DNA from: Marinobacterium litorale DSM 23545
Lineage (GTDB): Bacteria; Pseudomonadota; Gammaproteobacteria; Pseudomonadales; Balneatricaceae
Assembly (NCBI RefSeq): GCF_000428985.1
Contig: NZ_KE386828.1
Coordinates: forward strand, 1-64,000
Direction: 5' to 3'
DNA: 64,000 nt
Both the position numbers and the translations under genes were made by a program. Shown here one piece after another: positions 1 to 64,000 of the stretch. The notes beneath the pieces were generated by a model. The model saw only the letters and a list, made by a program, of their open reading frames with translations. It did no database searches and had not been told where the DNA came from. Position 1 is the first letter of the stretch. Every line of letters begins with the position of its first letter.

Positions 1-44
1 TCTTCTAGAGAGTCTTTCAGAGCCAGTTTTGTTAAAACCAGTTA

Positions 45-163
45 TGCCTGGTGACAATAGAGACGTGGAACCACCTGATCCCATGCCGAACTCAGTCGTG
101 AAACGCGTCATCGCCGATGGTAGTGTGGGGCTTCCCCATGTGAGAGTAGGTCATCGCCAGGCA
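45..163 (+). rRNA. rrf: 5S ribosomal RNA
   Basis: The 119-nt stretch has the closing helix of a 5S rRNA (TGCCTGG at the 5' end pairing with CCAGGCA at the 3' end). It also has the conserved internal blocks CCACCTGATCCCATGCCGAA and GTAGTGTGGGG. 5S rRNA is part of the large ribosomal subunit. It lies at the window edge and is followed by a terminator, so it is the last gene of an rRNA operon whose 16S and 23S genes lie to the left. Positions 1-44 are the spacer from 23S, with nothing else recognisable. The ends are placed by the closing helix and may be off by one or two bases. Confidence 0.95.
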
Positions 164-178
164 CCTAATATTAAAGAA

Positions 179-208
179 CCCCGGTACCGCAAGGTATCGG
201 GGTTTTTT
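179..208 (+). terminator. Rho-independent terminator of the rRNA operon
   Basis: A 10-bp stem (CCCCGGTACC with GGTATCGGGG, one G-U pair) closes a GCAA tetraloop and is followed directly by six T residues. It lies 15 nt after 5S rRNA and ends the rRNA transcript. Confidence 0.93.
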
Positions 209-285
209 AATGTTTGGAGCGAGGATCTGCTGTGCACTACCTGGCCCATGTGAGCACGCGTGTACCGAAGGTACGGCGGGGAGGC

Positions 286-310
286 GTAACCGTCCGCCGA
301 ACCCATCTTG
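286..310 (+). repeat. IS66 left inverted repeat (IRL)
   Basis: Starts GTAACCGTCCGCC. The first 13 bases are identical to the complement of the right end, and 21 of 25 match over the full repeat. Confidence 0.88.
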
Positions 311-335
311 AGCTACCGGTCATCCACTGGCGATA

Positions 336-361
336 GTGTCCACCTATTTTTAAGTGGACAC
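336..361 (+). promoter_or_regulatory. Hairpin just upstream of IS66 tnpA
   Basis: GTGTCCAC (336-343) and GTGGACAC (354-361) form a perfect 8-bp stem around a 10-nt AT-rich loop, ending 5 nt before the tnpA ATG. A structure here would occlude the ribosome-binding region and limit transposase translation, a common way of damping insertion-sequence activity. The regulatory role is inferred from position only. Confidence 0.5.
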
Positions 362-366
362 CTGTT

Positions 367-732
367 ATGACCCTGCCAAGCGTATCAAAAGCCCCCAAGA
401 AGCGTCGTCGCTTTACCGCCGAGTTCAAAGCCCGGATTGTGGCTGACTGCCTGCAACCAAACGCTTCGGTCGCCGGCATCGCTCTGCAGCATGACCTCAA
501 TGCCAACCTGGTTCATAAGTGGATCCGCGCTGCTCGGCTGCAACAGTCGGAGCCGGTACCACCTGCTTTTTTGTCTGTTCCCTTGCAGGCTCCTTCAGCA
601 CTACGCTCATCAATGGATATCGGCGACAGTATCCGTATCGAGATCCCTCGTACCAACGGTAGCCTCGTCGTGAACTGGCCCCTGGCTGACGTCGAACGCT
701 GTTTGCGCTGGTTGCAGGATCTGCTGCGATGA
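367..732 (+). CDS. tnpA: IS66 accessory protein TnpA (IS66 Orf1)
   Basis: A 121-residue basic protein of the IS66 Orf1/TnpA family, required for IS66 transposition along with TnpB and TnpC. The N-terminal half (about residues 13-60) is a transposase-8-like helix-turn-helix beginning RRRFTAEFKARIV, with the usual SVAGIALQHDLNANLVHKW pattern. The C-terminal part ends in the family-typical segment that includes VERCLRWLQDLL. The reading frame is intact. Its TGA stop overlaps the tnpB ATG (ATGA), the normal translational coupling in IS66. It is the only one of the three IS genes without an obvious lesion. Confidence 0.9.
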   Translation: MTLPSVSKAPKKRRRFTAEFKARIVADCLQPNASVAGIALQHDLNANLVHKWIRAARLQQSEPVPPAFLSVPLQAPSALRSSMDIGDSIRIEIPRTNGSLVVNWPLADVERCLRWLQDLLR

Positions 733-1063
733 TCCGTATAGATGAGATCTGGTTGGCGACTGAACCCATGGATATGCGAGCGGGGCCGATACCGCTCTGG
801 CACGGGTGATTAATGTGTTCGGCGAGGCTCGCCCACACTGCGCTTACCTGTTTGCCAACAAGCGCGGTAATCGGATGAAGGTGCTGATCCATGATGGGCT
901 GGGAATCTGGCTTTGCGCACGTCGCCTCCATCAAGGCAAGTTCCACTGGGCTGAGATCTGGCGGGGTAGCCAGATCGTGCTGACGTCCGAGCAACTTCAG
1001 GCACTGGTACAAGGGCTGCCCTGGCGACAGCTGAGTGCCGCCGGTGTGATTACGCAGGTCTGA
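729..1063 (+). pseudogene. tnpB: IS66 TnpB (Orf2), frameshifted
   Basis: The ATG at 729 overlaps the tnpA stop, and the frame reads MIRIDEIWLATEPMDMRAG, the conserved TnpB start. After codon 783-785 the frame breaks. Only two bases (CC, 786-787) lie between that codon and the GAT at 788 where the family sequence resumes in the next frame (DTALARV, then NVFGEARPHCAYLFANKRG). One missing base explains this, most simply an A of an ACC codon. The downstream frame is then intact to the TGA at 1061-1063, including the conserved segment RMKVLIHDGLGIWLCARRL. Total length is close to the usual 110-115 residues. Without programmed frameshifting no full TnpB can be made, and nothing at the site suggests a slippery sequence. 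A sequencing error cannot be excluded. Confidence 0.88.
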
Positions 1064-1140
1064 TCTAATGTCTGATGGGTGATGATCACAAGACCGCTTA
1101 GCCTGCCATTAGCCAATCAGGGTATCCCCACACGGGTCTA

Positions 1141-1158
1141 ATAACAGCATACTGTTAT
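1141..1158 (+). promoter_or_regulatory. Palindrome before IS66 tnpC start
   Basis: ATAACAG and CTGTTAT form a perfect 7-bp stem around the loop CATA. It ends 2 nt before the tnpC ATG at 1161, where a Shine-Dalgarno sequence would be expected and none is visible. It could limit tnpC translation. The role is inferred from position. Confidence 0.4.
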
Positions 1159-1160
1159 GC

Positions 1161-2765
1161 ATGAGTTCATCCCCTGATCTGACCCAACTGACACCCGAAC
1201 AGCTGCGCCAGTTAGCCGCCGATCTGATCACGCGTGCCGAGCAGCAGGATCAGGTGATCCAAGCACAGGGTCAAGCGCTTCAACAGCGGGACCAGGTCAT
1301 CCAGGCGCGCGATCAAAGTATCCAGCAGCGAGACCTGAAGATCGGGCAGCTCACGCATGAGGTCGCCCTGTTGAAGCGGCACAAGTACGGCCAGCGCAGT
1401 GAGCATCTCAACGTGCTTCAGATCAGCCTGCTGGACGAGGTTGTGGATGCCGATATCGCTGGGATCGAGACTGAGCTTGAGCAGCTGAAAACCCCAGAGG
1501 CCATACCCTCCGAAAAACGTCAGCCCAAGCGCTTACCCTTACCGCCAGAGCTGCCTCGTACCGAGATCCATCATGAGCCGGATAACACCGCGTGTGCCTG
1601 TGGTTGTCAGCTCACGCGTATCGGTGAAGACGTCAGCGAGAGACTCGACTACACACCCGGCGTGTTCACCGTTGAACGCCACATACGGGGCAAGTGGGTC
1701 TGCGATCATTGTGAGACGCTCACCCAGGCGCCTGTGGCCGCACAGGTCATCGACAAGGGTATCCCGACGAGCGGCCTGCTGGCCCAGGTGCTAATCGCCA
1801 AGTACGCCGACCATCTGCCGCTGTACCGCCAGGAACAGATCTTCGCCCGGGCCGGTGTGCCGATCGCCCGCTCCACACTGGCGGAATGGGTCTGCATCTG
1901 CGGGGTACAGCTGCAGTCACTGGTCGACGCTCTGCGTGAAACGTTGCTGAGCGAACCTGTTCTGCATGCCGACGAGACGCCGGTGCCGATGTTGTCACCC
2001 GGCAAGAAGAAAACCCATAAAGCCTACATCTGGGCCTATGCCAGCACCCCGTTCTCTGACCTGAACGCGGTGATCTACCACTTCACTCCCGGACGGAGCG
2101 GACAGCACGCCCGAGATATGTTCGGAGAGTGGAGCGGCAAGCTGGTCTGCGATGACTACAGCGGATATAAGGCCAGCTTCGCCCAAGGGGTTATCGAGAT
2201 CGGCTGTATGGCGCATGCCCGTCGCAAGTTCGTGGAACTGGAGGTCAGCGGTAAAAGTCAGATCGCCGGCCAGGCCGTCGAATACATCCGCTAACTCTAT
2301 GAGATCGAGCGTGAACTGGCACCGCTCTCAAGTGAGGCGCGGCACGAGATCCGACAAAGCCGATCCAAACCGATAGTGGACGGACTCCATCAATGGATGC
2401 AGGCGCAACGCACGAAAGTGCCGGACGGCACGGCCACGGCCAAAGCGCTGGACTACAGCCTTAAACGCTGGGCGGCGCTGGCGCGTTACCTGGAGGATGG
2501 GGCGGTGCCGATCGACAATAACCGGGTGGAGAACCTGATCCGACCCTGGGCACTAGGCCGGAAAAACTGGCTGTTCTCTGGATCCTTGCGCAGTGGCCAG
2601 CGGGCGGCAAACGTAATGAGCCTGATCCAGTCAGCAAAACTGAATGGACATGAGCCTTATGCGTATCTAAAAGACGTACTGATGCGACTGCCCACGCAAA
2701 AAGCCAGCGCGATCGATGAACTGCTGCCGCAGCACTGGTCGCCTTGCAGCGGAAAGGATCATTAG
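1161..2765 (+). pseudogene. tnpC: IS66 transposase TnpC, interrupted by an in-frame stop
   Basis: TnpC is the DDE transposase of IS66. The N-terminus (about residues 5-75) is a long glutamine-rich coiled coil ending RHKYGQRSEHL. Next come a zinc-finger-like region with CACGC and CDHC pairs, and the catalytic core with HADETPV (first Asp) and CDDYSGY (second Asp). At 2292-2294 a TAA stop replaces one codon of the family sequence before LYEIERELAP. The same frame then continues without shift to 2765, carrying the third catalytic residue in VPIDNNRVENLIRPWALGRK. A single C-to-T change from CAA would create this stop. The truncated 377-residue product lacks the catalytic Glu and should be inactive. 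All other family features are well preserved, so the lesion looks recent. Confidence 0.92.
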
Positions 2766-2769
2766 ACGA

Positions 2770-2920
2770 TGGGGAGTTCCGCTGCGTCCTTGCAGCCTCC
2801 GACACATCCTTGAAAGGTGACAGAGGCTCTCATCCTGAGAGCATCGGCAGTCCTTGCCCTCTGTCAGCCACTACCCTACGGGTGCTGGTGTTCAGTTGCA
2901 CGGACCGATCCGGTGTGAGT
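2770..2920 (-). ncRNA. Candidate CsrB/RsmY-like RNA inside the IS66 element
   Basis: Read on the minus strand, this noncoding stretch has repeated GGA motifs in hairpin loops, the hallmark of RNAs that titrate CsrA/RsmA. A 9-bp stem, TGACAGAGG with CCTCTGTCA (2818-2866), encloses two arms. One is GCTCTC-AGGAT-GAGAGC (2826-2842, read in reverse) and the other GGCA-AGGAC-TGCC (2847-2859). A further hairpin is GCTGC-AAGGAC-GCAGC (2781-2796), and the single-stranded segment between them contains CAAGGATG. The motif forms closely resemble the repeats of enterobacterial CsrB. No clear promoter or terminator was found, so ends are approximate. It overlaps no gene and lies between the tnpC stop and the right inverted repeat. 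Confidence 0.45.
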
Positions 2921-2961
2921 TGAGTTAGATCAATAAATAAATAAACAACGTCTGACCTTGG

Positions 2962-2986
2962 CAAGAGGTGATAGGCGGACGGTTAC
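2962..2986 (+). repeat. IS66 right inverted repeat (IRR)
   Basis: Ends GGCGGACGGTTAC, the exact complement of the 13 outermost bases of the left repeat, with 8 of the next 12 positions also matching. It fixes the right boundary of the element at 2986. Confidence 0.87.
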
Positions 2987-3061
2987 CGCTAGAAACGTAA
3001 TCTACGGATTAACGTCGGTCTGCCGTGGCAGTTGGAAACAGTCAGGCGGGGAATACAGACA

Positions 3062-3250
3062 AAGGAAAAATGACAAGGAGGGGCCTGGACACATCCGTGA
3101 AGCAGGCCCCTGTGGGCTTCCTTGCCAACCTCACGTCATTCCTTGATGTGAGGGAGGGGTTAGCTCTCCAGCTATTCATCACGCGTCCTTGCGTCCCTCA
3201 AGGCCTATACTCCAGATTTTGAGGCGGAGTTCCTATAGGAAAAACTCCTA
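3062..3250 (-). ncRNA. Candidate Rsm/Csr-type small RNA downstream of mobA
   Basis: On the minus strand this 190-nt intergenic stretch carries about eight GGA motifs, most of them in the loops of compact hairpins: ACGC-AAGGAC-GCGT (3181-3194), TAGCT-GGAG-AGCTA (3161-3174), a stem of CCTCAC with GTGAGG plus TCA/TGA closing an AGGAA loop (3129-3153), and GGC-AAGGAA-GCC (3115-3126). The last is an outer 9-bp stem, AGGGGCCTG with CAGGCCCCT (3079-3111), enclosing CAC-GGAT-GTG. This is the architecture of RsmX/Y/Z and CsrB RNAs, which bind CsrA/RsmA. The terminal GC-rich stem is followed 9 nt later by TTTTT (3066-3070), an imperfect terminator. A palindrome (3275-3290) lies upstream. No protein frame fits this stretch. 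Exact ends are unknown. Confidence 0.6.
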
Positions 3251-3274
3251 GATTTTGCGATGTGATTGATAAAA

Positions 3275-3290
3275 ATTGACTTGCGTCAAT
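3275..3290 (-). promoter_or_regulatory. Perfect palindrome overlapping the mobA stop
   Basis: ATTGAC-GCAA-GTCAAT (minus strand) is a perfect 6+4+6 palindrome. It sits about 40 nt upstream of the densest part of the candidate small RNA, where a regulator-binding site would be expected. Its half-sites resemble those of the FNR/Dnr family (TTGAC-N4-GTCAA) more than the GacA site TGTAAG-N6-CTTACA. The regulator is unknown. Confidence 0.35.
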
Positions 3291-3861
3291 GAGGACCATC
3301 CGACTTGTTGAGTCGGTTGATATTGAACTCTGCGTCATTGGTGATATCGATCGCCTGTGTCTCCGGATAGCTTGCCAACGCTTTCATCACTCTTTGGCTG
3401 TGGGTTATAGCCAGATGTTGTTGGAGAAACTCAGCGAAACCGCGAGGTAGATAAGCGTGAAGAGGATGGTCGTGGTCGGGCGCTCGCAGATAAATCCAGG
3501 CCGTTGGGGTTTGCTCAGCGTGTTCTATGAGCTGCATGACGTGGCTCGCTGTTACGCCGGGAGTGTCGCAAGGGAGAATAATCGTACCTTGATCAGGCAG
3601 TCGGGGTAGCAGTTCTGATAGAGCTTGCAACGGGCCTGGGAAGTCTGTGCTGAGGTCTTGTATGACAGGGAGTCCATATTGGCTGTAGCCTGCCAGGTTG
3701 CGATTGCTGTTTATGAACACTGTTGTGCAATGTGGCTTGAGGGCCTCAAGTGCATACTCGACAAGCGGTTTTCCCTTGTATAAAGCAAGGCCTTTGTCCT
3801 GGCCTCCCATGCGACGGCTCCGCCCACCAGCCAGTACAAGACCTGTATACGTTTTCTTCAT
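3286..3861 (-). CDS. mobA: Molybdenum cofactor guanylyltransferase MobA
   Basis: MobA joins GMP from GTP to molybdenum-molybdopterin to make the MGD cofactor of DMSO reductase-family enzymes, in the cytoplasm. The 191-residue product begins with the nucleotidyltransferase signature LAGGRSRRMGGQDKG (residues 10-24). It also has the metal-binding PCDTP motif and a C-terminal INRLN segment close to that of known MobA proteins. Length matches the family (about 190-200). The ATG at 3861 is preferred to the TTG three bases upstream because AAGAAAGAG lies about 7 nt before it. No other molybdopterin gene is nearby, so it is a single-gene unit. The upstream 300 nt are shared with the divergent small gene at 4159. 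A candidate small RNA follows it on the same strand. Confidence 0.93.
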   Translation of the reverse strand: MKKTYTGLVLAGGRSRRMGGQDKGLALYKGKPLVEYALEALKPHCTTVFINSNRNLAGYSQYGLPVIQDLSTDFPGPLQALSELLPRLPDQGTIILPCDTPGVTASHVMQLIEHAEQTPTAWIYLRAPDHDHPLHAYLPRGFAEFLQQHLAITHSQRVMKALASYPETQAIDITNDAEFNINRLNKSDGPH

Positions 3862-4088
3862 CAATCACTCTTTCTTGGGACAGTCCGTTCCGTATATTCA
3901 GGCCTAAGAGTCAAGGTCGTACAGAATAGCTGTGTATTTCTTCAGTATGCCCAAAGCATGTATCTAGAGTATTGGTATCAATGAGTTAAGGGTCAACATG
4001 GAGGAGTGATCTAAACGTAGATTATTGCAGCCATTGATGTAGTTGATAATGGTTGAATTTAACTCAACATTGGGTGGAGAAAAGGTCG

Positions 4089-4130
4089 TTTGATGACCGG
4101 GCCATAAGCCACTATTCTGGGGTCATCAAA
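4089..4130 (+). promoter_or_regulatory. Promoter flanked by a 10-bp inverted repeat
   Basis: TTTGATGACC (4089-4098) and GGTCATCAAA (4121-4130) are perfect inverted arms 22 nt apart. Between and overlapping them is a plausible sigma-70 promoter: -35 TTGATG (4090-4095), a 17-nt spacer, and -10 TATTCT (4113-4118). The start would fall near 4125, inside the right arm. The arms therefore cover the -35 and the start site, as an operator would; if transcription starts further upstream the repeat could instead form a 5' UTR hairpin. It serves the small gene at 4159. The rest of the 3862-4158 gap shows no gene or RNA that I recognise. Confidence 0.45.
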
Positions 4131-4158
4131 ACGAAGCAAATCCCATGAGGTGAACAAA

Positions 4159-4350
4159 ATGGTTGAAGAAAATCTTACTACTGTAGAAATCGCTCGTCGT
4201 AATGGCTGTGAAGACATTCGTGTTCTGGCTGAAATCGAACGTGCCGAATATATCTCTGAGCTCCTGCACTCCGGGTTCAGCTGGATTTCACGTAAGATTT
4301 CAAGTATTGCTCACGATATCAGCGCGCTGTTCCAACGCCACGCTCACTGA
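4159..4350 (+). CDS. Small conserved-looking protein, RSP_7527-like
   Basis: A 63-residue acidic-then-amphipathic protein starting MVEENLTTVEIARRNGCEDI. It contains the segment EIERAEYISELLHSGFSW, which I associate with small bacterial proteins of the RSP_7527/DUF1127-like kind; their function is unknown. Its C-terminal half is a likely amphipathic helix rich in I, S and A, ending LFQRHAH, which could lie on a membrane surface. The ATG at 4159 is chosen over the GTG at 4150 because AGGTG (4148-4152) stands 6 nt upstream. A small TACGCT-TCG-AGCGTA hairpin follows at 4419-4433. The gene has its own promoter-like region and stands alone. Family assignment is tentative; that it is a real gene is more certain. 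Confidence 0.7.
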   Translation: MVEENLTTVEIARRNGCEDIRVLAEIERAEYISELLHSGFSWISRKISSIAHDISALFQRHAH

Positions 4351-4467
4351 GCTGGGAACTGAGCAAATCCCCTGGGCTGGGGAGAACGATAACAAAGCCC
4401 ACTTCTCGCTTATCCCCTACGCTTCGAGCGTATCTTAAAGTTTGAAACTCCCTGATTTTTGACCGAG

Positions 4468-4500
4468 CCAGAGGGCCTGGTTGGCCCTCTGGATTTCGGT
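4468..4500. terminator. Strong hairpin between convergent genes
   Basis: CCAGAGGGCC (4468-4477) pairs perfectly with GGCCCTCTGG (4483-4492) around the loop TGGTT. The following plus-strand tail, ATTTCGGTT, is only moderately T-rich. It lies between the small gene at 4159 (plus) and the di-heme peroxidase gene (minus), so it probably terminates transcripts from one or both sides. Confidence 0.6.
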
Positions 4501-4513
4501 TAGTGGACACAGA

Positions 4514-5650
4514 TTACTTGTCCAATAGATGTTCATAGCGCTGGTCCGTCAGCGTCTTCATAAATGCGACCAGGGCATCGACGCGGCGGTTGTCCAAAGC
4601 CGGGGCTGATGTAAGTTCTTGCTCGGAGAGATTTCTGTCTACCTCTGGAGAAGACCAGGGCTGGCCTGTTTCCGGATTGATGGCGCGGGCCGGATTGCGG
4701 CTATTGTAGTGGTCATAGAACAGAACGACGGTGCGCAGGTCAGAGAAAACCCCGTTATGCATGTAGGGCGCTGTGACCGCTACGTTGCGTAGTGTGGGTA
4801 CCTTGAATTTACCGCCCTGTGCCTCATCCTGAACGCTCTCATTGGCTGCGAGACCGAGGTCCTGTGCGCGCTCCAGATCAGGGTTCCGGGGGACGCCGAT
4901 GTTGTGGTAGCTGTAATCGGTGAACGTTTCAGTCGGGCTGATCGGTGACTGACGTAATTGGTGGCACTGGTTGCAGTTGGTGAACTGCTGGGAGAAGAAA
5001 AGCGTCCTGCCCAGTTCTTCCTCGGTTGTCATCTCGTACTCGCCGCGCAGGTAACGGTCGTACTTGGAATCAAAGGGTGAAAAAAACTCCGTTTCTTCAA
5101 ATGCTTGAATGCTTGTTCCCATGGCTTCATAAGCGCGGTCCACATTCTCCAGAATCCGAGTATCGAATAGTCGGGTGAAGCTTTCGCGGTAATAGTCGCT
5201 TTCCCGCAGCCTGTCGACAACCGCCTGCTTACTGGGCATGCCCATTTCGGCAGGATTCAACGGTGGACCCAGGGCTTGTTGAGCAAGATTACTTGCGCGT
5301 CCGTCATGGAATTGGCCGCCAACATAGCGCCCCTCTTTATCACGGTGAAAATCCGGTGAAAAGGAAGCGTAACTGGCTGTCGGTGCATTTCGCCCACCAT
5401 GCGAGGTTCCGTCATCGCCAATGGAGTCCGCGGTGTGGGCCGGATCCACAAAACCGCTTGCAGGATCATGACAACTGGCGCACGACTGCGTGCGGTTTTT
5501 TGACAGGTTTACGTCGAAGTAAAGTCGTTGACCGAGTTCTGCCAACGTCTGCGCAGTCTGTAGGCCAGTGCTTTGCTCCTGGCTTTGGCATCCCGATAGC
5601 ACGGCTATCAACAGGCTTGCTATGCCGTAACGGATAAAGGTCAATTTCAT
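4514..5650 (-). CDS. Lipoprotein di-heme cytochrome c peroxidase (MauG/CcpA family)
   Basis: A 378-residue exported protein of the bacterial di-heme cytochrome c peroxidase/MauG family. Members reduce hydrogen peroxide with electrons from small c-type cytochromes, or oxidise other proteins. The N-terminus is a lipoprotein signal with lipobox LSGC (Cys21), so the mature protein is membrane-anchored in the periplasm. Two heme c sites are visible: CASCH (residues 57-61) and CNQCH (226-230). The conserved segments GGRNAPT, GQFHDGRA and FKVPTLRNV/APYMHNG also fit the family. The ATG at 5650 is preferred over an upstream in-frame ATG because GAGGGCGG precedes it and the signal peptide then starts at residue 1. 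A Fur-like box overlaps its -10 region. Substrate is unknown; it could be a MauG-like enzyme rather than a peroxidase. Confidence 0.9.
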   Translation of the reverse strand: MKLTFIRYGIASLLIAVLSGCQSQEQSTGLQTAQTLAELGQRLYFDVNLSKNRTQSCASCHDPASGFVDPAHTADSIGDDGTSHGGRNAPTASYASFSPDFHRDKEGRYVGGQFHDGRASNLAQQALGPPLNPAEMGMPSKQAVVDRLRESDYYRESFTRLFDTRILENVDRAYEAMGTSIQAFEETEFFSPFDSKYDRYLRGEYEMTTEEELGRTLFFSQQFTNCNQCHQLRQSPISPTETFTDYSYHNIGVPRNPDLERAQDLGLAANESVQDEAQGGKFKVPTLRNVAVTAPYMHNGVFSDLRTVVLFYDHYNSRNPARAINPETGQPWSSPEVDRNLSEQELTSAPALDNRRVDALVAFMKTLTDQRYEHLLDK

Positions 5651-5707
5651 AAACCGCCCTCGGTCGCGGCGCATTCAACGAATAACCGCATTAATGGTCT
5701 TGATATT

Positions 5708-5726
5708 ATAAATGATACACATTATC
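5708..5726 (-). promoter_or_regulatory. Fur-box-like operator over the peroxidase promoter
   Basis: On the minus strand the 19-mer starts GATAATG and contains ATCATT. It matches 13 of 19 positions of the Fur consensus GATAATGATAATCATTATC, including both core half-sites. A TATAAT -10 hexamer (minus strand, 5710-5705) overlaps its downstream end, 55 nt before the peroxidase ATG. Iron-dependent repression is the simplest reading. Confidence 0.55.
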
Positions 5727-5762
5727 ACTCGCATTGGAAGGGCGGCTGGGTTTTATCAGGCA

Positions 5763-5794
5763 GTAAAAAAGAAACCGGGGCGCTCTGCCCCGGT
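5763..5794 (-). terminator. Rho-independent terminator of ahpF
   Basis: ACCGGGG and CCCCGGT form a 7-bp GC-rich stem (5774-5794) with a 7-nt loop. On the minus strand it is followed directly by TTTCTTTTTT. It lies 28 nt after the ahpF stop. Confidence 0.9.
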
Positions 5795-5821
5795 ATCATC
5801 GAAGGGTTGGTGAGTGGTATA

Positions 5822-7393
5822 TCAGGCGGCCGCTTCGTCTTTCGCCGGTACCGACTCGCGAATCAGGTAGTCGAAGGCGCCGAGTGATGCGGTTGCGCCT
5901 GCCCCCATGGCAATGATGATCTGCTTGAACGGCACGGTTGTCACATCACCCGCCGCGAAGACGCCCGGCATGGACGTGTCACCCTTGGCGCCAATCTCGA
6001 TCTCGCCAAACTTTGACAGTTCCAGGTCGCCCTTGAGCCATTCGCTGTTCGGCACCAGGCCGATCTGGACGAAGATACCGGCCACGTCGAGATCATGGGA
6101 TTCGCCACTGGCGCGATCGGTATAGGTCAGACCGGTGACACGCTCGCCATCGCCATTTACCTGGGTGGTCGCTGCCTGTTTGATGATCTTGATATTCGGC
6201 AGTGACTCCGCCTTGCGTACCAGCACATCGTCGGCACGCAGGGTGTCGCCAAACTCAAGTACGGTCACATTTTTAACGATACCGGCCAGATCGATAGCTG
6301 CCTCAATACCGGAGTTACCGCCACCGATTACTGCCACGCTCTTGCCCTTGAACAGTGGACCGTCGCAGTGCGGGCAGTAGGCTACACCCTTGCCGCTGTA
6401 CTCCTTCTCACCGGGGACGTTCATCTGTCTCCAGCGGGCGCCGGTGGCCAGGACGACCGCGCGGCTTCTCAGAGTGGCGCCACTTTCCAGGTCTACTTCA
6501 ACTTGGCCTTCTCGGCGCAGTTTGGATGCCTTCTGCTCGGTGATGATATCCACGTCGTAGTCACGGACATGCTCCTCAAGACTGGCGACCAGCTTGGGGC
6601 CTTCGGTGTACTTGGTGGAGATGAAGTTCTCGATCCCCACGGTGTCCATGACCTGGCCACCGAAACGTTCGGCAACGATTCCAGTGCGGATGCCTTTACG
6701 GGCAGCGTAAATTGCGGCCGCGGCACCGGCCGGGCCACCACCGACGACCAGCAGGTCGTAGGGTTCCTTCTCGGACAATTCAGCTGTCTTGCGCTCGGCG
6801 GCGCCGTCATCCACCTTGTTCAGGATCTCCGGCAGGCTCATGCGGCCCTGGCCGAACGCTTCACCGTTCAGGTAGACGCTGGGCACCGCCATGATGTTGC
6901 GTTGGTTGACCTCATCCTGGAACAGTGCGCCGTCGATCATGGTGTGGGTGATCTTCGGGTTCAGTGTCGCCATAAGGTTCAGCGCCTGAACTACGTCTGG
7001 GCAGTTCTGGCAGGAGAGCGAGATATAGGTCTCGAAATGCAGCTCCTTATCCAGTGCCTTGATCTGTTGGATCTGGTCGTCAGCTACTTTCGGTGGGTAG
7101 CCACCGTTTTGCAACAGGGCCAATACCAAAGAGGTGAACTCGTGGCCCATCGGAATCCCGGCGAAATGAACGCGAGGGATCTCACCCAAAGGGGCGATTG
7201 CCATGCTCGGCTTGCGTGCGTCGTTGCCCTCTTCGTTCAGGGAAATCTTGTCGGACAACGGTGCGATTTCCCGCGCCAGTGTACGCAGCTCTTCGCCCTT
7301 GTCCGAGTTGTCTGCAGACAGGGTTATCTCAATCGGAGTAACCAGCGCCTGCAGGTAGGTGTTCAGTTGCTGTTTCAGGTTTGCATCCAACAT
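5822..7393 (-). CDS. ahpF: Alkyl hydroperoxide reductase subunit F
   Basis: AhpF is the FAD- and NADH-dependent disulfide reductase that recycles the peroxiredoxin AhpC. The 523-residue product matches the usual length (about 520). It has an N-terminal tandem thioredoxin-fold domain with SLSCQNC (Cys128/Cys131), an FAD-binding GGGPAG motif, the redox pair CPHC (Cys340/Cys343), the NADH-binding VIGGGNSG motif, and a C-terminal FAD segment FAAGDVT. The ATG at 7393 begins [15 protein letters not shown] as in AhpF proteins; an open frame continues about 170 nt upstream but overlaps the ahpC end and does not look like protein. It lies 82 nt downstream of ahpC, separated by a hairpin, and ends at a strong terminator. 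Confidence 0.97.
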
Positions 7394-7430
7394 GAGCCTG
7401 TCCTGCATTGAATTCGAGAAAAATTCGGGG

Positions 7431-7462
7431 AGGGCTGCACCCCGGTGAGTGGGGGCAGCCCT
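7431..7462 (-). promoter_or_regulatory. Hairpin between ahpC and ahpF
   Basis: AGGGCTGC and GCAGCCCT form an 8-bp stem across 7431-7462. On the minus strand it is followed by CCCCGAATTTTTC, a weak U-rich tail. It probably works as a partial terminator or as a 3' stabiliser that lets ahpC exceed ahpF, the usual stoichiometry of the pair. Confidence 0.5.
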
Positions 7463-7475
7463 GAGAGAGCCGGTC

Positions 7476-8042
7476 TTAGATCTTGCCGACCAGGTCCAGA
7501 GAGGGCGCCAGCGTCGCTTCGCCCTCTTTCCACTTCGCCGGGCAGACTTCACCCGGGTGAGCGGCAACGTACTGAGCGGCCTTAATCTTGCGCAGCAGGC
7601 TCTCAGCCTCGCGGCCGATACCTTCGGCAGTCACTTCAGCAGCCTGGATAATGCCGTCAGGATCGACAATGAAGGTGGCGCGGTCGGCAAGGCCCTGGCC
7701 CTCACGCAGAACATCGAAGTTAGTGGTTACAGTCCAGTTTGGGTCACCGATCATGGTGTACTTGATTTTTCCGATGGTCTCAGACGCGTCGTGCCACGCT
7801 TTATGGACGAAATGGGTATCGGTGGAAACCGAGTACACCTCAACGCCGAGCTTTTGAAGCTCTTCGTAGTGGTCGGCGATGTCACCCAGTTCAGTCGGGC
7901 AAACAAACGTGAAGTCTGCCGGGTAGAAGAAAAATACTGACCATTTGCCTTTGAGGTCGGTGTCGCTGACTTCGATAAATTCACCGTTTTTGAAAGCGGT
8001 GGCGGTGAACGGCTTGATTGGTGTGTTAATCGCTTGAGCCAT
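7476..8042 (-). CDS. ahpC: Alkyl hydroperoxide reductase subunit C (peroxiredoxin)
   Basis: AhpC is a typical 2-Cys peroxiredoxin that reduces hydrogen peroxide, organic peroxides and peroxynitrite in the cytoplasm. The 188-residue product (E. coli 187) has the peroxidatic Cys48 in DFTFVCPTE and the resolving Cys167 in GEVCPAKW. The family block [20 protein letters not shown] is intact. AGAGGAG lies 8 nt upstream of the ATG. The 100 nt upstream are AT-rich (around TTAATTAATC on the minus strand) and should contain the promoter. I could not find a clear four-part OxyR site there, although OxyR control is usual for this gene. It forms an operon with ahpF. Confidence 0.97.
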
Positions 8043-8144
8043 GTTGTTACTCCTCTTGGTTTCAAATCGTTTCGACAGAAACTAAGGTACTATCGGCTCT
8101 TAAATATTTAAAATTGATTAATTAAAGCCATACGATTGTTTTTG

Positions 8145-10298
8145 TTAATGGATCTGGGAGCCCCGGGTTGCCGCGGATTGAATCGCGGTCAAAGCGATAG
8201 TGAATACGATATCTTCGACCAACGCGCCACGGGATAGGTCGTTCACAGGTTTTCGCATTCCTTGCAGCATCGGGCCAATGCTGACCACCTCAGCGCTGCG
8301 CTGAACCGCTTTATAGGTCGTGTTACCGGTATTTAGGTCGGGGAATATGAAAACCGTCGCCCGTCCGGCAACCGGGCTGTCCGGTGCTTTGCTTCGCGCG
8401 ACGCTTTCCATAATCGCGGCGTCATACTGCAATGGACCATCGATCAGCAGGTCTGGTCGTTTTTTCTGTGCCAGCCGAGTCGCGGTTCGTACCTTATCCA
8501 CATCGGCGCCCTGGCCAGACTGCCCGGTGCTGTAGCTGATCATGGCGACACGTGGCTCGATACCAAAGGCGGTGGCGGAATCCGCACTTTGAATGGCAAT
8601 ATCGGCCAGCTCTTCAGCGCTGGGGTCCGGGTTGATGGCGCAGTCACCGTACACCAGTACCTGGTCCGGTAGCAGCATGAAAAAGATGGATGACACCAAC
8701 TGAGTATCCGGTGCTGTGCGGATCAACTGCAGCGGCGGTCGGATGGTGTTGGCGGTGGTATGTACCGCACCGCTAACCAGTCCGTCGACTTCGTCTCGCT
8801 CCAGCATCAGCGTGCCAAGCATCACGTTATCCTGCAGTTCGTCCAGCGCTTTCAGCTCGGTCATCCCTTTATGAGCACGCAGCTCCACCAGCCGTGCAAC
8901 GTAATGGGCCCGTGCCTGCTCGGGATCGATAATCGTTACCGTATCAGGCAACCTGATGCCCTGATTCACGGCGATCCGGTTGATCTCCTCGGGGTTGCCC
9001 AGCAGGACACAGCGTGCTATGCCTCGCTCGGCACATATTGCGGCAGCTTGCACAGTACGCGGTTCGTCACCTTCCGGCAGAACGATGGTGGCATTGGCGG
9101 CGCGAGAGCGGATCAGAAGCTGGTAGCGGAAAGCCGCGGGTGACAAGTGGACTTCAGACGAACATTCGCGCAGAGACTCCAGCCAGTCCGGGTCGATATG
9201 ACGGGCGGTAAACTCTTTGACCCGAGCAATACGCCTTGCATCATCCACCGGTATTTCCAACGTGTAGCGCGGGATATTGAGTGCCGTTTGCCAGCTGTCT
9301 GTTTCTACGCTGACGATGGGCAGCCCCGCTTCCAGTGCCTTACTGCCCAGCTTCATCACCTCGGATGATGGGATAAAGCCACCGGTAAGCACCAGGCCCG
9401 CCAGCTCGACCCCGTTGCTGGCGGCAAGGCACGCGGCCAGCACAATATCTTCCCGGTCCCCTGGCGTGATGATCAGGGTGCCGGCCTTAAAGCGGGTGGC
9501 CGCGTTGGGCAGGGTTTGCGCACATAAGGTGATACTGTTAACCCGTCGCTGGCGTATCTCGCCCGCATTAAGGATGCGGGCGCCCAAATAGTCGGTTAAA
9601 TCGCTTAAACGCGGTGCGACGATGGCGCCATCCCAGGGAATTGCGCCCAACAGCCGGAAACCGGGATTAAACATCTTTGATTGTTCGCGGATTTGTGCCG
9701 GTGTCAGGCTGCGCGTCTGAATGTCAGTTTCCGCCATGTCAGGGCGTGGGTTGCCCTCCCGGTCCAGTGGGGCATCCAGCTTATTCATGATGCAGCCCAG
9801 CACCCGGCTATCCGCAACACCACCGTAAAAGCGTGCCACGATATCAATATGGTCCTCGATAGCATCCACGGTATCGAGGCCCGGGGACGCGACCAGGACG
9901 ACCTCGGCGTCGAGTGACTTGGCAACTTCACGGTTCAGGGTGTTGGCGTAGGGCTGGGTCATGGTGGATACCAGACCCTCGATGACGACGACGTCCGGCG
10001 CGTCTTTGCAGCTGGCCTGAAATCGCTCGATGACCTGCTCAAGCAGTTGGTCCTGCTTGCCGGTACTTACAAGGTGCTCTGCCTCGCGCATCGGAATCGG
10101 CTCGGCGATGGTAAACGCACAGCTTGAACGCAGAATCGAGACACTGCGATCCTCGGACTCTCCGTTACGCGTTTGAGCGATCGGTTTGAAGAAGCCCACA
10201 CGGACTCCCTGTTGCTCCAGAGCGTGGACCAGCCCGAGCGCTATAGTGGTCAAGCCGCTACCCAGTCCGGCCGGTGCAATCATGATCGTGTGTGGCAT
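8145..10298 (-). CDS. pta: Phosphate acetyltransferase, long form
   Basis: Pta interconverts acetyl-CoA and acetyl phosphate in the acetate overflow and assimilation pathway. The 717-residue product is the long three-domain form. A BioD-like P-loop-derived N-terminal domain starts APAGLGSGLTTIALGL (residues 8-23). A DRTGG domain occupies the middle, with PGDREDIVLAA around residue 275, and the catalytic PTA_PTB domain occupies roughly the last 330 residues, with LPEGDEPRTVQAA and FPDLNTGNTTYKAVQRSA. Length fits E. coli Pta (714). The usual partner ackA is not adjacent in this window. The ATG at 10298 begins MPHTIMIAPAG, as in orthologues. Confidence 0.95.
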   Translation of the reverse strand: MPHTIMIAPAGLGSGLTTIALGLVHALEQQGVRVGFFKPIAQTRNGESEDRSVSILRSSCAFTIAEPIPMREAEHLVSTGKQDQLLEQVIERFQASCKDAPDVVVIEGLVSTMTQPYANTLNREVAKSLDAEVVLVASPGLDTVDAIEDHIDIVARFYGGVADSRVLGCIMNKLDAPLDREGNPRPDMAETDIQTRSLTPAQIREQSKMFNPGFRLLGAIPWDGAIVAPRLSDLTDYLGARILNAGEIRQRRVNSITLCAQTLPNAATRFKAGTLIITPGDREDIVLAACLAASNGVELAGLVLTGGFIPSSEVMKLGSKALEAGLPIVSVETDSWQTALNIPRYTLEIPVDDARRIARVKEFTARHIDPDWLESLRECSSEVHLSPAAFRYQLLIRSRAANATIVLPEGDEPRTVQAAAICAERGIARCVLLGNPEEINRIAVNQGIRLPDTVTIIDPEQARAHYVARLVELRAHKGMTELKALDELQDNVMLGTLMLERDEVDGLVSGAVHTTANTIRPPLQLIRTAPDTQLVSSIFFMLLPDQVLVYGDCAINPDPSAEELADIAIQSADSATAFGIEPRVAMISYSTGQSGQGADVDKVRTATRLAQKKRPDLLIDGPLQYDAAIMESVARSKAPDSPVAGRATVFIFPDLNTGNTTYKAVQRSAEVVSIGPMLQGMRKPVNDLSRGALVEDIVFTIALTAIQSAATRGSQIH

Positions 10299-10377
10299 AG
10301 TGGTCCCGTCACCCTGTTAACCGTTTGTGCATTGCACAAAATATACGCCGGTTGTGTTGCGGATGCGAGTCAGCCTG

Positions 10378-11253
10378 TCAATTGGCGTCGCGCTGGAAGC
10401 GAGCGCAGTAGTCCGGGGCTTCTAGAGGTTGGGTAAACAGGATCAGATCTGCTGAATCGAGGTTGCCAAAGCTGACCGGCTGATAGGCGGCAGGGTCGTT
10501 GATATTGGGCTCAGCACTGATCAGCAGCAGGGTTATATGAGGCGTCGTATCAAGCCAGCGCGGAACACCCAGATCCTTGCGGGCATGGATGGAACCGGTC
10601 AGCAACAGGTTAACTCGCCCCGGCTCCGTGTTATCGCGCAGGGCGCTGGCCAGCTGCTGATCTCTTGCCAGCTGGACCTGTCGCATCGGCTCCAGTTGTT
10701 GGCGTGGCATCTGTCGGCAATGGCTGTCGAACAGCAGATCCAGCATATAGTCGGCATGGGCCGGTTCCAGCTCACCGTCAGGAGCCCCTTGCTGATAGGC
10801 GCGTTTTATCCCCGTTGGGTTGAGGTCTGCACCGATGATACGGGGAGCATATTGAAAGGCGGCCATTAATGGCTCTTGATAGAGCGCCCACGGCCAGCCA
10901 TCAGACCATTCCAGATTCTCCGGTGTGCGCAGTTCGGGTGTGCGTTTCGCGTTATCCAAAAGTGGCTGTTGTGATCTGTTTGCCATTTCCAGGGCAACAT
11001 TGCCCAGTCGGTTTTCGGTGCCGAGTAAACGGATTAGGTCGGCCTGGATACGATGATGATCCGGGTTGTCATGCTGCTCGCCGATCAGAAGCCAGCCACC
11101 ATTGGGCATCCAGTCCTGGAGCAGGGCCTGCTCACTGATAAAGTGCCGCATCTTGGGAGACCAGATTTTTCCGGTCAGCGGGTGAGCCGCCATGGCTGTG
11201 CCGGCTAAGCTTAGCCACAGGCCGGTCAGGCAGAGGAGCAGGATACGCATCAT
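10378..11253 (-). CDS. ChaN-family (DUF399) exported protein
   Basis: A 291-residue exported protein of the ChaN/haem-binding uptake family. The campylobacter ChaN binds haem as a dimer at the outer membrane and is iron-regulated. Residues 1-22 form a cleavable signal peptide ending TAMAA; there is no lipobox cysteine, so unlike ChaN this looks soluble and periplasmic. The family motifs are LLIGEQHDNPDHH (about 56-68) and LLLTGSIHARKDLGVP near residue 220. AGGG lies 5-8 nt upstream of the double ATG (11253/11250). It is followed by pta after 79 nt, with the hypothetical gene at 11279 just upstream on the same strand. Haem binding is a family-level inference. Confidence 0.82.
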   Translation of the reverse strand: MMRILLLCLTGLWLSLAGTAMAAHPLTGKIWSPKMRHFISEQALLQDWMPNGGWLLIGEQHDNPDHHRIQADLIRLLGTENRLGNVALEMANRSQQPLLDNAKRTPELRTPENLEWSDGWPWALYQEPLMAAFQYAPRIIGADLNPTGIKRAYQQGAPDGELEPAHADYMLDLLFDSHCRQMPRQQLEPMRQVQLARDQQLASALRDNTEPGRVNLLLTGSIHARKDLGVPRWLDTTPHITLLLISAEPNINDPAAYQPVSFGNLDSADLILFTQPLEAPDYCARFQRDAN

Positions 11254-11278
11254 TCCATCCCTGTTATTGGCGATGTGT

Positions 11279-11605
11279 TTAAGTGGGTTTATTCGATTTT
11301 ACGTCCAGATAGTCCCGCTGGATGACTGTTTCCAGCGCATTGGTTGCTGTTACCAACTCCTCAAAGGTTTCGCGGCATTGCCGAAGCTGGCGAATCTGAT
11401 CCTGGCTGGGGCCGCTATCACTGCAGACCGATGCGATATCGAGCAGTTCCCTCACGTAAGCTGCGCGAGCATGGGCGACCATGGTTAGCAGGGGCTGTAG
11501 GTCTTCCAGTGCGAGCTCAGGAAACTGGGGGTTGATGATATCGCGATTGATTTCACGACGGGTCTTTTCGAGTTCCAGCAGCAAGCGATTGTTGTTAATT
11601 GGCAT
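11279..11605 (-). CDS. Hypothetical helical protein
   Basis: I do not recognise this 108-residue protein. It is hydrophilic with no signal peptide or membrane segment. It is predicted to be almost fully helical: the heptad-like runs NRLLLELEKTRREI and RQCRETFEELVTATNALETV suggest coiled coils. The ATG at 11605 is preferred because AGGAG ends 6 nt upstream; the in-frame ATG at 11611 directly abuts that AGGAG. It is transcribed away from parC and lies 25 nt upstream of the ChaN-like gene, probably in the same transcript. The good ribosome-binding site and typical codon use argue that it is real. Confidence 0.7.
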   Translation of the reverse strand: MPINNNRLLLELEKTRREINRDIINPQFPELALEDLQPLLTMVAHARAAYVRELLDIASVCSDSGPSQDQIRQLRQCRETFEELVTATNALETVIQRDYLDVKSNKPT

Positions 11606-11787
11606 ATCCATCTCCTGGCAACGAGGGGGCGGGTGTTCAGGCGGTATTGGGCCTTCAGCGATTCCTTAGTTAAAGATTAGACCGAAAGCGCCCCTGCGCG
11701 GAAGGGGCAACGCCGTGGCAGATGACGCTAACGTGCCTAAATGGCATACTCCGCGCACAACCCGTTGTGCGGAAACAGGAACTTCGA

Positions 11788-14058
11788 ATGAGCGTAGACA
11801 CCACCGTGGAGGATGGTACCGAGAAGGTATCGCTTCGCGACTTCACCGAAAAAGCCTATCTCGACTATTCGATGTACGTCATTCTGGACCGGGCGTTACC
11901 TCATATCGGCGACGGTATGAAGCCGGTGCAGCGACGTATTGTATACGCCATGTCTGAGCTGGGCTTAAAGGCGACTGCAAAGTATAAGAAGTCGGCTCGA
12001 ACAGTCGGTGACGTGTTGGGTAAGTTCCACCCTCACGGTGACTCTGCCTGCTACGAAGCGATGGTGCTGATGGCGCAGTCGTTCAGCTACCGTTATCCGT
12101 TGGTGGATGGTCAGGGTAACTGGGGCTCACCGGACGACCCTAAATCCTTTGCCGCCATGCGCTATACCGAATCGCGATTATCTCGCTATTCGGAAGTGCT
12201 GCTCAGTGAATTGGGGCTCGGCACCGTTAATTGGGTGCCTAACTTTGATGGCACCATGAGCGAGCCGGAAGTTCTGCCTGCGCGCTTACCCAATGTGCTT
12301 TTAAACGGTGGTACGGGCATAGCGGTAGGGATGGCCACGGATATCCCGCCGCACAACATCCGTGAAGTGGCCTTGGCCTGTGTGCACCTGTTGAGCCATC
12401 CGACAGCCGATGTGGACAGCCTCTGTGAGATGCTGCCCGCACCTGATTTTCCGACCGAGGCGGAGATCATCACGCCACGAGCGGAGCTGCTGAAGCTGTA
12501 TCAAACCGGCCGCGGTTCAGTAAAGGCGCGGGCTGTATATAGCAAAGAAGATGGTGAGGTCGTGGTCACCGCATTGCCCTATCAGGTCTCTGGTGCCCGG
12601 GTACTGGAGCAGATTGCGGCTCAGATGCAGCAGAAAAAGTTGCCGATGGTATCGGACTTGCGCGATGAATCTGACCATGAGAACCCCACACGCCTCGTGA
12701 TTGTACCGCGCTCGAACCGGGTCGATATCGAGCAGCTGATGGCGCACCTCTTTGCCAGTACTGATCTGGAGCGCAGCTACCGGGTCAACCTGAACATGAT
12801 TGGCATTGATGGCCGTCCCCAGGTGAAAGATCTTAGACAGATTCTGACCGAGTGGTTGAGCTGGCGGACTGACGTTGTGCGTCGACGTCTGCAGCACCGT
12901 CTGCAGAAGGTGATAGATCGCCTGCATATTCTTGAGGGTTTGATGATCGCCTACCTCAATATCGATGAGGTGATCGCGATTATCCGTCATGAGGATGAGC
13001 CCAAACAGGAGCTGATGCGCCGCTTTGGGCTGTCTGATATCCAAGCCGATGCCATTCTTGACCTCAAGCTGCGCCACTTGGCCCGTCTTGAGGAGATGAA
13101 GATTCGCGGTGAGCAGGATGAACTCAGCGAAGAGCGTAAAAAGCTTGAGGAAATCCTGGGTTCCGATGAGCTGATGCGCAAGCTGATCCGTGAAGAGATC
13201 GAAGCCACCGCCGAAGAGTTTGGTGATGAGCGCCGCTCTCCGCTGGTTCAGCGTGAGGAAGCTCAGGCGTTCAGTGAAAAGGACCTGCTCAGCGCAGATC
13301 CGGTAACCTTGGTACTCTCAAAGCAGGGCTGGATACGGGCCGCCAAAGGCCACGATATCGATCCGGAGGGGCTCAATTACAAGGCCGGAGATGGTTTCAA
13401 ACTGGCCTGTAAGGGCCGAATGAATCAACCGGCGATTCTGGTCGACTCCACCGGCCGCAGTTATACGCTGGACACCCACACCCTGCCTTCAGCGCGGGGG
13501 CAGGGTGAGCCGGTCACCGGAAAGCTCACGTTACCCAAGGGCGCTTTGATAGACGGCTTGATCAGCGGCCGGGAACGGGATCAGGTGTTGATGGCGTCTG
13601 ATGCGGGCTACGGTTTCGTGGCTCGGATCGAGGATTTAACCTCCAAAACCAAAAATGGCAAGGCGGTACTGACCCTGCCCAAAGAGGCGAAGGTGCTGCC
13701 GCCTACCCGAGTCAACGACCCGGAAACGGACCTGCTGGCTGCGGTGAGTTCCAGCGGGCGTTTGCTCGTCTTCCCGGTCGCCGAACTGCCTCAGCTGGCC
13801 CGCGGCAAGGGGAATAAGATTATCAATATCCCCAGTGCGGCTGCGGCCGCTGGAGAGGAGTTGATGGTGGCGCTGCAGACCTTCAACAGTGAGGATACGC
13901 TGGTGATTCATGCCGGTCGTCAGCACCTGAAACTCAAGGGCGCTGATCTTGAACGCTATCGAGGAGAGCGGGGGCGGCGGGGCAACAAACTGCCGCGCGG
14001 TTTTCAGCGGGTTGATGGTATGGGTGTGCTGCCGGCCTCAACGCGAGAAGAGGAGTGA
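11788..14058 (+). CDS. parC: DNA topoisomerase IV subunit A
   Basis: ParC is the DNA-cleaving subunit of topoisomerase IV, which separates daughter chromosomes after replication. The 756-residue product (E. coli 752) has the catalytic tyrosine at residue 126 in [11 protein letters not shown]. The quinolone-resistance region reads [12 protein letters not shown], with Ser86 and Glu90 corresponding to E. coli Ser80 and Glu84, the sensitive forms. A winged-helix and tower region and a C-terminal beta-propeller with GxG repeats follow. The ATG at 11788 is chosen because AGGA lies 8 nt upstream and the protein then begins [30 protein letters not shown]-like family sequence a few residues in. parE is not in the window. 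It converges with the YtjB-like gene, leaving a single base between them. Confidence 0.97.
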
Positions 14059-14059
14059 G

Positions 14060-16039
14060 TTAGCCGTTTGACTGCTCTTTCTGCTGGAGCTTGGTGAGCA
14101 GGTGGCGTGCCTGCTTTTCCAGCAGATCCTGGTACGATTTGGCGATGCGCATGATCAGTACCTTGTCTTCATCCTCGCGGCGGATATCCGCCCCGTCCAG
14201 TAGCGTGCTCTTTAGATCGGGTGTTTCAGTGAGGGCCGTATGGCTGATCAGCTCATTGCTCTCTGTGGTTCGAGTCAGGAAGCGCGCTTCCTCCAGCAAA
14301 CGGTCCAGCTTTTCCCGGTGGCCTCGTACCAGTGCCAGGTGCAGGTTGATCACCGGTTTGAACTGGCGGATACGACTCTGGTTATAGTGTCGGTAGAGGT
14401 AGCTGAACAGCATGGCGCTGCAGAGCGCATTGATACCATGGGAGTCATCCTCCTGGGCATCGTCAAAAAACAGCTGTAGATCCCCCTCCCGCGTGGGCTC
14501 CAGTCGCCCGCTATAGATGTGAGCCACGGAGTTGGCCAGGGTTCTGTAGGGGCGCATCAGTGCGCTGAGCTCTTCCGGCTCCAGATTATCGGAGTGTGCA
14601 CTACTGCTATCGATGAGGAACAGGTAACCGGCGTCCTCTGCCGGGAGCATCAGTTCCAGTTCATGCTCGAGTGTATAGAGCCCCAGCTGTTCCTCTTCGC
14701 GATCGCTCAGGGGAGAGACCACTGAGAGCTGAGGGCGGTCAGAACGCGGCGGCGGTTCCGGCGGCTCCGGAGTCCCATCGTCAAATTCCACCTGATCCAT
14801 ATCCGGTACAATCGCCTCATCGCTATCCTCGTCGCGCGGGGCTGATGGTGTGAATTTGGGCATGCGCTGCTGGTCACGAGACGGGCGTAACAGCTCCACC
14901 AGCTCGCGGTTGTCATCCCGCTCCGGTGATTCAGCAACCGGTGCAGGCTGGATAGCCGGCGTTGCAGGTTCCTCGGTCTCTGTATCGTCATCATTATCCA
15001 GATTGAATGAGTCCGGGATGGCATCATCCGGAAGCTCATCGTCTGCAGGTGCCTTCAGCCAGAATTCCAGGTGGGGCTCGATACCTGAGTCCCGCTCCTG
15101 AGACTCGGCCCGGTGGTCGGAACCGGCCGGTCTCTCATCCGTGTGAGCGGTGTTCGTCTCCTCGGTCTCCGTGTACCAATCGTCAGGTGGCGAGTTTGCT
15201 TCGTTGGGCTGTTCCGTGTTGCTAACGGCGCCGGTTTCCGTCAGGCGTGACCTCTCGGGGGCGTTTTCGAACTGCGAGTCGTCGAGTGCATAGTCGCTGA
15301 GCTCCAGGTCCTCATCCGAAACGCGATCGTCACTGCTTGCTGACGAGTCTTCGTCAGTTGCCGATTGGGTTGCGTGTTCCAATGGCTGCTTCTTGATCCC
15401 GGTCTGGTGGGGGGGCGGGAAGTCGGGGAGGCTGTCGGACTCATCTGTTTCTGGCTTTTCAGGCGCAGGGGTATCTTGAAGAGACGGGGCGAAACGAGCA
15501 GCCACATGGGCAAAGTCCGTTTCTGGCGGGGTGGCCGTTTGTCGACGCAGGATCAACCACAGGGTGGTCAGGGTGGCAATAATAGCGATCAGAGCCAGAG
15601 CTCCCGCTTCAAGCAGTTGTCTGCGTAGCAGGTTCAGCCCGGGTCGACTATCGACCCAAATCGTCAACTCCCCTAAAACCTGATCGCCCCGGGCCAGCTC
15701 CAGGGTCTGGTGTGTGCCCTCCGTTTCGCCCGCCACGGCGACCGGAATCCGATTAGTATCCAGCAACCGCAGGCCGCGCACCTGGGGTTGGCGGCTCAGC
15801 TCGTTAAACAGATAATTAAGGCTGATACGGTCATCTGCGAGCAAAAGCGGTTGGATAAGGATGGCTGTGCCCCGGCCCAGGGACTGGCCGGTGGATAGCG
15901 CCTCCTGACGAGCATGGGTCTGAGCACCGAAATAGAGAACCGCCCCACTCATGCCCAGGCACAATACGAGGACCAGAGCGACGGGTAGTAGCTGTCGCCA
16001 GGGGCCGGGGCGTTGGGGGCTGTTGTTAGTGCGATCCAT
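14060..16039 (-). CDS. AhpA/YtjB-like membrane protein with long acidic linker
   Basis: A 659-residue inner-membrane protein. A first membrane segment (about residues 17-38, around LLPVALVLVLCLGMSGAVLY) and a second after a periplasmic domain of about 120 residues (ALALIAIIATLTTLWLIL) give the YtjB/AhpA layout. About 250 residues follow that are very rich in D, E, P and S and probably disordered. The C-terminal 200 residues are a folded domain; its pattern (IYSGRLEPTREGDLQLFF, then a helix, then PVINLHLALVRG) recalls a class III nucleotide cyclase lacking catalytic residues. The ATG at 16039 is preferred because the extra 32 residues of the longer frame do not look like protein. A YtjB-like gene is also linked to parC in pseudomonads, as far as I recall. 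Function unknown. Confidence 0.75.
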   Translation of the reverse strand: MDRTNNSPQRPGPWRQLLPVALVLVLCLGMSGAVLYFGAQTHARQEALSTGQSLGRGTAILIQPLLLADDRISLNYLFNELSRQPQVRGLRLLDTNRIPVAVAGETEGTHQTLELARGDQVLGELTIWVDSRPGLNLLRRQLLEAGALALIAIIATLTTLWLILRRQTATPPETDFAHVAARFAPSLQDTPAPEKPETDESDSLPDFPPPHQTGIKKQPLEHATQSATDEDSSASSDDRVSDEDLELSDYALDDSQFENAPERSRLTETGAVSNTEQPNEANSPPDDWYTETEETNTAHTDERPAGSDHRAESQERDSGIEPHLEFWLKAPADDELPDDAIPDSFNLDNDDDTETEEPATPAIQPAPVAESPERDDNRELVELLRPSRDQQRMPKFTPSAPRDEDSDEAIVPDMDQVEFDDGTPEPPEPPPRSDRPQLSVVSPLSDREEEQLGLYTLEHELELMLPAEDAGYLFLIDSSSAHSDNLEPEELSALMRPYRTLANSVAHIYSGRLEPTREGDLQLFFDDAQEDDSHGINALCSAMLFSYLYRHYNQSRIRQFKPVINLHLALVRGHREKLDRLLEEARFLTRTTESNELISHTALTETPDLKSTLLDGADIRREDEDKVLIMRIAKSYQDLLEKQARHLLTKLQQKEQSNG

Positions 16040-16134
16040 CTGCAGTTGGGCTCGGTCGTAGGGCGGCCGGAAAAGATTCAGAGGATAATAGCAGCTCCGG
16101 TGCCGCTGAATAAGCCCCGAGGCCTGTTTGCTCA

Positions 16135-16162
16135 TGACCCTGAACGGCCGGGACGCTATAAT
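16135..16162 (+). promoter_or_regulatory. Likely proA operon promoter
   Basis: A perfect -10 hexamer TATAAT (16157-16162) lies 33 nt before the proA ATG. The -35 is weak (TGACCC at 16135-16140, 16-nt spacer). It is the best promoter candidate for the 13-gene collinear run that follows. The same GGACGCTATAAT string precedes the gene at 44280. Confidence 0.55.
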
Positions 16163-16194
16163 GCCCCTTTTTGAACCCGATCCGGAAACTTGGG

Positions 16195-17451
16195 ATGAAT
16201 GTAGAAGCGTACATGACCGAGCTGGGCAAACAGGCCCGAGCTGCCTCCCGTCTCATGGCACGGGCTGATACCGGCACCAAAAACCGGGCGCTAGACGCCA
16301 TGGCAGAAGCGCTGGATGCCGCCCGAGAACAGCTCAGTGAGGCGAATCGTAAAGATCTGGAGCAGGGCCGGGCTAATGGCCTGGACGCGGCGATGCTGGA
16401 CCGCCTTGAGCTGACACCAGCGCGTATCAATACGATGATTGAGGGTTTGCGTCAGGTCGCGGCGTTGCCGGATCCAATCGGTGGTATCACCGATATGAAC
16501 TACCGTCCATCCGGAATTCAGATCGGAAAAATGCGGGTGCCCCTTGGCGTTATTGGGATTATCTACGAATCCCGCCCCAACGTGACAGTGGAGGCGGCTA
16601 GCCTCTGCCTGAAATCGGGCAATGCGACAATCCTGCGAGGTGGCTCCGAAGCGATTAACTCCAACCACGCCATTGCTCGTTGCATCGCTCAGGGGCTGCA
16701 GGCCGCAGGACTGCCGGAAACCGCCGTGCAGGTGGTGGAAACGACAGACCGGTCGGCTGTAGGTGCCATGATCACCATGCCTGAGTATGTGGACGTCATT
16801 GTGCCCCGCGGCGGTAAAGGGCTGATTGAGCGGATCTCCAATGATGCGCGGGTACCGGTGATCAAGCATCTTGACGGTATCTGCCACGTTTACATTGACG
16901 ATCAGGCGGATCGTAGCAAGGCGCTGAATATTGCCGTTAATGCCAAAACCCACCGTTATGGCACCTGCAACACCATGGAAACGCTTCTGGTGAATCGGGC
17001 GATTGCCGCGGATGTGCTGCCCGAACTGGCCGATCGTTATGCCGAGATTGGCGTGGAGCTGCGCGGTTGCGAGGCGACCCGTGAGCTTTTGCCTCAGGCG
17101 CTGCCAGCCACTGATGAAGACTGGGCCACCGAGTATCTGGCGCCGGTGCTGGCGATCAGACTGGTGGAGGACATGGATGAGGCGATCGAGCATATCAATC
17201 ACTGGGGATCGCACCATACGGATGCCATCATCACCGAGAACTATACCCGCGCGCGGGCGTTCCTGAGGGAAGTAGACTCCAGTTCGGTGATGGTCAATGC
17301 CTCTACCCGCTTTGCCGATGGCTTTGAGTATGGGTTGGGCGCGGAGATTGGTATCTCCACCGATAAGATTCATGCACGGGGGCCCGTGGGGCTGGAAGGA
17401 CTGACGTCCCAGAAATATGTGGTTCTGGGCGATGGCCAGGTCCGGCAGTAG
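16195..17451 (+). CDS. proA: Gamma-glutamyl phosphate reductase (glutamate-5-semialdehyde dehydrogenase)
   Basis: ProA reduces gamma-glutamyl phosphate to glutamate-5-semialdehyde with NADPH, the second step of proline synthesis. The 418-residue product (E. coli 417) has the catalytic cysteine at residue 258 in [10 protein letters not shown]. It also has the conserved [17 protein letters not shown] and [17 protein letters not shown] blocks. The ATG at 16195 is taken because [18 protein letters not shown] aligns with the usual N-terminus; an upstream in-frame start at 16171 and a downstream ATG at 16213 are alternatives. It is the first gene of a long same-strand run and lies 3 nt before nadD. 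Confidence 0.97.
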
Positions 17452-17454
17452 TCG

Positions 17455-18105
17455 ATGACGTTGAGCTCACCTTTTGTTTTTATGGGCGGGACATTTGATC
17501 CGGTCCATAACGGACATCTGCGCACGGCGCTGGAGATTCGGCAGTGGCTGGATGTGCCGGAGGTTTGTCTAATCCCGTCGAAAGTGCCGGTGCACCGCGA
17601 AGCGCCGGGTTGTACGTCGGAACAGCGTCTTGAAATGGTGCGTCTTGCCGTGGCGGGAGAACCTGCACTCACAGCCGACGCCCGTGAAATTCTCTCGGAT
17701 CAGCCTTCATACTCATTATTGACGTTGGAATCACTGCGCGAGGAACTCGGCCCGGGCAAATCACTCTGTATGGTTATGGGGATGGATGCCTATCTGACAC
17801 TTCCCGGCTGGCACCGGTGGGAGCGCTTTCTGGATCTATGCCATATTGTTGTGGTTGCTCGCCCCGGATACGACTACCGGCCGGAGGAGCATATGCGGCG
17901 GCTGACTGATCAGCATGCGGCGCGCTCAGCACAAGCACTCAAATCGAGCCCCTGTGGGTATGTTCTGATCCATGAATTGACCCCGCTGGGTATTTCAGCG
18001 ACCCAAGTTCGACAATTAATAACTCGGGGTGAGTCGCCCCGTTACCTGCTTCCAGACCCGGTCTGGGAGTACATTCAGACAAACAAGCTTTATGGCTTCC
18101 AATAG
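17455..18105 (+). CDS. nadD: Nicotinate-nucleotide adenylyltransferase
   Basis: NadD adenylates nicotinate mononucleotide to deamido-NAD in NAD synthesis. The 216-residue product has the nucleotidyltransferase signature [12 protein letters not shown] (residues 11-22), the segment [16 protein letters not shown], and the C-terminal [10 protein letters not shown] that corresponds to the ISSTxIR motif. Length matches the family. It starts 3 nt after the proA stop and is followed by rsfS after 16 nt, the standard gammaproteobacterial order proA-nadD-rsfS-rlmH. Confidence 0.96.
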
Positions 18106-18121
18106 AGGTACAGAAAACCCG

Positions 18122-18469
18122 ATGCAGATCGATCAGCTGGTCAACCTGGTGCAAGGCGCCCTTGACGATATGAAAGCGCGCGACGTCGTGACGCTGGATG
18201 TGACCGGAAAATCAAGTGTGACCGATTGGATGGTGGTCGCCAGTGGTACCTCCAAGCGCCACGTTATTTCGGTGGCTCAGGACGTGCTCGACAAGGTCAA
18301 GGAAGCGGGCCTTAAACCGGTCGGTGTAGAAGGGCAGGAAGCGGGCGACTGGGTACTGGTGGACCTGGGGGACGTGGTGGTTCACGTTATGATGCCGGAT
18401 GCACGCAGCTTCTATGATATCGAGCGGCTCTGGTCTTTCGATAATGACACAGAAGCGGCGGCTGAATAA
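18122..18469 (+). CDS. rsfS: Ribosomal silencing factor RsfS
   Basis: RsfS (formerly YbeB, Iojap family) binds protein uL14 on the 50S subunit and blocks joining with 30S when nutrients are short. The 115-residue product has the family core [19 protein letters not shown] and [20 protein letters not shown], followed by FYDIERLW. The ATG at 18122 fits the family start ([10 protein letters not shown]). Its Shine-Dalgarno is poor, with AGAGG 13 nt upstream overlapping the nadD stop, which suggests coupling. It is 2 nt from rlmH. Confidence 0.96.
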
Positions 18470-18471
18470 GC

Positions 18472-18939
18472 ATGAGAATCCGGCTGATTGCGGTTGGTGG
18501 CAAGATGCCGGGTTGGGTGACCGAGGGGTACGAGGAGTACACCCGTCGCCTGCCGGCGGACTTTCGTATAGAGCTCGTAGAACTGGCGCTGGGGCACCGG
18601 GGTAAAGGTGCCGATACCGCCCGTGCGATCCGTAGCGAGGGTGATGCCATGCTGGCCGCAATTGGTAAAGGTGATCGAGTGGTTGCGCTTACCGTAGATG
18701 GGCGCTCCTGGTCCACGGAAAAACTGGCCGAGCAAGCGGAACAATGGCGTATGTCCGGTCAAAACCTGTCTCTGCTGGTGGGCGGGCCTGATGGCCTGGA
18801 CCCACGCTGCGTGGCAGCAGCCGATCAAAAGTGGTCATTGTCTGCCCTGACATTACCTCATCCGCTGGTCAGAATCGTGCTGGCCGAACAGCTTTACCGG
18901 GCCTGGACCTTGCTCCATGGCCATCCATACCACAAGTAG
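18472..18939 (+). CDS. rlmH: 23S rRNA pseudouridine-1915 N3-methyltransferase
   Basis: RlmH is a small SPOUT-class, S-adenosylmethionine-dependent methyltransferase that methylates pseudouridine 1915 in helix 69 of 23S rRNA on the assembled ribosome. The 155-residue product is exactly the E. coli length. It has the knot residues [10 protein letters not shown] and the C-terminal [16 protein letters not shown] and HPYHK typical of the family. It follows rsfS after 2 nt, the conserved pairing of the two ribosome-associated genes. Confidence 0.97.
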
Positions 18940-18948
18940 CGCTTGACG

Positions 18949-20832
18949 ATGTCCCCTTTCGAGCGCCTCAAAGACTACTCCCAGGAAAGCATCACCTTCA
19001 CCAACCGCGCGGTGGTGGCGTTGGTGATTGTCATCCTGATGATGGGCATTCTGGTTGCCCGGGTCTACTTTCTGCAGGTCGTCGAGCATGATCGCTATGC
19101 GGCGATCTCGGAGAATAACCGGGTTCAGCTGCAGCCGGTGGCGCCACGACGCGGATTGATCTACGACCGCAACGGCATATTACTTGCCGATAACCGGCCC
19201 AACTTCAGCCTGACACTGCTGAAAGAGGAGGTGAGCGACCTGGATGCCACCATCGCGCGTATTGGTGAAATTGTCGAGCTGGATGAGGCCGAGGTGGAGC
19301 GATTTAAGCGGCGTTTGAATCAGCGGCGTCGCCCCTTTACTTCCGTCCCGCTTAAGTTCGGCCTGACCGAGCAGGAGATCGCCAGAATTTCCGTCGACTA
19401 TCACGAGTTGCCCGGTGTACAGGTGGAGGCGGATCTGGTTCGGTACTACCCCTTCGGCGGCTCGCTGGTCCACGCGCTGGGGTATGTGGGGCGGATTAAC
19501 GAGCGCGAATTAGCGCGGTTGGATCCGGAAAATTATGCGGCGACTCACTACATCGGCAAGCTGGGTGTTGAGAACTACTATGAGCCGATACTGCATGGCC
19601 GGGTTGGCTTCCAGAAGGTGGAAACCAACGCTCGTGGCCGCGTACTGCGAGTGCTCGAGAGTCAGGACCCGGTACCGGGTGTGGATATTCAGCTCAGTCT
19701 GGATCTGCGTCTCCAGCAGTTCGCCGAGGAGTTGATCGCTGGGGAACGTGCCTCGGTGGTAGCCATCGAGCCAAAAACGGGTGAGATTCTGGCGCTGGTG
19801 AGTACCCCGGGTTATGACCCCAATCTGTTTGTAACGGGTATCTCCAGCAAGGATTACGCAGAACTGCGTGAATCCCCTGATCTGCCATTGTACAACCGCG
19901 CGATCCGTGGCCGTTACCCTCCTGGCTCCACGTTAAAGCCTTTCACCGCGCTATCGGCCATCGACAGTGGCTCGGTACCCCTGACCCATCGGGTCTGGGA
20001 CCCCGGTTTCTATCAGCTGAGTAAAGGGGGGCGTCGCTACCGGGACTGGAAACGCGGTGGTCACGGTTGGGTCGATCTCAATCACGCGCTGGCTGAATCC
20101 TGTGATGTCTGGTTCTATGATGCCGGCTACCGAACCGGTATCGATAACATGTCCGATTATCTGGGCCGCTTCGGTTTTGGTCAGGTTACCAGTCTTGATC
20201 TGCCGGAAGCGGATGATGCACTGCTGCCTTCCCGTGACTGGAAGCGGGGGCGTTACAATCAAGCCTGGTATCCGGGGGATTCTCTCAACCTCAGTATCGG
20301 CCAGGGCTATATGCTTGCTACGCCTCTACAGTTGGCGACTGCCACCGCGGTGTTGGCCAATCGCGGTCAGTGGGTGCGTCCGCGGATGATTCAGGGTGTT
20401 GTTGGTGACGGTGAGGCGCCCAATCTGACAGATCTCGAACCGCCTGAGCCGCTGCCGGCGGACGTTACCCTGAATAATCCGGCACACTGGGAACCGGTGA
20501 TCCAGGGAATGGTCAACGTGATGCACAGCAACTACGGTACCGCGCGCCGCTCGGCCAAGGGAGCTCAATATACCATGGCAGGAAAGACAGGCACCGCCCA
20601 GGTGGTGGGGATCGCCCAGGATGCCGAATATGATTCCGAAGCACTGGCCGAGCGCCACCGTGACCACGCGTTGTTCGTGGCTTTTGCACCGGTGGAAGAT
20701 CCGCAAATTGCGGTCGCGGTGGTGGTTGAGAATGGTGAAGGGGGTTCCAGCACTGCGGCGCCGGTGGCCCGCGAGGTACTCGATGCTTGGCTGGTGGGCG
20801 ATTATGAGAACGGCCTCAAGGAGAAGCCATGA
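18949..20832 (+). CDS. mrdA: Penicillin-binding protein 2, elongasome transpeptidase
   Basis: PBP2 is the transpeptidase that crosslinks peptidoglycan during lateral growth, in complex with RodA. The 627-residue protein has one N-terminal membrane anchor (residues 24-44, around VVALVIVILMMGILVARVYF), a pedestal domain beginning RRGLIYDRNG, and the penicillin-binding domain. That domain carries the active Ser327 in PPGSTLKP, the SCD motif at 384-386 and KTG starting at Lys546. The ATG at 18949 is preferred to an in-frame TTG at 18943. It overlaps mrdB by ATGA. Confidence 0.97.
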   Translation: MSPFERLKDYSQESITFTNRAVVALVIVILMMGILVARVYFLQVVEHDRYAAISENNRVQLQPVAPRRGLIYDRNGILLADNRPNFSLTLLKEEVSDLDATIARIGEIVELDEAEVERFKRRLNQRRRPFTSVPLKFGLTEQEIARISVDYHELPGVQVEADLVRYYPFGGSLVHALGYVGRINERELARLDPENYAATHYIGKLGVENYYEPILHGRVGFQKVETNARGRVLRVLESQDPVPGVDIQLSLDLRLQQFAEELIAGERASVVAIEPKTGEILALVSTPGYDPNLFVTGISSKDYAELRESPDLPLYNRAIRGRYPPGSTLKPFTALSAIDSGSVPLTHRVWDPGFYQLSKGGRRYRDWKRGGHGWVDLNHALAESCDVWFYDAGYRTGIDNMSDYLGRFGFGQVTSLDLPEADDALLPSRDWKRGRYNQAWYPGDSLNLSIGQGYMLATPLQLATATAVLANRGQWVRPRMIQGVVGDGEAPNLTDLEPPEPLPADVTLNNPAHWEPVIQGMVNVMHSNYGTARRSAKGAQYTMAGKTGTAQVVGIAQDAEYDSEALAERHRDHALFVAFAPVEDPQIAVAVVVENGEGGSSTAAPVAREVLDAWLVGDYENGLKEKP

Positions 20833-21971
20833 GTCAGCGTGATTTTCAGCGCACGCTCTCCGACAGCTCGGCACACCTGAGCCGTCCCACCGGATGGTGG
20901 AGTTACACCCATCTGGATGTCTGGCTGTTGATGCTGCTGCTGGCGCTGTGTGGATATGGACTGTTTGTTCTCTACAGCGCATCGGGACAGGACTGGGGAT
21001 ATGTACAGCGCCAGGCGATTCGAATGGGCGCCGGCTTCGCTGTGATGATTGTGCTTGCCCAGTTAAGGCCTCGCACCTTTCAGCGTCTGGGGCCCTGGGC
21101 ATACGCGGCCGGATGTGCATTGCTGGTGGCTGTGCTCCTGTTTGGTGTCGGCGCTAAGGGCGCGCAGCGTTGGATCGAGCTGAGCGGGTTCCGGTTCCAG
21201 CCCTCGGAAATCCTCAAGCTGGTATTGCCGTTGATGGTGGCGGGATACCTGGCTCGCAAAGCCTTACCTCCCAGTTTTCCGCGGTTGTTGATCGCGTTGG
21301 CGTTAATCGGCGTGCCCACAGCACTGATTATGAAACAGCCGGATCTGGGTACCTCGTTGTTGATCGCCGCATCCGGTGTGTTTGTGATCCTGCTATCGGG
21401 TGTCTACTGGCGCTGGATCTTCCTGGCGGGTGCGCTGGCAGCAGCGGCGCTGCCCGGCTTATGGATGATCATGAAAGAGTATCAGCGTCAGCGAGTGCTT
21501 ACTTTTCTTGATCCGGAAAGTGATCCGTTGGGTGCCGGTTGGAACATTATCCAGTCCAAAACGGCAATTGGCTCCGGCGGACTTTCCGGTAAAGGATGGC
21601 TGCATGGTACCCAGTCGCAGCTGGACTTTCTGCCGGAGTCACACACCGACTTTATCATCGCGGTCATTGGTGAAGAGTTGGGGATGACCGGCGTTATCGT
21701 TTTGCTGGCGCTCTATTTATTGATTATCGGCCGTGGTCTGTTTATCGCCGTACAGGCTCAGGATAGTTTTGCGCGGCTAGTGGCCGGTAGCGTGACGCTG
21801 ACTTTTTTTGTTTATGTTTTCGTCAATATCGGCATGGTAAGTGGGCTTTTGCCGGTGGTGGGTGTGCCTCTACCGATGGTCAGTTATGGGGGGACTTCCA
21901 TCGTTACGCTGATGGCTGGGTTTGGCATATTGATGTCGGTGCAGACCCATCGTCAGATGCTTGTCCGCTGA
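20829..21971 (+). CDS. mrdB: Rod-shape peptidoglycan glycosyltransferase RodA (MrdB)
   Basis: RodA is the SEDS-family glycosyltransferase that polymerises lipid II for side-wall growth, paired with PBP2. The 380-residue protein has about ten membrane segments. It has the SEDS motifs FQPSEILKLVLPL and KQPDLGTSLLIA, the extracellular loop GSGGLSGKGWLHGTQSQLDFLPESHTDF (given here as a reference region around residue 250), and VPLPMVSYGGTS near the end. Its start overlaps the mrdA stop, so the two are translationally coupled. Length matches E. coli RodA (370). Confidence 0.96.
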   Translation: MSQRDFQRTLSDSSAHLSRPTGWWSYTHLDVWLLMLLLALCGYGLFVLYSASGQDWGYVQRQAIRMGAGFAVMIVLAQLRPRTFQRLGPWAYAAGCALLVAVLLFGVGAKGAQRWIELSGFRFQPSEILKLVLPLMVAGYLARKALPPSFPRLLIALALIGVPTALIMKQPDLGTSLLIAASGVFVILLSGVYWRWIFLAGALAAAALPGLWMIMKEYQRQRVLTFLDPESDPLGAGWNIIQSKTAIGSGGLSGKGWLHGTQSQLDFLPESHTDFIIAVIGEELGMTGVIVLLALYLLIIGRGLFIAVQAQDSFARLVAGSVTLTFFVYVFVNIGMVSGLLPVVGVPLPMVSYGGTSIVTLMAGFGILMSVQTHRQMLVR

Positions 21972-22032
21972 CAGTTTACTTGTTCTGCAGGCATAATGGT
22001 GCTGCAGGGAATCCAGCTTCAGGAGTTGCCAA

Positions 22033-23028
22033 ATGAACACCCCGATACGCGCTTTAGTCACTGCGGGTCTGCTTGCACTGGGTATCACCTCGGTATCCGT
22101 TCACGCGGCTGACAATTACGATCAACGGGCGGAAGCCGAAACGCTGTATAAGAACCTGGAGGCGCAGGGGTTTAAGCGCGCCCAGGTCGCGGAGATCCTG
22201 GCCGATGCCAGCCGGCAGGAGTCGATTCTGCGTGCCATGTCTCGTCCTGCCGAGCGACGTCTGACCTGGGGCGAATACCGGGCTATATTTGTTGAGCCCA
22301 AGCGGATCAAGCAGGGTGTGGCGTTCTGGCAAGAGCATGCCGATACCCTGGCTCGCGCCGAACAGGAATATGGTGTTCCGGCCGAAATTATTGTCGCAAT
22401 TATCGGGGTTGAGACCCGCTATGGTCGGATCATGGGGAGTTACCGGGTCTTGGATGCACTCGCGACACTGGGGTTTGATTATCCTCGGCGAAGCCAGTTT
22501 TTTCTGGGTCAGCTCGAACACTATCTACTGATGACCCGAGAAGAGGGTATCGAGCCAGGTACGCTGAAAGGCTCATACGCCGGTGCTATGGGGTTTGGCC
22601 AGTTTATCCCCTCTAGCTTCCGTCATTACGCGGTGGACTTTGATGGTGACGGCAAGCGCAATATCTGGCAGAACCCGGTAGATGCGATCGGCAGCGTGGC
22701 GAACTATTTCCACGAGCACGGTTGGAAACAGGGCGAGCCGGTACGCAGCAATGTAGTGATCGGCCAGCCTGCGCAGGATGGCTGGTTCAATGCCGATCTG
22801 AAACCGGAAGTTACACTGGCACAGTGGGCCGAGCGTGATATCCATACCCGTCATGGGATCGATCTGGCACAGCCGGCTACGCTGATGCGGCTGGAGATGG
22901 AAGATGGTGATCACTACTGGTTCGGCTTGCATAACTTCTACGTGATCACGCGCTATAACCACAGTCGGCTGTACGCCATGGCTGTGTATGAGTTGAGCCA
23001 GGCGATTCGCGAAGCGATGCCCAACTGA
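22033..23028 (+). CDS. mltB: Lytic murein transglycosylase B
   Basis: MltB cleaves the MurNAc-GlcNAc bond of peptidoglycan and makes 1,6-anhydro ends. The 331-residue product has a signal peptide (residues 1-25, ending SVHAA) with no lipobox. It is therefore the soluble periplasmic type seen in pseudomonads rather than the E. coli lipoprotein. The catalytic Glu127 is in IIGVETRYGR, and the family blocks YAGAMGFGQFIPSSFRHYAVDFDGDG (about residues 186-211) and NPVDAIGSVANYF are intact. It lies 61 nt after mrdB and 16 nt before rlpA. Confidence 0.95.
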   Translation: MNTPIRALVTAGLLALGITSVSVHAADNYDQRAEAETLYKNLEAQGFKRAQVAEILADASRQESILRAMSRPAERRLTWGEYRAIFVEPKRIKQGVAFWQEHADTLARAEQEYGVPAEIIVAIIGVETRYGRIMGSYRVLDALATLGFDYPRRSQFFLGQLEHYLLMTREEGIEPGTLKGSYAGAMGFGQFIPSSFRHYAVDFDGDGKRNIWQNPVDAIGSVANYFHEHGWKQGEPVRSNVVIGQPAQDGWFNADLKPEVTLAQWAERDIHTRHGIDLAQPATLMRLEMEDGDHYWFGLHNFYVITRYNHSRLYAMAVYELSQAIREAMPN

Positions 23029-23044
23029 GCAAGAGGGCTTAGAG

Positions 23045-23902
23045 ATGTGGCGGCGAGCGTTTTTCCTCTCCTTGATGCTGGGCCTCCTTGGAGGCTGCGC
23101 CGGGAAGGTTGATGATAACAGCGGACGTTATGCCATGAAGCATGACCGTTATCCCGATCGCCCTGCTGACGTGTCTGATGTGCCTGACGCCGTTCCGCGG
23201 GTAGAGCCGATAAGCCGTGGTGGCAACAAAAGCCCGTATCGAGTGTTGGGCAAAAACTACCACGTGCTGGCCAGTGCCAGCGGTTACCGTGAGCGCGGCA
23301 CAGCGTCCTGGTATGGGGAGAAGTTCCACGGGCACAAAACCTCCAATGGCGAGGTTTACGACATGTACAAGATGTCCGCTGCGCACAAAAGCCTGCCATT
23401 ACCGACTTACGCCCGCATAACCAATCTGGACAATGGCCGCCAGGTCATTGTTCGGGTTAATGACCGCGGGCCCTTCCATGGCAACCGTTTGATCGATCTC
23501 TCCTATGCGGCGGCGGCGCGCCTGGATATGTTGAAACATGGCACCGCACGGGTCGAAGTTGAAGCGATCGATCCGCTGACCTGGAACAGTCGCTCGGTGG
23601 TGGCCAATGCCACGCAAACATCGACATCGGCGCCCGTACCGGAGAGCCCGGTGCCTGAAACGAGTGTTGCCGGGCGCTTCCTACAGGTGGGCGCCTATTC
23701 GTCAGAGGCGGCAGCCCAGCGTGTGGTAGCAGGTCTCGGTGCCGCGGCTTTGGCTGAACCTGCCATGGTGCGTGCGGTGGAACGAGGCGGGCGCACGCTC
23801 TATCGTGTACTCGTCGGTCCTTTGCGTGGTGCTGCCGATGATCTGGTATCCCAGGTCCAGGCGGCAGGCCATCCGTCACCGATCTTGGTAAACTACCCCT
23901 GA
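23045..23902 (+). CDS. rlpA: RlpA septal-ring lytic transglycosylase with SPOR domain
   Basis: RlpA is an outer-membrane lipoprotein that, in Pseudomonas aeruginosa, cleaves naked glycans without stem peptides at the septum. The 285-residue product has the lipobox LGGC (Cys18). A double-psi beta-barrel domain starts GTASWYGEKFHGHKTSNGE and continues to IVRVNDRGPF. After a short proline/serine linker comes a C-terminal SPOR domain (about residues 212-283, starting RFLQVGAYSSEAAA) that binds septal glycans. It sits between mltB and dacA in a peptidoglycan-remodelling run. Confidence 0.95.
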   Translation: MWRRAFFLSLMLGLLGGCAGKVDDNSGRYAMKHDRYPDRPADVSDVPDAVPRVEPISRGGNKSPYRVLGKNYHVLASASGYRERGTASWYGEKFHGHKTSNGEVYDMYKMSAAHKSLPLPTYARITNLDNGRQVIVRVNDRGPFHGNRLIDLSYAAAARLDMLKHGTARVEVEAIDPLTWNSRSVVANATQTSTSAPVPESPVPETSVAGRFLQVGAYSSEAAAQRVVAGLGAAALAEPAMVRAVERGGRTLYRVLVGPLRGAADDLVSQVQAAGHPSPILVNYP

Positions 23903-23969
23903 TGGATACGACCGGGGAACGAATGGGCCCGGTTCGGGTCCATCTGACGTTGCTTTTAATGACCCGAAG

Positions 23970-25145
23970 ATGAGAACCATGCTGAAGAGATTCCCGCGCT
24001 CCTGGACCCATCTATTTACGTTTGTTGCTCTGCTGTTGTTGTCCCTGCAGTTGAAAGCGGCTGATATGATTCCGGCACCACCTCAGATCGGTGCTACGGC
24101 TTATCTGGTGATGGACGCCGACACCGGCGAAGTGCTGCTCGCCAAGAATGAAAACGAGCGCTTCGCACCAGCCAGCCTGACCAAGATGATGACCAGCTAT
24201 ATCGTTGAATACGAGATTGCACGGAACAACATCGGTGAGGACGATATGGTTCCCGTCAGCGAGAAAGCATGGCGCACACCGGGCTCGCGCATGTTTATTC
24301 GTGAGGGAACCCAAGTGCGATTGGGCGATCTGCTGCGCGGTGTGATTATCCAGTCCGGTAACGATGCGTCTGTGGCGTTGGCTGAATATATCGCCGGTGG
24401 AGAGCGTGCGTTTGCCGATCTGATGAACCAGCATGCTTCGATGCTGGGGCTCAAAAATACTCAGTTTCGCAATGCTACCGGCCTGCCGGACCCGGAACAT
24501 TACTCGTCACCCCATGACCTTGCGATGATTGGGCGGGCGTTGATCCAGCGGTTTCCGGAACACTACTCCATCTACTCGGAGAAGTACTTCACCTACAATG
24601 AAATCCGACAGCCTAACCGTAATCGGCTACTGTGGCGTGATGACAGCGTGGATGGCATAAAAACCGGCCATACCGATGAAGCGGGCTACTGCCTGGTTGC
24701 GTCCGCCAAGCGTGATGACATGCGCCTGATTACTGTGGTGCTGGGCACCTCCAGCGAGGAGGCCCGGGCTCAGGAAACCCAGAAGCTACTCTCCTACGCG
24801 TTCCGCTTCTACCGTACCCACAAACTCTATAACGCCGGTCAGGTGCTGAACCAGGCCCGTGTCTGGGGCGGGGCGACCAATCAGGTACGCCTGGGGCTTG
24901 ATGAAGCGCTTTCTGTCACTATCCCGCGCGGGCAGCGAGACCAGTTGGGCGCTAACCTGGACCTGAACCCAGTGATCAAGGCGCCCATCGCTCGTGGCCA
25001 GGAAGTGGGCCGGGTTGTTGTTGAACTGGCCGGCGAAGAGGTTAAGTCCGTTCCGCTGGTCGCGCTGGAAGCGGTGCCCGAAGGGGGACTGTTCAAGCGG
25101 ATCTGGGACGAGATCGTGCTGTTCTTTACCAGCCTGTTCAAATAG
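23970..25145 (+). CDS. dacA: D-alanyl-D-alanine carboxypeptidase (PBP5/6 type)
   Basis: DacA trims the terminal D-alanine from peptidoglycan pentapeptides in the periplasm. The 391-residue product has a signal peptide ending at LQLKAA and the active-site motifs Ser69-LTK72, SGN (129-131) and KTG (from Lys231). The C-terminal beta-domain ends in an amphipathic helix (FKRIWDEIVLFFTSLFK) that anchors it to the inner membrane. Two ATGs (23970, 23979) are possible; neither has a strong ribosome-binding site, so the start is uncertain by three codons. The next gene, a D-amino acid aminotransferase, fits this D-alanine context. Confidence 0.95.
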   Translation: MRTMLKRFPRSWTHLFTFVALLLLSLQLKAADMIPAPPQIGATAYLVMDADTGEVLLAKNENERFAPASLTKMMTSYIVEYEIARNNIGEDDMVPVSEKAWRTPGSRMFIREGTQVRLGDLLRGVIIQSGNDASVALAEYIAGGERAFADLMNQHASMLGLKNTQFRNATGLPDPEHYSSPHDLAMIGRALIQRFPEHYSIYSEKYFTYNEIRQPNRNRLLWRDDSVDGIKTGHTDEAGYCLVASAKRDDMRLITVVLGTSSEEARAQETQKLLSYAFRFYRTHKLYNAGQVLNQARVWGGATNQVRLGLDEALSVTIPRGQRDQLGANLDLNPVIKAPIARGQEVGRVVVELAGEEVKSVPLVALEAVPEGGLFKRIWDEIVLFFTSLFK

Positions 25146-25187
25146 GGGCATGACCGCCCCTTGAACTTTGCATAAGGGGACGCATTT

Positions 25188-26051
25188 ATGAGTCGGGAGA
25201 TCGTTTATCTTAACGGCGAGTTCTTGCCCGCGGACCAGGCTCGAATCTCGGTGTTTGATCGTGGTTTCCTGTTTGGCGACAGCGTCTACGAGGTTATACC
25301 CTACTACCGTGGGGTCAGCTTCCGGCTCGAACAGCACCTGAAGCGTCTTGGGCATAGCCTGGCTGCATTACGTATACCGCTGGCGCTGGACTGGCCCGGA
25401 GTGCTGAATGAGCTGGTAGCGCTCAACGGTGGCGGCAATCTATCGGTTTACCTGCAGGTCACCCGAGGTGACGCGGGGCGCCGGACGCCGGTATACGATG
25501 ACTCGATGCACCCCACCTGCTTTGCCTGTTGCAACCCGATCCGCGACATCTACGCGGCGGGACCTGATGGTATTGAGGGGATCGCCGTACTGGTAACCGC
25601 TGATCTGCGCTGGCACCGCTGTGACATCAAGGCTAATGGCTTGTTGCCCAATATTTTGGTGCTGCAGCAGGCCAGGGAGGCCGGAGCCCAGGAAGCGCTG
25701 ATGATTCGTGAAGGTATTTTGACCGAAGGCGGATCCTCCAATCTGTTTCTGGTGAAGTGCGGGGTACTTTATACCCCTAAGCTGAGCTCGGAAATTCTGG
25801 GTGGCACCACCCGTGAGCTGGTTCTGGAGCTGGCGCGCGAGGCCGGTATCCCCTATCAGGAAACGGACCTCAGTTATGAAAATTTGCTCGACGCGGATGA
25901 AGTATGGATATCCAGCTCCACTCGAGCCGTAGTACCGGTATTGGAAGTGGATGGCAGGCCGGTTGGGGCGGGTGTTAAAGGCCCGCTCTGGCGCAGGATG
26001 TTTGAGCTTTTCAGCCAGTTCCATCACCGCTTAATGACCGGAGAGAATTGA
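25188..26051 (+). CDS. dat: D-amino acid aminotransferase (class IV, PLP)
   Basis: A 287-residue fold-type IV PLP aminotransferase, which makes or recycles D-glutamate and D-alanine. The catalytic lysine is Lys148 in RCDIKANGLLPNIL. The start MSREIVYLNGEFLPADQARI, FDRGFLFGDSVYEV, TEGGSSNLF and ILGGTTRELV are typical of D-alanine transaminase. A branched-chain aminotransferase or aminodeoxychorismate lyase is less likely given RCDIK and the location between dacA and ybeD-lipB, where dat is found in pseudomonads and relatives. Its TGA shares one base with the ybeD ATG. Confidence 0.9.
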   Translation: MSREIVYLNGEFLPADQARISVFDRGFLFGDSVYEVIPYYRGVSFRLEQHLKRLGHSLAALRIPLALDWPGVLNELVALNGGGNLSVYLQVTRGDAGRRTPVYDDSMHPTCFACCNPIRDIYAAGPDGIEGIAVLVTADLRWHRCDIKANGLLPNILVLQQAREAGAQEALMIREGILTEGGSSNLFLVKCGVLYTPKLSSEILGGTTRELVLELAREAGIPYQETDLSYENLLDADEVWISSSTRAVVPVLEVDGRPVGAGVKGPLWRRMFELFSQFHHRLMTGEN

Positions 26052-26326
26052 TGAGTCAAAACCCCGAACCGCCCAAGATTGAATTCCCCTGCGAGGATTA
26101 CCCGATCAAGGTGGTGGGTCACAATGAAGATGATTTCCGTGGTTTTGTGATCGAAACCGTGCAGATCCACGCGCCCGACTTAGATATTACGAAAGTGACT
26201 GTTGCCGAGAGCCGGACCGGTAAATACCTGTCGGTACGCCTGGCGATCACCGCGACCGGTGAAGAGCAGCTACAGCGGTTGCATGAGGAGCTCAAAGCTT
26301 CGGGCCGTGTTCAGACGGTTTTATGA
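26051..26326 (+). CDS. ybeD: YbeD-family protein (DUF493)
   Basis: A 91-residue member of the DUF493/YbeD family, small ferredoxin-like alpha/beta proteins with an ACT-like fold and no settled function. The block [18 protein letters not shown] at the N-terminus and the C-terminal [19 protein letters not shown] pattern are characteristic. The ATG at 26051 overlaps the dat stop (TGATG) and has GGAGAG 5 nt upstream. It ends overlapping lipB. The ybeD-lipB-lipA order is widely conserved, which suggests a role linked to lipoylation or D-amino acid metabolism, but this is unproven. Confidence 0.93.
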
Positions 26327-26979
26327 TGGAGCCGCGTGACCTGCTCCAAGTCCGCGTGCTGGGCCGGCAGCCCTATGAACCCACGTGGCGCCGCATGCAG
26401 AGCTTCACTGACCAGCGTAACGCTGAAACAGTGGATGAGATCTGGCTGCTGGAACATGAGCCTGTGTTCACTCAGGGCCAAGCCGGCAAAGCGGAGCACC
26501 TGCTAAATCCCGGTGATATTCCGGTGGTACAGGTTGATCGCGGGGGGCAGGTAACCTACCACGGTCCAGGCCAGTTGCTCGCGTACCTGATGATCGATCT
26601 GCGACGCAGAAAGCTGGGTGTTCGCGATATGGTCTCGCTGATGGAGCGCGCAGTGGTCAATGTGTTGTCAGACTATGGCGTGCAGGCCTACCCGAAACCG
26701 GATGCGCCCGGTGTCTATGTGGAGGGCGAGAAGATCTGCTCGCTGGGTTTGCGCGTACGCAGGGGAGCCACCTTCCACGGATTGGCGTTGAATATCGACA
26801 TGGCGCTGGAGCCGTTTCTGCGTATCAACCCCTGTGGTTATGCCGGTCTTAGCATGACTCAGCTATCACGATATGAGCCAGCGGTCGACACCGGTCGCGT
26901 AGGCGAGCAGCTGCTGAATTACTTGATCGATGAGATCGGGTATACTTCTGTAAACCGAACAACCAGTTGGGACGAGTAA
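26323..26979 (+). CDS. lipB: Octanoyl-[acyl-carrier-protein]:protein octanoyltransferase
   Basis: LipB moves the octanoyl group from acyl carrier protein to lipoyl domains, the first step of lipoate synthesis. The 218-residue product has the [16 protein letters not shown] block, the catalytic pair Lys137 ([12 protein letters not shown]) and Cys171 (INPCGYAGL), and FHGLALNI. Length matches the family. Its start overlaps the ybeD stop (the ATG repeats at 26323 and 26326), and it ends 5 nt before lipA. Confidence 0.96.
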
Positions 26980-26984
26980 GTTTT

Positions 26985-27962
26985 ATGTCTGAATCCCGCG
27001 AAAAAAATACTCACCGCGTCGAACAGGGCGTTAAGCTGCGTGGCGCCGATAAGGTCGCGCGGATCCCGGTGAAGGTGATCCCGACCGAAAAGGATGCCAT
27101 GCCGCGCAAGCCGGATTGGTTGCGTGTACGGATGGGTTCCAATAGCGAAGTAAAGCGGATCAAGGCCAAACTGCGTGAGCATAAGCTGGCGTCAGTCTGT
27201 GAAGAAGCGAGCTGCCCCAACTTGGGTGAGTGCTTCAGCCACGGAACAGCGACGTTCATGATCATGGGGGATATCTGCACCCGTCGTTGCCCGTTTTGCG
27301 ATGTGGCACATGGACGCCCCAACGCGCTGGCCGAGGATGAGCCACGCGAGCTGGCGGAAGCGATTACCGATATGGGCCTGAAATACGTCGTGATTACCTC
27401 GGTGGACCGGGATGATCTGCGTGACGGAGGGGCTCAGCATTTCGCCAACTGCATCAGCGAGACCCGCAAGCGCTCTGATCGAATCGAGATCGAGACCCTG
27501 GTGCCTGATTTCCGTGGGCGGATGGATATTGCGCTGGAAATCCTCAGTGAAACGCCCCCGGATGTGTTTAACCACAATCTGGAAACCGTACCGCGCCTGT
27601 ATCGACAGGTTCGCCCGGGCGCAGACTACGAGTGGTCACTCGAGTTGCTAAAACGCTTTAAAGCGCTCCGTCCCGAGATTCGCACCAAATCCGGTCTTAT
27701 GGTTGGCGTTGGCGAAAGCAACGAAGAAATCATCGAAGTGCTGCGCGATTTGCGGGCGCACAATGTGGATATGGTTACGATCGGCCAGTATCTCCAGCCC
27801 AGCCGGGACCACCTGGCGGTGGATCGTTTCGTGACCCCGGAAGAGTTCGCTGAATATGAGCGAGTCGCCCATGAGTTGGGCTTTACGCACGTAGCCTCCG
27901 GGCCGTTGGTGCGCTCCTCCTACCATGCCGATCTGCAGGCCAAGGGCGAAAAAGTCGGCTGA
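26985..27962 (+). CDS. lipA: Lipoyl synthase (radical SAM)
   Basis: LipA inserts the two sulfurs into octanoylated lipoyl domains using two iron-sulfur clusters. The 325-residue product has the auxiliary-cluster cysteines in [12 protein letters not shown] and the radical SAM motif CTRRCPFC. It also has the segment [15 protein letters not shown] and the C-terminal [11 protein letters not shown] with the conserved Arg-Ser-Ser that ligates the auxiliary cluster. The ATG at 26985 gives the standard start; a longer frame begins at 26967 inside lipB. A strong terminator follows 23 nt after the stop and closes the long run that began with proA. Confidence 0.97.
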
Positions 27963-27985
27963 ATCGAGTATGAATTTTCGGTGAC

Positions 27986-28011
27986 AAAAAACGCGCTTCG
28001 GCGCGTTTTTT
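27986..28011 (+). terminator. Rho-independent terminator after lipA
   Basis: AAAAAACGCGC and GCGCGTTTTTT form an 11-bp stem with the stable TTCG tetraloop. The flanking A and T tracts make it work in both directions. Confidence 0.95.
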
Positions 28012-28022
28012 GTTGCACTGCG

Positions 28023-28063
28023 TTGAAAGCAGATACGACTCCTTATATATTAGATGTATCTAA
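28023..28063 (+). promoter_or_regulatory. osmC-like gene promoter with overlapping operator
   Basis: A good sigma-70 promoter (-35 TTGAAA at 28023-28028, 17-nt spacer, -10 TATATT at 28046-28051) runs directly into the perfect palindrome TTAGAT-GT-ATCTAA (28050-28063). The palindrome covers the end of the -10 and the expected start near 28058, so a repressor bound there would block RNA polymerase. MarR/OhrR-type or ArsR-type regulators are plausible; none is encoded next door. Confidence 0.62.
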
Positions 28064-28081
28064 ATTAAAGGAGTGACTATC

Positions 28082-28534
28082 ATGCCTTCCAAGAAGATTT
28101 CGGTTGTGGCCGATATGGGTGCAGGGTTCGCGATCGAGACCGACATTCGGGGACACCAGCTGGTTATTGATCAGCCCAAGGCTGGTGGCGGGACTGATCG
28201 GGGGCCCAGCCCATTGGAATATTTTCTGTTTTCACTGGCGGGCTGTGTGGCGTCCATCGGTCGTATTGCTGCATCGCAGCAAAAGCTCAACCTGCGTAAC
28301 ATGCGGGTGACGGTGGAGGGAGACCTGAATCCGGATGGATTGCTGGGTAAGCAAACGGACGACCGGGTCGGTTTCCAGAATATTGAAATTATTGCTGAAA
28401 TTGATGCTGACCTCAGCGATGAAGAGAAACAGGCGTTCCTTGATGATATCTGCGCACGTTGCCCGTTACACGACAATATTCATTATGAAACCCGTGTTAA
28501 ACATGAGCTTAGCGCCACCGGCTGTTTTGTCTGA
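28082..28534 (+). CDS. OsmC-family peroxiredoxin-like protein
   Basis: A 150-residue OsmC/Ohr-superfamily protein. Members reduce organic hydroperoxides using two cysteines, and some act on persulfides or other thiols. The paired catalytic cysteines are Cys55 (SLAGC) and Cys127 in CARCPLHDN, with GPSPLEYFLFSLAGC as the family block. The CPLHDN form is more like the YhfA/general OsmC branch than true Ohr. The ATG at 28082 has AAGGAG 8 nt upstream, so it is preferred over the in-frame GTG at 28073. It is a one-gene unit behind a promoter overlapped by a palindromic operator. Substrate is unknown. Confidence 0.9.
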   Translation: MPSKKISVVADMGAGFAIETDIRGHQLVIDQPKAGGGTDRGPSPLEYFLFSLAGCVASIGRIAASQQKLNLRNMRVTVEGDLNPDGLLGKQTDDRVGFQNIEIIAEIDADLSDEEKQAFLDDICARCPLHDNIHYETRVKHELSATGCFV

Positions 28535-28702
28535 GGATTACGACAACGAAGGATAACTGTCATCTGAGGCGATTAGACTGACTTCTCGATGTGCCGTGTA
28601 TGCAATCTCTTCATGGCAAGGTTCTGAGCACCCGCTAGACTCTTGTATGTTGCGATGCAGCATTGCACACTATGGCTAATTGATTTCTGAGGAGAAAGTC
28701 GC

Positions 28703-29470
28703 ATGAGCCTGAGTTTGAAAGGCAAACGAGGTCTGGTGCTCGGTATCGCCAACCGCCACAGCATTGCGTATGGATGTGCCAAGGTTATGGCGGAGATGGG
28801 CGCCGAGCTCTGCATCACCTACCTGAACGAGAAATCCAAGCCTTATGTGGAGCCGCTGGCCGAAGAGCTGGGTGCGAAGCTTCTGCTGCCCTGCGATGTC
28901 TCCGTTGATGGTGAGCTGGAAGCGGTGTTTCATGAGATGGAAAAGCAGTGGGGCACGTTGGATTTCGCCATTCACTCCATCGCCTGGTCGCCGCTGGAGG
29001 AGCTTCACGGGCGCCTGGTAGACAGCTCCTCGGCGGGTTTCTCAAAAGCCATGGATATCTCCTGTCACTCTTTTGTGCGGATGGCCAAGCAGTGCCAGCG
29101 CCTGATGCCCGATGGCGGTACGCTGCTGACCATGAGCTATGAGGGCGCCGAGAAGGTGGTGGATCATTACAACCTGATGGGGCCGATCAAGTCGGCGCTG
29201 GATAGCTGCGCCCGTTATCTGGCTTCGGAGCTGGGTGAGCAGCAGATCCGCGTGCACTCCATTTCACCGGGGCCGATGCCGACACGTGCCGCGTCCGGTA
29301 TCGATCATTTCGACGAGCTGATGGAGGATGCGACCTCCCGTTCGCCGCTGCATCGTTTGGGTACGCTGGAGGATATCGGTTCGCTGGCGGCATTCCTGGT
29401 CAGTGACCTGGCCAAGACGCAAACCGGCAATCGCATTTTTGTCGATGCGGGCCGTCATCTGATCGGTTGA
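28703..29470 (+). CDS. fabI: Enoyl-[acyl-carrier-protein] reductase FabI
   Basis: FabI reduces enoyl-ACP with NADH in the last step of each fatty-acid elongation cycle. The 255-residue short-chain dehydrogenase starts with the FabI-type LKGKRGLVLGIANRHSIAYG nucleotide-binding segment. It has Tyr146, Tyr156 and Lys163 in the YxxxxxxxxxYNxMGxxK arrangement, at the same positions as E. coli FabI, and the C-terminal block NRIFVDAGRHLIG. The loop at about 190-215 (ASGIDHFDELMED) differs from the common form (AAGIRxFRKML), so it may be a FabI subtype. GAGGAG lies 8 nt upstream. The 168 nt after osmC hold its own promoter. Triclosan-type inhibition is expected by family. Confidence 0.9.
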   Translation: MSLSLKGKRGLVLGIANRHSIAYGCAKVMAEMGAELCITYLNEKSKPYVEPLAEELGAKLLLPCDVSVDGELEAVFHEMEKQWGTLDFAIHSIAWSPLEELHGRLVDSSSAGFSKAMDISCHSFVRMAKQCQRLMPDGGTLLTMSYEGAEKVVDHYNLMGPIKSALDSCARYLASELGEQQIRVHSISPGPMPTRAASGIDHFDELMEDATSRSPLHRLGTLEDIGSLAAFLVSDLAKTQTGNRIFVDAGRHLIG

Positions 29471-29479
29471 TTCGATCAC

Positions 29480-29509
29480 CGGGCCGCCAGCCGGTTGACT
29501 GGCGGCCCG
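29480..29509. terminator. Hairpin between convergent fabI and GGDEF-EAL genes
   Basis: CGGGCCGCCAG and CTGGCGGCCCG form a perfect 11-bp GC-rich stem with an 8-nt loop, midway in the 44-nt gap between convergent genes. There is no T tract, so it probably stabilises 3' ends or assists Rho from both sides. Confidence 0.65.
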
Positions 29510-29514
29510 ACCAT

Positions 29515-32067
29515 TCAGGGCTTGAGCTCCAGATCGGGGCGACCGATCAGATAACCCTGGGCGTAGTCGATTCCCACCTCGTGTACCAGTGCCAACACCT
29601 CTTCCGTTTCAACGAATTCAGCCACCGTTTCCACCTGAAGCTGCTTGGCCAGCTGAGTAATGCTGGTGACAAAGGCCATATCGCGTTTGTCGTTCGCCAT
29701 ATTGGCGATGAACTCACCCTCGATCTTCACGAAGTCGATGGGCAGGTACTTCAGGTAATGGAAGGATGAGAAGCCGGAGCCGAAGTCGTCAATCGCCAGC
29801 TGGTAGCCCTGATCTTTCAGGCTTTGGACGAATTTTTCCAGCAGGGACATGTTCTTCACGGTATCGCGTTCGGTAATTTCGAACACGATCCGTTCCGGCT
29901 CGATCTTATACTGTTCCACGAGGCTGCGAATCTTGAGCAGGAAGTCCGCCACCAGCACCGAGCGGGGTGACAGGTTGATAAAGATCAGGCCGTCATAGCC
30001 GGTTCGCTGTACGGTCTCAAACGCCTTCTCGGTGACGATGTAGTCGATAACATGCACCCGCCCCATCGATTCGGCAATCTCGATAAACTCGCCCGCACTC
30101 ATCAGCGTATCATTGGGTAGCTGAATCCGGCTGAGTACCTCCACGGCTTTGCGTCCGCCGCTCAGCGGAGAGATCGGCTGGAAGGCGGGCAGAATACTGC
30201 GCTCCTCAATCGCCTTGTTCACCAGCAGACTTTTCTCGTTCATATCCCGGAAGACATCGGCCAGATCCTGGTCATGGGGCAGAGAAATACGGTCTTTACC
30301 CATGGATTTGGCGCGATACATCAGGTTGTCCACGAACATGAACAGGTCTTTGCGGTTATCGCCATGATCCGGGCAGAGGCCTACGCCGATGGAGCAGGTC
30401 ACCCGGATGGTCGCCCCATCTTCATGGGTCAGGGTGTAACTCTGAGCCGTACGCAGCAGGCGCTCCGCCAGCTCCTCGGCGGATTCCAGCGTCGCTTCCG
30501 GCAGCACGACGACAAACTCGTCACCCCCATAGCGAGCCAGTACGGTGCCGATATCGAGCCGTTTCTCCATCGCTGCAGACAGGCCGGTCAGCAGTCGGTC
30601 GCCGCAGGCGTGGCCGTAGCCGTCATTGATCGCTTTGAAGTTATCCAGGTCGATCAACAGAAGTGCGGTTTTGTAACCGTGGCGGGCGCTACGATCCATC
30701 TCGTAATCGAGCAGCTCCCAGAACATGCGCTGATTATAGAGGTTGGTCAGCGGATCCCGGGTGGCGTAGTACTCCAGGTCCCGGGTGTACTTGTAGATCG
30801 CCTTGACCGAGCCCACCACGTTCAGCAGGGTTGAAAGGATGCTTTCTATCACCAGTAGCTTGGTCTGATCCCGGGTCGTATCGGCCTGGACGCCAATGCC
30901 GACGATACCGCCGATCTTGGGGGTTTCTACCAGCAGTGATTTAACCTGCAGCTCGATCTCCTCTTCACTGAGGTTTAAGGGCTGGGCTCCGGTATCGGCA
31001 ATGTTGTGGCGAACCTTGAACTCACCATAATCGAACAGGCCGGTATGTTCGCGCAGACGCTGGATAACGGTACGCTCCATCATCTCCTTGCTTTCCGGAG
31101 TGGGGCGCGCGAGCCAGAAGATCTCCAGGTCAAAAAGCTCTTCATCCACCTTGAAGATCGAGAACATGGTGAAAATCTCGATCACATGGTTGATATCGCT
31201 CATCAGTGCATTGACGTATTCGCGCCAGTCACGCACGACTTCCGAGGTGATCACGCATTTTTCGAGCAGGCGGATTTCGAATTCGAGCAGGTCCTTATCC
31301 ACGGCAATCGAGTGTAGCTTGCCTGCCAGATGGGCGACCTGACCGTAGATGCCATTGAGTTCTCTGAAACCGAACTGGGTGTCCTGCTGGTTGAGTTGGG
31401 TCAGGTCCTGCAGGGACTCAACCTTGTGAATACTTGCGGTCAGATGATCAAGCGAGTCATTCACACTGCGGGTGATGGTACGAACCGACCAGTAAGCCAG
31501 GAACAGCGGTAAGGGGGCCAGAGCGAGCAGGTAGAACAGCAGATGTTTGTTGGCCGCCTCGATCTGCGGCTCCAGATTTTGCTTAACCTCGATCAGGCCA
31601 AGGGTATCGCCGACCCGGGCGTTGGTGTGACAGGCGGTACAGACTTCGCGGGCCTGCAGTGGGTAGAGGGTGCGCAGGTTATCGCCGTCGATCAGCTCAG
31701 TAATTTCGCCGTGGGCCAGAGTGTTGACCATTTCGTCATCGAACGGTGGCTGATCAATGTCGCCAAATTTTTCGGTGACCACCGGGCCGCGGAACACACT
31801 GACTTTGAGGTCCTCGCTGGAAGAGTTCTGCTCCAGCTGGTCCATAAACTGCTCCAGCTGTGCCCGGGTCCAGCCCTGGCTCATTACCAGGTACATGGAG
31901 TTAAATGTGCTCTCGGCCACCGTCCGGGCCACCAGTTTACCACTGTCCCGGACACTGGCCTGGTACGCCTGGCTGGCAACGAGCAGGACCAGACCAAATC
32001 CCATTACCGAGAACAGCAGGGTGCGTTGTAGCAGATAGCGGCGGATCGTTGGGGTGGTTCGACTCAT
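29515..32067 (-). CDS. Heme c-sensing GGDEF-EAL c-di-GMP protein
   Basis: An 850-residue inner-membrane signalling protein. One membrane segment (about residues 13-34) and a second (about 176-196) enclose a periplasmic domain of about 140 residues that ends in a heme c motif, CTACH (143-147). A cytoplasmic region of some 270 residues follows, with weak similarity to PAS/GAF-type sensors. The GGDEF domain has an intact GGDEF motif (514-518) in ARYGGDEFVVVL. The EAL domain has EVL (643-645) at the EAL site plus ITERDT and DDFGSGFSSFHYLKYLPID-type catalytic and metal-binding segments. It could make and degrade c-di-GMP according to periplasmic redox state or gas binding at the heme; that is inferred. 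A perfect FNR/Anr box lies about 150 nt upstream. Confidence 0.88.
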   Translation of the reverse strand: MSRTTPTIRRYLLQRTLLFSVMGFGLVLLVASQAYQASVRDSGKLVARTVAESTFNSMYLVMSQGWTRAQLEQFMDQLEQNSSSEDLKVSVFRGPVVTEKFGDIDQPPFDDEMVNTLAHGEITELIDGDNLRTLYPLQAREVCTACHTNARVGDTLGLIEVKQNLEPQIEAANKHLLFYLLALAPLPLFLAYWSVRTITRSVNDSLDHLTASIHKVESLQDLTQLNQQDTQFGFRELNGIYGQVAHLAGKLHSIAVDKDLLEFEIRLLEKCVITSEVVRDWREYVNALMSDINHVIEIFTMFSIFKVDEELFDLEIFWLARPTPESKEMMERTVIQRLREHTGLFDYGEFKVRHNIADTGAQPLNLSEEEIELQVKSLLVETPKIGGIVGIGVQADTTRDQTKLLVIESILSTLLNVVGSVKAIYKYTRDLEYYATRDPLTNLYNQRMFWELLDYEMDRSARHGYKTALLLIDLDNFKAINDGYGHACGDRLLTGLSAAMEKRLDIGTVLARYGGDEFVVVLPEATLESAEELAERLLRTAQSYTLTHEDGATIRVTCSIGVGLCPDHGDNRKDLFMFVDNLMYRAKSMGKDRISLPHDQDLADVFRDMNEKSLLVNKAIEERSILPAFQPISPLSGGRKAVEVLSRIQLPNDTLMSAGEFIEIAESMGRVHVIDYIVTEKAFETVQRTGYDGLIFINLSPRSVLVADFLLKIRSLVEQYKIEPERIVFEITERDTVKNMSLLEKFVQSLKDQGYQLAIDDFGSGFSSFHYLKYLPIDFVKIEGEFIANMANDKRDMAFVTSITQLAKQLQVETVAEFVETEEVLALVHEVGIDYAQGYLIGRPDLELKP

Positions 32068-32214
32068 GGTTGCCAGTCCGGTGGTTCCGTCGTTGTTATT
32101 TGGGCCGGGTCCAGCTCCATCCAGGGCGCTGGGTGTCTCTAATTCGGTACGTGAATTGCGCCGGTCGATGATACCGGTAAGTCACTGTTATTGAGCCTGT
32201 CGCACAACAAAACA

Positions 32215-32228
32215 TTGATGTCGATCAA
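32215..32228 (-). promoter_or_regulatory. Perfect FNR/Anr box
   Basis: TTGAT-GTCG-ATCAA is a perfect match to the FNR/Anr/FixK consensus. On the minus strand a CAATAA -10 (32193-32188) puts a start near 32181, with the box centre about 41 bp upstream, the class II activation position. It therefore fits control of the heme GGDEF-EAL gene in low oxygen. On the plus strand it lies 158 nt before recC with less suitable spacing (TTTAAT at 32243-32248). Nothing else is seen in the 318-nt gap. Confidence 0.7.
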
Positions 32229-32385
32229 ATAACAGGTGGGTGTTTAATGCAAGTTGTTGCATGCCTGAAAGACGGCGTCGCATGCATTCGTGCCGGCGAG
32301 TTCGGCTTGCTCCTTCAGCCGGGGTTGCGGCAGACTATCGAGTCCGGAGCAGGGGGTTCCGGCCGAAAGGAGAGAGAGCCGCCGA

Positions 32386-35300
32386 ATGTCTAATCAACCC
32401 GCCGGTTTAGCGATTATCCACGCCAACCGTCTGGAGACACTGCGTGACCTGCTGGTCCAGTGGATGAAGGACCATCCGCTACCGCCACTGGAAGATGAGC
32501 AGGTGTTGGTGCAGAGCAACGGTATCGCCCAGTGGCTGAAGCTTGCGCTGGCGGCTCCGGAGTCTGAAGGCGGCTGTGGCATTGCCGCTTCGATCAAGCT
32601 GGACCTGCCCTCTGCGTTTCTCTGGCGAGCCTATCGTGCGGTACTGGGTCAGGATGCCGTTCCGCCCGAGTCGCCCTACGACAAACCCCAGCTGCGCTGG
32701 CGACTGCTGCGTCTGCTGCCGGATCTGTTACAAACCGAAGCCTTTGCCTCTCTGGCTCAGTATCTGGCGTCGGACCCGGGCGAGCGCAAGGCCTATCAGC
32801 TGGCTGAGCATCTGGCGGATCTGTTTGACCAGTACCAGGTTTATCGGGCCGATTGGCTGGCTGACTGGGCCGCTGGCTTGGATCAGCTGCGCATGCCAGA
32901 CGGTGAACCAAGCCCATTGGCGGAAGACCAGCGCTGGCAGCCGCGCCTCTGGCGCGCTATCCGCGCAGACCTGGCTGATCGCGCAGACAGCTCCCGGGCC
33001 GATCTCCACCAGCGCTTTCTGACCGCTTGTCGCCGGCTTGAAACCCGGCCTCAAGACCTTCCACCGCGCCTGATGGTGTTTGGTATTTCCGCGCTGCCGC
33101 AGCAGATGATCGAAGCGTTGGCGGCGCTGTCAGGACAGATGCAGGTGATGGTGGCGGTACTCAACCCCTGTCGTTTCTACTGGGCCGATATCATCGAGGG
33201 TAAGGAGCTGTTGCGCGCAGAACATAAACGCCAGCAGCGTCGTGAAGGGGTACCGGTCAACCTGTCCGGCGAGCAGATGCATCTGCATGCGCCGCCCCTG
33301 TTGGCCGCCTGGGGCAAGCAGGGCCGTGACTATATCCGGCTGCTGGATGAGTTTGATCAAAGCGAGCGTTATCGCCACTGGTTTAATGACAGCCGCATTG
33401 ACCTCTTCGATGAGCCAGACCCGGATATCGCCTCATTGCCGCTCTTACAGCAGCTTCAACAGGATATTCTCGAGCTCAACCCGTTGCAGCAGGAGCCACG
33501 GCCGCACAGCCCTGCCGACGATTCGCTGGTGTTTCATCTGGCTCACAGTGCTCAGCGTGAAGTGGAGGTGTTGCAGGATCAGATTCTGAAGCGTTTCGAC
33601 AGGGATCCGACGCTCAAGCCTCGTGACATGATTGTCATGGTGCCGGATATCGCCGTCTACCAGCCACATATAGAGGCGGTTTTTGGCCGCCTGCCGAAGG
33701 ACGATCCCCGTTATATCCCCTACAGTCTAGCGGATCAGTCCAGTCGGGGCCAGGTGCCGCTGTTGGTGGCGCTGGAGCAGCTGATGCGCCTCCCGGAGCT
33801 GCGTCTGGGGGCCAGTGAGCTGCTGGACCTGCTTGAAGTACCGGCTCTGCAGCGTCGTTACGGATTGAATCCTGCCGATATACCCACGCTGCAGCGCTGG
33901 ATCGACGGTGCCGGTATCCGCTGGGGGCTCGACGCGGCACATCGAGCGGGCCTCGACCTCCCCCCGGACCTTGAGCAGAACGCCTGGCTGTTTGGTATAC
34001 GCCGGATGCTGCTCGGTTACGCCGCCGGTGACGGTGACGCCTTCGCCGGCATCGAGCCGTACGACGAGGTGGCGGGTCTGGAAGCGGTGCTGGCCGGCTC
34101 ACTGGCCCTGTTGCTGGATGACCTGCGAGAGTGGCTGCAGCGCCTGAGCACACCCCTGGATGCATTGGGCTGGCGCGAACAGCTTCACTGGCTGCTGGAT
34201 CGCTTTTTTGCGCCGGAGGACGATGCTGACCTGTTGCTGATCGAGCGCCTGGTCACCGAGCTTCAGGCCTGGACCCAGGGGTGTATCGATGCCGATCTGA
34301 CTGCCGAGCTGCCGCTGACGCTGGCCCGGGAAGCCTGGCTTGGCGCTATCGATCAGGGCAGCCTGTCGGCCCGGTTTATGGCCGGGCGGCTGACCTTTTC
34401 CACGTTGATGCCGATGCGTGCGATTCCGTTCCGCCAGGTGTTTCTGCTGGGCATGAACGATGGCGATTACCCGCGTATTAAGCCACCTCAGGATTTTGAT
34501 CTGATGGCCGTGCAGTATCGGCCCGGCGACCGCTCCCGACGCGAGGACGACCGCTACCTGTTCCTGGAAGCGATGCTGTCTGCCCGGGAGCAGCTTTATA
34601 TCAGCTGGGTTGGGCGCAGCATCCGCGATAACCAGCCTCAGCCTCCATCGGTGCTGGTGGCGCAGCTGCGCGACCATCTGGCTCAGGGATGGCTGAACGG
34701 CCAAGGGGATGCTGACAGTGATCCGCTGGCGGAGCTGACGCTGGAGCATCCGCTGCAGCCGTTCAGCCCCGGCTACTTCGGGATCGGGGACGATGCCGAT
34801 CCACGCCTGTTCACCTATGCCCATGAGTGGCGTGAGATCCATGAGCATCTCGATGCACAGGCCGCCGATGAACTGTCCCCGTTGCTACCCGAGGGTGCGC
34901 TGACGCTGCAACGTTTGGGGCGTTTTTTGCGCTATCCGGTACGCAGCTTCTTTAATGAGCGGCTCAACGTCTATTTCCAGCAGCCTGCGGTACAGCAGGT
35001 GGAACACGAACCCTTTGCCTTTGACAATCTGGAGGCGTTCCAACTCGGCCAGGAACTGATCGATCTGGCCCACGGCAGCGACGATCCGGGACAGGTACTG
35101 GAGACAGAGCTGGAGCGCTGGCGCCGGGCCGGACGCCTGCCACTGGGTGAATATGGCGCACTGGCGCTGAAACCGATTCTCAGCCCGGTGCGTTCCACAT
35201 TGCGCCATCTGGAACCGCTGGCCGAGTGGAAGCCGCTCGAGGGAGCCCTGGAAGTCGCACTGGATATCCGGCTGAACGGGCCGGCCGGCGCAGAGCCGCA

Positions 35301-35835
35301 AAGCGTTGTGATCGAAGACTGGCTTAACACTGTTTCAGTACGGGATGGGTGCTACGCATTGATCCGCACATCCCCCCAGGCCGTGGCTGATAAAAAAGGC
35401 CCGCGCTGGCATCGGTTGCTGCGGCTTTGGGTGGAACATCTGTGTGCCAACGCGCAGGGCTACGATCTGCGCAGCTGGCTGGTCGGGCCGGATACCAGTG
35501 TGTTGATCGAGCCGCTGCCGGTTGAGCGCGCCCGCGAGATACTGACCACGCTGGTCAACTGCTGGGCTCAGGCGATGCAGGGGCCGCCACCCTTGGCGTG
35601 CAAGGCTGGGCTGGCTTTGCTGACAGAGCCCGAGGAAAAAGCGATACAGGCCGCGCTCAGTGCCTATCAGGGCAACAGCCAGTTCAGCGGCGAGTTGCAG
35701 AGCGATCCGGCTCTGGCACGGGCCTGGCCCGATTTCGAGCAATTGCTGGTTGGGGGCCTGGAACCCTGGGCCCGGGCGCTGTATGAGCCGCTGCTGCAAC
35801 ACGCCAGTATCCAAGGAACAGGAGACGCTGAATGA
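32386..35835 (+). CDS. recC: Exodeoxyribonuclease V gamma subunit
   Basis: RecC is the Chi-scanning subunit of the RecBCD helicase-nuclease that processes double-strand breaks. The 1149-residue product (E. coli 1122) starts MSNQPAGLAIIHANRLETLR, the usual RecC opening for gripping the ends. It has the conserved segments NGIAQWLKLALA, RFMAGRLTFSTLMPMRAIPF, LLGMNDGDYPR and LFISWVGR-like YISWVGRSIRDN. The helicase-like fold has no intact Walker motif, as expected. The ATG at 32386 is chosen over an upstream frame because AAGGAGAGAGAG precedes it. It overlaps recB by ATGA. Confidence 0.96.
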   Translation: MSNQPAGLAIIHANRLETLRDLLVQWMKDHPLPPLEDEQVLVQSNGIAQWLKLALAAPESEGGCGIAASIKLDLPSAFLWRAYRAVLGQDAVPPESPYDKPQLRWRLLRLLPDLLQTEAFASLAQYLASDPGERKAYQLAEHLADLFDQYQVYRADWLADWAAGLDQLRMPDGEPSPLAEDQRWQPRLWRAIRADLADRADSSRADLHQRFLTACRRLETRPQDLPPRLMVFGISALPQQMIEALAALSGQMQVMVAVLNPCRFYWADIIEGKELLRAEHKRQQRREGVPVNLSGEQMHLHAPPLLAAWGKQGRDYIRLLDEFDQSERYRHWFNDSRIDLFDEPDPDIASLPLLQQLQQDILELNPLQQEPRPHSPADDSLVFHLAHSAQREVEVLQDQILKRFDRDPTLKPRDMIVMVPDIAVYQPHIEAVFGRLPKDDPRYIPYSLADQSSRGQVPLLVALEQLMRLPELRLGASELLDLLEVPALQRRYGLNPADIPTLQRWIDGAGIRWGLDAAHRAGLDLPPDLEQNAWLFGIRRMLLGYAAGDGDAFAGIEPYDEVAGLEAVLAGSLALLLDDLREWLQRLSTPLDALGWREQLHWLLDRFFAPEDDADLLLIERLVTELQAWTQGCIDADLTAELPLTLAREAWLGAIDQGSLSARFMAGRLTFSTLMPMRAIPFRQVFLLGMNDGDYPRIKPPQDFDLMAVQYRPGDRSRREDDRYLFLEAMLSAREQLYISWVGRSIRDNQPQPPSVLVAQLRDHLAQGWLNGQGDADSDPLAELTLEHPLQPFSPGYFGIGDDADPRLFTYAHEWREIHEHLDAQAADELSPLLPEGALTLQRLGRFLRYPVRSFFNERLNVYFQQPAVQQVEHEPFAFDNLEAFQLGQELIDLAHGSDDPGQVLETELERWRRAGRLPLGEYGALALKPILSPVRSTLRHLEPLAEWKPLEGALEVALDIRLNGPAGAEPQSVVIEDWLNTVSVRDGCYALIRTSPQAVADKKGPRWHRLLRLWVEHLCANAQGYDLRSWLVGPDTSVLIEPLPVERAREILTTLVNCWAQAMQGPPPLACKAGLALLTEPEEKAIQAALSAYQGNSQFSGELQSDPALARAWPDFEQLLVGGLEPWARALYEPLLQHASIQGTGDAE

Positions 35836-38800
35836 GCGAAATGATTCAGCTTGATCCGCTCACATTCCCGCTCCACGGGCGGCGCTTGATCGAGGCCAGC
35901 GCAGGCACCGGCAAGACCTACACCATTGCGGCCCTCTATCTGCGCCTGGTGCTGGGGCATGGCCAGAGCGCCGGCTATCCGCGACCGCTGTTGCCGCCGG
36001 AGATCCTGGTGGTCACCTTCACCAACGCCGCGACCCGTGAGCTGCGTGAGCGCATCCGGGACAGGCTTTCCGAGGGCGCCCGGGTTTTTCGTGCGCAACA
36101 ACCGCCCGGTGATCCTTTTCTGAGCGCGCTGCTGAATGATCCCGTCTACGCCGATGAAACAGATCGGGCGGCTGCCGCGCATCAGCTTGATCAGGCAGCA
36201 CAGTGGATGGACGAGGCGGCGATCTACACCATCCATGGTTGGAGCCAGCGCATGTTGACCCAGCACGCCTTTGACAGCGGCAGCCTGTTTGATCAGGAAC
36301 TGGAAGGCGATGACGGCGAGATCGTCACCGAGGCGGTGCGCGATTACTGGCGGACCTATTTCTATCCGCTGCCGGAAGCGGCGGCGCGAGCGCTGAAAAA
36401 GCTGGCGGATCAGCCTGACAAGCTCGCCGAGCGTATTCGGCCTCTATTGCAGAACCAGGATGCGTCGCTCTATCAATCCGGTGAACCGCTGCCCGCGCCG
36501 GTGTCACCCACCGATTTTGCCTCGGTGCTGGTGGACTGGGAACAGCAGCGGGAAAGCTTGCAGGAGCGTGCCCGCGAGCTTTGGGCCCGGGATCAGGATG
36601 CGATCGAATCACTGATTGTGGCTGCGGTGGAAAAGGGTGCCCTGAGCAAACAGGTTTATAAGGCGGAGAAGCTGCCCGAACAGTTCCAGAACATGCGGGC
36701 GTGGAGCCAGGGCGAGGAGGGGGATGACAAGCTGTTGGTCAATTTCGGCAGTGACAAGCTGCGCAGTAAAACCAACAAGAAGTTCCAGCCCGATGGCACG
36801 CCCCAGCATGAGGCCTTTGTGGCGCTGCAGCAGCTGGTCGATCATCTGGAAACCCGCCCGGACCTTAATCCGGTGCGCTGCCATGCGGCGCTCTGGGTTC
36901 GGGCACGGGTGGAACATCATAAGCGGCGGGTGGCAACGCTGGGATTCGATGATCTCCTGACCCGGCTGGCCGCAGCGCTGGCCGATGCAGGCGCGGGCCC
37001 GCGTCTCGCGCGCCAGATCGCGCAGCAGTATCCAGTCGCACTGATCGACGAGTTTCAGGATACCGATCCGGTGCAGTACCAGAGTTTCAGCCGGATCTAC
37101 GCCAGTGCCGATCCGTCGAGCAGCGCCCTGTTGATGATCGGCGACCCCAAGCAGGCGATCTATGCCTTCCGGGGGGCCGATATCCACACCTACCTGAAGG
37201 CGCGTCAGGATTGTGCCTGTGCGCTGTATACACTCGGTACCAACTTCCGCTCCAGTGACGCAATGGTGGCAGCGATTAACACGCTGTTCGGTCGGGCAGA
37301 AACGGCTCAGGACGCGGGCGCTTTTCAGTTTGGTAACCGTGAACAGAACCCACTACCTTTCATGCCGGTCAGGGCCAATGGCCGCAAGGAGCAGCTGGAG
37401 CTGGCCGGTGAGTCGGTGCCGGCGTTAACGGCCTGGCACCTTGAGGGGGATGACGCCGACAGTAAACCCGCTTTTCGCAGCGCGCTGGCGGAAACCACTG
37501 CGAGCCGGATCTGTCAGCTTTTGAGTCAATCGGCTCAGGGGTATGCCGGTTTTCGCCAGCCAGACGGTGTGTTTAAGCCGCTGAAGCCTGGGGACATCGC
37601 CATTTTGGTTCGCACCGGCAGTGAAGCCAGTCTGATCCGACAGGCTCTGGAGAGCCGCGCGATACGTAGTGTCTACCTGTCGGACCGGGAGTCCGTGTTC
37701 GATACCCGGGAGGCGCAGGACCTCTGGCGCTGGCTCAAGGCCTGTGCCGAGCCGGAGCAGCCCGGCCTGATTCACGAAGCGCTGGCCAGCCAGACACTGG
37801 CGCTGAGCCTGGCGGAGTTGGACCGGTTGAACCGTGACGAGCTGTTCTGGGAAGCGCGTGTGGAGCTATTCCGCGAGCTGCACGATCACTGGCGGCGTCA
37901 TGGTGTTCTGGCGCTGCTCCGTCGCTGGCTGGATGCTTTCGAATTACCTGCGCGACTGTTACAGACTACAGAGGGTGAGCGGGTACTGACTAACCTGCTG
38001 CATCTGGGAGAGATTCTGCAGCAGGCCGGTCAGCAGCTTGATGGTGAGCTGGCCCTGGTGCGCTGGCTGGCCGACCAGCTGGTGGAGCGCCAGGGCGATG
38101 CCGAAGAACGTGTGCTGCGTCTGGAAAGCGATGCGGACCGGGTGCAGGTGATCACCATTCATAAGTCCAAGGGGCTGGAATACCCGCTGGTGTTTCTGCC
38201 CTTTATCAGTGACTGTCGGCCGGTGACGGCCAAAAACGGTAGCTATCTTTACCATCAGGATGATGGCTCCACCGCCATCGAACTGGATAAGGATGATAAG
38301 GACGCGCAGAAACAGGCGGATCGTGAGCGCTTGCAGGAAGACCTGCGCCTGCTTTATGTGGCGCTGACCCGCCCGGTTCACGCCTGCTGGATGGGGCTTG
38401 CGGAACTTAAGGATGTCAACAGAAGCGCACTGGGCCAGCTCCTCGCCGGTGGCGAAAATATCAGTGTTGGCGAGTCATTCCGGACCATCTGTGATCATCA
38501 GGCGTTGACCATGGAGCCCCTGCCTGAAGCGGATAGTCAGCGCCTGGCACCGGCAGCGGATACGCTGACGTTAAGACCCGCGGAACGGGTGACCCGTGAG
38601 CCGGACAGCGAGCGCTGGTGGATAGCCAGTTATTCCGCCATCGCGCGTCTTAAAGGCGAGTCGGCTGAGCAGACCTGGGCGGAGAGCGATGCTGCGGAAA
38701 CGGCGGATGATGACAATGTGCTGGAAACCCGGGATGAGTCGCCGGGGCTGCCGCTGGTGGAGGGGAATCCCGATATCCATCGCTTCTGGAAAGGCCCGGC

Positions 38801-39545
38801 GGCCGGCACCTTCCTGCATGGCATGCTGGAGTGGGCGGCAGATCAGGGCTTTGACCGGGTTGTCGCGGATGCCGGTTTACGGGCCAGCTTTCTGGAGCCG
38901 CGCTGTCAGCGGAGGGAGTGGGAAGGCTGGCAGGCGTTGCTGGATGATTGGCTGGTGCGCTTGTTGGATACGCCGCTGCCATTGAGTGCCGGTGAGCGGG
39001 TTCGCCTGGCGGATCTGGACAAGCCCAAGGCGGAGATGGAGTTCTGGTTTGCCAGTGCAGCCGTGGATATCGGTGAGCTGGATCAGCGGGTACGCCAGTG
39101 GGTGCTGCCGGGGGAGCCCCGTCCAGACCTGGAGTGGGGCCAGTTGAATGGCATGCTCAAGGGCTTTATTGATCTGTTGTTTGAGTACGAGGGACGTTTC
39201 TGGGTGGCGGACTACAAGTCCAACTGGTTGGGTGTGGATAGCAGCGCCTATACCGAAACGGCTATGCGTGAGGCGGTGCTGCACAAGCGTTATGACCTGC
39301 AGTATGTGCTTTACACGCTGGCATTACACCGCCTGCTGAAGGCCCGCCTGCCCGACTATAGGGCGGATCCCGTCGCGGGCTATGAACATTATGTGGGCGG
39401 CGCACTCTACCTGTTCCTGCGCGGTATCGAGGAGCCCCGCCATCAGGGTGCCTTTGTGGATCGGCCGCCGGTTGAGCTGGTTCTGGAGCTGGATGCGCTG
39501 TTCAGCGGTAAAAGCGTGAGTCACAAGGAGCCTGTCTGTGGATAA
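35832..39545 (+). CDS. recB: Exodeoxyribonuclease V beta subunit
   Basis: RecB is the 3'-5' helicase and the nuclease of RecBCD. The 1237-residue product has Walker A ASAGTGKT (residues 22-29), the UvrD-type motifs VALIDEFQDTDPVQY and GDPKQAIYAFRGAD, and VQVITIHKSKGLEYPLV. A C-terminal nuclease domain has GFIDLLF and the active-site ADYKSN (Asp1127, Lys1129). It is slightly longer than E. coli RecB (1180). It overlaps recC by 4 nt and recD by 8 nt, so the three subunits are translationally coupled. Confidence 0.97.
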   Translation: MSEMIQLDPLTFPLHGRRLIEASAGTGKTYTIAALYLRLVLGHGQSAGYPRPLLPPEILVVTFTNAATRELRERIRDRLSEGARVFRAQQPPGDPFLSALLNDPVYADETDRAAAAHQLDQAAQWMDEAAIYTIHGWSQRMLTQHAFDSGSLFDQELEGDDGEIVTEAVRDYWRTYFYPLPEAAARALKKLADQPDKLAERIRPLLQNQDASLYQSGEPLPAPVSPTDFASVLVDWEQQRESLQERARELWARDQDAIESLIVAAVEKGALSKQVYKAEKLPEQFQNMRAWSQGEEGDDKLLVNFGSDKLRSKTNKKFQPDGTPQHEAFVALQQLVDHLETRPDLNPVRCHAALWVRARVEHHKRRVATLGFDDLLTRLAAALADAGAGPRLARQIAQQYPVALIDEFQDTDPVQYQSFSRIYASADPSSSALLMIGDPKQAIYAFRGADIHTYLKARQDCACALYTLGTNFRSSDAMVAAINTLFGRAETAQDAGAFQFGNREQNPLPFMPVRANGRKEQLELAGESVPALTAWHLEGDDADSKPAFRSALAETTASRICQLLSQSAQGYAGFRQPDGVFKPLKPGDIAILVRTGSEASLIRQALESRAIRSVYLSDRESVFDTREAQDLWRWLKACAEPEQPGLIHEALASQTLALSLAELDRLNRDELFWEARVELFRELHDHWRRHGVLALLRRWLDAFELPARLLQTTEGERVLTNLLHLGEILQQAGQQLDGELALVRWLADQLVERQGDAEERVLRLESDADRVQVITIHKSKGLEYPLVFLPFISDCRPVTAKNGSYLYHQDDGSTAIELDKDDKDAQKQADRERLQEDLRLLYVALTRPVHACWMGLAELKDVNRSALGQLLAGGENISVGESFRTICDHQALTMEPLPEADSQRLAPAADTLTLRPAERVTREPDSERWWIASYSAIARLKGESAEQTWAESDAAETADDDNVLETRDESPGLPLVEGNPDIHRFWKGPAAGTFLHGMLEWAADQGFDRVVADAGLRASFLEPRCQRREWEGWQALLDDWLVRLLDTPLPLSAGERVRLADLDKPKAEMEFWFASAAVDIGELDQRVRQWVLPGEPRPDLEWGQLNGMLKGFIDLLFEYEGRFWVADYKSNWLGVDSSAYTETAMREAVLHKRYDLQYVLYTLALHRLLKARLPDYRADPVAGYEHYVGGALYLFLRGIEEPRHQGAFVDRPPVELVLELDALFSGKSVSHKEPVCG

Positions 39546-41601
39546 GCTTGAGGGTCAGCAGAGCGATCTGTTTGCGGTGAAAGCCACCGACCTTAGTGGC
39601 GAGCGCCTCTGGCAGGTGCTGGAGCGCTGGCACCTGCAGGGGTGGATCCGGGCGCTGGATCTGGCGTTGGCCCGGATGCTGGCTGAGCTGGATCCGGGGG
39701 CTAAAGCGGAGCTGATTCTGGCGGCGGTTTTCTGCAGTCATCAGTTGGGCCGCGGTCATATCTGTCTGGACCTGGATACCACTCTGGGTGATCCGGATGC
39801 GGCGCTGTCACTGCCGCCGGAGGGCGCTTACGGTGAGCAGCTACCGGATAAGCCCAGCGAACTGCTCTGTGGCCTGACGTTGACCGAATGGTGTGAGGCG
39901 CTGGAGGGTTCACCACTGGTACAGCAGGGAGCGGGGAGTTCGCCGCTGGTTCTGCAGCCCGGACGCCCGGTTCGGCTTTACCTGCGCCGTCAGTGGTACT
40001 ACGAGGTGACGGTGGCCGCCGTTATCCGTGATCGTCTGGAACGGGCACTGGACTCAGCCCCGCCGGCGGGATTTGCGGAAAAGCTCGACCGGCTCTTTCC
40101 GCAATCGGAGTCGCAGGCGGTGGACTGGCAGCGCCTGGCCTGTGCTCTGGTGGCCCGGAGCCACTTCGGCATCATTACCGGCGGGCCCGGAACCGGCAAA
40201 ACCACCACCGTGGTCCGGTTGTTGGCGCTGCTACAGACCCAGGCACGGGAGCAGGGCCGGGGCCTGCGGATCCGTCTCGCGGCCCCCACCGGCAAGGCGG
40301 CGGCACGTCTGACGGAGTCGATCAGCCAGGCCGTTAGTGCCCTGCCCGCGGGGATGGCCGAGGGCGTGCCCACGGAGGTCAGCACGCTTCATCGTCTGCT
40401 CGGCTCAAGGCACGACAGTCGCCGTTTTCGCCATAATGCGGCGAATCCCTTACACGCCGATCTGGTGGTGGTGGATGAGGCCTCGATGATCGACCTGGAG
40501 ATGATGCACTCTCTGCTGGAGGCGCTGCCTTCCCGGGCGCGGCTGGTGTTGCTGGGAGACAAGGATCAGCTGGCCTCGGTGGAGGCCGGCGCCGTGTTGG
40601 GCGACCTCTGCCAGCAGGCGCAACAGGGTGGTTATAACCCGCAGACCTTGAACTGGGCCGCCGCCAGCGGCTGCCCGGGACTCTCTACCTGGCAGACGGC
40701 CGAGGGCGAGCCGGGGCAGCAGCCGCTGGCACAGCAGATCGTAATGCTCAGGCATAGCCACCGCTTTGGTGCCGACAGTGGTATCGGGCGTCTGGCGCGG
40801 GCGGTTAACGAGGGTGACACCCAGGCGGTGGAGCGGATACTACTGGGTGCTAGTGATGAGCTGGCGCTGCTTGAACCGGGTAGCGATCCACAGCGCTTGC
40901 TTAAACCGCTGATGCTGGATGCTGGGCCGCTGGGTCAAAGTCGTGGCGCCCGGGGTTACCGGGATTACCTCGAAGCGCTGAGAGTTAACCGCCCCGGGAA
41001 TGGACAACTGAGTGACCCGGATTGGGTCGGCTGGGGCAAGGCGGTACTGGAGGCGTTCAGTCGGTTTCGCATTCTCTGTGCCCTGCGCAAGGGTCCCTGG
41101 GGCGTGGAGGGGCAGAATGAGGCGATCGAGCAGGCACTGGCCGGTGCCGGGCTGATCTCGCCGGAGACGCTCTGGTATGAAGGGCGGCCGGTGATTCTGA
41201 CCCGCAACGATTACGCGCTGGGGCTGATGAACGGGGATATCGGTATCTGTCTGCAGGTGCCCGACGGTGACGGCGGGCGGATGCTCAGGGTGGCATTTCC
41301 ACTGCCCGACGGCTCCCTGAAATGGGTGCTGCCCAGCCGCTTGCAGCAGGTGGAGACGGTGTTTGCCATGACGGTCCATAAATCCCAGGGCTCGGAGTTT
41401 GAGCACACCGCTCTGGTCTTGCCGCCAGGACCCAACCCGGTACTGACGCGGGAGCTGGTTTATACCGGCATCACCCGCGCCCGTGACTGCTTTACGCTGG
41501 TGCTGCCATCCCGGGCGCGCCTCTATGAAGCGGTGGCCACCCGGGTGCATCGGGCCAGTGCGTTGCGTGAGCGGATCGTCGCCTCAACGCAACAGCAGTA
41601 G
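39538..41601 (+). CDS. recD: Exodeoxyribonuclease V alpha subunit
   Basis: RecD is the 5'-3' helicase of RecBCD. The 687-residue product has Walker A GPGTGKT (Lys221), the Walker B region VVVDEASMIDLEMM, the segment LLGDKDQLASVEAGAVLGDL, and the C-terminal FAMTVHKSQGSEFEHTALVLP and YTGITRARD motifs. It begins with GTG at 39538 inside the 3' end of recB. It is longer than E. coli RecD (608) but typical of Pseudomonas-type RecD. Its last 18 nt overlap the convergent usp gene. Confidence 0.96.
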   Translation: MDKLEGQQSDLFAVKATDLSGERLWQVLERWHLQGWIRALDLALARMLAELDPGAKAELILAAVFCSHQLGRGHICLDLDTTLGDPDAALSLPPEGAYGEQLPDKPSELLCGLTLTEWCEALEGSPLVQQGAGSSPLVLQPGRPVRLYLRRQWYYEVTVAAVIRDRLERALDSAPPAGFAEKLDRLFPQSESQAVDWQRLACALVARSHFGIITGGPGTGKTTTVVRLLALLQTQAREQGRGLRIRLAAPTGKAAARLTESISQAVSALPAGMAEGVPTEVSTLHRLLGSRHDSRRFRHNAANPLHADLVVVDEASMIDLEMMHSLLEALPSRARLVLLGDKDQLASVEAGAVLGDLCQQAQQGGYNPQTLNWAAASGCPGLSTWQTAEGEPGQQPLAQQIVMLRHSHRFGADSGIGRLARAVNEGDTQAVERILLGASDELALLEPGSDPQRLLKPLMLDAGPLGQSRGARGYRDYLEALRVNRPGNGQLSDPDWVGWGKAVLEAFSRFRILCALRKGPWGVEGQNEAIEQALAGAGLISPETLWYEGRPVILTRNDYALGLMNGDIGICLQVPDGDGGRMLRVAFPLPDGSLKWVLPSRLQQVETVFAMTVHKSQGSEFEHTALVLPPGPNPVLTRELVYTGITRARDCFTLVLPSRARLYEAVATRVHRASALRERIVASTQQQ

Positions 41602-42447
41602 TGGCACCCGGGTCTGCCGAATCAGATTGCGGGTGGTGCTGCCCACCAGCATCTGGCGAATACGGGAGTGGCCGTAAGCGCCCATCACCAGCATATCGGC
41701 CTCACGCTTTTCCACTTCGCCCAGCAGGGTTTCTTCCACATCGCCGGCCAGAATCTCGGCGTTGAGTGTAAAGCCCGCCTGTTCCAGTTTCTCGCTTGCC
41801 CGTTTCAGCTCCATTTTAACGTCGGTGGTGGAGGGGCCAATCATCAACAGATCGCACGGCAGCTGGCGCAGCAGCGGGCTGCGGGCAACCATCTCTACCG
41901 CCTTACGGGCCGTGGGGCTGCCGTCATAGGCGATCAGGAAACGCTCGGGGGCCTTGAAGTCATCGGGAAGCAGCAGCATGGGGCGGTGCAGCGCCCGAAT
42001 GACCGACTCCACATGGCTGCCCAGGTGGGCATCGCTATCGCCCCCACGACCGAGCACCAATAAGCGGGTACGGTGTTCCAGTTCGCCCAGGGTCTCTTCC
42101 AGGTCGCCATGGCGCTGCAGGACCTGGGGCGACTCCACGCCGTCACTGACGGCGCGTTCACGGGCCGCATCGAGCATCAGCCGGCCCTGTTCACGGGCCA
42201 GCTTGCCGCGCTTCTCATCCAGCGAGGCCAGCTCTTCAAGCAGTGACTCCCGGCTGCCCAGCCCGATAGAGCCGGTCAGGTTGGTTTCGGTGGGGAACTG
42301 GGAGCGGTCCAGTACATGCAGGAGTGTGAGAGGGGCGTCCAGGCGCAGGCTGGCCCAGCTGGCAGCATCACAGATGCCCGCCGCGCGCTCGCCAACACCA
42401 TCGATACAGGCGATCACCTCGTTCATCGGGGTTCCTTCCGTTGTCAT
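41584..42447 (-). CDS. Tandem-domain universal stress protein
   Basis: A 287-residue cytoplasmic protein with two UspA domains. The C-terminal one (about residues 155-287) has the ATP-binding motif GAYGHSRIRQMLVGST, so it probably binds nucleotide; in the N-terminal domain the site is altered (LGRGGDSDAHLGSHVES). Two starts are possible. The ATG at 42447 has GAGGAG 7 nt upstream and the ATG at 42426 (MNEVIACIDG, the usual family start) has AAGGA 6 nt upstream. The gene follows the SulP transporter by 22 nt on the same strand, a pairing seen in other marine bacteria, where Usp may modulate the transporter or respond with it to stress. Confidence 0.9.
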   Translation of the reverse strand: MTTEGTPMNEVIACIDGVGERAAGICDAASWASLRLDAPLTLLHVLDRSQFPTETNLTGSIGLGSRESLLEELASLDEKRGKLAREQGRLMLDAARERAVSDGVESPQVLQRHGDLEETLGELEHRTRLLVLGRGGDSDAHLGSHVESVIRALHRPMLLLPDDFKAPERFLIAYDGSPTARKAVEMVARSPLLRQLPCDLLMIGPSTTDVKMELKRASEKLEQAGFTLNAEILAGDVEETLLGEVEKREADMLVMGAYGHSRIRQMLVGSTTRNLIRQTRVPLLLLR

Positions 42448-42469
42448 TATGCTTCTCCTCTCAGAGATA

Positions 42470-43960
42470 TCAGTGACCCATTAACTGGTCAACCGCTTCG
42501 GGTTTGTCGTGCACGGCAAAACGGTCGACGATGGTCGCGCTGGCCTCGTTGAGACCAATCACATTCACCTCGGTCCCTTCCCGGCGGAACTTGATCACCA
42601 CCTTGTCGAGTGCCGAAACGGCCGTGATGTCCCAGAAGTGAGCCTGACTGAGATCGATGGTGACCCGGGCCACATCCTCCTTGAAGTCGAAGGCGGCGGT
42701 GAACTTCTCCGACGAGCTGAAGAAGACTTGCCCTACCACGCGGTAGTAGCGATGGTCCTCTTCACTGCGGCTGTCCGCATCGATGTACAGGAACTGCCCC
42801 ACCTTGTTGGCAAAGAACAGGGACGCCAGCAGGACACCGGCGAAAACGCCCAGCGCCAGGTTGTGGGTGGCAACCACGATGGCGACGGTCACCACCATCA
42901 CCAGGTTGGTGGACATGGGGTGTTTACGCAGATTGGTGATCGACTCCCAGCTGAATGTACCGATGGAGACCATGATCATCACCGCCACCAATGCCGCCAT
43001 CGGGATACGGGAGACCCAGTCATCGAGAAATACAACCAGAATCAACAACACCACACCGGCGATCAGCGTGGAGATACGGGTACGGCCACCGGATTTCACG
43101 TTGATCACTGACTGGCCGATCATGGCACAGCCGGCCATCCCGCCGAACAGACCGGCGACAAAGTTCGCCACACCCTGGCCCTTACATTCGCGGTTCTTGT
43201 CGCTCTGGGTATCGGTCAGGTCATCGACGATGGTAGCGGTCATCAGTGACTCCAGCAGGCCCACCACGGCCAGCGGCACCGAATAGGGCAGGATGATCCA
43301 CAGGGTCTCCAGGTTCAGCGGCACATCGGGCCAGAGGAAAACCGGCAGGGCATCGGGCAGCTCGCCCATATCACCCACGGTGCGGATATCCAGCCCCAGG
43401 GTCATGGCCACGGCAGTGAGAACCAGAATGCAGACCAGCGGAGAGGGGATCAGCGAGCCGATTCTGGGAATGTAGGGGAACAGATAGATGATCCCCAGGC
43501 CCGCGGCGGTCATCGCGTAGACATGCCAGGTAACGTTGGTGAGCTCCGGCAGCTGAGCCATAAAGATCAGGATCGCCAGCGCATTCACGAAGCCGGTGAC
43601 CACCGATCGGGAGACGAAGCGCATCAGCGAGCCGAGCTTGAGAAAGCCGGCCAGGATCTGGATCAGGCCGGTTAACAGCGTAGCGGCGAGCAGATACTCA
43701 AGGCCGTGCTCCTTGACCAGCGTTACCATGAGCAGCGCCATGGCCCCGGTAGCGGCAGATATCATCCCCGGACGCCCACCGAAAAAAGCGGTGACGACAG
43801 CAATACAGAAGGAGGCGTAAAGGCCGACCTTGGGATCGACACCGGCGATAATGGAGAACGCGATCGCCTCCGGGATCAGCGCCAGTGCGACGACGAGACC
43901 GGCGAGGATATCACCTCGCAGGTTCTGAAGAGACCAGCCATGGGTTAGCGTAGCAATCAT
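42470..43960 (-). CDS. SulP-family anion transporter with STAS domain
   Basis: A 496-residue inner-membrane transporter of the SulP/SLC26 family, which carries sulfate, bicarbonate or other anions. It has 12-14 membrane segments with the family blocks [20 protein letters not shown] and [23 protein letters not shown] (about residues 30-52). A C-terminal STAS domain (about 390-490) has [19 protein letters not shown]. It is about the length of the sodium-dependent bicarbonate transporters (BicA-like) rather than the 550-600 of many sulfate carriers, but the substrate cannot be fixed from sequence. The ATG at 43960 is preferred (AGGA 6 nt upstream); the open frame extends 67 codons further without protein-like sequence. 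It is co-transcribed with usp. Confidence 0.9.
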
Positions 43961-44195
43961 GAGTGTCCTGGATTGTTCGTTGAGCGGTTGAATATAGGTG
44001 CCCTGGCCCTCATAGTGGGCCGGCATCAGCGCGGCCGGGCAAATCGGCCTGGGTATTCCGGTATCAAGAGAGCAGTACAGCGGCGGGCGGGAAGAAACCC
44101 TCTTTACCGGGCTAAAACAGCGCGCAATGATAGCACAGGGCCCAGGACCGTTGAACCGCACGCGGACCGGGCTCGGGTTCGTAAGCCACGGACGC

Positions 44196-44201
44196 TATAA
44201 T
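44196..44201 (+). promoter_or_regulatory. -10 hexamer for the DUF2489 gene
   Basis: A perfect TATAAT lies 79 nt before the ATG at 44280, in the context GGACGCTATAAT also seen before proA. No convincing -35 is visible. The rest of the 43961-44279 gap shows no RNA or protein gene. Confidence 0.45.
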
Positions 44202-44279
44202 AAAGTGGCGGGTTGACTGTGCCGTTACAGCCCGAGATAACGCCTGAACCGTTAAGCCTTTCTGTACCGGGATTGATTC

Positions 44280-44762
44280 ATGAACAGCCAATTGCTCTAC
44301 CTTTTAATCGCTCTTGGAATCGCGCTTTGCGCTGTACTGGTTGTGCTGATAAGGCGACAACTGAGGGCTCAGCGTGAACGGCTGGACGTGCAGCAGCAAC
44401 AGCGCCAGAAGCTGGAGCGGGAAGCCCGCGAGCATCGGGATTACCTGGCTGACAGTGTTCGCATCATCGCCAATGCTGTACTGCATGACGAAAAAATGAC
44501 CATCACCGAAGGGTGTATACGTCTTAAGGTGCTGATTGAGAATCTGGCGCCGCATCTCTTGCAGCATGAGACCTTTGCCGTGATCGGGCGCGTATTCGAC
44601 GCGACCAAACATATTCCGTTTCTCGATCAGTGGAAGGCATTGAGCCGGGTGGAGCAGGCGCGGTATGAGCTTGAGATGGCGCGGGTCGAGGCGGAGCACG
44701 CCGAGGATGTGGAGCGGGCGATGCAGGCACTGAAGAGCTACCCGCTGGAGCAGATGCAGTAG
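44280..44762 (+). CDS. DUF2489-family membrane protein
   Basis: A 160-residue protein with one N-terminal membrane segment (about residues 5-25, LLYLLIALGIALCAVLVVLI), followed by a coiled coil rich in Q, R and E (to about 60). The conserved DUF2489 domain contains DYLADSVRIIANAVL and the acidic KMTITEGCIRLKVLIENL. It is anchored in the inner membrane with the domain in the cytoplasm. Function is unknown. The stop is shared with the start region of the next gene, so the two form a unit. Confidence 0.85.
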   Translation: MNSQLLYLLIALGIALCAVLVVLIRRQLRAQRERLDVQQQQRQKLEREAREHRDYLADSVRIIANAVLHDEKMTITEGCIRLKVLIENLAPHLLQHETFAVIGRVFDATKHIPFLDQWKALSRVEQARYELEMARVEAEHAEDVERAMQALKSYPLEQMQ

Positions 44763-44764
44763 TG

Positions 44765-45142
44765 ATGGTGGAATTTCTCCCGGTTTTCCTCCTCACACTG
44801 ATCTTTCTGGTGCTGTTGGTGGTTTTTATGGAGTTCGGCAGGACGCCGACCTACCGACCGGAGCGGCAGGAGGTGCGAGATTTGCTCGCGGGGATTTTCG
44901 AGCGCAAAACCAGCCAGGAAGCCTGGGATATGTTTCTGGGTTTGCCGATCCTGCATGATCCCGAGCTGGAGGAGATCCGGCGTCGCTGTATTCAGATCCA
45001 CGAAGGAACCGATGGCCAGCCCGCCGCTCATGCAGGCCTGGGTGGCTATCTCTATGACCGCGCCGGGCGCGAACGACTCGAGCCTGTGTTGGAAGCGCTG
45101 GATGATCTGATTCGTAAGACACCGGTGTATCGCGAGTTCTAA
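44765..45142 (+). CDS. Small single-pass membrane protein, unknown function
   Basis: I do not recognise this 125-residue protein. It has one strongly hydrophobic N-terminal segment (FLPVFLLTLIFLVLLVVF, residues 4-21) and a soluble helical remainder with IFERKTSQEAWDMFLGLPIL and the acidic end of DDLIRKTPVYREF. Either ATG 44765 or GTG 44762 can start it. It overlaps or abuts the DUF2489 gene, no Shine-Dalgarno is visible, and so translation is likely coupled. It converges with the hybrid kinase gene, 3 nt apart. Confidence 0.75.
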   Translation: MVEFLPVFLLTLIFLVLLVVFMEFGRTPTYRPERQEVRDLLAGIFERKTSQEAWDMFLGLPILHDPELEEIRRRCIQIHEGTDGQPAAHAGLGGYLYDRAGRERLEPVLEALDDLIRKTPVYREF

Positions 45143-45145
45143 GCG

Positions 45146-47800
45146 TTACTCAAGATGCTCCTGTTGAGCCAGACGCTGGAGGCGCGAGCAAGCGTTCCAG
45201 AGTGTACGCATATCGCCCTTGCGTGCCGCCTCATGCAGTTCAGCTGTGCAGCTTTCCAGCACTGGCATATCGTACAGCCCGGCCATCCCCAACAGCTGGT
45301 GAGCCAGGCTGCGGATCTGTTTCAGGTCCTTTTGCCAGACGGCTTTGAGTACGCCTTCGGCAAGACGCTGTACCTCATCATGAAGAAGCTCGGGGCTCGT
45401 CAGTTGTTTAAGGCTGGGTTGAGCGCCGGCGGCGGGTTTCGGCGCCTCCAGCGAGTGGCCCAGTTTGCGTTCACACAGATGAAGCAGAGTACGCATCAAT
45501 TCGTTGGTATTGACCGGTTTCAGCAATAGATCATTGATGCCGGCTGCCACCAGTGCACGATGTTCATGGGGTACCACATTGGCTGTCAGCGCGATGATGG
45601 GGAGTTCCTTGTCCTGCTCACGAACCCGGTGTGTGGCCTGGATGCCGTCCATCTCCGGCATATGGACATCCATCAAGATCAGGTCAGGGCGTTTGTCGAT
45701 CAGATGATTGAGGACCTCCTGGCCGCTGCGCGCTTCGTCAACGCGGGCGCCCAGATCTTCCAGCAGTCGGCGGATCAGAAGGCGGTTGAAATCGTTGTCC
45801 TCGGCAATCAGTATCTCCAGTGGATAGGGCAGCTGGTTGGTGCTGACCGGTTGGGGTTTGCTGGCGTTGGTGGCGAATGGCAGCCCCAGCAGGTCATAAA
45901 GCTCACCCGGTCGAGGCGGCTTGGCCACCAGGTTCAGGTCGTCACCTTGAAGACGCATGGGCGTGCGCCCGGGAACCATGAGGACCAGGGGCGCGTTGCT
46001 TTGTGCCCGCACGCGGTCACACAGCGCCTGAACCGAGCGTGGCGAGCAGTCCTGGGGGCTAACGGCGGCGATCAGCATGCGTGGGCGTTTGGTGGGAGCC
46101 AGCGTGCAGATCTCCTCCAGGCGTCGGATCAGGCGGATGTCAGCCGCCAGTGGTCGCAGTAAACGAAGTAGCGCGGTCCGGCTACTGGTGCAGGGTTCAT
46201 ACAGCACGATCTCATGCCGCCAGGAGGTTTCCACACACACCGGTTTTGGCGATTCGGCCGGAAGCTTCAGAGGCAACTCGACCCGGACCTCGGTTCCGCT
46301 CTTCTCGACGCTGTCCAGGGTGATACTGCCCCCCATCAGCTCGGTCAGACGGTGAGCGATGACCAGCCCCAGTCCTGAACCGCCAAAGCGTCGGCTGATC
46401 GACACATCGCCCTGGGTAAATGCGCTGAACAACTGACCGACCCGCTCCGCAGGAATGCCGATGCCGGTGTCGCGCACGCGAATCAGCAGGCGAGGTTCAA
46501 GCTCCGGGGCCCGAAGCACTTCGACGATCAACGCGACTTCACCATGTTCGGTGAATTTGATGGCATTGCCCACCAGGTTGTTGAGGACCTGGCACAGGCG
46601 CGTGGGGTCACCCAGAACCCGCAGAGGCATGTGGGTTGGCAGATCGGCGATCAGCTCCAGTTGCTTGCGTCCTGCGGCCGGCGATTGAGCCTCTATCACA
46701 TCGAACAGGCTCTGCTCGAGATCGAACGGAATGGCCTCGATCTCGATCGCCTCCGATTCAAGACGGGAGTAGTCCAGAATATCGTCAATGATTGTCAGTA
46801 GCAGCGCGGAGGTGCGTGTAATGATCTGCAGATACTGGCGTTGCTGTTTGTCGATCCGTGTGTGAGTCAGCAGTTCGGTAAAACCGATCACGGAGGTCAG
46901 TGGGGTGCGTAGCTCATGACTCATGCGGGCAAGAAATTCATCCTTGGCATGGTTGGCTTCATCGGCACGCTGGCGCTCCAGCTGAAGCTCTCGATTGCGT
47001 CGCTCCAGGTGGCGCAGAGTTTGCGTCAGGCGGCGGGTGGAGCTTTCTACCCGATACTCGAACTGTTGGTTGGATTCCTGAACGCGGGCCGCCAGTCGGT
47101 TGATACCGCTGGCGAGGGTGCGTAGCTCTCCGGTATGGCTGACGTCGGCGCGGGCATCCAGTTCACCGCGCTGCAGGCGCTCGATAAGACGTGTTAAGCC
47201 CAGAATAGGATGGGTGATGCGTCGGCCAAAGCGGTTGGCAAGGAATAACGTGATCATCAGGCAGATCAGCGTCAGCCCCACTCCGCGCATCAGGATATCG
47301 CGTTCGCGTTGGATTGTCGGTTGAGCGGAAATAACGACCGCGACCCAGCCCAGGGTTTCTGGCTGGCGGCTTATGGGTAAGAGCTCAGGATTGTCCTGAA
47401 ACGGAATCCGGGCCGGCTCAATGGGCTGAACAAAGCGCCAAGTCCCTTTTTCAAGCCGCGGAGCCTGCTGATCGCGCTGAATCTGAATCTCAAATCGGCT
47501 GCTACGGTAGAGCAGGCGGAAATCCTTGTCGTAAAACAGAACGTCGGCGACCTCATCATCTCGAATCGGACCGCTGCTGAGACTGCGCAGCAGTTCGGTA
47601 TTTCCGCTTAAGACGCCGAATTCGGCGGCAGAGGCGATCAGCCGAGTCATGGCGCTGCCCCGGTCGAGCAGGTTGGTGCGGGTTTCAGCCAGGCGGGTAT
47701 AGGTGAAATAGCTGCCGAGTATCAGGGCGAGCAAGGTCATGGGCAGCAATGAAAGCGCCATAACCCGAAATCGGATGCTCATGGGCCAGGGATTGATCAT
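45146..47800 (-). CDS. GacS/BarA-like hybrid sensor kinase
   Basis: An 884-residue inner-membrane phosphorelay kinase. It has a first membrane segment (about residues 11-30, ALSLLPMTLLALILGSYF, in GacS/BarA style), a periplasmic domain of about 140 residues, a second membrane segment and a HAMP domain. These are followed by a coiled coil, a HisKA domain with MSHELRTPL (His295) and an HATPase with DTGIGIP and GGSGLGL. Next comes a degenerate receiver-like region, then a true receiver with ILMDVHMPEMDG (Asp711), and a C-terminal Hpt domain with AHQLLGMAG (His834). It overlaps the upstream periplasmic binding-protein gene by ATGA, so the two are co-translated. No response regulator is adjacent, so phosphate probably goes to an unlinked partner such as a GacA/UvrY type; that is inferred. 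Confidence 0.9.
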   Translation of the reverse strand: MINPWPMSIRFRVMALSLLPMTLLALILGSYFTYTRLAETRTNLLDRGSAMTRLIASAAEFGVLSGNTELLRSLSSGPIRDDEVADVLFYDKDFRLLYRSSRFEIQIQRDQQAPRLEKGTWRFVQPIEPARIPFQDNPELLPISRQPETLGWVAVVISAQPTIQRERDILMRGVGLTLICLMITLFLANRFGRRITHPILGLTRLIERLQRGELDARADVSHTGELRTLASGINRLAARVQESNQQFEYRVESSTRRLTQTLRHLERRNRELQLERQRADEANHAKDEFLARMSHELRTPLTSVIGFTELLTHTRIDKQQRQYLQIITRTSALLLTIIDDILDYSRLESEAIEIEAIPFDLEQSLFDVIEAQSPAAGRKQLELIADLPTHMPLRVLGDPTRLCQVLNNLVGNAIKFTEHGEVALIVEVLRAPELEPRLLIRVRDTGIGIPAERVGQLFSAFTQGDVSISRRFGGSGLGLVIAHRLTELMGGSITLDSVEKSGTEVRVELPLKLPAESPKPVCVETSWRHEIVLYEPCTSSRTALLRLLRPLAADIRLIRRLEEICTLAPTKRPRMLIAAVSPQDCSPRSVQALCDRVRAQSNAPLVLMVPGRTPMRLQGDDLNLVAKPPRPGELYDLLGLPFATNASKPQPVSTNQLPYPLEILIAEDNDFNRLLIRRLLEDLGARVDEARSGQEVLNHLIDKRPDLILMDVHMPEMDGIQATHRVREQDKELPIIALTANVVPHEHRALVAAGINDLLLKPVNTNELMRTLLHLCERKLGHSLEAPKPAAGAQPSLKQLTSPELLHDEVQRLAEGVLKAVWQKDLKQIRSLAHQLLGMAGLYDMPVLESCTAELHEAARKGDMRTLWNACSRLQRLAQQEHLE

Positions 47801-48729
47801 CGTTCCGGCTCTTGAGCTTGCAGCTGAGCCGAGAGGATCTCTGTCGATGGCAGCTGCAACCGCAGGTTGCGGGCGGCGGTTCGGTTGACCGATATCGAGA
47901 ACTGCTCCGGATATTGCGGAGGAGGCAGCTCTGCCGTGGTCTCGGCCAGCGTCAACATTCGGGCGCACTGGCGAGCGATCTGGTCGGGGGTGGAATACAG
48001 TGAGGCAACAGCGCCTGCATCTGCGTAGCTGGCAGAAAAGCCGATGAGTGGTACCTGGCTGCGCAAGGTGATGTAAAGAATCCATTTGGCGGCCGCGCGG
48101 TTAAAGACGGAGCGATCGGGTATGGGTACAAAAAAATCGCTTTGTTCAATAACCGGTGTGAGTGCCTCTACCGGATTATCGTTGGCGCCGAGTCGAGCCA
48201 CCCGCAGCGTCAAACCGGCGTCTGCCGCTGCATTGGCAAAAGCGTCATACTGTCTGCTGCCAGCTTCTCCGACCGCACTGCCCACACTCCGAGCTTGCGG
48301 TCTGATCAGCTTTCCCAGGCGTATCTGGCGGTCAAAAGGTTGATCCAGAAACAGGGCAGACAACCGCTTTTCGGCCAGTAAGCGTTGCCCTTTCTCGGCG
48401 TCGGTAAGCTCATAAAAAGTGGCGGCGGGCAGGTATACGCAGATGAGTCGCTGCTTATCCGTTGCCAGGAAGAGTGCCCGTTCGCAGGCCCGGGTGCCAA
48501 CGGCCATGATCAGCGTTGCCTCCTTGGCGCCGGTCGAGGGCAGAGCCGCCGTTTTTACCGGGCCTGGATAGTGAGTTTCAATCGCGTCCCTGACCGCGGC
48601 GTAACTGGTGCCGGTGTCACTGAGCAGTATCAGCGGTGGCTCGCTTGCATCCGCGCCTGCTATAGGTAACAACAGCAAAAGCAGCATTTGGCGGAGCGTC
48701 CTTAGTACACCAGCCATCCCTGTCGGCAT
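47797..48729 (-). CDS. Orphan periplasmic ABC-type substrate-binding protein
   Basis: A 310-residue exported protein of the ABC_sub_bind type (uncharacterised, COG2984-like). It has a signal peptide (about residues 1-28, with LLLLLLPIAGADA), a Rossmann-like periplasmic binding core, and segments such as LIGFSASYADAGAVASLYSTPDQIARQCARML that fit the family (about residues 225-257). No permease or ATPase gene is present, so it is not a complete transporter. Its genes on either side are a TonB-dependent receptor and a hybrid kinase, so a role in sensing is plausible. The start is uncertain (ATG 48729, or 48717); neither has good spacing from a Shine-Dalgarno. Confidence 0.82.
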   Translation of the reverse strand: MPTGMAGVLRTLRQMLLLLLLPIAGADASEPPLILLSDTGTSYAAVRDAIETHYPGPVKTAALPSTGAKEATLIMAVGTRACERALFLATDKQRLICVYLPAATFYELTDAEKGQRLLAEKRLSALFLDQPFDRQIRLGKLIRPQARSVGSAVGEAGSRQYDAFANAAADAGLTLRVARLGANDNPVEALTPVIEQSDFFVPIPDRSVFNRAAAKWILYITLRSQVPLIGFSASYADAGAVASLYSTPDQIARQCARMLTLAETTAELPPPQYPEQFSISVNRTAARNLRLQLPSTEILSAQLQAQEPER

Positions 48730-48790
48730 CCCTTGATTTTAACGTTGTTTGTCCACTGGAACGGGCTCACCGGGAACCGTTCCGGCCCGA

Positions 48791-50899
48791 TCAATCCCGC
48801 AGCAGTCTCAGTTGCAGGAAGGTGCGTCGGTCAAATTCGTTAAGGCGGTAGAACTCGCTGTACAGACGGTCAAAAGCATTCTGCACGATAATGGCGGTTT
48901 CCAGTTGATGACGGCTATCCAGTTGCCAGTTCATCGCGGCTTTCAGGTCGGTTCGGTTGTACGCATCACGCTCGCCGCCTTCATCCCAGTCCACCTCATC
49001 CATATAGTAGTGCGCCGCACTGAGCTTAATATCGCTGCTTGGGCTCCAGCTCGTCAACAGCGACAGCGTGTGTTCCGGTGTCATGCTGGGATTTGCGGTA
49101 AAGGCGCTTTTACTGATTCCACGATCCCAGTGTGCGTTGACGGTGTTGATATAGCTGTAGCTGAGGGCGTACCACACACCGGGCGTGGGGCGGTGCTGAA
49201 TCTGAAGTTCAGCGCCGGTATTGGTCCAGTTCGCCAGATTGCGGTTGCTCTGTACATAGGTGTCGATACCGGGGATCGTCAACGCGTAATCGCCCAGGTC
49301 TGAGCCGACCAGCGCACGGCGATAGGCAATGATGCCATCATCCACCTCTTCTCGGAAAATTCGAACGTCGACATGGCCCTGATGGTGATCAAAGGATTGA
49401 TAGAGCCCCAGCTCCAAGGTGCGAATTGTCTCTACATCCAGATCCGGGTTGGGTCGGTCGATCACATCGATCAGTGTGGTTTCGTTGGTTAGACCCGGTA
49501 TCGCCGGCAGGTAAACGTTGGTATAGGCTTTCTGCTCCAGCAACGAGGGCAGGCGTTCGCTGGCGGAGTAACCGAGTCGCAGGCTGGTACCGGGCCTTGG
49601 TTGGTAACCCAGCGTTTGCCGGTATGAAAAGGCGTCAATATTATTGGATGAGTGTTCGAACATGACGCCCGAGTTCACGGACCAGCGTGGTGCCGGCTTT
49701 ATATTCAGGTTGGTAAACAGCCGCAGGCGGTCCTCTTCAGCTTCACCCTGCTGAAGCAGGTTGTCGCTGCTTGCAGTCTCGTGACGATAACCGACACCGG
49801 CGACCCAGTCGACATAAGCACCACGGTCGCTGGCCTGAATCTCAGTATCGTAGGTATGCATGCTGCCATGCTCACCCAGCGGGCGATAACGGCTCAGATC
49901 AATGGTTTGTGCAACCAGTTCATCGGTGAGGCCCAGCCCGTCCAGCAGCAGGTGACCCAGCTTGAGTGTGGCCAGGGGTGAATTCAGATCCAGATAGTTG
50001 TGGTAGGCCTTGACCCGAAGCGTGCCCGTATCCGACAGCAGGCGGGAGAAGTCTACGCTCTGATAGTGACCACTGTGGCTGCGCTCGCCGTAGGGCTGAT
50101 CGGTTTTATCCAGCTGGCCGATAACGCTGTCACCGCTCTCATAGCCCGCGGCGAACGTCCAGGTGTCGATCAGGTTCGGTGTGTAGGTCGCACGCAGATT
50201 CAGCGCGCTGCTGCTGAGTGAGTCATTCCAGTATTCGGGATCATCCGCAAACAGATTGTTCCAGTGCCGGTTACCGTCATTTTCACGGTGGTTGATACCG
50301 ATGCGATAGCTCAGGCTACCGGCTACATCGGCATAGGCAACGTGGCCATTACGGGTGTCGTTTGCCCCCAGCGTTGCGGTTACCCGGGTGCCATGTTCTG
50401 CGGCGGGTTCGCGTGTGATGATATTGATTGACCCGAAAAAAGCGTTGGAGCCCTGGGTGGGCACATTGGAGCCGCGTACGACCTCGATCCGCTCCACGTC
50501 TTCGAGTCCGATAGCCAGTGTGTTCCAGTCCACGGTGGAGAGCAGTGGCAGGTAGACAGAACGACCATCCACCATGACTTCGATTCGATTAGGCCAGTCA
50601 TCACTGGCACCGTGGTAGCTGGTGGAGGTCCGGTTGGCTCCGACCATGTAACTTTGAAAGCCGGGTACCAGGCGCATGATATCCGGCAACGTTTGCAGGC
50701 CGGCGGCGTCTATCATCTGCCGGTCGATCACCGTCATCGATGCGGGTGCATCCGACAACTTTTGTGGAAGCCGGGTAGCCGAGGTGACTTCCGGAATATC
50801 GACAAAAAAGTCCGACTCGTTGAGCAGCTCATTTTGTGCGGCCAGTGCCCAGGGGCTGATCAGGGCCAATAGCGTAAGATGTGGGAAAGTATGCTTCAT
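48791..50899 (-). CDS. TonB-dependent outer-membrane receptor
   Basis: A 702-residue outer-membrane protein with a signal peptide (residues 1-20, LALISPWALAA), a plug domain, and a beta-barrel ending in the aromatic-position pattern of TonB-dependent receptors (FLQLRLLRD). The plug (about residues 45-165) has APASMTVIDRQMID, MVDGRSVYLPLLSTVDW and IEVVRGSNVPTQGSNAFFG. The mature N-terminus (NELLNESDFFVDIPEVTSATR) has a plausible TonB box near DFFVDIPEV. There is no N-terminal signalling domain of the FecA type. Ligand is unknown; the plug resembles colicin/siderophore/cobalamin-type receptors. ATG 50899 is preferred to the GTG at 50902. It is the first large gene of the receptor/binding-protein/kinase operon. 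Confidence 0.9.
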   Translation of the reverse strand: MKHTFPHLTLLALISPWALAAQNELLNESDFFVDIPEVTSATRLPQKLSDAPASMTVIDRQMIDAAGLQTLPDIMRLVPGFQSYMVGANRTSTSYHGASDDWPNRIEVMVDGRSVYLPLLSTVDWNTLAIGLEDVERIEVVRGSNVPTQGSNAFFGSINIITREPAAEHGTRVTATLGANDTRNGHVAYADVAGSLSYRIGINHRENDGNRHWNNLFADDPEYWNDSLSSSALNLRATYTPNLIDTWTFAAGYESGDSVIGQLDKTDQPYGERSHSGHYQSVDFSRLLSDTGTLRVKAYHNYLDLNSPLATLKLGHLLLDGLGLTDELVAQTIDLSRYRPLGEHGSMHTYDTEIQASDRGAYVDWVAGVGYRHETASSDNLLQQGEAEEDRLRLFTNLNIKPAPRWSVNSGVMFEHSSNNIDAFSYRQTLGYQPRPGTSLRLGYSASERLPSLLEQKAYTNVYLPAIPGLTNETTLIDVIDRPNPDLDVETIRTLELGLYQSFDHHQGHVDVRIFREEVDDGIIAYRRALVGSDLGDYALTIPGIDTYVQSNRNLANWTNTGAELQIQHRPTPGVWYALSYSYINTVNAHWDRGISKSAFTANPSMTPEHTLSLLTSWSPSSDIKLSAAHYYMDEVDWDEGGERDAYNRTDLKAAMNWQLDSRHQLETAIIVQNAFDRLYSEFYRLNEFDRRTFLQLRLLRD

Positions 50900-50923
50900 C
50901 ACTACTCAGCTTGAAGATCGCGG

Positions 50924-51016
50924 TTACTTGATTTTCAGTCCGATATAGAGGATCAGTGCTGCCATCAGGGCCGCTTCGATAATGAAGCCATTATTTTGCC
51001 AGATCCAGTCGAACAT
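50924..51016 (-). CDS. Tiny predicted membrane protein, 30 residues
   Basis: A 30-codon frame starts MFDWIWQNNGFIIEAA and ends YIGLKIK. The middle (residues 11-27) is hydrophobic enough for one membrane segment with a lysine-rich cytoplasmic end, the pattern of bacterial small membrane proteins. It lies 24 nt upstream of the receptor ATG on the same strand. No good Shine-Dalgarno is visible, so expression is uncertain. It is reported because of its protein-like composition and position. Confidence 0.4.
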   Translation of the reverse strand: MFDWIWQNNGFIIEAALMAALILYIGLKIK

Positions 51017-51189
51017 CGAGACGCACGTCTATCCTGCACCCTGAGCCTTTTCAGGACTAAGCTGAGCTCCAGGGGGCGTTTGTTGGTGTCCGGCCCAGGC
51101 CGGTGCACCGAGTATATCAGAGGCCTGGCGCTGAGGTACTGCGCCAAAAGGCGTAGAGTTGAGCCGGGTCAGCACAGAGGAGGATAAAG

Positions 51190-51969
51190 ATGGATGCGTT
51201 ACGCATCAGCCTGATTCAAACAGAACTGGCGTGGGAGTCGCCCGAGATCAACCGTGAACATCTGGCAGGAGAGATAGCACAGTTGACCGGGGGCAGTGAT
51301 CTGATTGTTTTGCCGGAGATGTTTACCACCGGCTTTACCATGGCGCCTGAGCATATTGCCGAGCCGGCGGGTGGCGAAACGCTGGACTGGATGCGGCAAC
51401 AGAGTCGACACAGTGGCGCTTTGCTCTGCGGATCAGTCGCGGTGCAGGACGGGGCTTGCTATTACAACCGGTTTTACTGGGTAAGCCCGGATGGTCACTC
51501 CGGGTACTACGATAAGCGGCATCTGTTCCGGATGGGCGATGAGCATCACCACTATGCGCCGGGTGCGGATGTGGGTGGGTTCGAGTACAACGGGTGGAAA
51601 ATCCGGCCTCTGGTCTGTTACGACCTGCGTTTTCCGGTGTGGTGTCGGCGGCGGGAGGATTATGACCTGCTGCTTTGCGTCGCGAATTGGCCTGCGCCGC
51701 GCAGAAACGCCTGGCGGACGCTGCTGGCCGCCCGGGCGATTGAAAATCAGTGTTACGTGGCGGCGGTGAACCGGGTCGGTCAGGATGGCAAGGGGCTGGA
51801 TTATGCCGGTGACAGTCAGATTATCGATTTCAAGGGGGAGTCCATTATCGATCGCCCTCCGGGAGACCCGTTTACCGCAACGGAATCGATCAGTCGACAG
51901 GCCCTCGAAGCGTTTCGAACCAAATTTCCCGCCTGGCAGGACGCCGACGGTTTCGACATCCGCTTCTGA
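51190..51969 (+). CDS. Omega-amidase (YafV/NIT2-like carbon-nitrogen hydrolase)
   Basis: A 259-residue nitrilase-superfamily hydrolase. The catalytic triad is Glu43 (LPEMFTTGF), Lys109 (YYDKRHLF) and Cys143 (LVCYDLRFP). This sub-pattern matches the omega-amidases, which remove ammonia from alpha-ketoglutaramate and alpha-ketosuccinamate and are damage-repair enzymes in methionine salvage. GAGGAG lies 7 nt upstream of the ATG. It is divergent from the TonB receptor operon and convergent with the small hypothetical gene at 52009. A purine- or beta-ureido-type hydrolase is less likely because of HLFRMGDEHHHY. Confidence 0.9.
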   Translation: MDALRISLIQTELAWESPEINREHLAGEIAQLTGGSDLIVLPEMFTTGFTMAPEHIAEPAGGETLDWMRQQSRHSGALLCGSVAVQDGACYYNRFYWVSPDGHSGYYDKRHLFRMGDEHHHYAPGADVGGFEYNGWKIRPLVCYDLRFPVWCRRREDYDLLLCVANWPAPRRNAWRTLLAARAIENQCYVAAVNRVGQDGKGLDYAGDSQIIDFKGESIIDRPPGDPFTATESISRQALEAFRTKFPAWQDADGFDIRF

Positions 51970-52008
51970 ACCGGTCCGGCGCAGAACATGTGTGTTGCTA
52001 CATGGCTG

Positions 52009-52257
52009 TCAGTCATGGACGTAAAACAGCTCGCCACTGTCCGCCGCGATAAAGATCAACCCGCAGCTCTGGCCCCGGATATCCACGTGCAGCCTCGGGG
52101 CACTTGTAAAGCGCTCCTCGGGGTGGGCCTGCTGCAGTGCTGACAGACTGCGATACAGCAGCTCCCAGCTCTGCCCGTTATGGGGTGAGTCAAACGGGAG
52201 CAGGCGTTCTAAGAGATAAGCCGGTAACGGGGCGAAACGTTCTATCTGCATGGGCAT
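52009..52257 (-). CDS. Small hypothetical protein
   Basis: I do not recognise this 82-residue protein. It is soluble with no signal or membrane segment. The first half is hydrophobic-helical (FAPLPAYLLERLLPF) and the second half has a beta-rich LHVDIRGQSCGLIFIAADSG that could be a small fold ending at FYVHD. Starts at 52257 and 52251 are possible; no good ribosome-binding site is visible. It converges with the omega-amidase gene. Codon usage looks like the neighbours, so it is probably real, but weakly supported. Confidence 0.5.
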   Translation of the reverse strand: MPMQIERFAPLPAYLLERLLPFDSPHNGQSWELLYRSLSALQQAHPEERFTSAPRLHVDIRGQSCGLIFIAADSGELFYVHD

Positions 52258-52435
52258 CAATCGGTCTGTGATGTGAGATAGCCGATAGTATCAACTGTGA
52301 TAGAGCAGCAGTAGTCACCGTCGCTAAGCGTCTGTGTGAAAAACCGCCGAAACTTGCCCGTTAGGTGGGTGGCGGGCCGCCAAAAAATAGCTTTGCATTC
52401 AAAGGTATTTCAATAATTTCAAAGAGTTGTGCCAC

Positions 52436-52450
52436 TGGCTTGGTTCTTGC
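52436..52450 (+). promoter_or_regulatory. Sigma-54 type promoter before the chemoreceptor gene
   Basis: TGGCTTGGTTCTTGC matches the -24/-12 consensus TGGCACG-N4-TTGC, with the required GG-N10-GC spacing (GG at 52437-52438, GC at 52449-52450). Transcription would start near 52462, 65 nt before the ATG at 52527. Sigma-54 drives many flagellar and chemotaxis genes. No enhancer site was located in the 52258-52435 stretch, and nothing else was recognised there. Confidence 0.55.
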
Positions 52451-52526
52451 CTTGCTCTGACCTTGTTACGGCTGCTGGTTGGCTAACCAGAGGCTTTGGA
52501 TCGTACGCATAGGTGGCGCAAAACAG

Positions 52527-54512
52527 ATGTTAAGACCAACGCTTGGGCTAAAGCTCGGACTCAGTTTTCTTTTGACGCTGGCAGTTTTGCTGGTTACCGG
52601 TGCATTTTCGCTGGTGGGGATCAGTCAAATCGACCAGCGTCTGGAACGCATCGTCGGTCAGACCTGGCGCGCCTCGGATAGCGCCGCTGTATTCAGCCTG
52701 GAGCTCCAGCGGGGGCTGGCGGATATCGAGCAGATGGTTCAGCCTGGAAGCCGACTACCGCCTGAGGGCGAGGCGCTGGCAGCGTTTGAACGGGCCGCTG
52801 AAAGCCTCGGTCAGCTGGTGTCCGGGGCCTATAACCGGGATGCTGAATCCTTGAGTGAACCGTTTTTACGTGCGCAGCAGGATGCTGATTCGGTGCTCAG
52901 ACAATACCGGGTATGGCTGGCAAAGCTTGAAGCGGTAAGAGACACGGAGTTAGCCGCCCAGGCTTTAATGGTGCGGTTGGGGCGCTACGGTAATTTCGAG
53001 ATCGCCAATCTTGAGGACGCCTTTCTGCGGGAGGAGACTCTGAGCTGGGATGACGATATTGAGCCAAGCTGGCGTTTTGTCCTGGCCGGTTATGATGCCC
53101 GCGTCGCGCTCCACGAAACCGTTGCCCTGATGCAGCAGAAACTCGCGGGTACAGCGGAGGTGGCTTCAGAGTCGCTGCAGGAACAGATCGAAATCCTCAA
53201 CGAAACGCTCGGCGAATTGATAGCCGCACCGGCCGCCGCGCGTGAGATTAATATGGGACGCTACCAGGGGCAGAGCTACGCCGAGGCGTTGAGCGGATTT
53301 AGAGACGCGTTCGGCCCCGCCGTCACCGAGCTGATGAAGCGCCATGCGCTGTTTGAACAGAGTCATCAGGCATTTATCGGTTCGATGGAGGCGTTATTGG
53401 CTGATGTAGAGACGTTCCGTCAGCAGCTCGGTCGCGACGTCAGTCAGCAGCGGACTCAAGTGCTGGATCTGGTTGATCATCAACACTGGGCCGTTGGAGG
53501 TGCGCTTGCTTTAGGTACGCTACTGACACTGGCAGCGATTGTGTTGGGCTACCGAGGCTTGATTCAACCGATACAACGTCTGCGTGACCGCATGCAGGAG
53601 ATCGCCTCCGGTGATGGTGACCTCAGTGTTCGAATGACTGTATCGGGGCGGGATGAGCTGGCGGAGCTGGCCGATGGCTTCAATGGTTTCATCGATAAGA
53701 TCGATGGTCTCGTCAGCCGTATTCGAACCATGGGAGAGGCGCTGAATCAACGCGCACTCCATCAGAAGGAAAACGCGCGAGCCGCCCTGACGGCCGTGAG
53801 CGAACAGCAACAGGAAAGTGCCCTGGCGGCCGGCGCCGTTTCCCAGTTGCGTTCCGCAGTGGATGAGATTGCCGCCCGCGCGGACGAGGCCGCCGCCAGC
53901 AGTCAGCGGGCGCAGGCCGGCAGCGAACGTGGCCAGGCGTTGATGCGCGCAGAGCGTCAGGCGGTGGGTCAGTTGGAGCTGCAGTTCAAGCGTACGGCGC
54001 AGGTGATCGACAGTCTGGCCGAGGAGAGTACCCGGGCCGGATCAATTCTCAAAGTGATCGAAGAGATTGCTGAACAGACCAATCTGCTCGCGCTTAATGC
54101 TGCTATTGAAGCCGCCCGCGCCGGCGATTCCGGGCGCGGTTTTGCGGTCGTCGCGGATGAGGTCAGGGGGCTGGCGCAGCGTACCCAGGAGTCCACCGGT
54201 GAGATACAGCATCTGCTCACTGGATTGCGAGGGCGTGCAGCGCAGGCGGTCGACGATAGTTCGATGGTTCAGGATCTGCTCAACAAAAGCGCGGAGTTGA
54301 GCCAGCAAACGGCCGATGCGCTGGATGAGATCATAGCGGAGATCGACCACATCACTGGCTTGAATACGGGCGTGGCAGCGGCCACTGAACAGCAGTTGCA
54401 GGTCACGCAAACCGCGGCCGGGGCCCGTCAGTCCGCCCAGGAAGCGGAGCAGGTCCAGCAGCAAGCAGCCGGGGTGCAGAGTCTGCTGGTTCAGTTCAGT
54501 GCCGGGCGCTGA
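52527..54512 (+). CDS. Methyl-accepting chemotaxis protein
   Basis: A 661-residue chemoreceptor. A membrane segment near the start (about residues 10-30) and a second (about 330-350) enclose an unusually long, entirely helical periplasmic domain of about 300 residues. The domain probably consists of helical bundles (HBM- or DAHL-like rather than Cache). A HAMP domain follows, then the signalling domain with the hairpin tip [20 protein letters not shown], then [23 protein letters not shown]. The ATG at 52527 is preferred over the TTG at 52479 because AGGTGG precedes it and the protein then starts right at the first membrane segment. The ligand is unknown. It is likely driven by a sigma-54 promoter, and an EAL gene follows 58 nt downstream. 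Confidence 0.92.
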
Positions 54513-54570
54513 CTGGAGTCCGGGGAACTATAGTGATACAAAGGCGGGAATCGACAATGCGAGCCCCTTG

Positions 54571-56079
54571 ATGTTTCTGAAGAAATCCACGTTTTCGGCC
54601 CTTCGTATCGCGCTGTTTTACCTGGTGCTTGGTGCGCTGTGGATACTCTTTTCCGACCGTATCGTAGACAGCTGGGTGGAAGATGCCGCCCTCCTGTCGC
54701 GTGTGCAAACGATAAAAGGGTGGGGCTATGTGGCGCTGACCGCCTGGCTCCTCTACCTGCTGATTCGTGCCTCCATCGAGCAGATTACCCGCCTCTCATA
54801 CCACAGCCATCTGACAGGTCTGCCTAACCGGCAGGCGCTGGATGAATTTCTCGAAACACGCCTGCACGAATATCGATGGGGAAACGAAAAGCTGTCGATG
54901 ATGTTGCTGGATCTTGATGATTTTCAGTCCGTCAATGACTCGGCCGGATATTACGGCGGAGACCTGCTGCTCAAGGATTGTGCCGCGCTTATCGATAGTC
55001 AGTTGCCCGGCAAAGCCCGGCTTTATCACTTTGGCGCGGACAAGTTTGTGCTGCTTGTCGCCGTGGATAGCCTGCGAGCAGTGGAAAACCTGGCAGGCGA
55101 CCTCTCCAGTGTAATCTCGCAAGAACTACATGTGCCGGGTAGCGAGAAGCACAGCCTGACGGTCAGTATCGGAATCGCAACATGCCCGCTGGATACCGGT
55201 AGCGGCGATGAGCTGCTCAAGTTTGCCGATGCCGCCTTGCAGGAAGCCAAGCTGGAGAAAGGGGGGATGCGCTTCTACCATCAGGAGCTGCATCAGCGTC
55301 ATCTGAAAATGGTGGAGCTGGCCCGGGAGGTGGTCGCGGCCAGTCGCGAGCCTGAACAGTTCAGTGTTCTTTTTCAGCCCCAATATGCGCTGGAGTCCTC
55401 GGAGATTACCGGTGTAGAGGCGCTGGTGCGCTGGAACCACCCCGAGCGGGGAGTGGTGTCTCCCGCCGAGTTTATCCCGGTCGCGGAAAAGTCAGGCGCT
55501 ATCTTTGCTATCACTGAACGGGTTATCAATCATGCCGTGGCGGAGCTGGCTTCACGAAAACTTCTCGGTGAGCGGGGCGTTGGCAGTTTATCGCTGAACA
55601 TCTCGGAGCGGTTGCTGGGCAGCAAACTCGGCTGTGATCGTCTGGAGGAGATGCTGGAGCCTCATGCCGCCTATTTTCCCTGGCTGGTGCTGGAGGTTAC
55701 CGAAACCGCTGCGATGGAAAATGTGGAAGCCTGTGTCGAGATGATGCAGCGGTTATGTGACCGTGGCATACGCTTCTCTATCGATGACTTTGGTACCGGC
55801 TTTTCCTCCCTGCTCAAGCTCAAGCAGTTGCCGATCTACGAGCTCAAGATCGATCGCAGCTTTGTTGATGAGCTACCGGACAATAAGGATGATCTGGCCA
55901 TCGTCAGAACCACGGTGCTGATGTGCCGGGAGCTGGGCATCAATGTGGTTGCAGAGGGCATCGAAACCGAGGCCCAAGAGGCCTGCTTGCTGGCCAGCGG
56001 ATGCCAGCTGGGCCAGGGGTATCACTTTGCGCGCCCCATGACGATTGAGGCACTGATTGAGCGCCTGGGAGCACACTGA
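54571..56079 (+). CDS. c-di-GMP phosphodiesterase with degenerate GGDEF and intact EAL
   Basis: A 502-residue membrane protein with two short N-terminal membrane segments (about residues 10-27 and 50-66) and almost no periplasmic loop, followed by tandem GGDEF and EAL domains. The cyclase motif is GADKF (155-159) instead of GGDEF, so it should not make c-di-GMP but may bind GTP as a control site. The EAL domain is intact: EALVRW (283-288), LNISERLL, EVTETAAMEN, SIDDFGTGFSSLLKLKQLPI and VVAEGIET. It is therefore a likely phosphodiesterase. The ATG at 54571 is preferred to an upstream in-frame start because it leads straight to the first membrane segment. The next gene overlaps its stop. Confidence 0.92.
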   Translation: MFLKKSTFSALRIALFYLVLGALWILFSDRIVDSWVEDAALLSRVQTIKGWGYVALTAWLLYLLIRASIEQITRLSYHSHLTGLPNRQALDEFLETRLHEYRWGNEKLSMMLLDLDDFQSVNDSAGYYGGDLLLKDCAALIDSQLPGKARLYHFGADKFVLLVAVDSLRAVENLAGDLSSVISQELHVPGSEKHSLTVSIGIATCPLDTGSGDELLKFADAALQEAKLEKGGMRFYHQELHQRHLKMVELAREVVAASREPEQFSVLFQPQYALESSEITGVEALVRWNHPERGVVSPAEFIPVAEKSGAIFAITERVINHAVAELASRKLLGERGVGSLSLNISERLLGSKLGCDRLEEMLEPHAAYFPWLVLEVTETAAMENVEACVEMMQRLCDRGIRFSIDDFGTGFSSLLKLKQLPIYELKIDRSFVDELPDNKDDLAIVRTTVLMCRELGINVVAEGIETEAQEACLLASGCQLGQGYHFARPMTIEALIERLGAH

Positions 56080-56519
56080 TGGCCGACACGACGCCGGACA
56101 ATATCGCGTTTTTCCACCGGGTGACGGCATGTGCGCTGATCCAACTCTACCGCAGTTTCCCGGTACCCACTGACCTGGACGCGGGTGCAATCGGTGCGGA
56201 CCTGGTGGATGACCGGATCGAAGACGACCTGCAGTTTCATTACACCTACGAAATGCCCAAACACGCCATCAGCTTCTTGGTGGCGGAGTCACTGATCATA
56301 TACGACCCGGATCAGTACTTTTTTGGTGGCCCCGAGTTTCCCGCGGCACGGCTTACCCTGAAAGGGCTGAAATTACTGCAGGCAGGTATCCAAGCCGGCG
56401 GCAATCAAGCGGCGGGCAAAACCTATTCGGCCCATCTGGAGCATGCACTCGACCACAGCGATGTGGAACGACTCTGTATCCTGGTCGATGAACTGCTGAG
56501 CATGACCGGCGAGTCATGA
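56079..56519 (+). CDS. Hypothetical protein coupled to the EAL gene
   Basis: A 146-residue soluble acidic protein with no recognisable family. Its ATG shares bases with the EAL gene stop (TGATG-type overlap), so it is co-translated with that gene. The region around residues 56-96 (HAISFLVAESLIIYDP, a turn, then ARLTLKGLKLLQ) has the helix-turn-wing pattern with the LTxKGxxLL strand of small winged-helix proteins. It ends near the tRNA-Leu gene. A DNA-binding or adaptor role in the EAL pathway is possible but unproven. Confidence 0.75.
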   Translation: MADTTPDNIAFFHRVTACALIQLYRSFPVPTDLDAGAIGADLVDDRIEDDLQFHYTYEMPKHAISFLVAESLIIYDPDQYFFGGPEFPAARLTLKGLKLLQAGIQAGGNQAAGKTYSAHLEHALDHSDVERLCILVDELLSMTGES

Positions 56520-56556
56520 GCGTTAAGTCGGTTGAATAGACGTGAAGAGTAGTCAA

Positions 56557-56643
56557 TGGTGCCGGTGGTCGGACTCGAACCGACACGCCCGTTAAGGCAA
56601 CGGATTTTGAATCCGTCGTGTATACCAATTTCACCACACCGGC
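56557..56643 (-). tRNA. tRNA-Leu (CAA anticodon)
   Basis: The minus-strand 87-mer has an acceptor stem GCCGGTG/CACCGGC, an encoded CCA 3' end, an anticodon stem-loop GGATTCAAAATCC with CAA at positions 34-36, a long variable arm (TTGCCTTAACGGGCG) typical of tRNA-Leu, and the T-arm GGTTCGAGTCC. It reads UUG codons. It stands alone between the small hypothetical gene and the divergent queA; no integrase or attachment-site duplication was found next to it. Confidence 0.97.
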
Positions 56644-56788
56644 AATGTGGCGCCGCGCGTTTTAGAGCTTATCGCGACGAGGCAGGCGCACATTATAAGC
56701 GGAACTTTCGCCGGGTCAATCGGGACTGCTAAAAAGCTGTTTATCTGGTAAACTTCGCGCCCCTTTTCAGTGAACATTTCTCCGCCCG

Positions 56789-58980
<2,192 letters not shown>

Positions 58981-59038
58981 GGGTGTCTAGCAGGCACCAA
59001 ACCACAGTTAAGATTTATTAATTCAGGAGATTGCTTTA

Positions 59039-59368
59039 ATGAGCTTCCTTATCGCCCCGGCCCACGCCGCCGAAGGTGCCGGACAGATGGATCCGGGTAT
59101 GTTTAACATCATCTTCCTCGTGGGTTTTGGTCTGATCTTTTACTTCTTCATGTGGCGCCCGCAGGCCAAGCGCGCGAAGGAGCACAAAAATCTGATCGCC
59201 GGCCTTGCGAAAGGTGATGAAGTTATCACCGCCGGTGGCATCATCGGCAAGGTGATTCGCCTGAATGAGGAGTACGTGGTACTGGAAGTCTCCGAAGGTA
59301 CCGAGATGAAGTTCCAGAAGGCCCATGTGGCGGCTGAGCTGCCCAAGGGTACGATCAAAGAGATCTAA
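59039..59368 (+). CDS. yajC: Preprotein translocase subunit YajC
   Basis: YajC is a small inner-membrane accessory of SecDF that also interacts with AcrB. The 109-residue product has one membrane segment (about residues 20-38, MFNIIFLVGFGLIFYFFMW) and the conserved RPQAKRAKEHKNLIAGLAKGDEV region, typical of the family. CAGGAG lies 9 nt upstream. A terminator-like hairpin follows before secD. Confidence 0.96.
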   Translation: MSFLIAPAHAAEGAGQMDPGMFNIIFLVGFGLIFYFFMWRPQAKRAKEHKNLIAGLAKGDEVITAGGIIGKVIRLNEEYVVLEVSEGTEMKFQKAHVAAELPKGTIKEI

Positions 59369-59386
59369 ACCCGTTCTATCTCCCCC

Positions 59387-59417
59387 CGCCAGCGCATCGC
59401 GCTGGCGTTTCCGTTTT
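59387..59417 (+). terminator. Terminator or attenuator between yajC and secD
   Basis: CGCCAGCGC and GCGCTGGCG form a 9-bp stem with an ATC loop (59387-59407), followed by TTTCCGTTTT. It lies in the 66-nt gap between yajC and secD and probably allows partial read-through. Confidence 0.75.
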
Positions 59418-59434
59418 GTTAAGGATGGAGCACG

Positions 59435-61288
59435 ATGCTCAACCGCTATCCTCTGTGGAAAAATCTCCTGATTGTCTGTGTGCTGGTGGTTGCGGCCATC
59501 TACGCCGCACCCAACCTTTATCCAGAAGACTATGCCGTACAGGTCTCCGGAACGCGGGAAGCGTATACGGTTGATACGTCCACCATGGAAAGGTTGGAGC
59601 AGCAGCTTCAGGAGGCGGGCGTCTCCTTCAAAGCGGTGGAGTTGAATGAGGGCACCGGGCTGATTCGCTTCGCTAACGGTGATGCGCAGCTGCGTGCCAA
59701 GGACCTTCTGGCACAGACGCTGGGCAACAACTACGTTGTGGCCTTGAACCTGGCACCGACAACCCCGGCCTGGCTGGAGTCAATCGGTGCCGGGCCCATG
59801 AAGCTGGGGCTGGACCTGCGTGGCGGTGTGCACTTCCTGTTGGAAGTGGATATGGCGCAGGCGGTCGGTCAGCGCCTGGATGTCTATGTCAGCGATATCA
59901 AAGGTCAGCTTCGTGATGAACGGTTGCGTTATCGGCAGGTAGAGCATCTGGATGACGGTCGGCTGTCCGTGCGCTTTGCGGACCCACAAGTCCGTGACGA
60001 AGCACAAAGCCTGCTAAGAAAAAACTTTCCGGAGTTTATGTTCGAAACCGCGGATGAGGAGGGAAATAACTTCCTCTACATCAACTTGACCGAGCAGACG
60101 ATCCGGGAAATCGAAGACTACGCTGTCAAACAGAACCTGACCACTCTGCGTAACCGTGTCAACGAGCTGGGTGTCGCCGAGCCGCTGGTGCAGCGCCAGG
60201 GACGTAACCGGATTGTGGTTCAGCTGCCGGGTATTCAGGACGCTGCGGCGGCCAAGCGTATCATCGGTAAAACCGCTAACCTGGAGTTCAGACTGGAGGC
60301 CAAGCCGGACGCCAGCCGGGCGACGACTGAAGTTTACCCGTTCCGTAATGAACCGGGCCGCACCGCCGAGCTTGAGAAAGATATCATTATCACCGGCTCA
60401 AACGTAGCCAATGCCCAGGCCTCATTCGATGAAAACGGCATGCCGCAGGTGAATATTACCCTGGACGGCAAAGGTGGCCAGATGATGAGCCGAGTTACCC
60501 GCGGCGCGATTCAACGTCGTATGGCCGTGCTGTTTGTCGAGCACAAGTCGCGCATCGTGGAGCAGAAGGTTGATGGTGAAACGGTCGAAAAGCGTGTTCC
60601 CTACACCGAAAAGGGCTTGATCTCCCTGGCGACCATTCAGAGCACCCTGGGTAACTCTTTCCGCATCACCGGGCTTGAAAGTTCTCAGGAGTCTTCGGAG
60701 CTGGCACTGCTGTTGCGGGCCGGTGCACTGGCGGCGCCGATCTACTTTGTGGAAGAGCGCACGGTAGGACCGAGCATGGGGGCGGAAAATATCGAGATGG
60801 GCGTGACCTCAGTGCAGATCGGCTTCGCGCTCGTACTGGCGTTCATGCTGATCTACTACAAGGTGTTCGGCGTGTTGGCGAATATCGCACTGACCCTGAA
60901 CCTGGTGCTGCTGGTGGCGGTGATGTCGATATTGTCGGCGACGCTCACCTTGCCGGGTATAGCCGGTATCGTACTGACCGTGGGTATGGCGGTGGATGCC
61001 AACGTATTGATATTTGAGCGAATCAAGGAGGAGCTTAAGAATGGTCTGCCGCCCCAGTCGGCAATCCATGCCGGGTTCTCCCGCGCCTATACCACCATTC
61101 TTGATGCCAACGTAACGACGCTGCTTGCGGCCGTCATTCTTTTTGCCATGGGAACAGGCCCGGTGAAAGGCTTTGCCGTGACGTTGTCGGTGGGTATTGT
61201 CACCTCCATGTTCACAGCGATTCTAGTGACCCGCGGGCTGGTTAACCTGGCCTATGGCGGTCGAACGCTGAAGAAGCTGGCGCTGTGA
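59435..61288 (+). CDS. secD: Protein translocase subunit SecD
   Basis: SecD works with SecF and uses the proton gradient to help proteins finish crossing the inner membrane. The 617-residue product (E. coli 615) has one N-terminal membrane segment, a long periplasmic P1 domain, and five C-terminal segments starting near residue 447. It has the conserved MKLGLDLRGGVHFLLEVDM, VNELGVAEPLVQRQGRNRIVVQLPG (about residues 241-265), and GMAVDANVLIFERIKEEL. AAGGATGGAG lies just upstream. secF begins 13 nt after the stop. Confidence 0.97.
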   Translation: MLNRYPLWKNLLIVCVLVVAAIYAAPNLYPEDYAVQVSGTREAYTVDTSTMERLEQQLQEAGVSFKAVELNEGTGLIRFANGDAQLRAKDLLAQTLGNNYVVALNLAPTTPAWLESIGAGPMKLGLDLRGGVHFLLEVDMAQAVGQRLDVYVSDIKGQLRDERLRYRQVEHLDDGRLSVRFADPQVRDEAQSLLRKNFPEFMFETADEEGNNFLYINLTEQTIREIEDYAVKQNLTTLRNRVNELGVAEPLVQRQGRNRIVVQLPGIQDAAAAKRIIGKTANLEFRLEAKPDASRATTEVYPFRNEPGRTAELEKDIIITGSNVANAQASFDENGMPQVNITLDGKGGQMMSRVTRGAIQRRMAVLFVEHKSRIVEQKVDGETVEKRVPYTEKGLISLATIQSTLGNSFRITGLESSQESSELALLLRAGALAAPIYFVEERTVGPSMGAENIEMGVTSVQIGFALVLAFMLIYYKVFGVLANIALTLNLVLLVAVMSILSATLTLPGIAGIVLTVGMAVDANVLIFERIKEELKNGLPPQSAIHAGFSRAYTTILDANVTTLLAAVILFAMGTGPVKGFAVTLSVGIVTSMFTAILVTRGLVNLAYGGRTLKKLAL

Positions 61289-61301
61289 GGGGAGCGGAAT
61301 A

Positions 61302-62225
61302 ATGTCTAAAGCACAGAAAATTTACAATTTCATGGGGCCGCGCAAAGCGATGGCGGCCTTCTCCATTATCCTGTTGCTGATTTCCATCGGTTCCCTGGCG
61401 ATCAATGGCCTGAAGTTCGGGCTCGACTTCACCGGCGGTAGTCTGGTGGAAATCGGTTACGAGCAGCCGGTGGATCTGGGTGGCGTGCGCGAGGCGCTGG
61501 AGGGGGCCGGATACCCGGACGTGACGGTACAGACCTTTGGCGCTGCCACCGATGTGTTGATTCGCCTGGGCGAAACCCACGACCCTCAGTTGGGCGATAA
61601 TATCCTTGCGCTGCTGCAGGCGGAAGAGGAGCAAACCCTGACCCTGCGCCGCAACGAATTTGTGGGGTCGCAGGTGGGCGAGGAGCTCCGCGAGCAGGGT
61701 GGGCTGGGCATGCTGCTGGCCCTGGGCATGATCATGCTCTACCTGGCCTTCCGCTTCCAGATCAAGTTTTCGGTGGGTGCGGTGATGGCACTGGTGCATG
61801 ACGTGCTGATCGTGCTCGGGGTTTTCTCCCTGCTGCAACTGGAGTTTGACCTGACCGTGCTGGCGGCGATTCTGGCGGTGATCGGTTACTCCCTGAACGA
61901 TACGATTGTCGTCTATGACCGGATTCGCGAGAACTTTCGGGTGATGCGTACGGCCGGTCCGGTCGAAGTCATGAATGGATCGCTAAGTCAGACGTTGAGT
62001 CGAACCTTGATGACCTCATTCACCACGATCCTGGTCTTGGTGGCCCTGGCTGTCTTTGGTGGCAGCACCATTTTCGGTTTCGCGGTGGCGTTGCTGGCCG
62101 GTGTGCTGATCGGTACCTACTCTTCAATTTATGTGGCTGCCAACCTGCTGCTGATGCTGAAGGTGGATCGGGAGGATCTGATACCGCCTCCGAAAGAAGA
62201 GTCCGAAGTGGACGAAATGCCCTGA
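61302..62225 (+). CDS. secF: Protein translocase subunit SecF
   Basis: SecF is the partner of SecD. The 307-residue product has six membrane segments. It has the block FGLDFTGGSLVEIGY, the segment ALVHDVLIVLGVFSLL, and the motif AVIGYSLNDTIVVYDRIREN. It ends in an acidic tail. A GC-rich terminator follows within 10 nt of the stop. Confidence 0.97.
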   Translation: MSKAQKIYNFMGPRKAMAAFSIILLLISIGSLAINGLKFGLDFTGGSLVEIGYEQPVDLGGVREALEGAGYPDVTVQTFGAATDVLIRLGETHDPQLGDNILALLQAEEEQTLTLRRNEFVGSQVGEELREQGGLGMLLALGMIMLYLAFRFQIKFSVGAVMALVHDVLIVLGVFSLLQLEFDLTVLAAILAVIGYSLNDTIVVYDRIRENFRVMRTAGPVEVMNGSLSQTLSRTLMTSFTTILVLVALAVFGGSTIFGFAVALLAGVLIGTYSSIYVAANLLLMLKVDREDLIPPPKEESEVDEMP

Positions 62226-62235
62226 TATCCCCGAT

Positions 62236-62265
62236 AAGCCGGCCCTGAGCCGGCTTTGTCTTTTA
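62236..62265 (+). terminator. Rho-independent terminator after secF
   Basis: AAGCCGG and CCGGCTT form a 7-bp stem (62236-62256) followed by TGTCTTTT. It ends the queA-tgt-yajC-secDF transcript. Confidence 0.85.
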
Positions 62266-62380
62266 TTGGTCGCCGCGACCGGTAGGATTCGCGGCGCTTT
62301 ACGACTATTCTAGAGTTTGATTTGAAACCAGACCCGCATAACCACGTTAGTTTTTTATCGGCGGGCAAAACGGAATACGA

Positions 62381-64000
62381 ATGAGTAAAAACTGGAAAGA
62401 TAAAGATCCCAACGCCTCCGAAGAGGCGAGTAAATACGACAACCCGGTACCGAGTCGGGATTTTCTGCTGGAGTTCCTGCGTAAATGGGGCGCTCCGATT
62501 AAGCACCCGTACCTCTGCCAGGAGCTGGGCCTCACCGACGAAGATGATATAGAAGCGGTTCGCCGCCGTCTGATTGCCATGTGCCGGGACGGGCAGCTGA
62601 TCTCCAACCGCAAGGGAGAGTTCGGCCTGATTGAAAAGATGAACCTGATACCGGGCCGTGTTATCGGCCACCGGGATGGGTTCGGCTTTCTCAAACCGGA
62701 TGCCGGGGGCGATGATCTGTTTTTAAGTCCCCGCAATATGCGCGAGCTGTTTGATGGGGACCGTGCGCTGGTCCAGGAGATCGGGGTCGACTATAAGGGG
62801 CGCCGTGAAGGTAAAGTGGTCGAGGTGCTCGAACGCAATACCCGCAAGCTGGTGGGTAAGTTCGATGGCGAGAACGGTTTTGGCAGTATCGTGCCTGAAA
62901 ACCAGCGGATCACCAATCAGGTGATGGTGATTCCCGATCCGACTACAGGGTTGAGCTACGAGAATGGCCAGCTTGTTGTGGTAGAGGTGATGCAGCAACC
63001 TACCCGTCGCCAACCGGCGCGGGGACGGGTCATCGAGGTGCTTGGGGATCATCTGGCGGCAGGGATGGAGATCCAGGTGGCGATTCACAGCCACGATATC
63101 CCCAACGAGTGGCCAGAGCAGGTACACCAGGAGATCGGCGAGCTGACCCCCGAGGTACGTGAAGAGGATAAGCGTAACCGGGTTGATCTCCGGGATCTGC
63201 CATTTGTCACCATCGACGGAGAAGATGCACGCGACTTCGATGATGCGGTTTATTGTGAGAAGAAACGTTTCGGTGGCTGGCGACTGTGGGTCGCGATCGC
63301 CGATGTGTCCTATTACGTGCAGCCGAACTCGGCACTGGATACCGAGGCGGTTAACCGGGGTAACTCCGTTTACTTCCCGGAGTATGTGGTGCCGATGTTG
63401 CCGGAGTTGCTCTCCAACGGCCTCTGCTCGCTGAATCCCAAAGTTGATCGCTTGGCGATGGTCTGCGAAATGCAGATCAGTCGCGCCGGTAAGCTGTCTG
63501 ATTTCTCTTTCTACGAGGGTGTGATCAACTCCAAGGCGCGGCTGACCTACACCAAGGTCGGTGCCATGCTGGCCGAGCCGGACTCGGAAGAGGGGAGTCA
63601 GTGGCGTCGGGAATACGGCGAGGTGGTGCCCCATCTGGAAGCGCTGTATGGTCTCTACAAAAAGTTGCGCCAGGCCCGTGAAGAACGTGGCGCCATGGAT
63701 TTCGAGACCACTGAGACTAAGATAGTGTTCAGTGATGATCGCAAGATCGAGAAACTGGTGCCGGTCCATCGCAATGATGCCCACAAGCTGATCGAAGAGT
63801 GCATGTTGATCGCCAACGTGGCGACGGCGCAGTTCCTGGATAAGCTCAAAAAGCCGGCGCTCTATCGGATCCACGAAGGTCCGAAAGAGCAGAAGCTGGA
63901 AAACCTGCGCGCGTTCCTGGGCGAACTGGGTCTGAACCTTCCGGGCGGCGAAAAGCCAGAGCCGAAGGACTACCTGCGGTTGGCGGAGACCATTGAGTCA
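62381..64000 (+). CDS. rnr: Ribonuclease R, N-terminal part
   Basis: RNase R is a 3'-5' exoribonuclease that degrades structured RNA and helps with rRNA and tmRNA quality control. The gene starts at ATG 62381 (MSKNWKDKDPNASEEA), runs off the window end, and gives at least 540 residues of about 800. Visible are the helix-turn-helix-like N-terminus, two cold-shock domains (GRVIGHRDGFGFLKPD at about 100), and the RNB catalytic domain with its metal-binding block DLPFVTIDGEDARDFDDAV (about residues 270-288). The Shine-Dalgarno is weak (CGGAA). The S1 domain is missing only because the window ends. It is preceded by a terminator and so has its own promoter in the 62266-62380 gap. Confidence 0.95.
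   Translation, partial: MSKNWKDKDPNASEEASKYDNPVPSRDFLLEFLRKWGAPIKHPYLCQELGLTDEDDIEAVRRRLIAMCRDGQLISNRKGEFGLIEKMNLIPGRVIGHRDGFGFLKPDAGGDDLFLSPRNMRELFDGDRALVQEIGVDYKGRREGKVVEVLERNTRKLVGKFDGENGFGSIVPENQRITNQVMVIPDPTTGLSYENGQLVVVEVMQQPTRRQPARGRVIEVLGDHLAAGMEIQVAIHSHDIPNEWPEQVHQEIGELTPEVREEDKRNRVDLRDLPFVTIDGEDARDFDDAVYCEKKRFGGWRLWVAIADVSYYVQPNSALDTEAVNRGNSVYFPEYVVPMLPELLSNGLCSLNPKVDRLAMVCEMQISRAGKLSDFSFYEGVINSKARLTYTKVGAMLAEPDSEEGSQWRREYGEVVPHLEALYGLYKKLRQAREERGAMDFETTETKIVFSDDRKIEKLVPVHRNDAHKLIEECMLIANVATAQFLDKLKKPALYRIHEGPKEQKLENLRAFLGELGLNLPGGEKPEPKDYLRLAETIES

Follow-up and report, generated by a model that had tools for sequence, protein, structure and literature searches.

How much of a global translational regulator is free in the cell is set by Csr/Rsm RNAs, whose genes are usually regarded as fixed parts of the host. 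Does a short, GGA-rich stretch of the Marinobacterium litorale DSM 23545 genome encode such an RNA, and is it a fixed gene of this kind? The stretch lies in a window of 64,000 nucleotides (contig C12). A first-pass annotation had proposed a CsrA-titrating small RNA on the minus strand of 3062–3250, a reading now supported by conservation, covariation, GGA loops, a terminator, a shared palindrome, and the presence of csrA in all eight genomes of the genus. With a probability of roughly 0.85, positions 3203–3066 (minus strand) constitute a Csr/Rsm-type small RNA gene that is switched by an activator, sequesters CsrA, and is one of several in the genome. At the level of sequence, what is found is a structured RNA that is conserved and presents GGA in loops, a shared palindrome, frequent linkage to rRNA operons, and homologous RNAs within IS66 elements.

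The hairpins with GGA loops are present in the letters as first described, and the initial count of about eight GGA motifs compares with nine triplets on the minus strand of 3062–3250. Dinucleotide shuffles contain 5.0 on average, and at least nine occur in 5 of 500. Four of these GGAs sit in loops of the predicted fold, where the shuffle mean is 0.39 and none of 500 shuffles reaches four. Among 1826 tiles of 140 nt on both strands, the tile from 3101 (minus) has the most loop GGAs (four). Joint second, with three each, are tile 2751 (minus), covering an RNA inside a neighbouring transposon, and tile 45591 (minus), within a kinase gene. The fold of 3040–3260 has an energy of −80.8 kcal/mol (z −2.9). 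GGA-rich stretches are not rare in themselves, with at least nine GGA in 36 of 6382 window tiles of 190 nt, but a chance arrangement of GGA hairpins was rejected because no shuffle of the 500 reached the loop count. Covariation in relatives also argues against chance, the probability of which is negligible.

The proposed interval holds only in part. The RNA occupies approximately 3203–3066, whereas the first ~45 nt are promoter, and three of the nine GGAs fall ahead of the conserved RNA. The palindrome at 3234–3250, which is kept across copies, has two of these three in or beside it. The RNA proper (3066–3203) has six GGA, a count that is unremarkable alone (52 of 500 shuffles reach it); only loop placement stands out, its four loop GGAs being reached by 0 of 500 shuffles. 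The parts of the locus are:

3234–3250, minus: palindrome TAGGAGTTTTTCCTATA, candidate activator site common to the family's Csr-like RNAs (alignment, motif scan, control)
3207–3212, minus: predicted −10 region GAGTAT (alignment, pattern scan)
3066–3203, minus: Csr/Rsm-type small RNA, called type A, with a predicted 5' end (7 of 8 genus genomes, covariation, fold energy)
3181–3194, minus: hairpin 1, ACGC-AAGGAC-GCGT (sequence; helix 2 of the covariation analysis, 96.7% of cells paired)
3161–3174, minus: hairpin 2, TAGCT-GGAG-AGCTA (sequence; helix 3, 94.4% paired)
3129–3153, minus: hairpin 3, CCTCAC-A-TCA-AGGAA-TGA-C-GTGAGG (sequence and fold; helix 4, 92.2% paired)
3115–3126, minus: hairpin 4, GGC-AAGGAA-GCC (sequence and fold; helix 5, 93.6% paired)
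3066–3111, minus: terminator stem AGGGGCCTG/CAGGCCCCT with tip CAC-GGAT-GTG, then CCTTGTCA and TTTTT (helices 6–7)

Type A thus begins with a 5' domain in which GAGGG/CCCTC encloses two GGA hairpins, and continues with two more GGA hairpins and a terminator stem that carries GGA at its tip. The hairpins named in the first-pass annotation are all in the sequence, its 9-bp terminal stem being 3111–3103 paired with 3087–3079. The stem has the form of a Rho-independent terminator, with a T-run 8 nt further on in the window and T-runs closer to it in several relatives; a simple scan of the locus listed neither a sigma-70 site nor a terminator. In the predicted fold of the window copy, a longer terminator stem takes the place of hairpin 4, the 5' side of which pairs instead with CCTTGTCA, 3' of the terminator stem. 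Consequently, hairpin 4 and the extended terminator are mutually exclusive within 3066–3126 (minus) in this prediction, and CsrA binding there could affect termination.

Conservation of the RNA is centred on the genus. A BLAST search with 261 bases located a second copy in the same genome, on contig C19 (98%; the RNA itself is identical in sequence), and weaker matches in six other Marinobacterium genomes. In five of these the match extends over 130 nt, in G004 over 23 nt. Seven stretches came out of a pattern scan across named genomes, every one of them from Marinobacterium. In the alignment of copies, both the upstream palindrome and the series of hairpins are conserved, and the stems vary while the loop GGA is kept. 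A covariance model built from five genomes (R1) matches seven of the eight genus genomes, with no more than three matches each; the eighth, G007, has csrA and no R1 match. Across 116 family genomes, R1 matches 16, spanning 5 of 16 genera, and gives no match in the other 100. Stricter filters applied to 293 genomes drawn from the order left two with matches, M. litorale itself and G012 of the same family. A lack of covariance hits in relatives had been named at the outset as an argument against the RNA, and such hits exist in both genus and family.

Base pairing is supported by the aligned matches themselves. In 41 of them (35 distinct, including third-class RNAs and weak matches), double changes occur at 36 of 38 base pairs, with 334 double-changed cells against 101 in shuffles. 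Paired cells amount to 93.4%, compared with 66.0% for shuffles and no more than 44.1% after sliding of the partners, although such pair counts lean towards structure because alignments A4 and A8 were fitted to their own models. The 5' side is poorly aligned in weak matches, L047, L048, and L050 among them.

The expectation that the locus would match a known Csr/Rsm model failed: no Rfam 15 family reaches its curated score there, and allowing E values up to 10 brings up no Csr family either. Rfam searches of all the RNAs gave no match to CsrB, CsrC, RsmX, RsmY, or RsmZ, only unrelated sub-threshold ones, such as mir-1976 on or near type A. Type A resembles these five RNAs in its GGA hairpins, terminator, upstream palindrome, and sibling copies per genome, and its genome likewise encodes CsrA and a BarA/GacS-like kinase. 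It is unlike them in the absence of an Rfam 15 covariance match.

Neighbours of the RNA in the window include:

47–162, plus: 5S rRNA, the 3' end of an rRNA operon (Rfam RF00001)
3286–3864, minus: mobA-like gene, upstream of the type A RNA (Pfam NTP_transf_3)

The mobA-like gene, to which the RNA had originally been tied, proves incidental. It was rejected as a conserved partner because the gene ahead of the C19 copy encodes a D-Tyr-tRNA deacylase and other genus copies adjoin rRNA operons. Of 15 strong genus matches, 10 have rRNA-operon sequence nearby, recognised by 5S in the window, by L141 in G006:C5, and by 35 nt of trailer only on C19; the remaining five end no more than 450 nt from a contig end. 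Seven of the 10 rRNA-linked copies are on the operon's strand and downstream of the operon, and three, including the window, are opposite, so the generalisation that RNA and operon invariably converge was rejected. Opposite orientation is found in the window, on C19, in one G003 copy, and in both copies of the single-contig genome G012, which lie ~370 nt from a 5S gene; RNAs so placed need a promoter of their own. At eight loci in other genera, no rRNA sequence was seen in the stretches examined around the matches.

The closest precedent found for CsrA-linked RNAs at rRNA operons is RrA/RrB/RrF of Escherichia coli. According to the available part of PMC8144298, these small RNAs are near-identical siblings next to 5S genes, lie between two terminators, and are read through from the rRNA promoter. 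The likeness consists of 5S-adjoining, near-identical copies, with read-through possible at the seven same-strand genus copies. Type A differs in having a conserved palindrome before the RNA, and the window RNA, being on the strand opposite to 5S, is not an RrA/RrB/RrF-like part of the rRNA transcript.

This linkage is also what lends some substance to another reading, in which the conserved RNA is real but is no CsrA sponge, being either an RNA of rRNA flanks with some other function or a base-pairing RNA. rRNA-operon sequence beside two-thirds of the strong genus copies, mostly placed where read-through from the rRNA promoter could reach them, would suit it. It is nevertheless very unlikely, since the loop GGA is kept while stem bases change in pairs, every genome of the genus has csrA, a second class of RNA under the same upstream palindrome is still richer in GGA, and the opposite-strand copies require their own promoter.

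That palindrome, with the pattern TAGGAN5TCCTATA, is placed 34 nt upstream of GAGGG in the window and in all seven stretches of the pattern scan. Five occur in the M. litorale genome. Two precede type A RNAs (C12 and C19), and two precede RNAs of the second class (C6 and C25), which have a terminator-like stem and contain more GGA than type A, with 11 and 9 in the next 270 nt, respectively. The second-class RNAs have no Rfam match at curated score and one below threshold (Ref66 on L100). The fifth palindrome (L101, at C16:65927) stands before a gene for a protein, not for an RNA, and this gene is possibly a further member of a palindrome regulon.

The plain motif is mildly commoner than a reversed control (61 against 42 sites in 27 family genomes), and single sites are therefore weak evidence. 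Plain counts were dropped after this comparison in favour of a test of downstream GGA. At least seven GGA in the next 270 nt follow 31 of 51 palindromes (the non-duplicate ones among 65 sites that lie within retrieved loci and have a full 270 nt after them) and 5 of 31 reversed-control sites taken from 30 loci (Mann–Whitney p 2.7e-7). The sequence of the box rules out identity with the published GacA box of the TGTAAG-N6-CTTACA type and with the published VarA site; the rsmY UAS is TGTAAGCATTCTCTTACA in the available part of PMC4353343, and the VarA comparison rests on that of PMC6262261. No description of TAGGAN5TCCTATA was found in the literature searched, nor was anything that combines Marinobacterium and CsrA.

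As first annotated, the window does contain a gene for a kinase of the type that might govern such a box:

45146–48085, minus: BarA/GacS-like hybrid kinase gene (Pfam sCache_4, HAMP, HisKA, HATPase_c, Response_reg)

Its Hpt match (E 6.9e-05, 23.4 bits) is just under the Pfam cut-off of 24.6. A candidate for the regulator is encoded on C25, ~300 nt from the second-class RNA and convergent with it. This response regulator has a LuxR/GerE-type domain and is the genome's second-best match to the UvrY model, for which no protein of the genome exceeds the curated cut-off. Of 39 genomes, 28 contain a match to this regulator at E 1e-30. The four family genomes that lack such a match (G010, G014, G015, and G025) have 0, 0, 1, and 0 palindromes, respectively; G008, G011, G020, and G023 have the regulator match but no palindrome, and G004 has two palindromes but only a weak regulator match. 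The regulator gene was not found at the other palindrome loci searched (L073–L132), and its connection with the palindrome is a lead from sequence.

Together these elements suggest how a CsrA-sequestering type A RNA would operate. We infer that it is transcribed, binds CsrA, and is under the control of the BarA/GacS-like kinase. A response regulator downstream of this kinase, most likely the activator, would bind the palindrome at 3234–3250, and transcription would start ~30–35 nt downstream of it. To judge by the architecture, the hairpins would present loop GGA and bind several CsrA dimers, and the sequestration of CsrA would free its target mRNAs. The putative set of Csr-like RNAs in this genome comprises type A in the window and on C19, two RNAs of the second class (C6 and C25), and those of a third class in three IS66 copies.

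The third class bears on whether such genes are fixed. A second GGA-hairpin RNA, missed in the first-pass annotation, lies within the neighbouring insertion sequence:

286–2986, plus: IS66-family element with terminal inverted repeats at 286–310 and 2962–2986 (25 nt) (Pfam domains, repeats)
367–732, plus: tnpA (Pfam HTH_Tnp_1)
806–1063, plus: tnpB, from a mechanical ORF start (Pfam TnpB_IS66)
1161–2765, plus: tnpC with one in-frame stop, in pieces 1161–2294 and 2376–2765 (Pfam DDE_Tnp_IS66 on both)
2779–2865, minus: second Csr-like RNA, called type C, inside IS66 and convergent with tnpC (R1, R3, covariation)

The element resembles other IS66-family insertion sequences in its tnpA, tnpB, and tnpC domains and its GTAA-starting inverted repeats, and 8-bp target duplications, likewise typical, are perfect at both bounds of the elements in two relatives (G076 and G097). 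What distinguishes the elements described here is a gene for a Csr-like RNA, placed between tnpC and their right end. In the window, this end (2986) is also where the match to the C6 copy stops. The tnpC of C6 is interrupted at the same codon as that of the window by a different stop, and that of C19 is intact.

R1 itself reports 2753–2865 (minus) within the element (E 3.9e-05), and type C is present in three IS66 copies of the genome (C12, C19, and C6). Ten of 116 family genomes have matches to a dedicated model, R3, which total 25, and 10 of the 25 adjoin an IS66 transposase, always convergently (three in G000, one each in G076, G109, and G097, and four in G116). Related RNAs occur inside IS66 elements of three other genera. 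Double changes are seen at 15 of 22 type C pairs across 22 distinct rows. The host elements range from close to distant. Measured against the C19 copy, identity is 77% for the tnpC of G097 and 29.6% for the TnpC of the G109 lineage; at 1996 nt, the G076 element is a shorter one. Five elements of G109 and G116 have unlike upstream flanks and become alike from exactly GTAAGCGATCATTC (GTAAACGCTCATTT in one), followed by the palindrome and the RNA. L165, one of these RNAs, contains an N as well as extra bases, and the four G116 elements hit a contig end within tnpC, their far ends not being covered.

Inspection of the flanks revealed no 8-bp duplication around the window or C19 copies, and an rRNA operon lies next to the C6 copy as well; recombination between rRNA operons is therefore the probable route by which the copies spread within this genome. 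Because the neighbouring IS66 brings its own Csr-like RNA, the dosage of the CsrA sponge could shift by transposition or by such recombination.

Would these copies function? They may be passive passengers, host Csr RNA genes caught by chance at the right end and without function there. The palindrome is absent from the M. litorale and G076 elements, whose predicted expression is consequently the least certain, and the corresponding site in G097, though palindrome-like, deviates from the pattern. No R3 match was obtained in a related IS66 of M. ramblicola (G006), where tnpC ends near the right end. Identity between C12 and G097 is lower in the RNA (58.6%) than over 900 nt on the tnpC side (69.2%). 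In a weakly supported tree on alignment A8, the RNA of the G097 element lies near RNAs encoded on the chromosome in the same genus, and those of the other IS elements are placed elsewhere, which weakly suggests more than one capture of the RNA by IS66.

Closer elements speak against mere passengers, as their RNAs are more conserved than the 900 nt on the tnpC side: 97.7% against 87.2% for C19 and G076, 95.4% against 84.9% for C12 and G076, 100% against 94.8% for C12 and C6, and 95.4% against 82.1% for C12 and C19. In the last pair, the stretch from the RNA to the right end is also 95.7% identical, so gene conversion may account for the likeness. The five elements of the G109/G116 lineage, moreover, keep both palindrome and RNA. 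On balance, the passenger explanation is plausible but less likely than not.

Alternatively, the RNA may serve mainly to control its own transposon, as an antisense to tnpC or as a block to transcription from outside. In the G000, G076, G109, and G116 elements, it is convergent with tnpC and ends 15–29 nt from the tnpC match, with no clear terminator seen between the two. However, GGA loops and paired changes are kept, and in G097 a terminator-like stem between RNA and tnpC would stop antisense transcription, making self-control unlikely as the main role.

The balance tips slightly towards a third account, that IS66 transposons of this family carry a working CsrA-sponge gene at the right end, in one lineage under the host's activator box, and that insertions raise its dosage and shift the Csr network. 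A transposon would then manipulate a global regulator through a decoy RNA, and if the copies are expressed, a simple insertion sequence would alter that regulator's free level by copy number alone. The presence of type C within a transposon suggests that mobile elements may pass such sponge RNAs from one bacterium to another.

Neither the window RNA, the IS-borne RNA, nor the right end of the G109 element has a match in PLSDB, and a literature search reaching few subscription papers turned up no Csr-type RNA carried by an insertion sequence. The available parts of PMC8144298, PMC5568370, PMC12594629, PMC9928087, PMC2375449, PMC4353343, PMC9788540, PMC6262261, and PMC11092175 contain no description of an IS66-borne Csr RNA. 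Related phenomena are nonetheless on record, each cited from the part of the source available. RsmQ, a plasmid-encoded Rsm homologue, acts on the host Rsm network (PMC9928087); it is likewise a case of a mobile element interfering with host Csr/Rsm regulation, but through a protein on a conjugative plasmid instead of a sponge RNA on a transposon. The 5'tnpA RNA of IS200 in Salmonella is a regulatory RNA from an insertion sequence that acts on host genes (PMC12594629). It derives from the transposase mRNA, its binding by CsrA is suggested (three GGA), and it has no GGA-hairpin array, unlike type C. In Vibrio, duplicated csrB copies are known (PMC6262261). The RNA family described here has no Rfam match, is found mostly beside rRNA operons, and has relatives that travel in insertion sequences. 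With the box and the covariance models, the Csr circuit of this marine group becomes open to experiment.

Several further features accompany these RNAs. Upstream of both type A copies in M. litorale is a 14-bp palindrome, TTGACGCAAGTCAA over the mobA stop (window 3276–3289, minus) and TTGATCCAGATCAA on C19, which we take to be of the FNR/Anr type; none was seen in the upstream stretches of six other copies. At loci L056, L052, L055, and L057 of genus g11, matches to Csr-like RNAs stand in tandem, two to three of them within ~700 nt. In four relatives, palindrome-preceded, GGA-rich RNAs (L117, L120, L122, and L127) lie near TPP riboswitches at the same locus.
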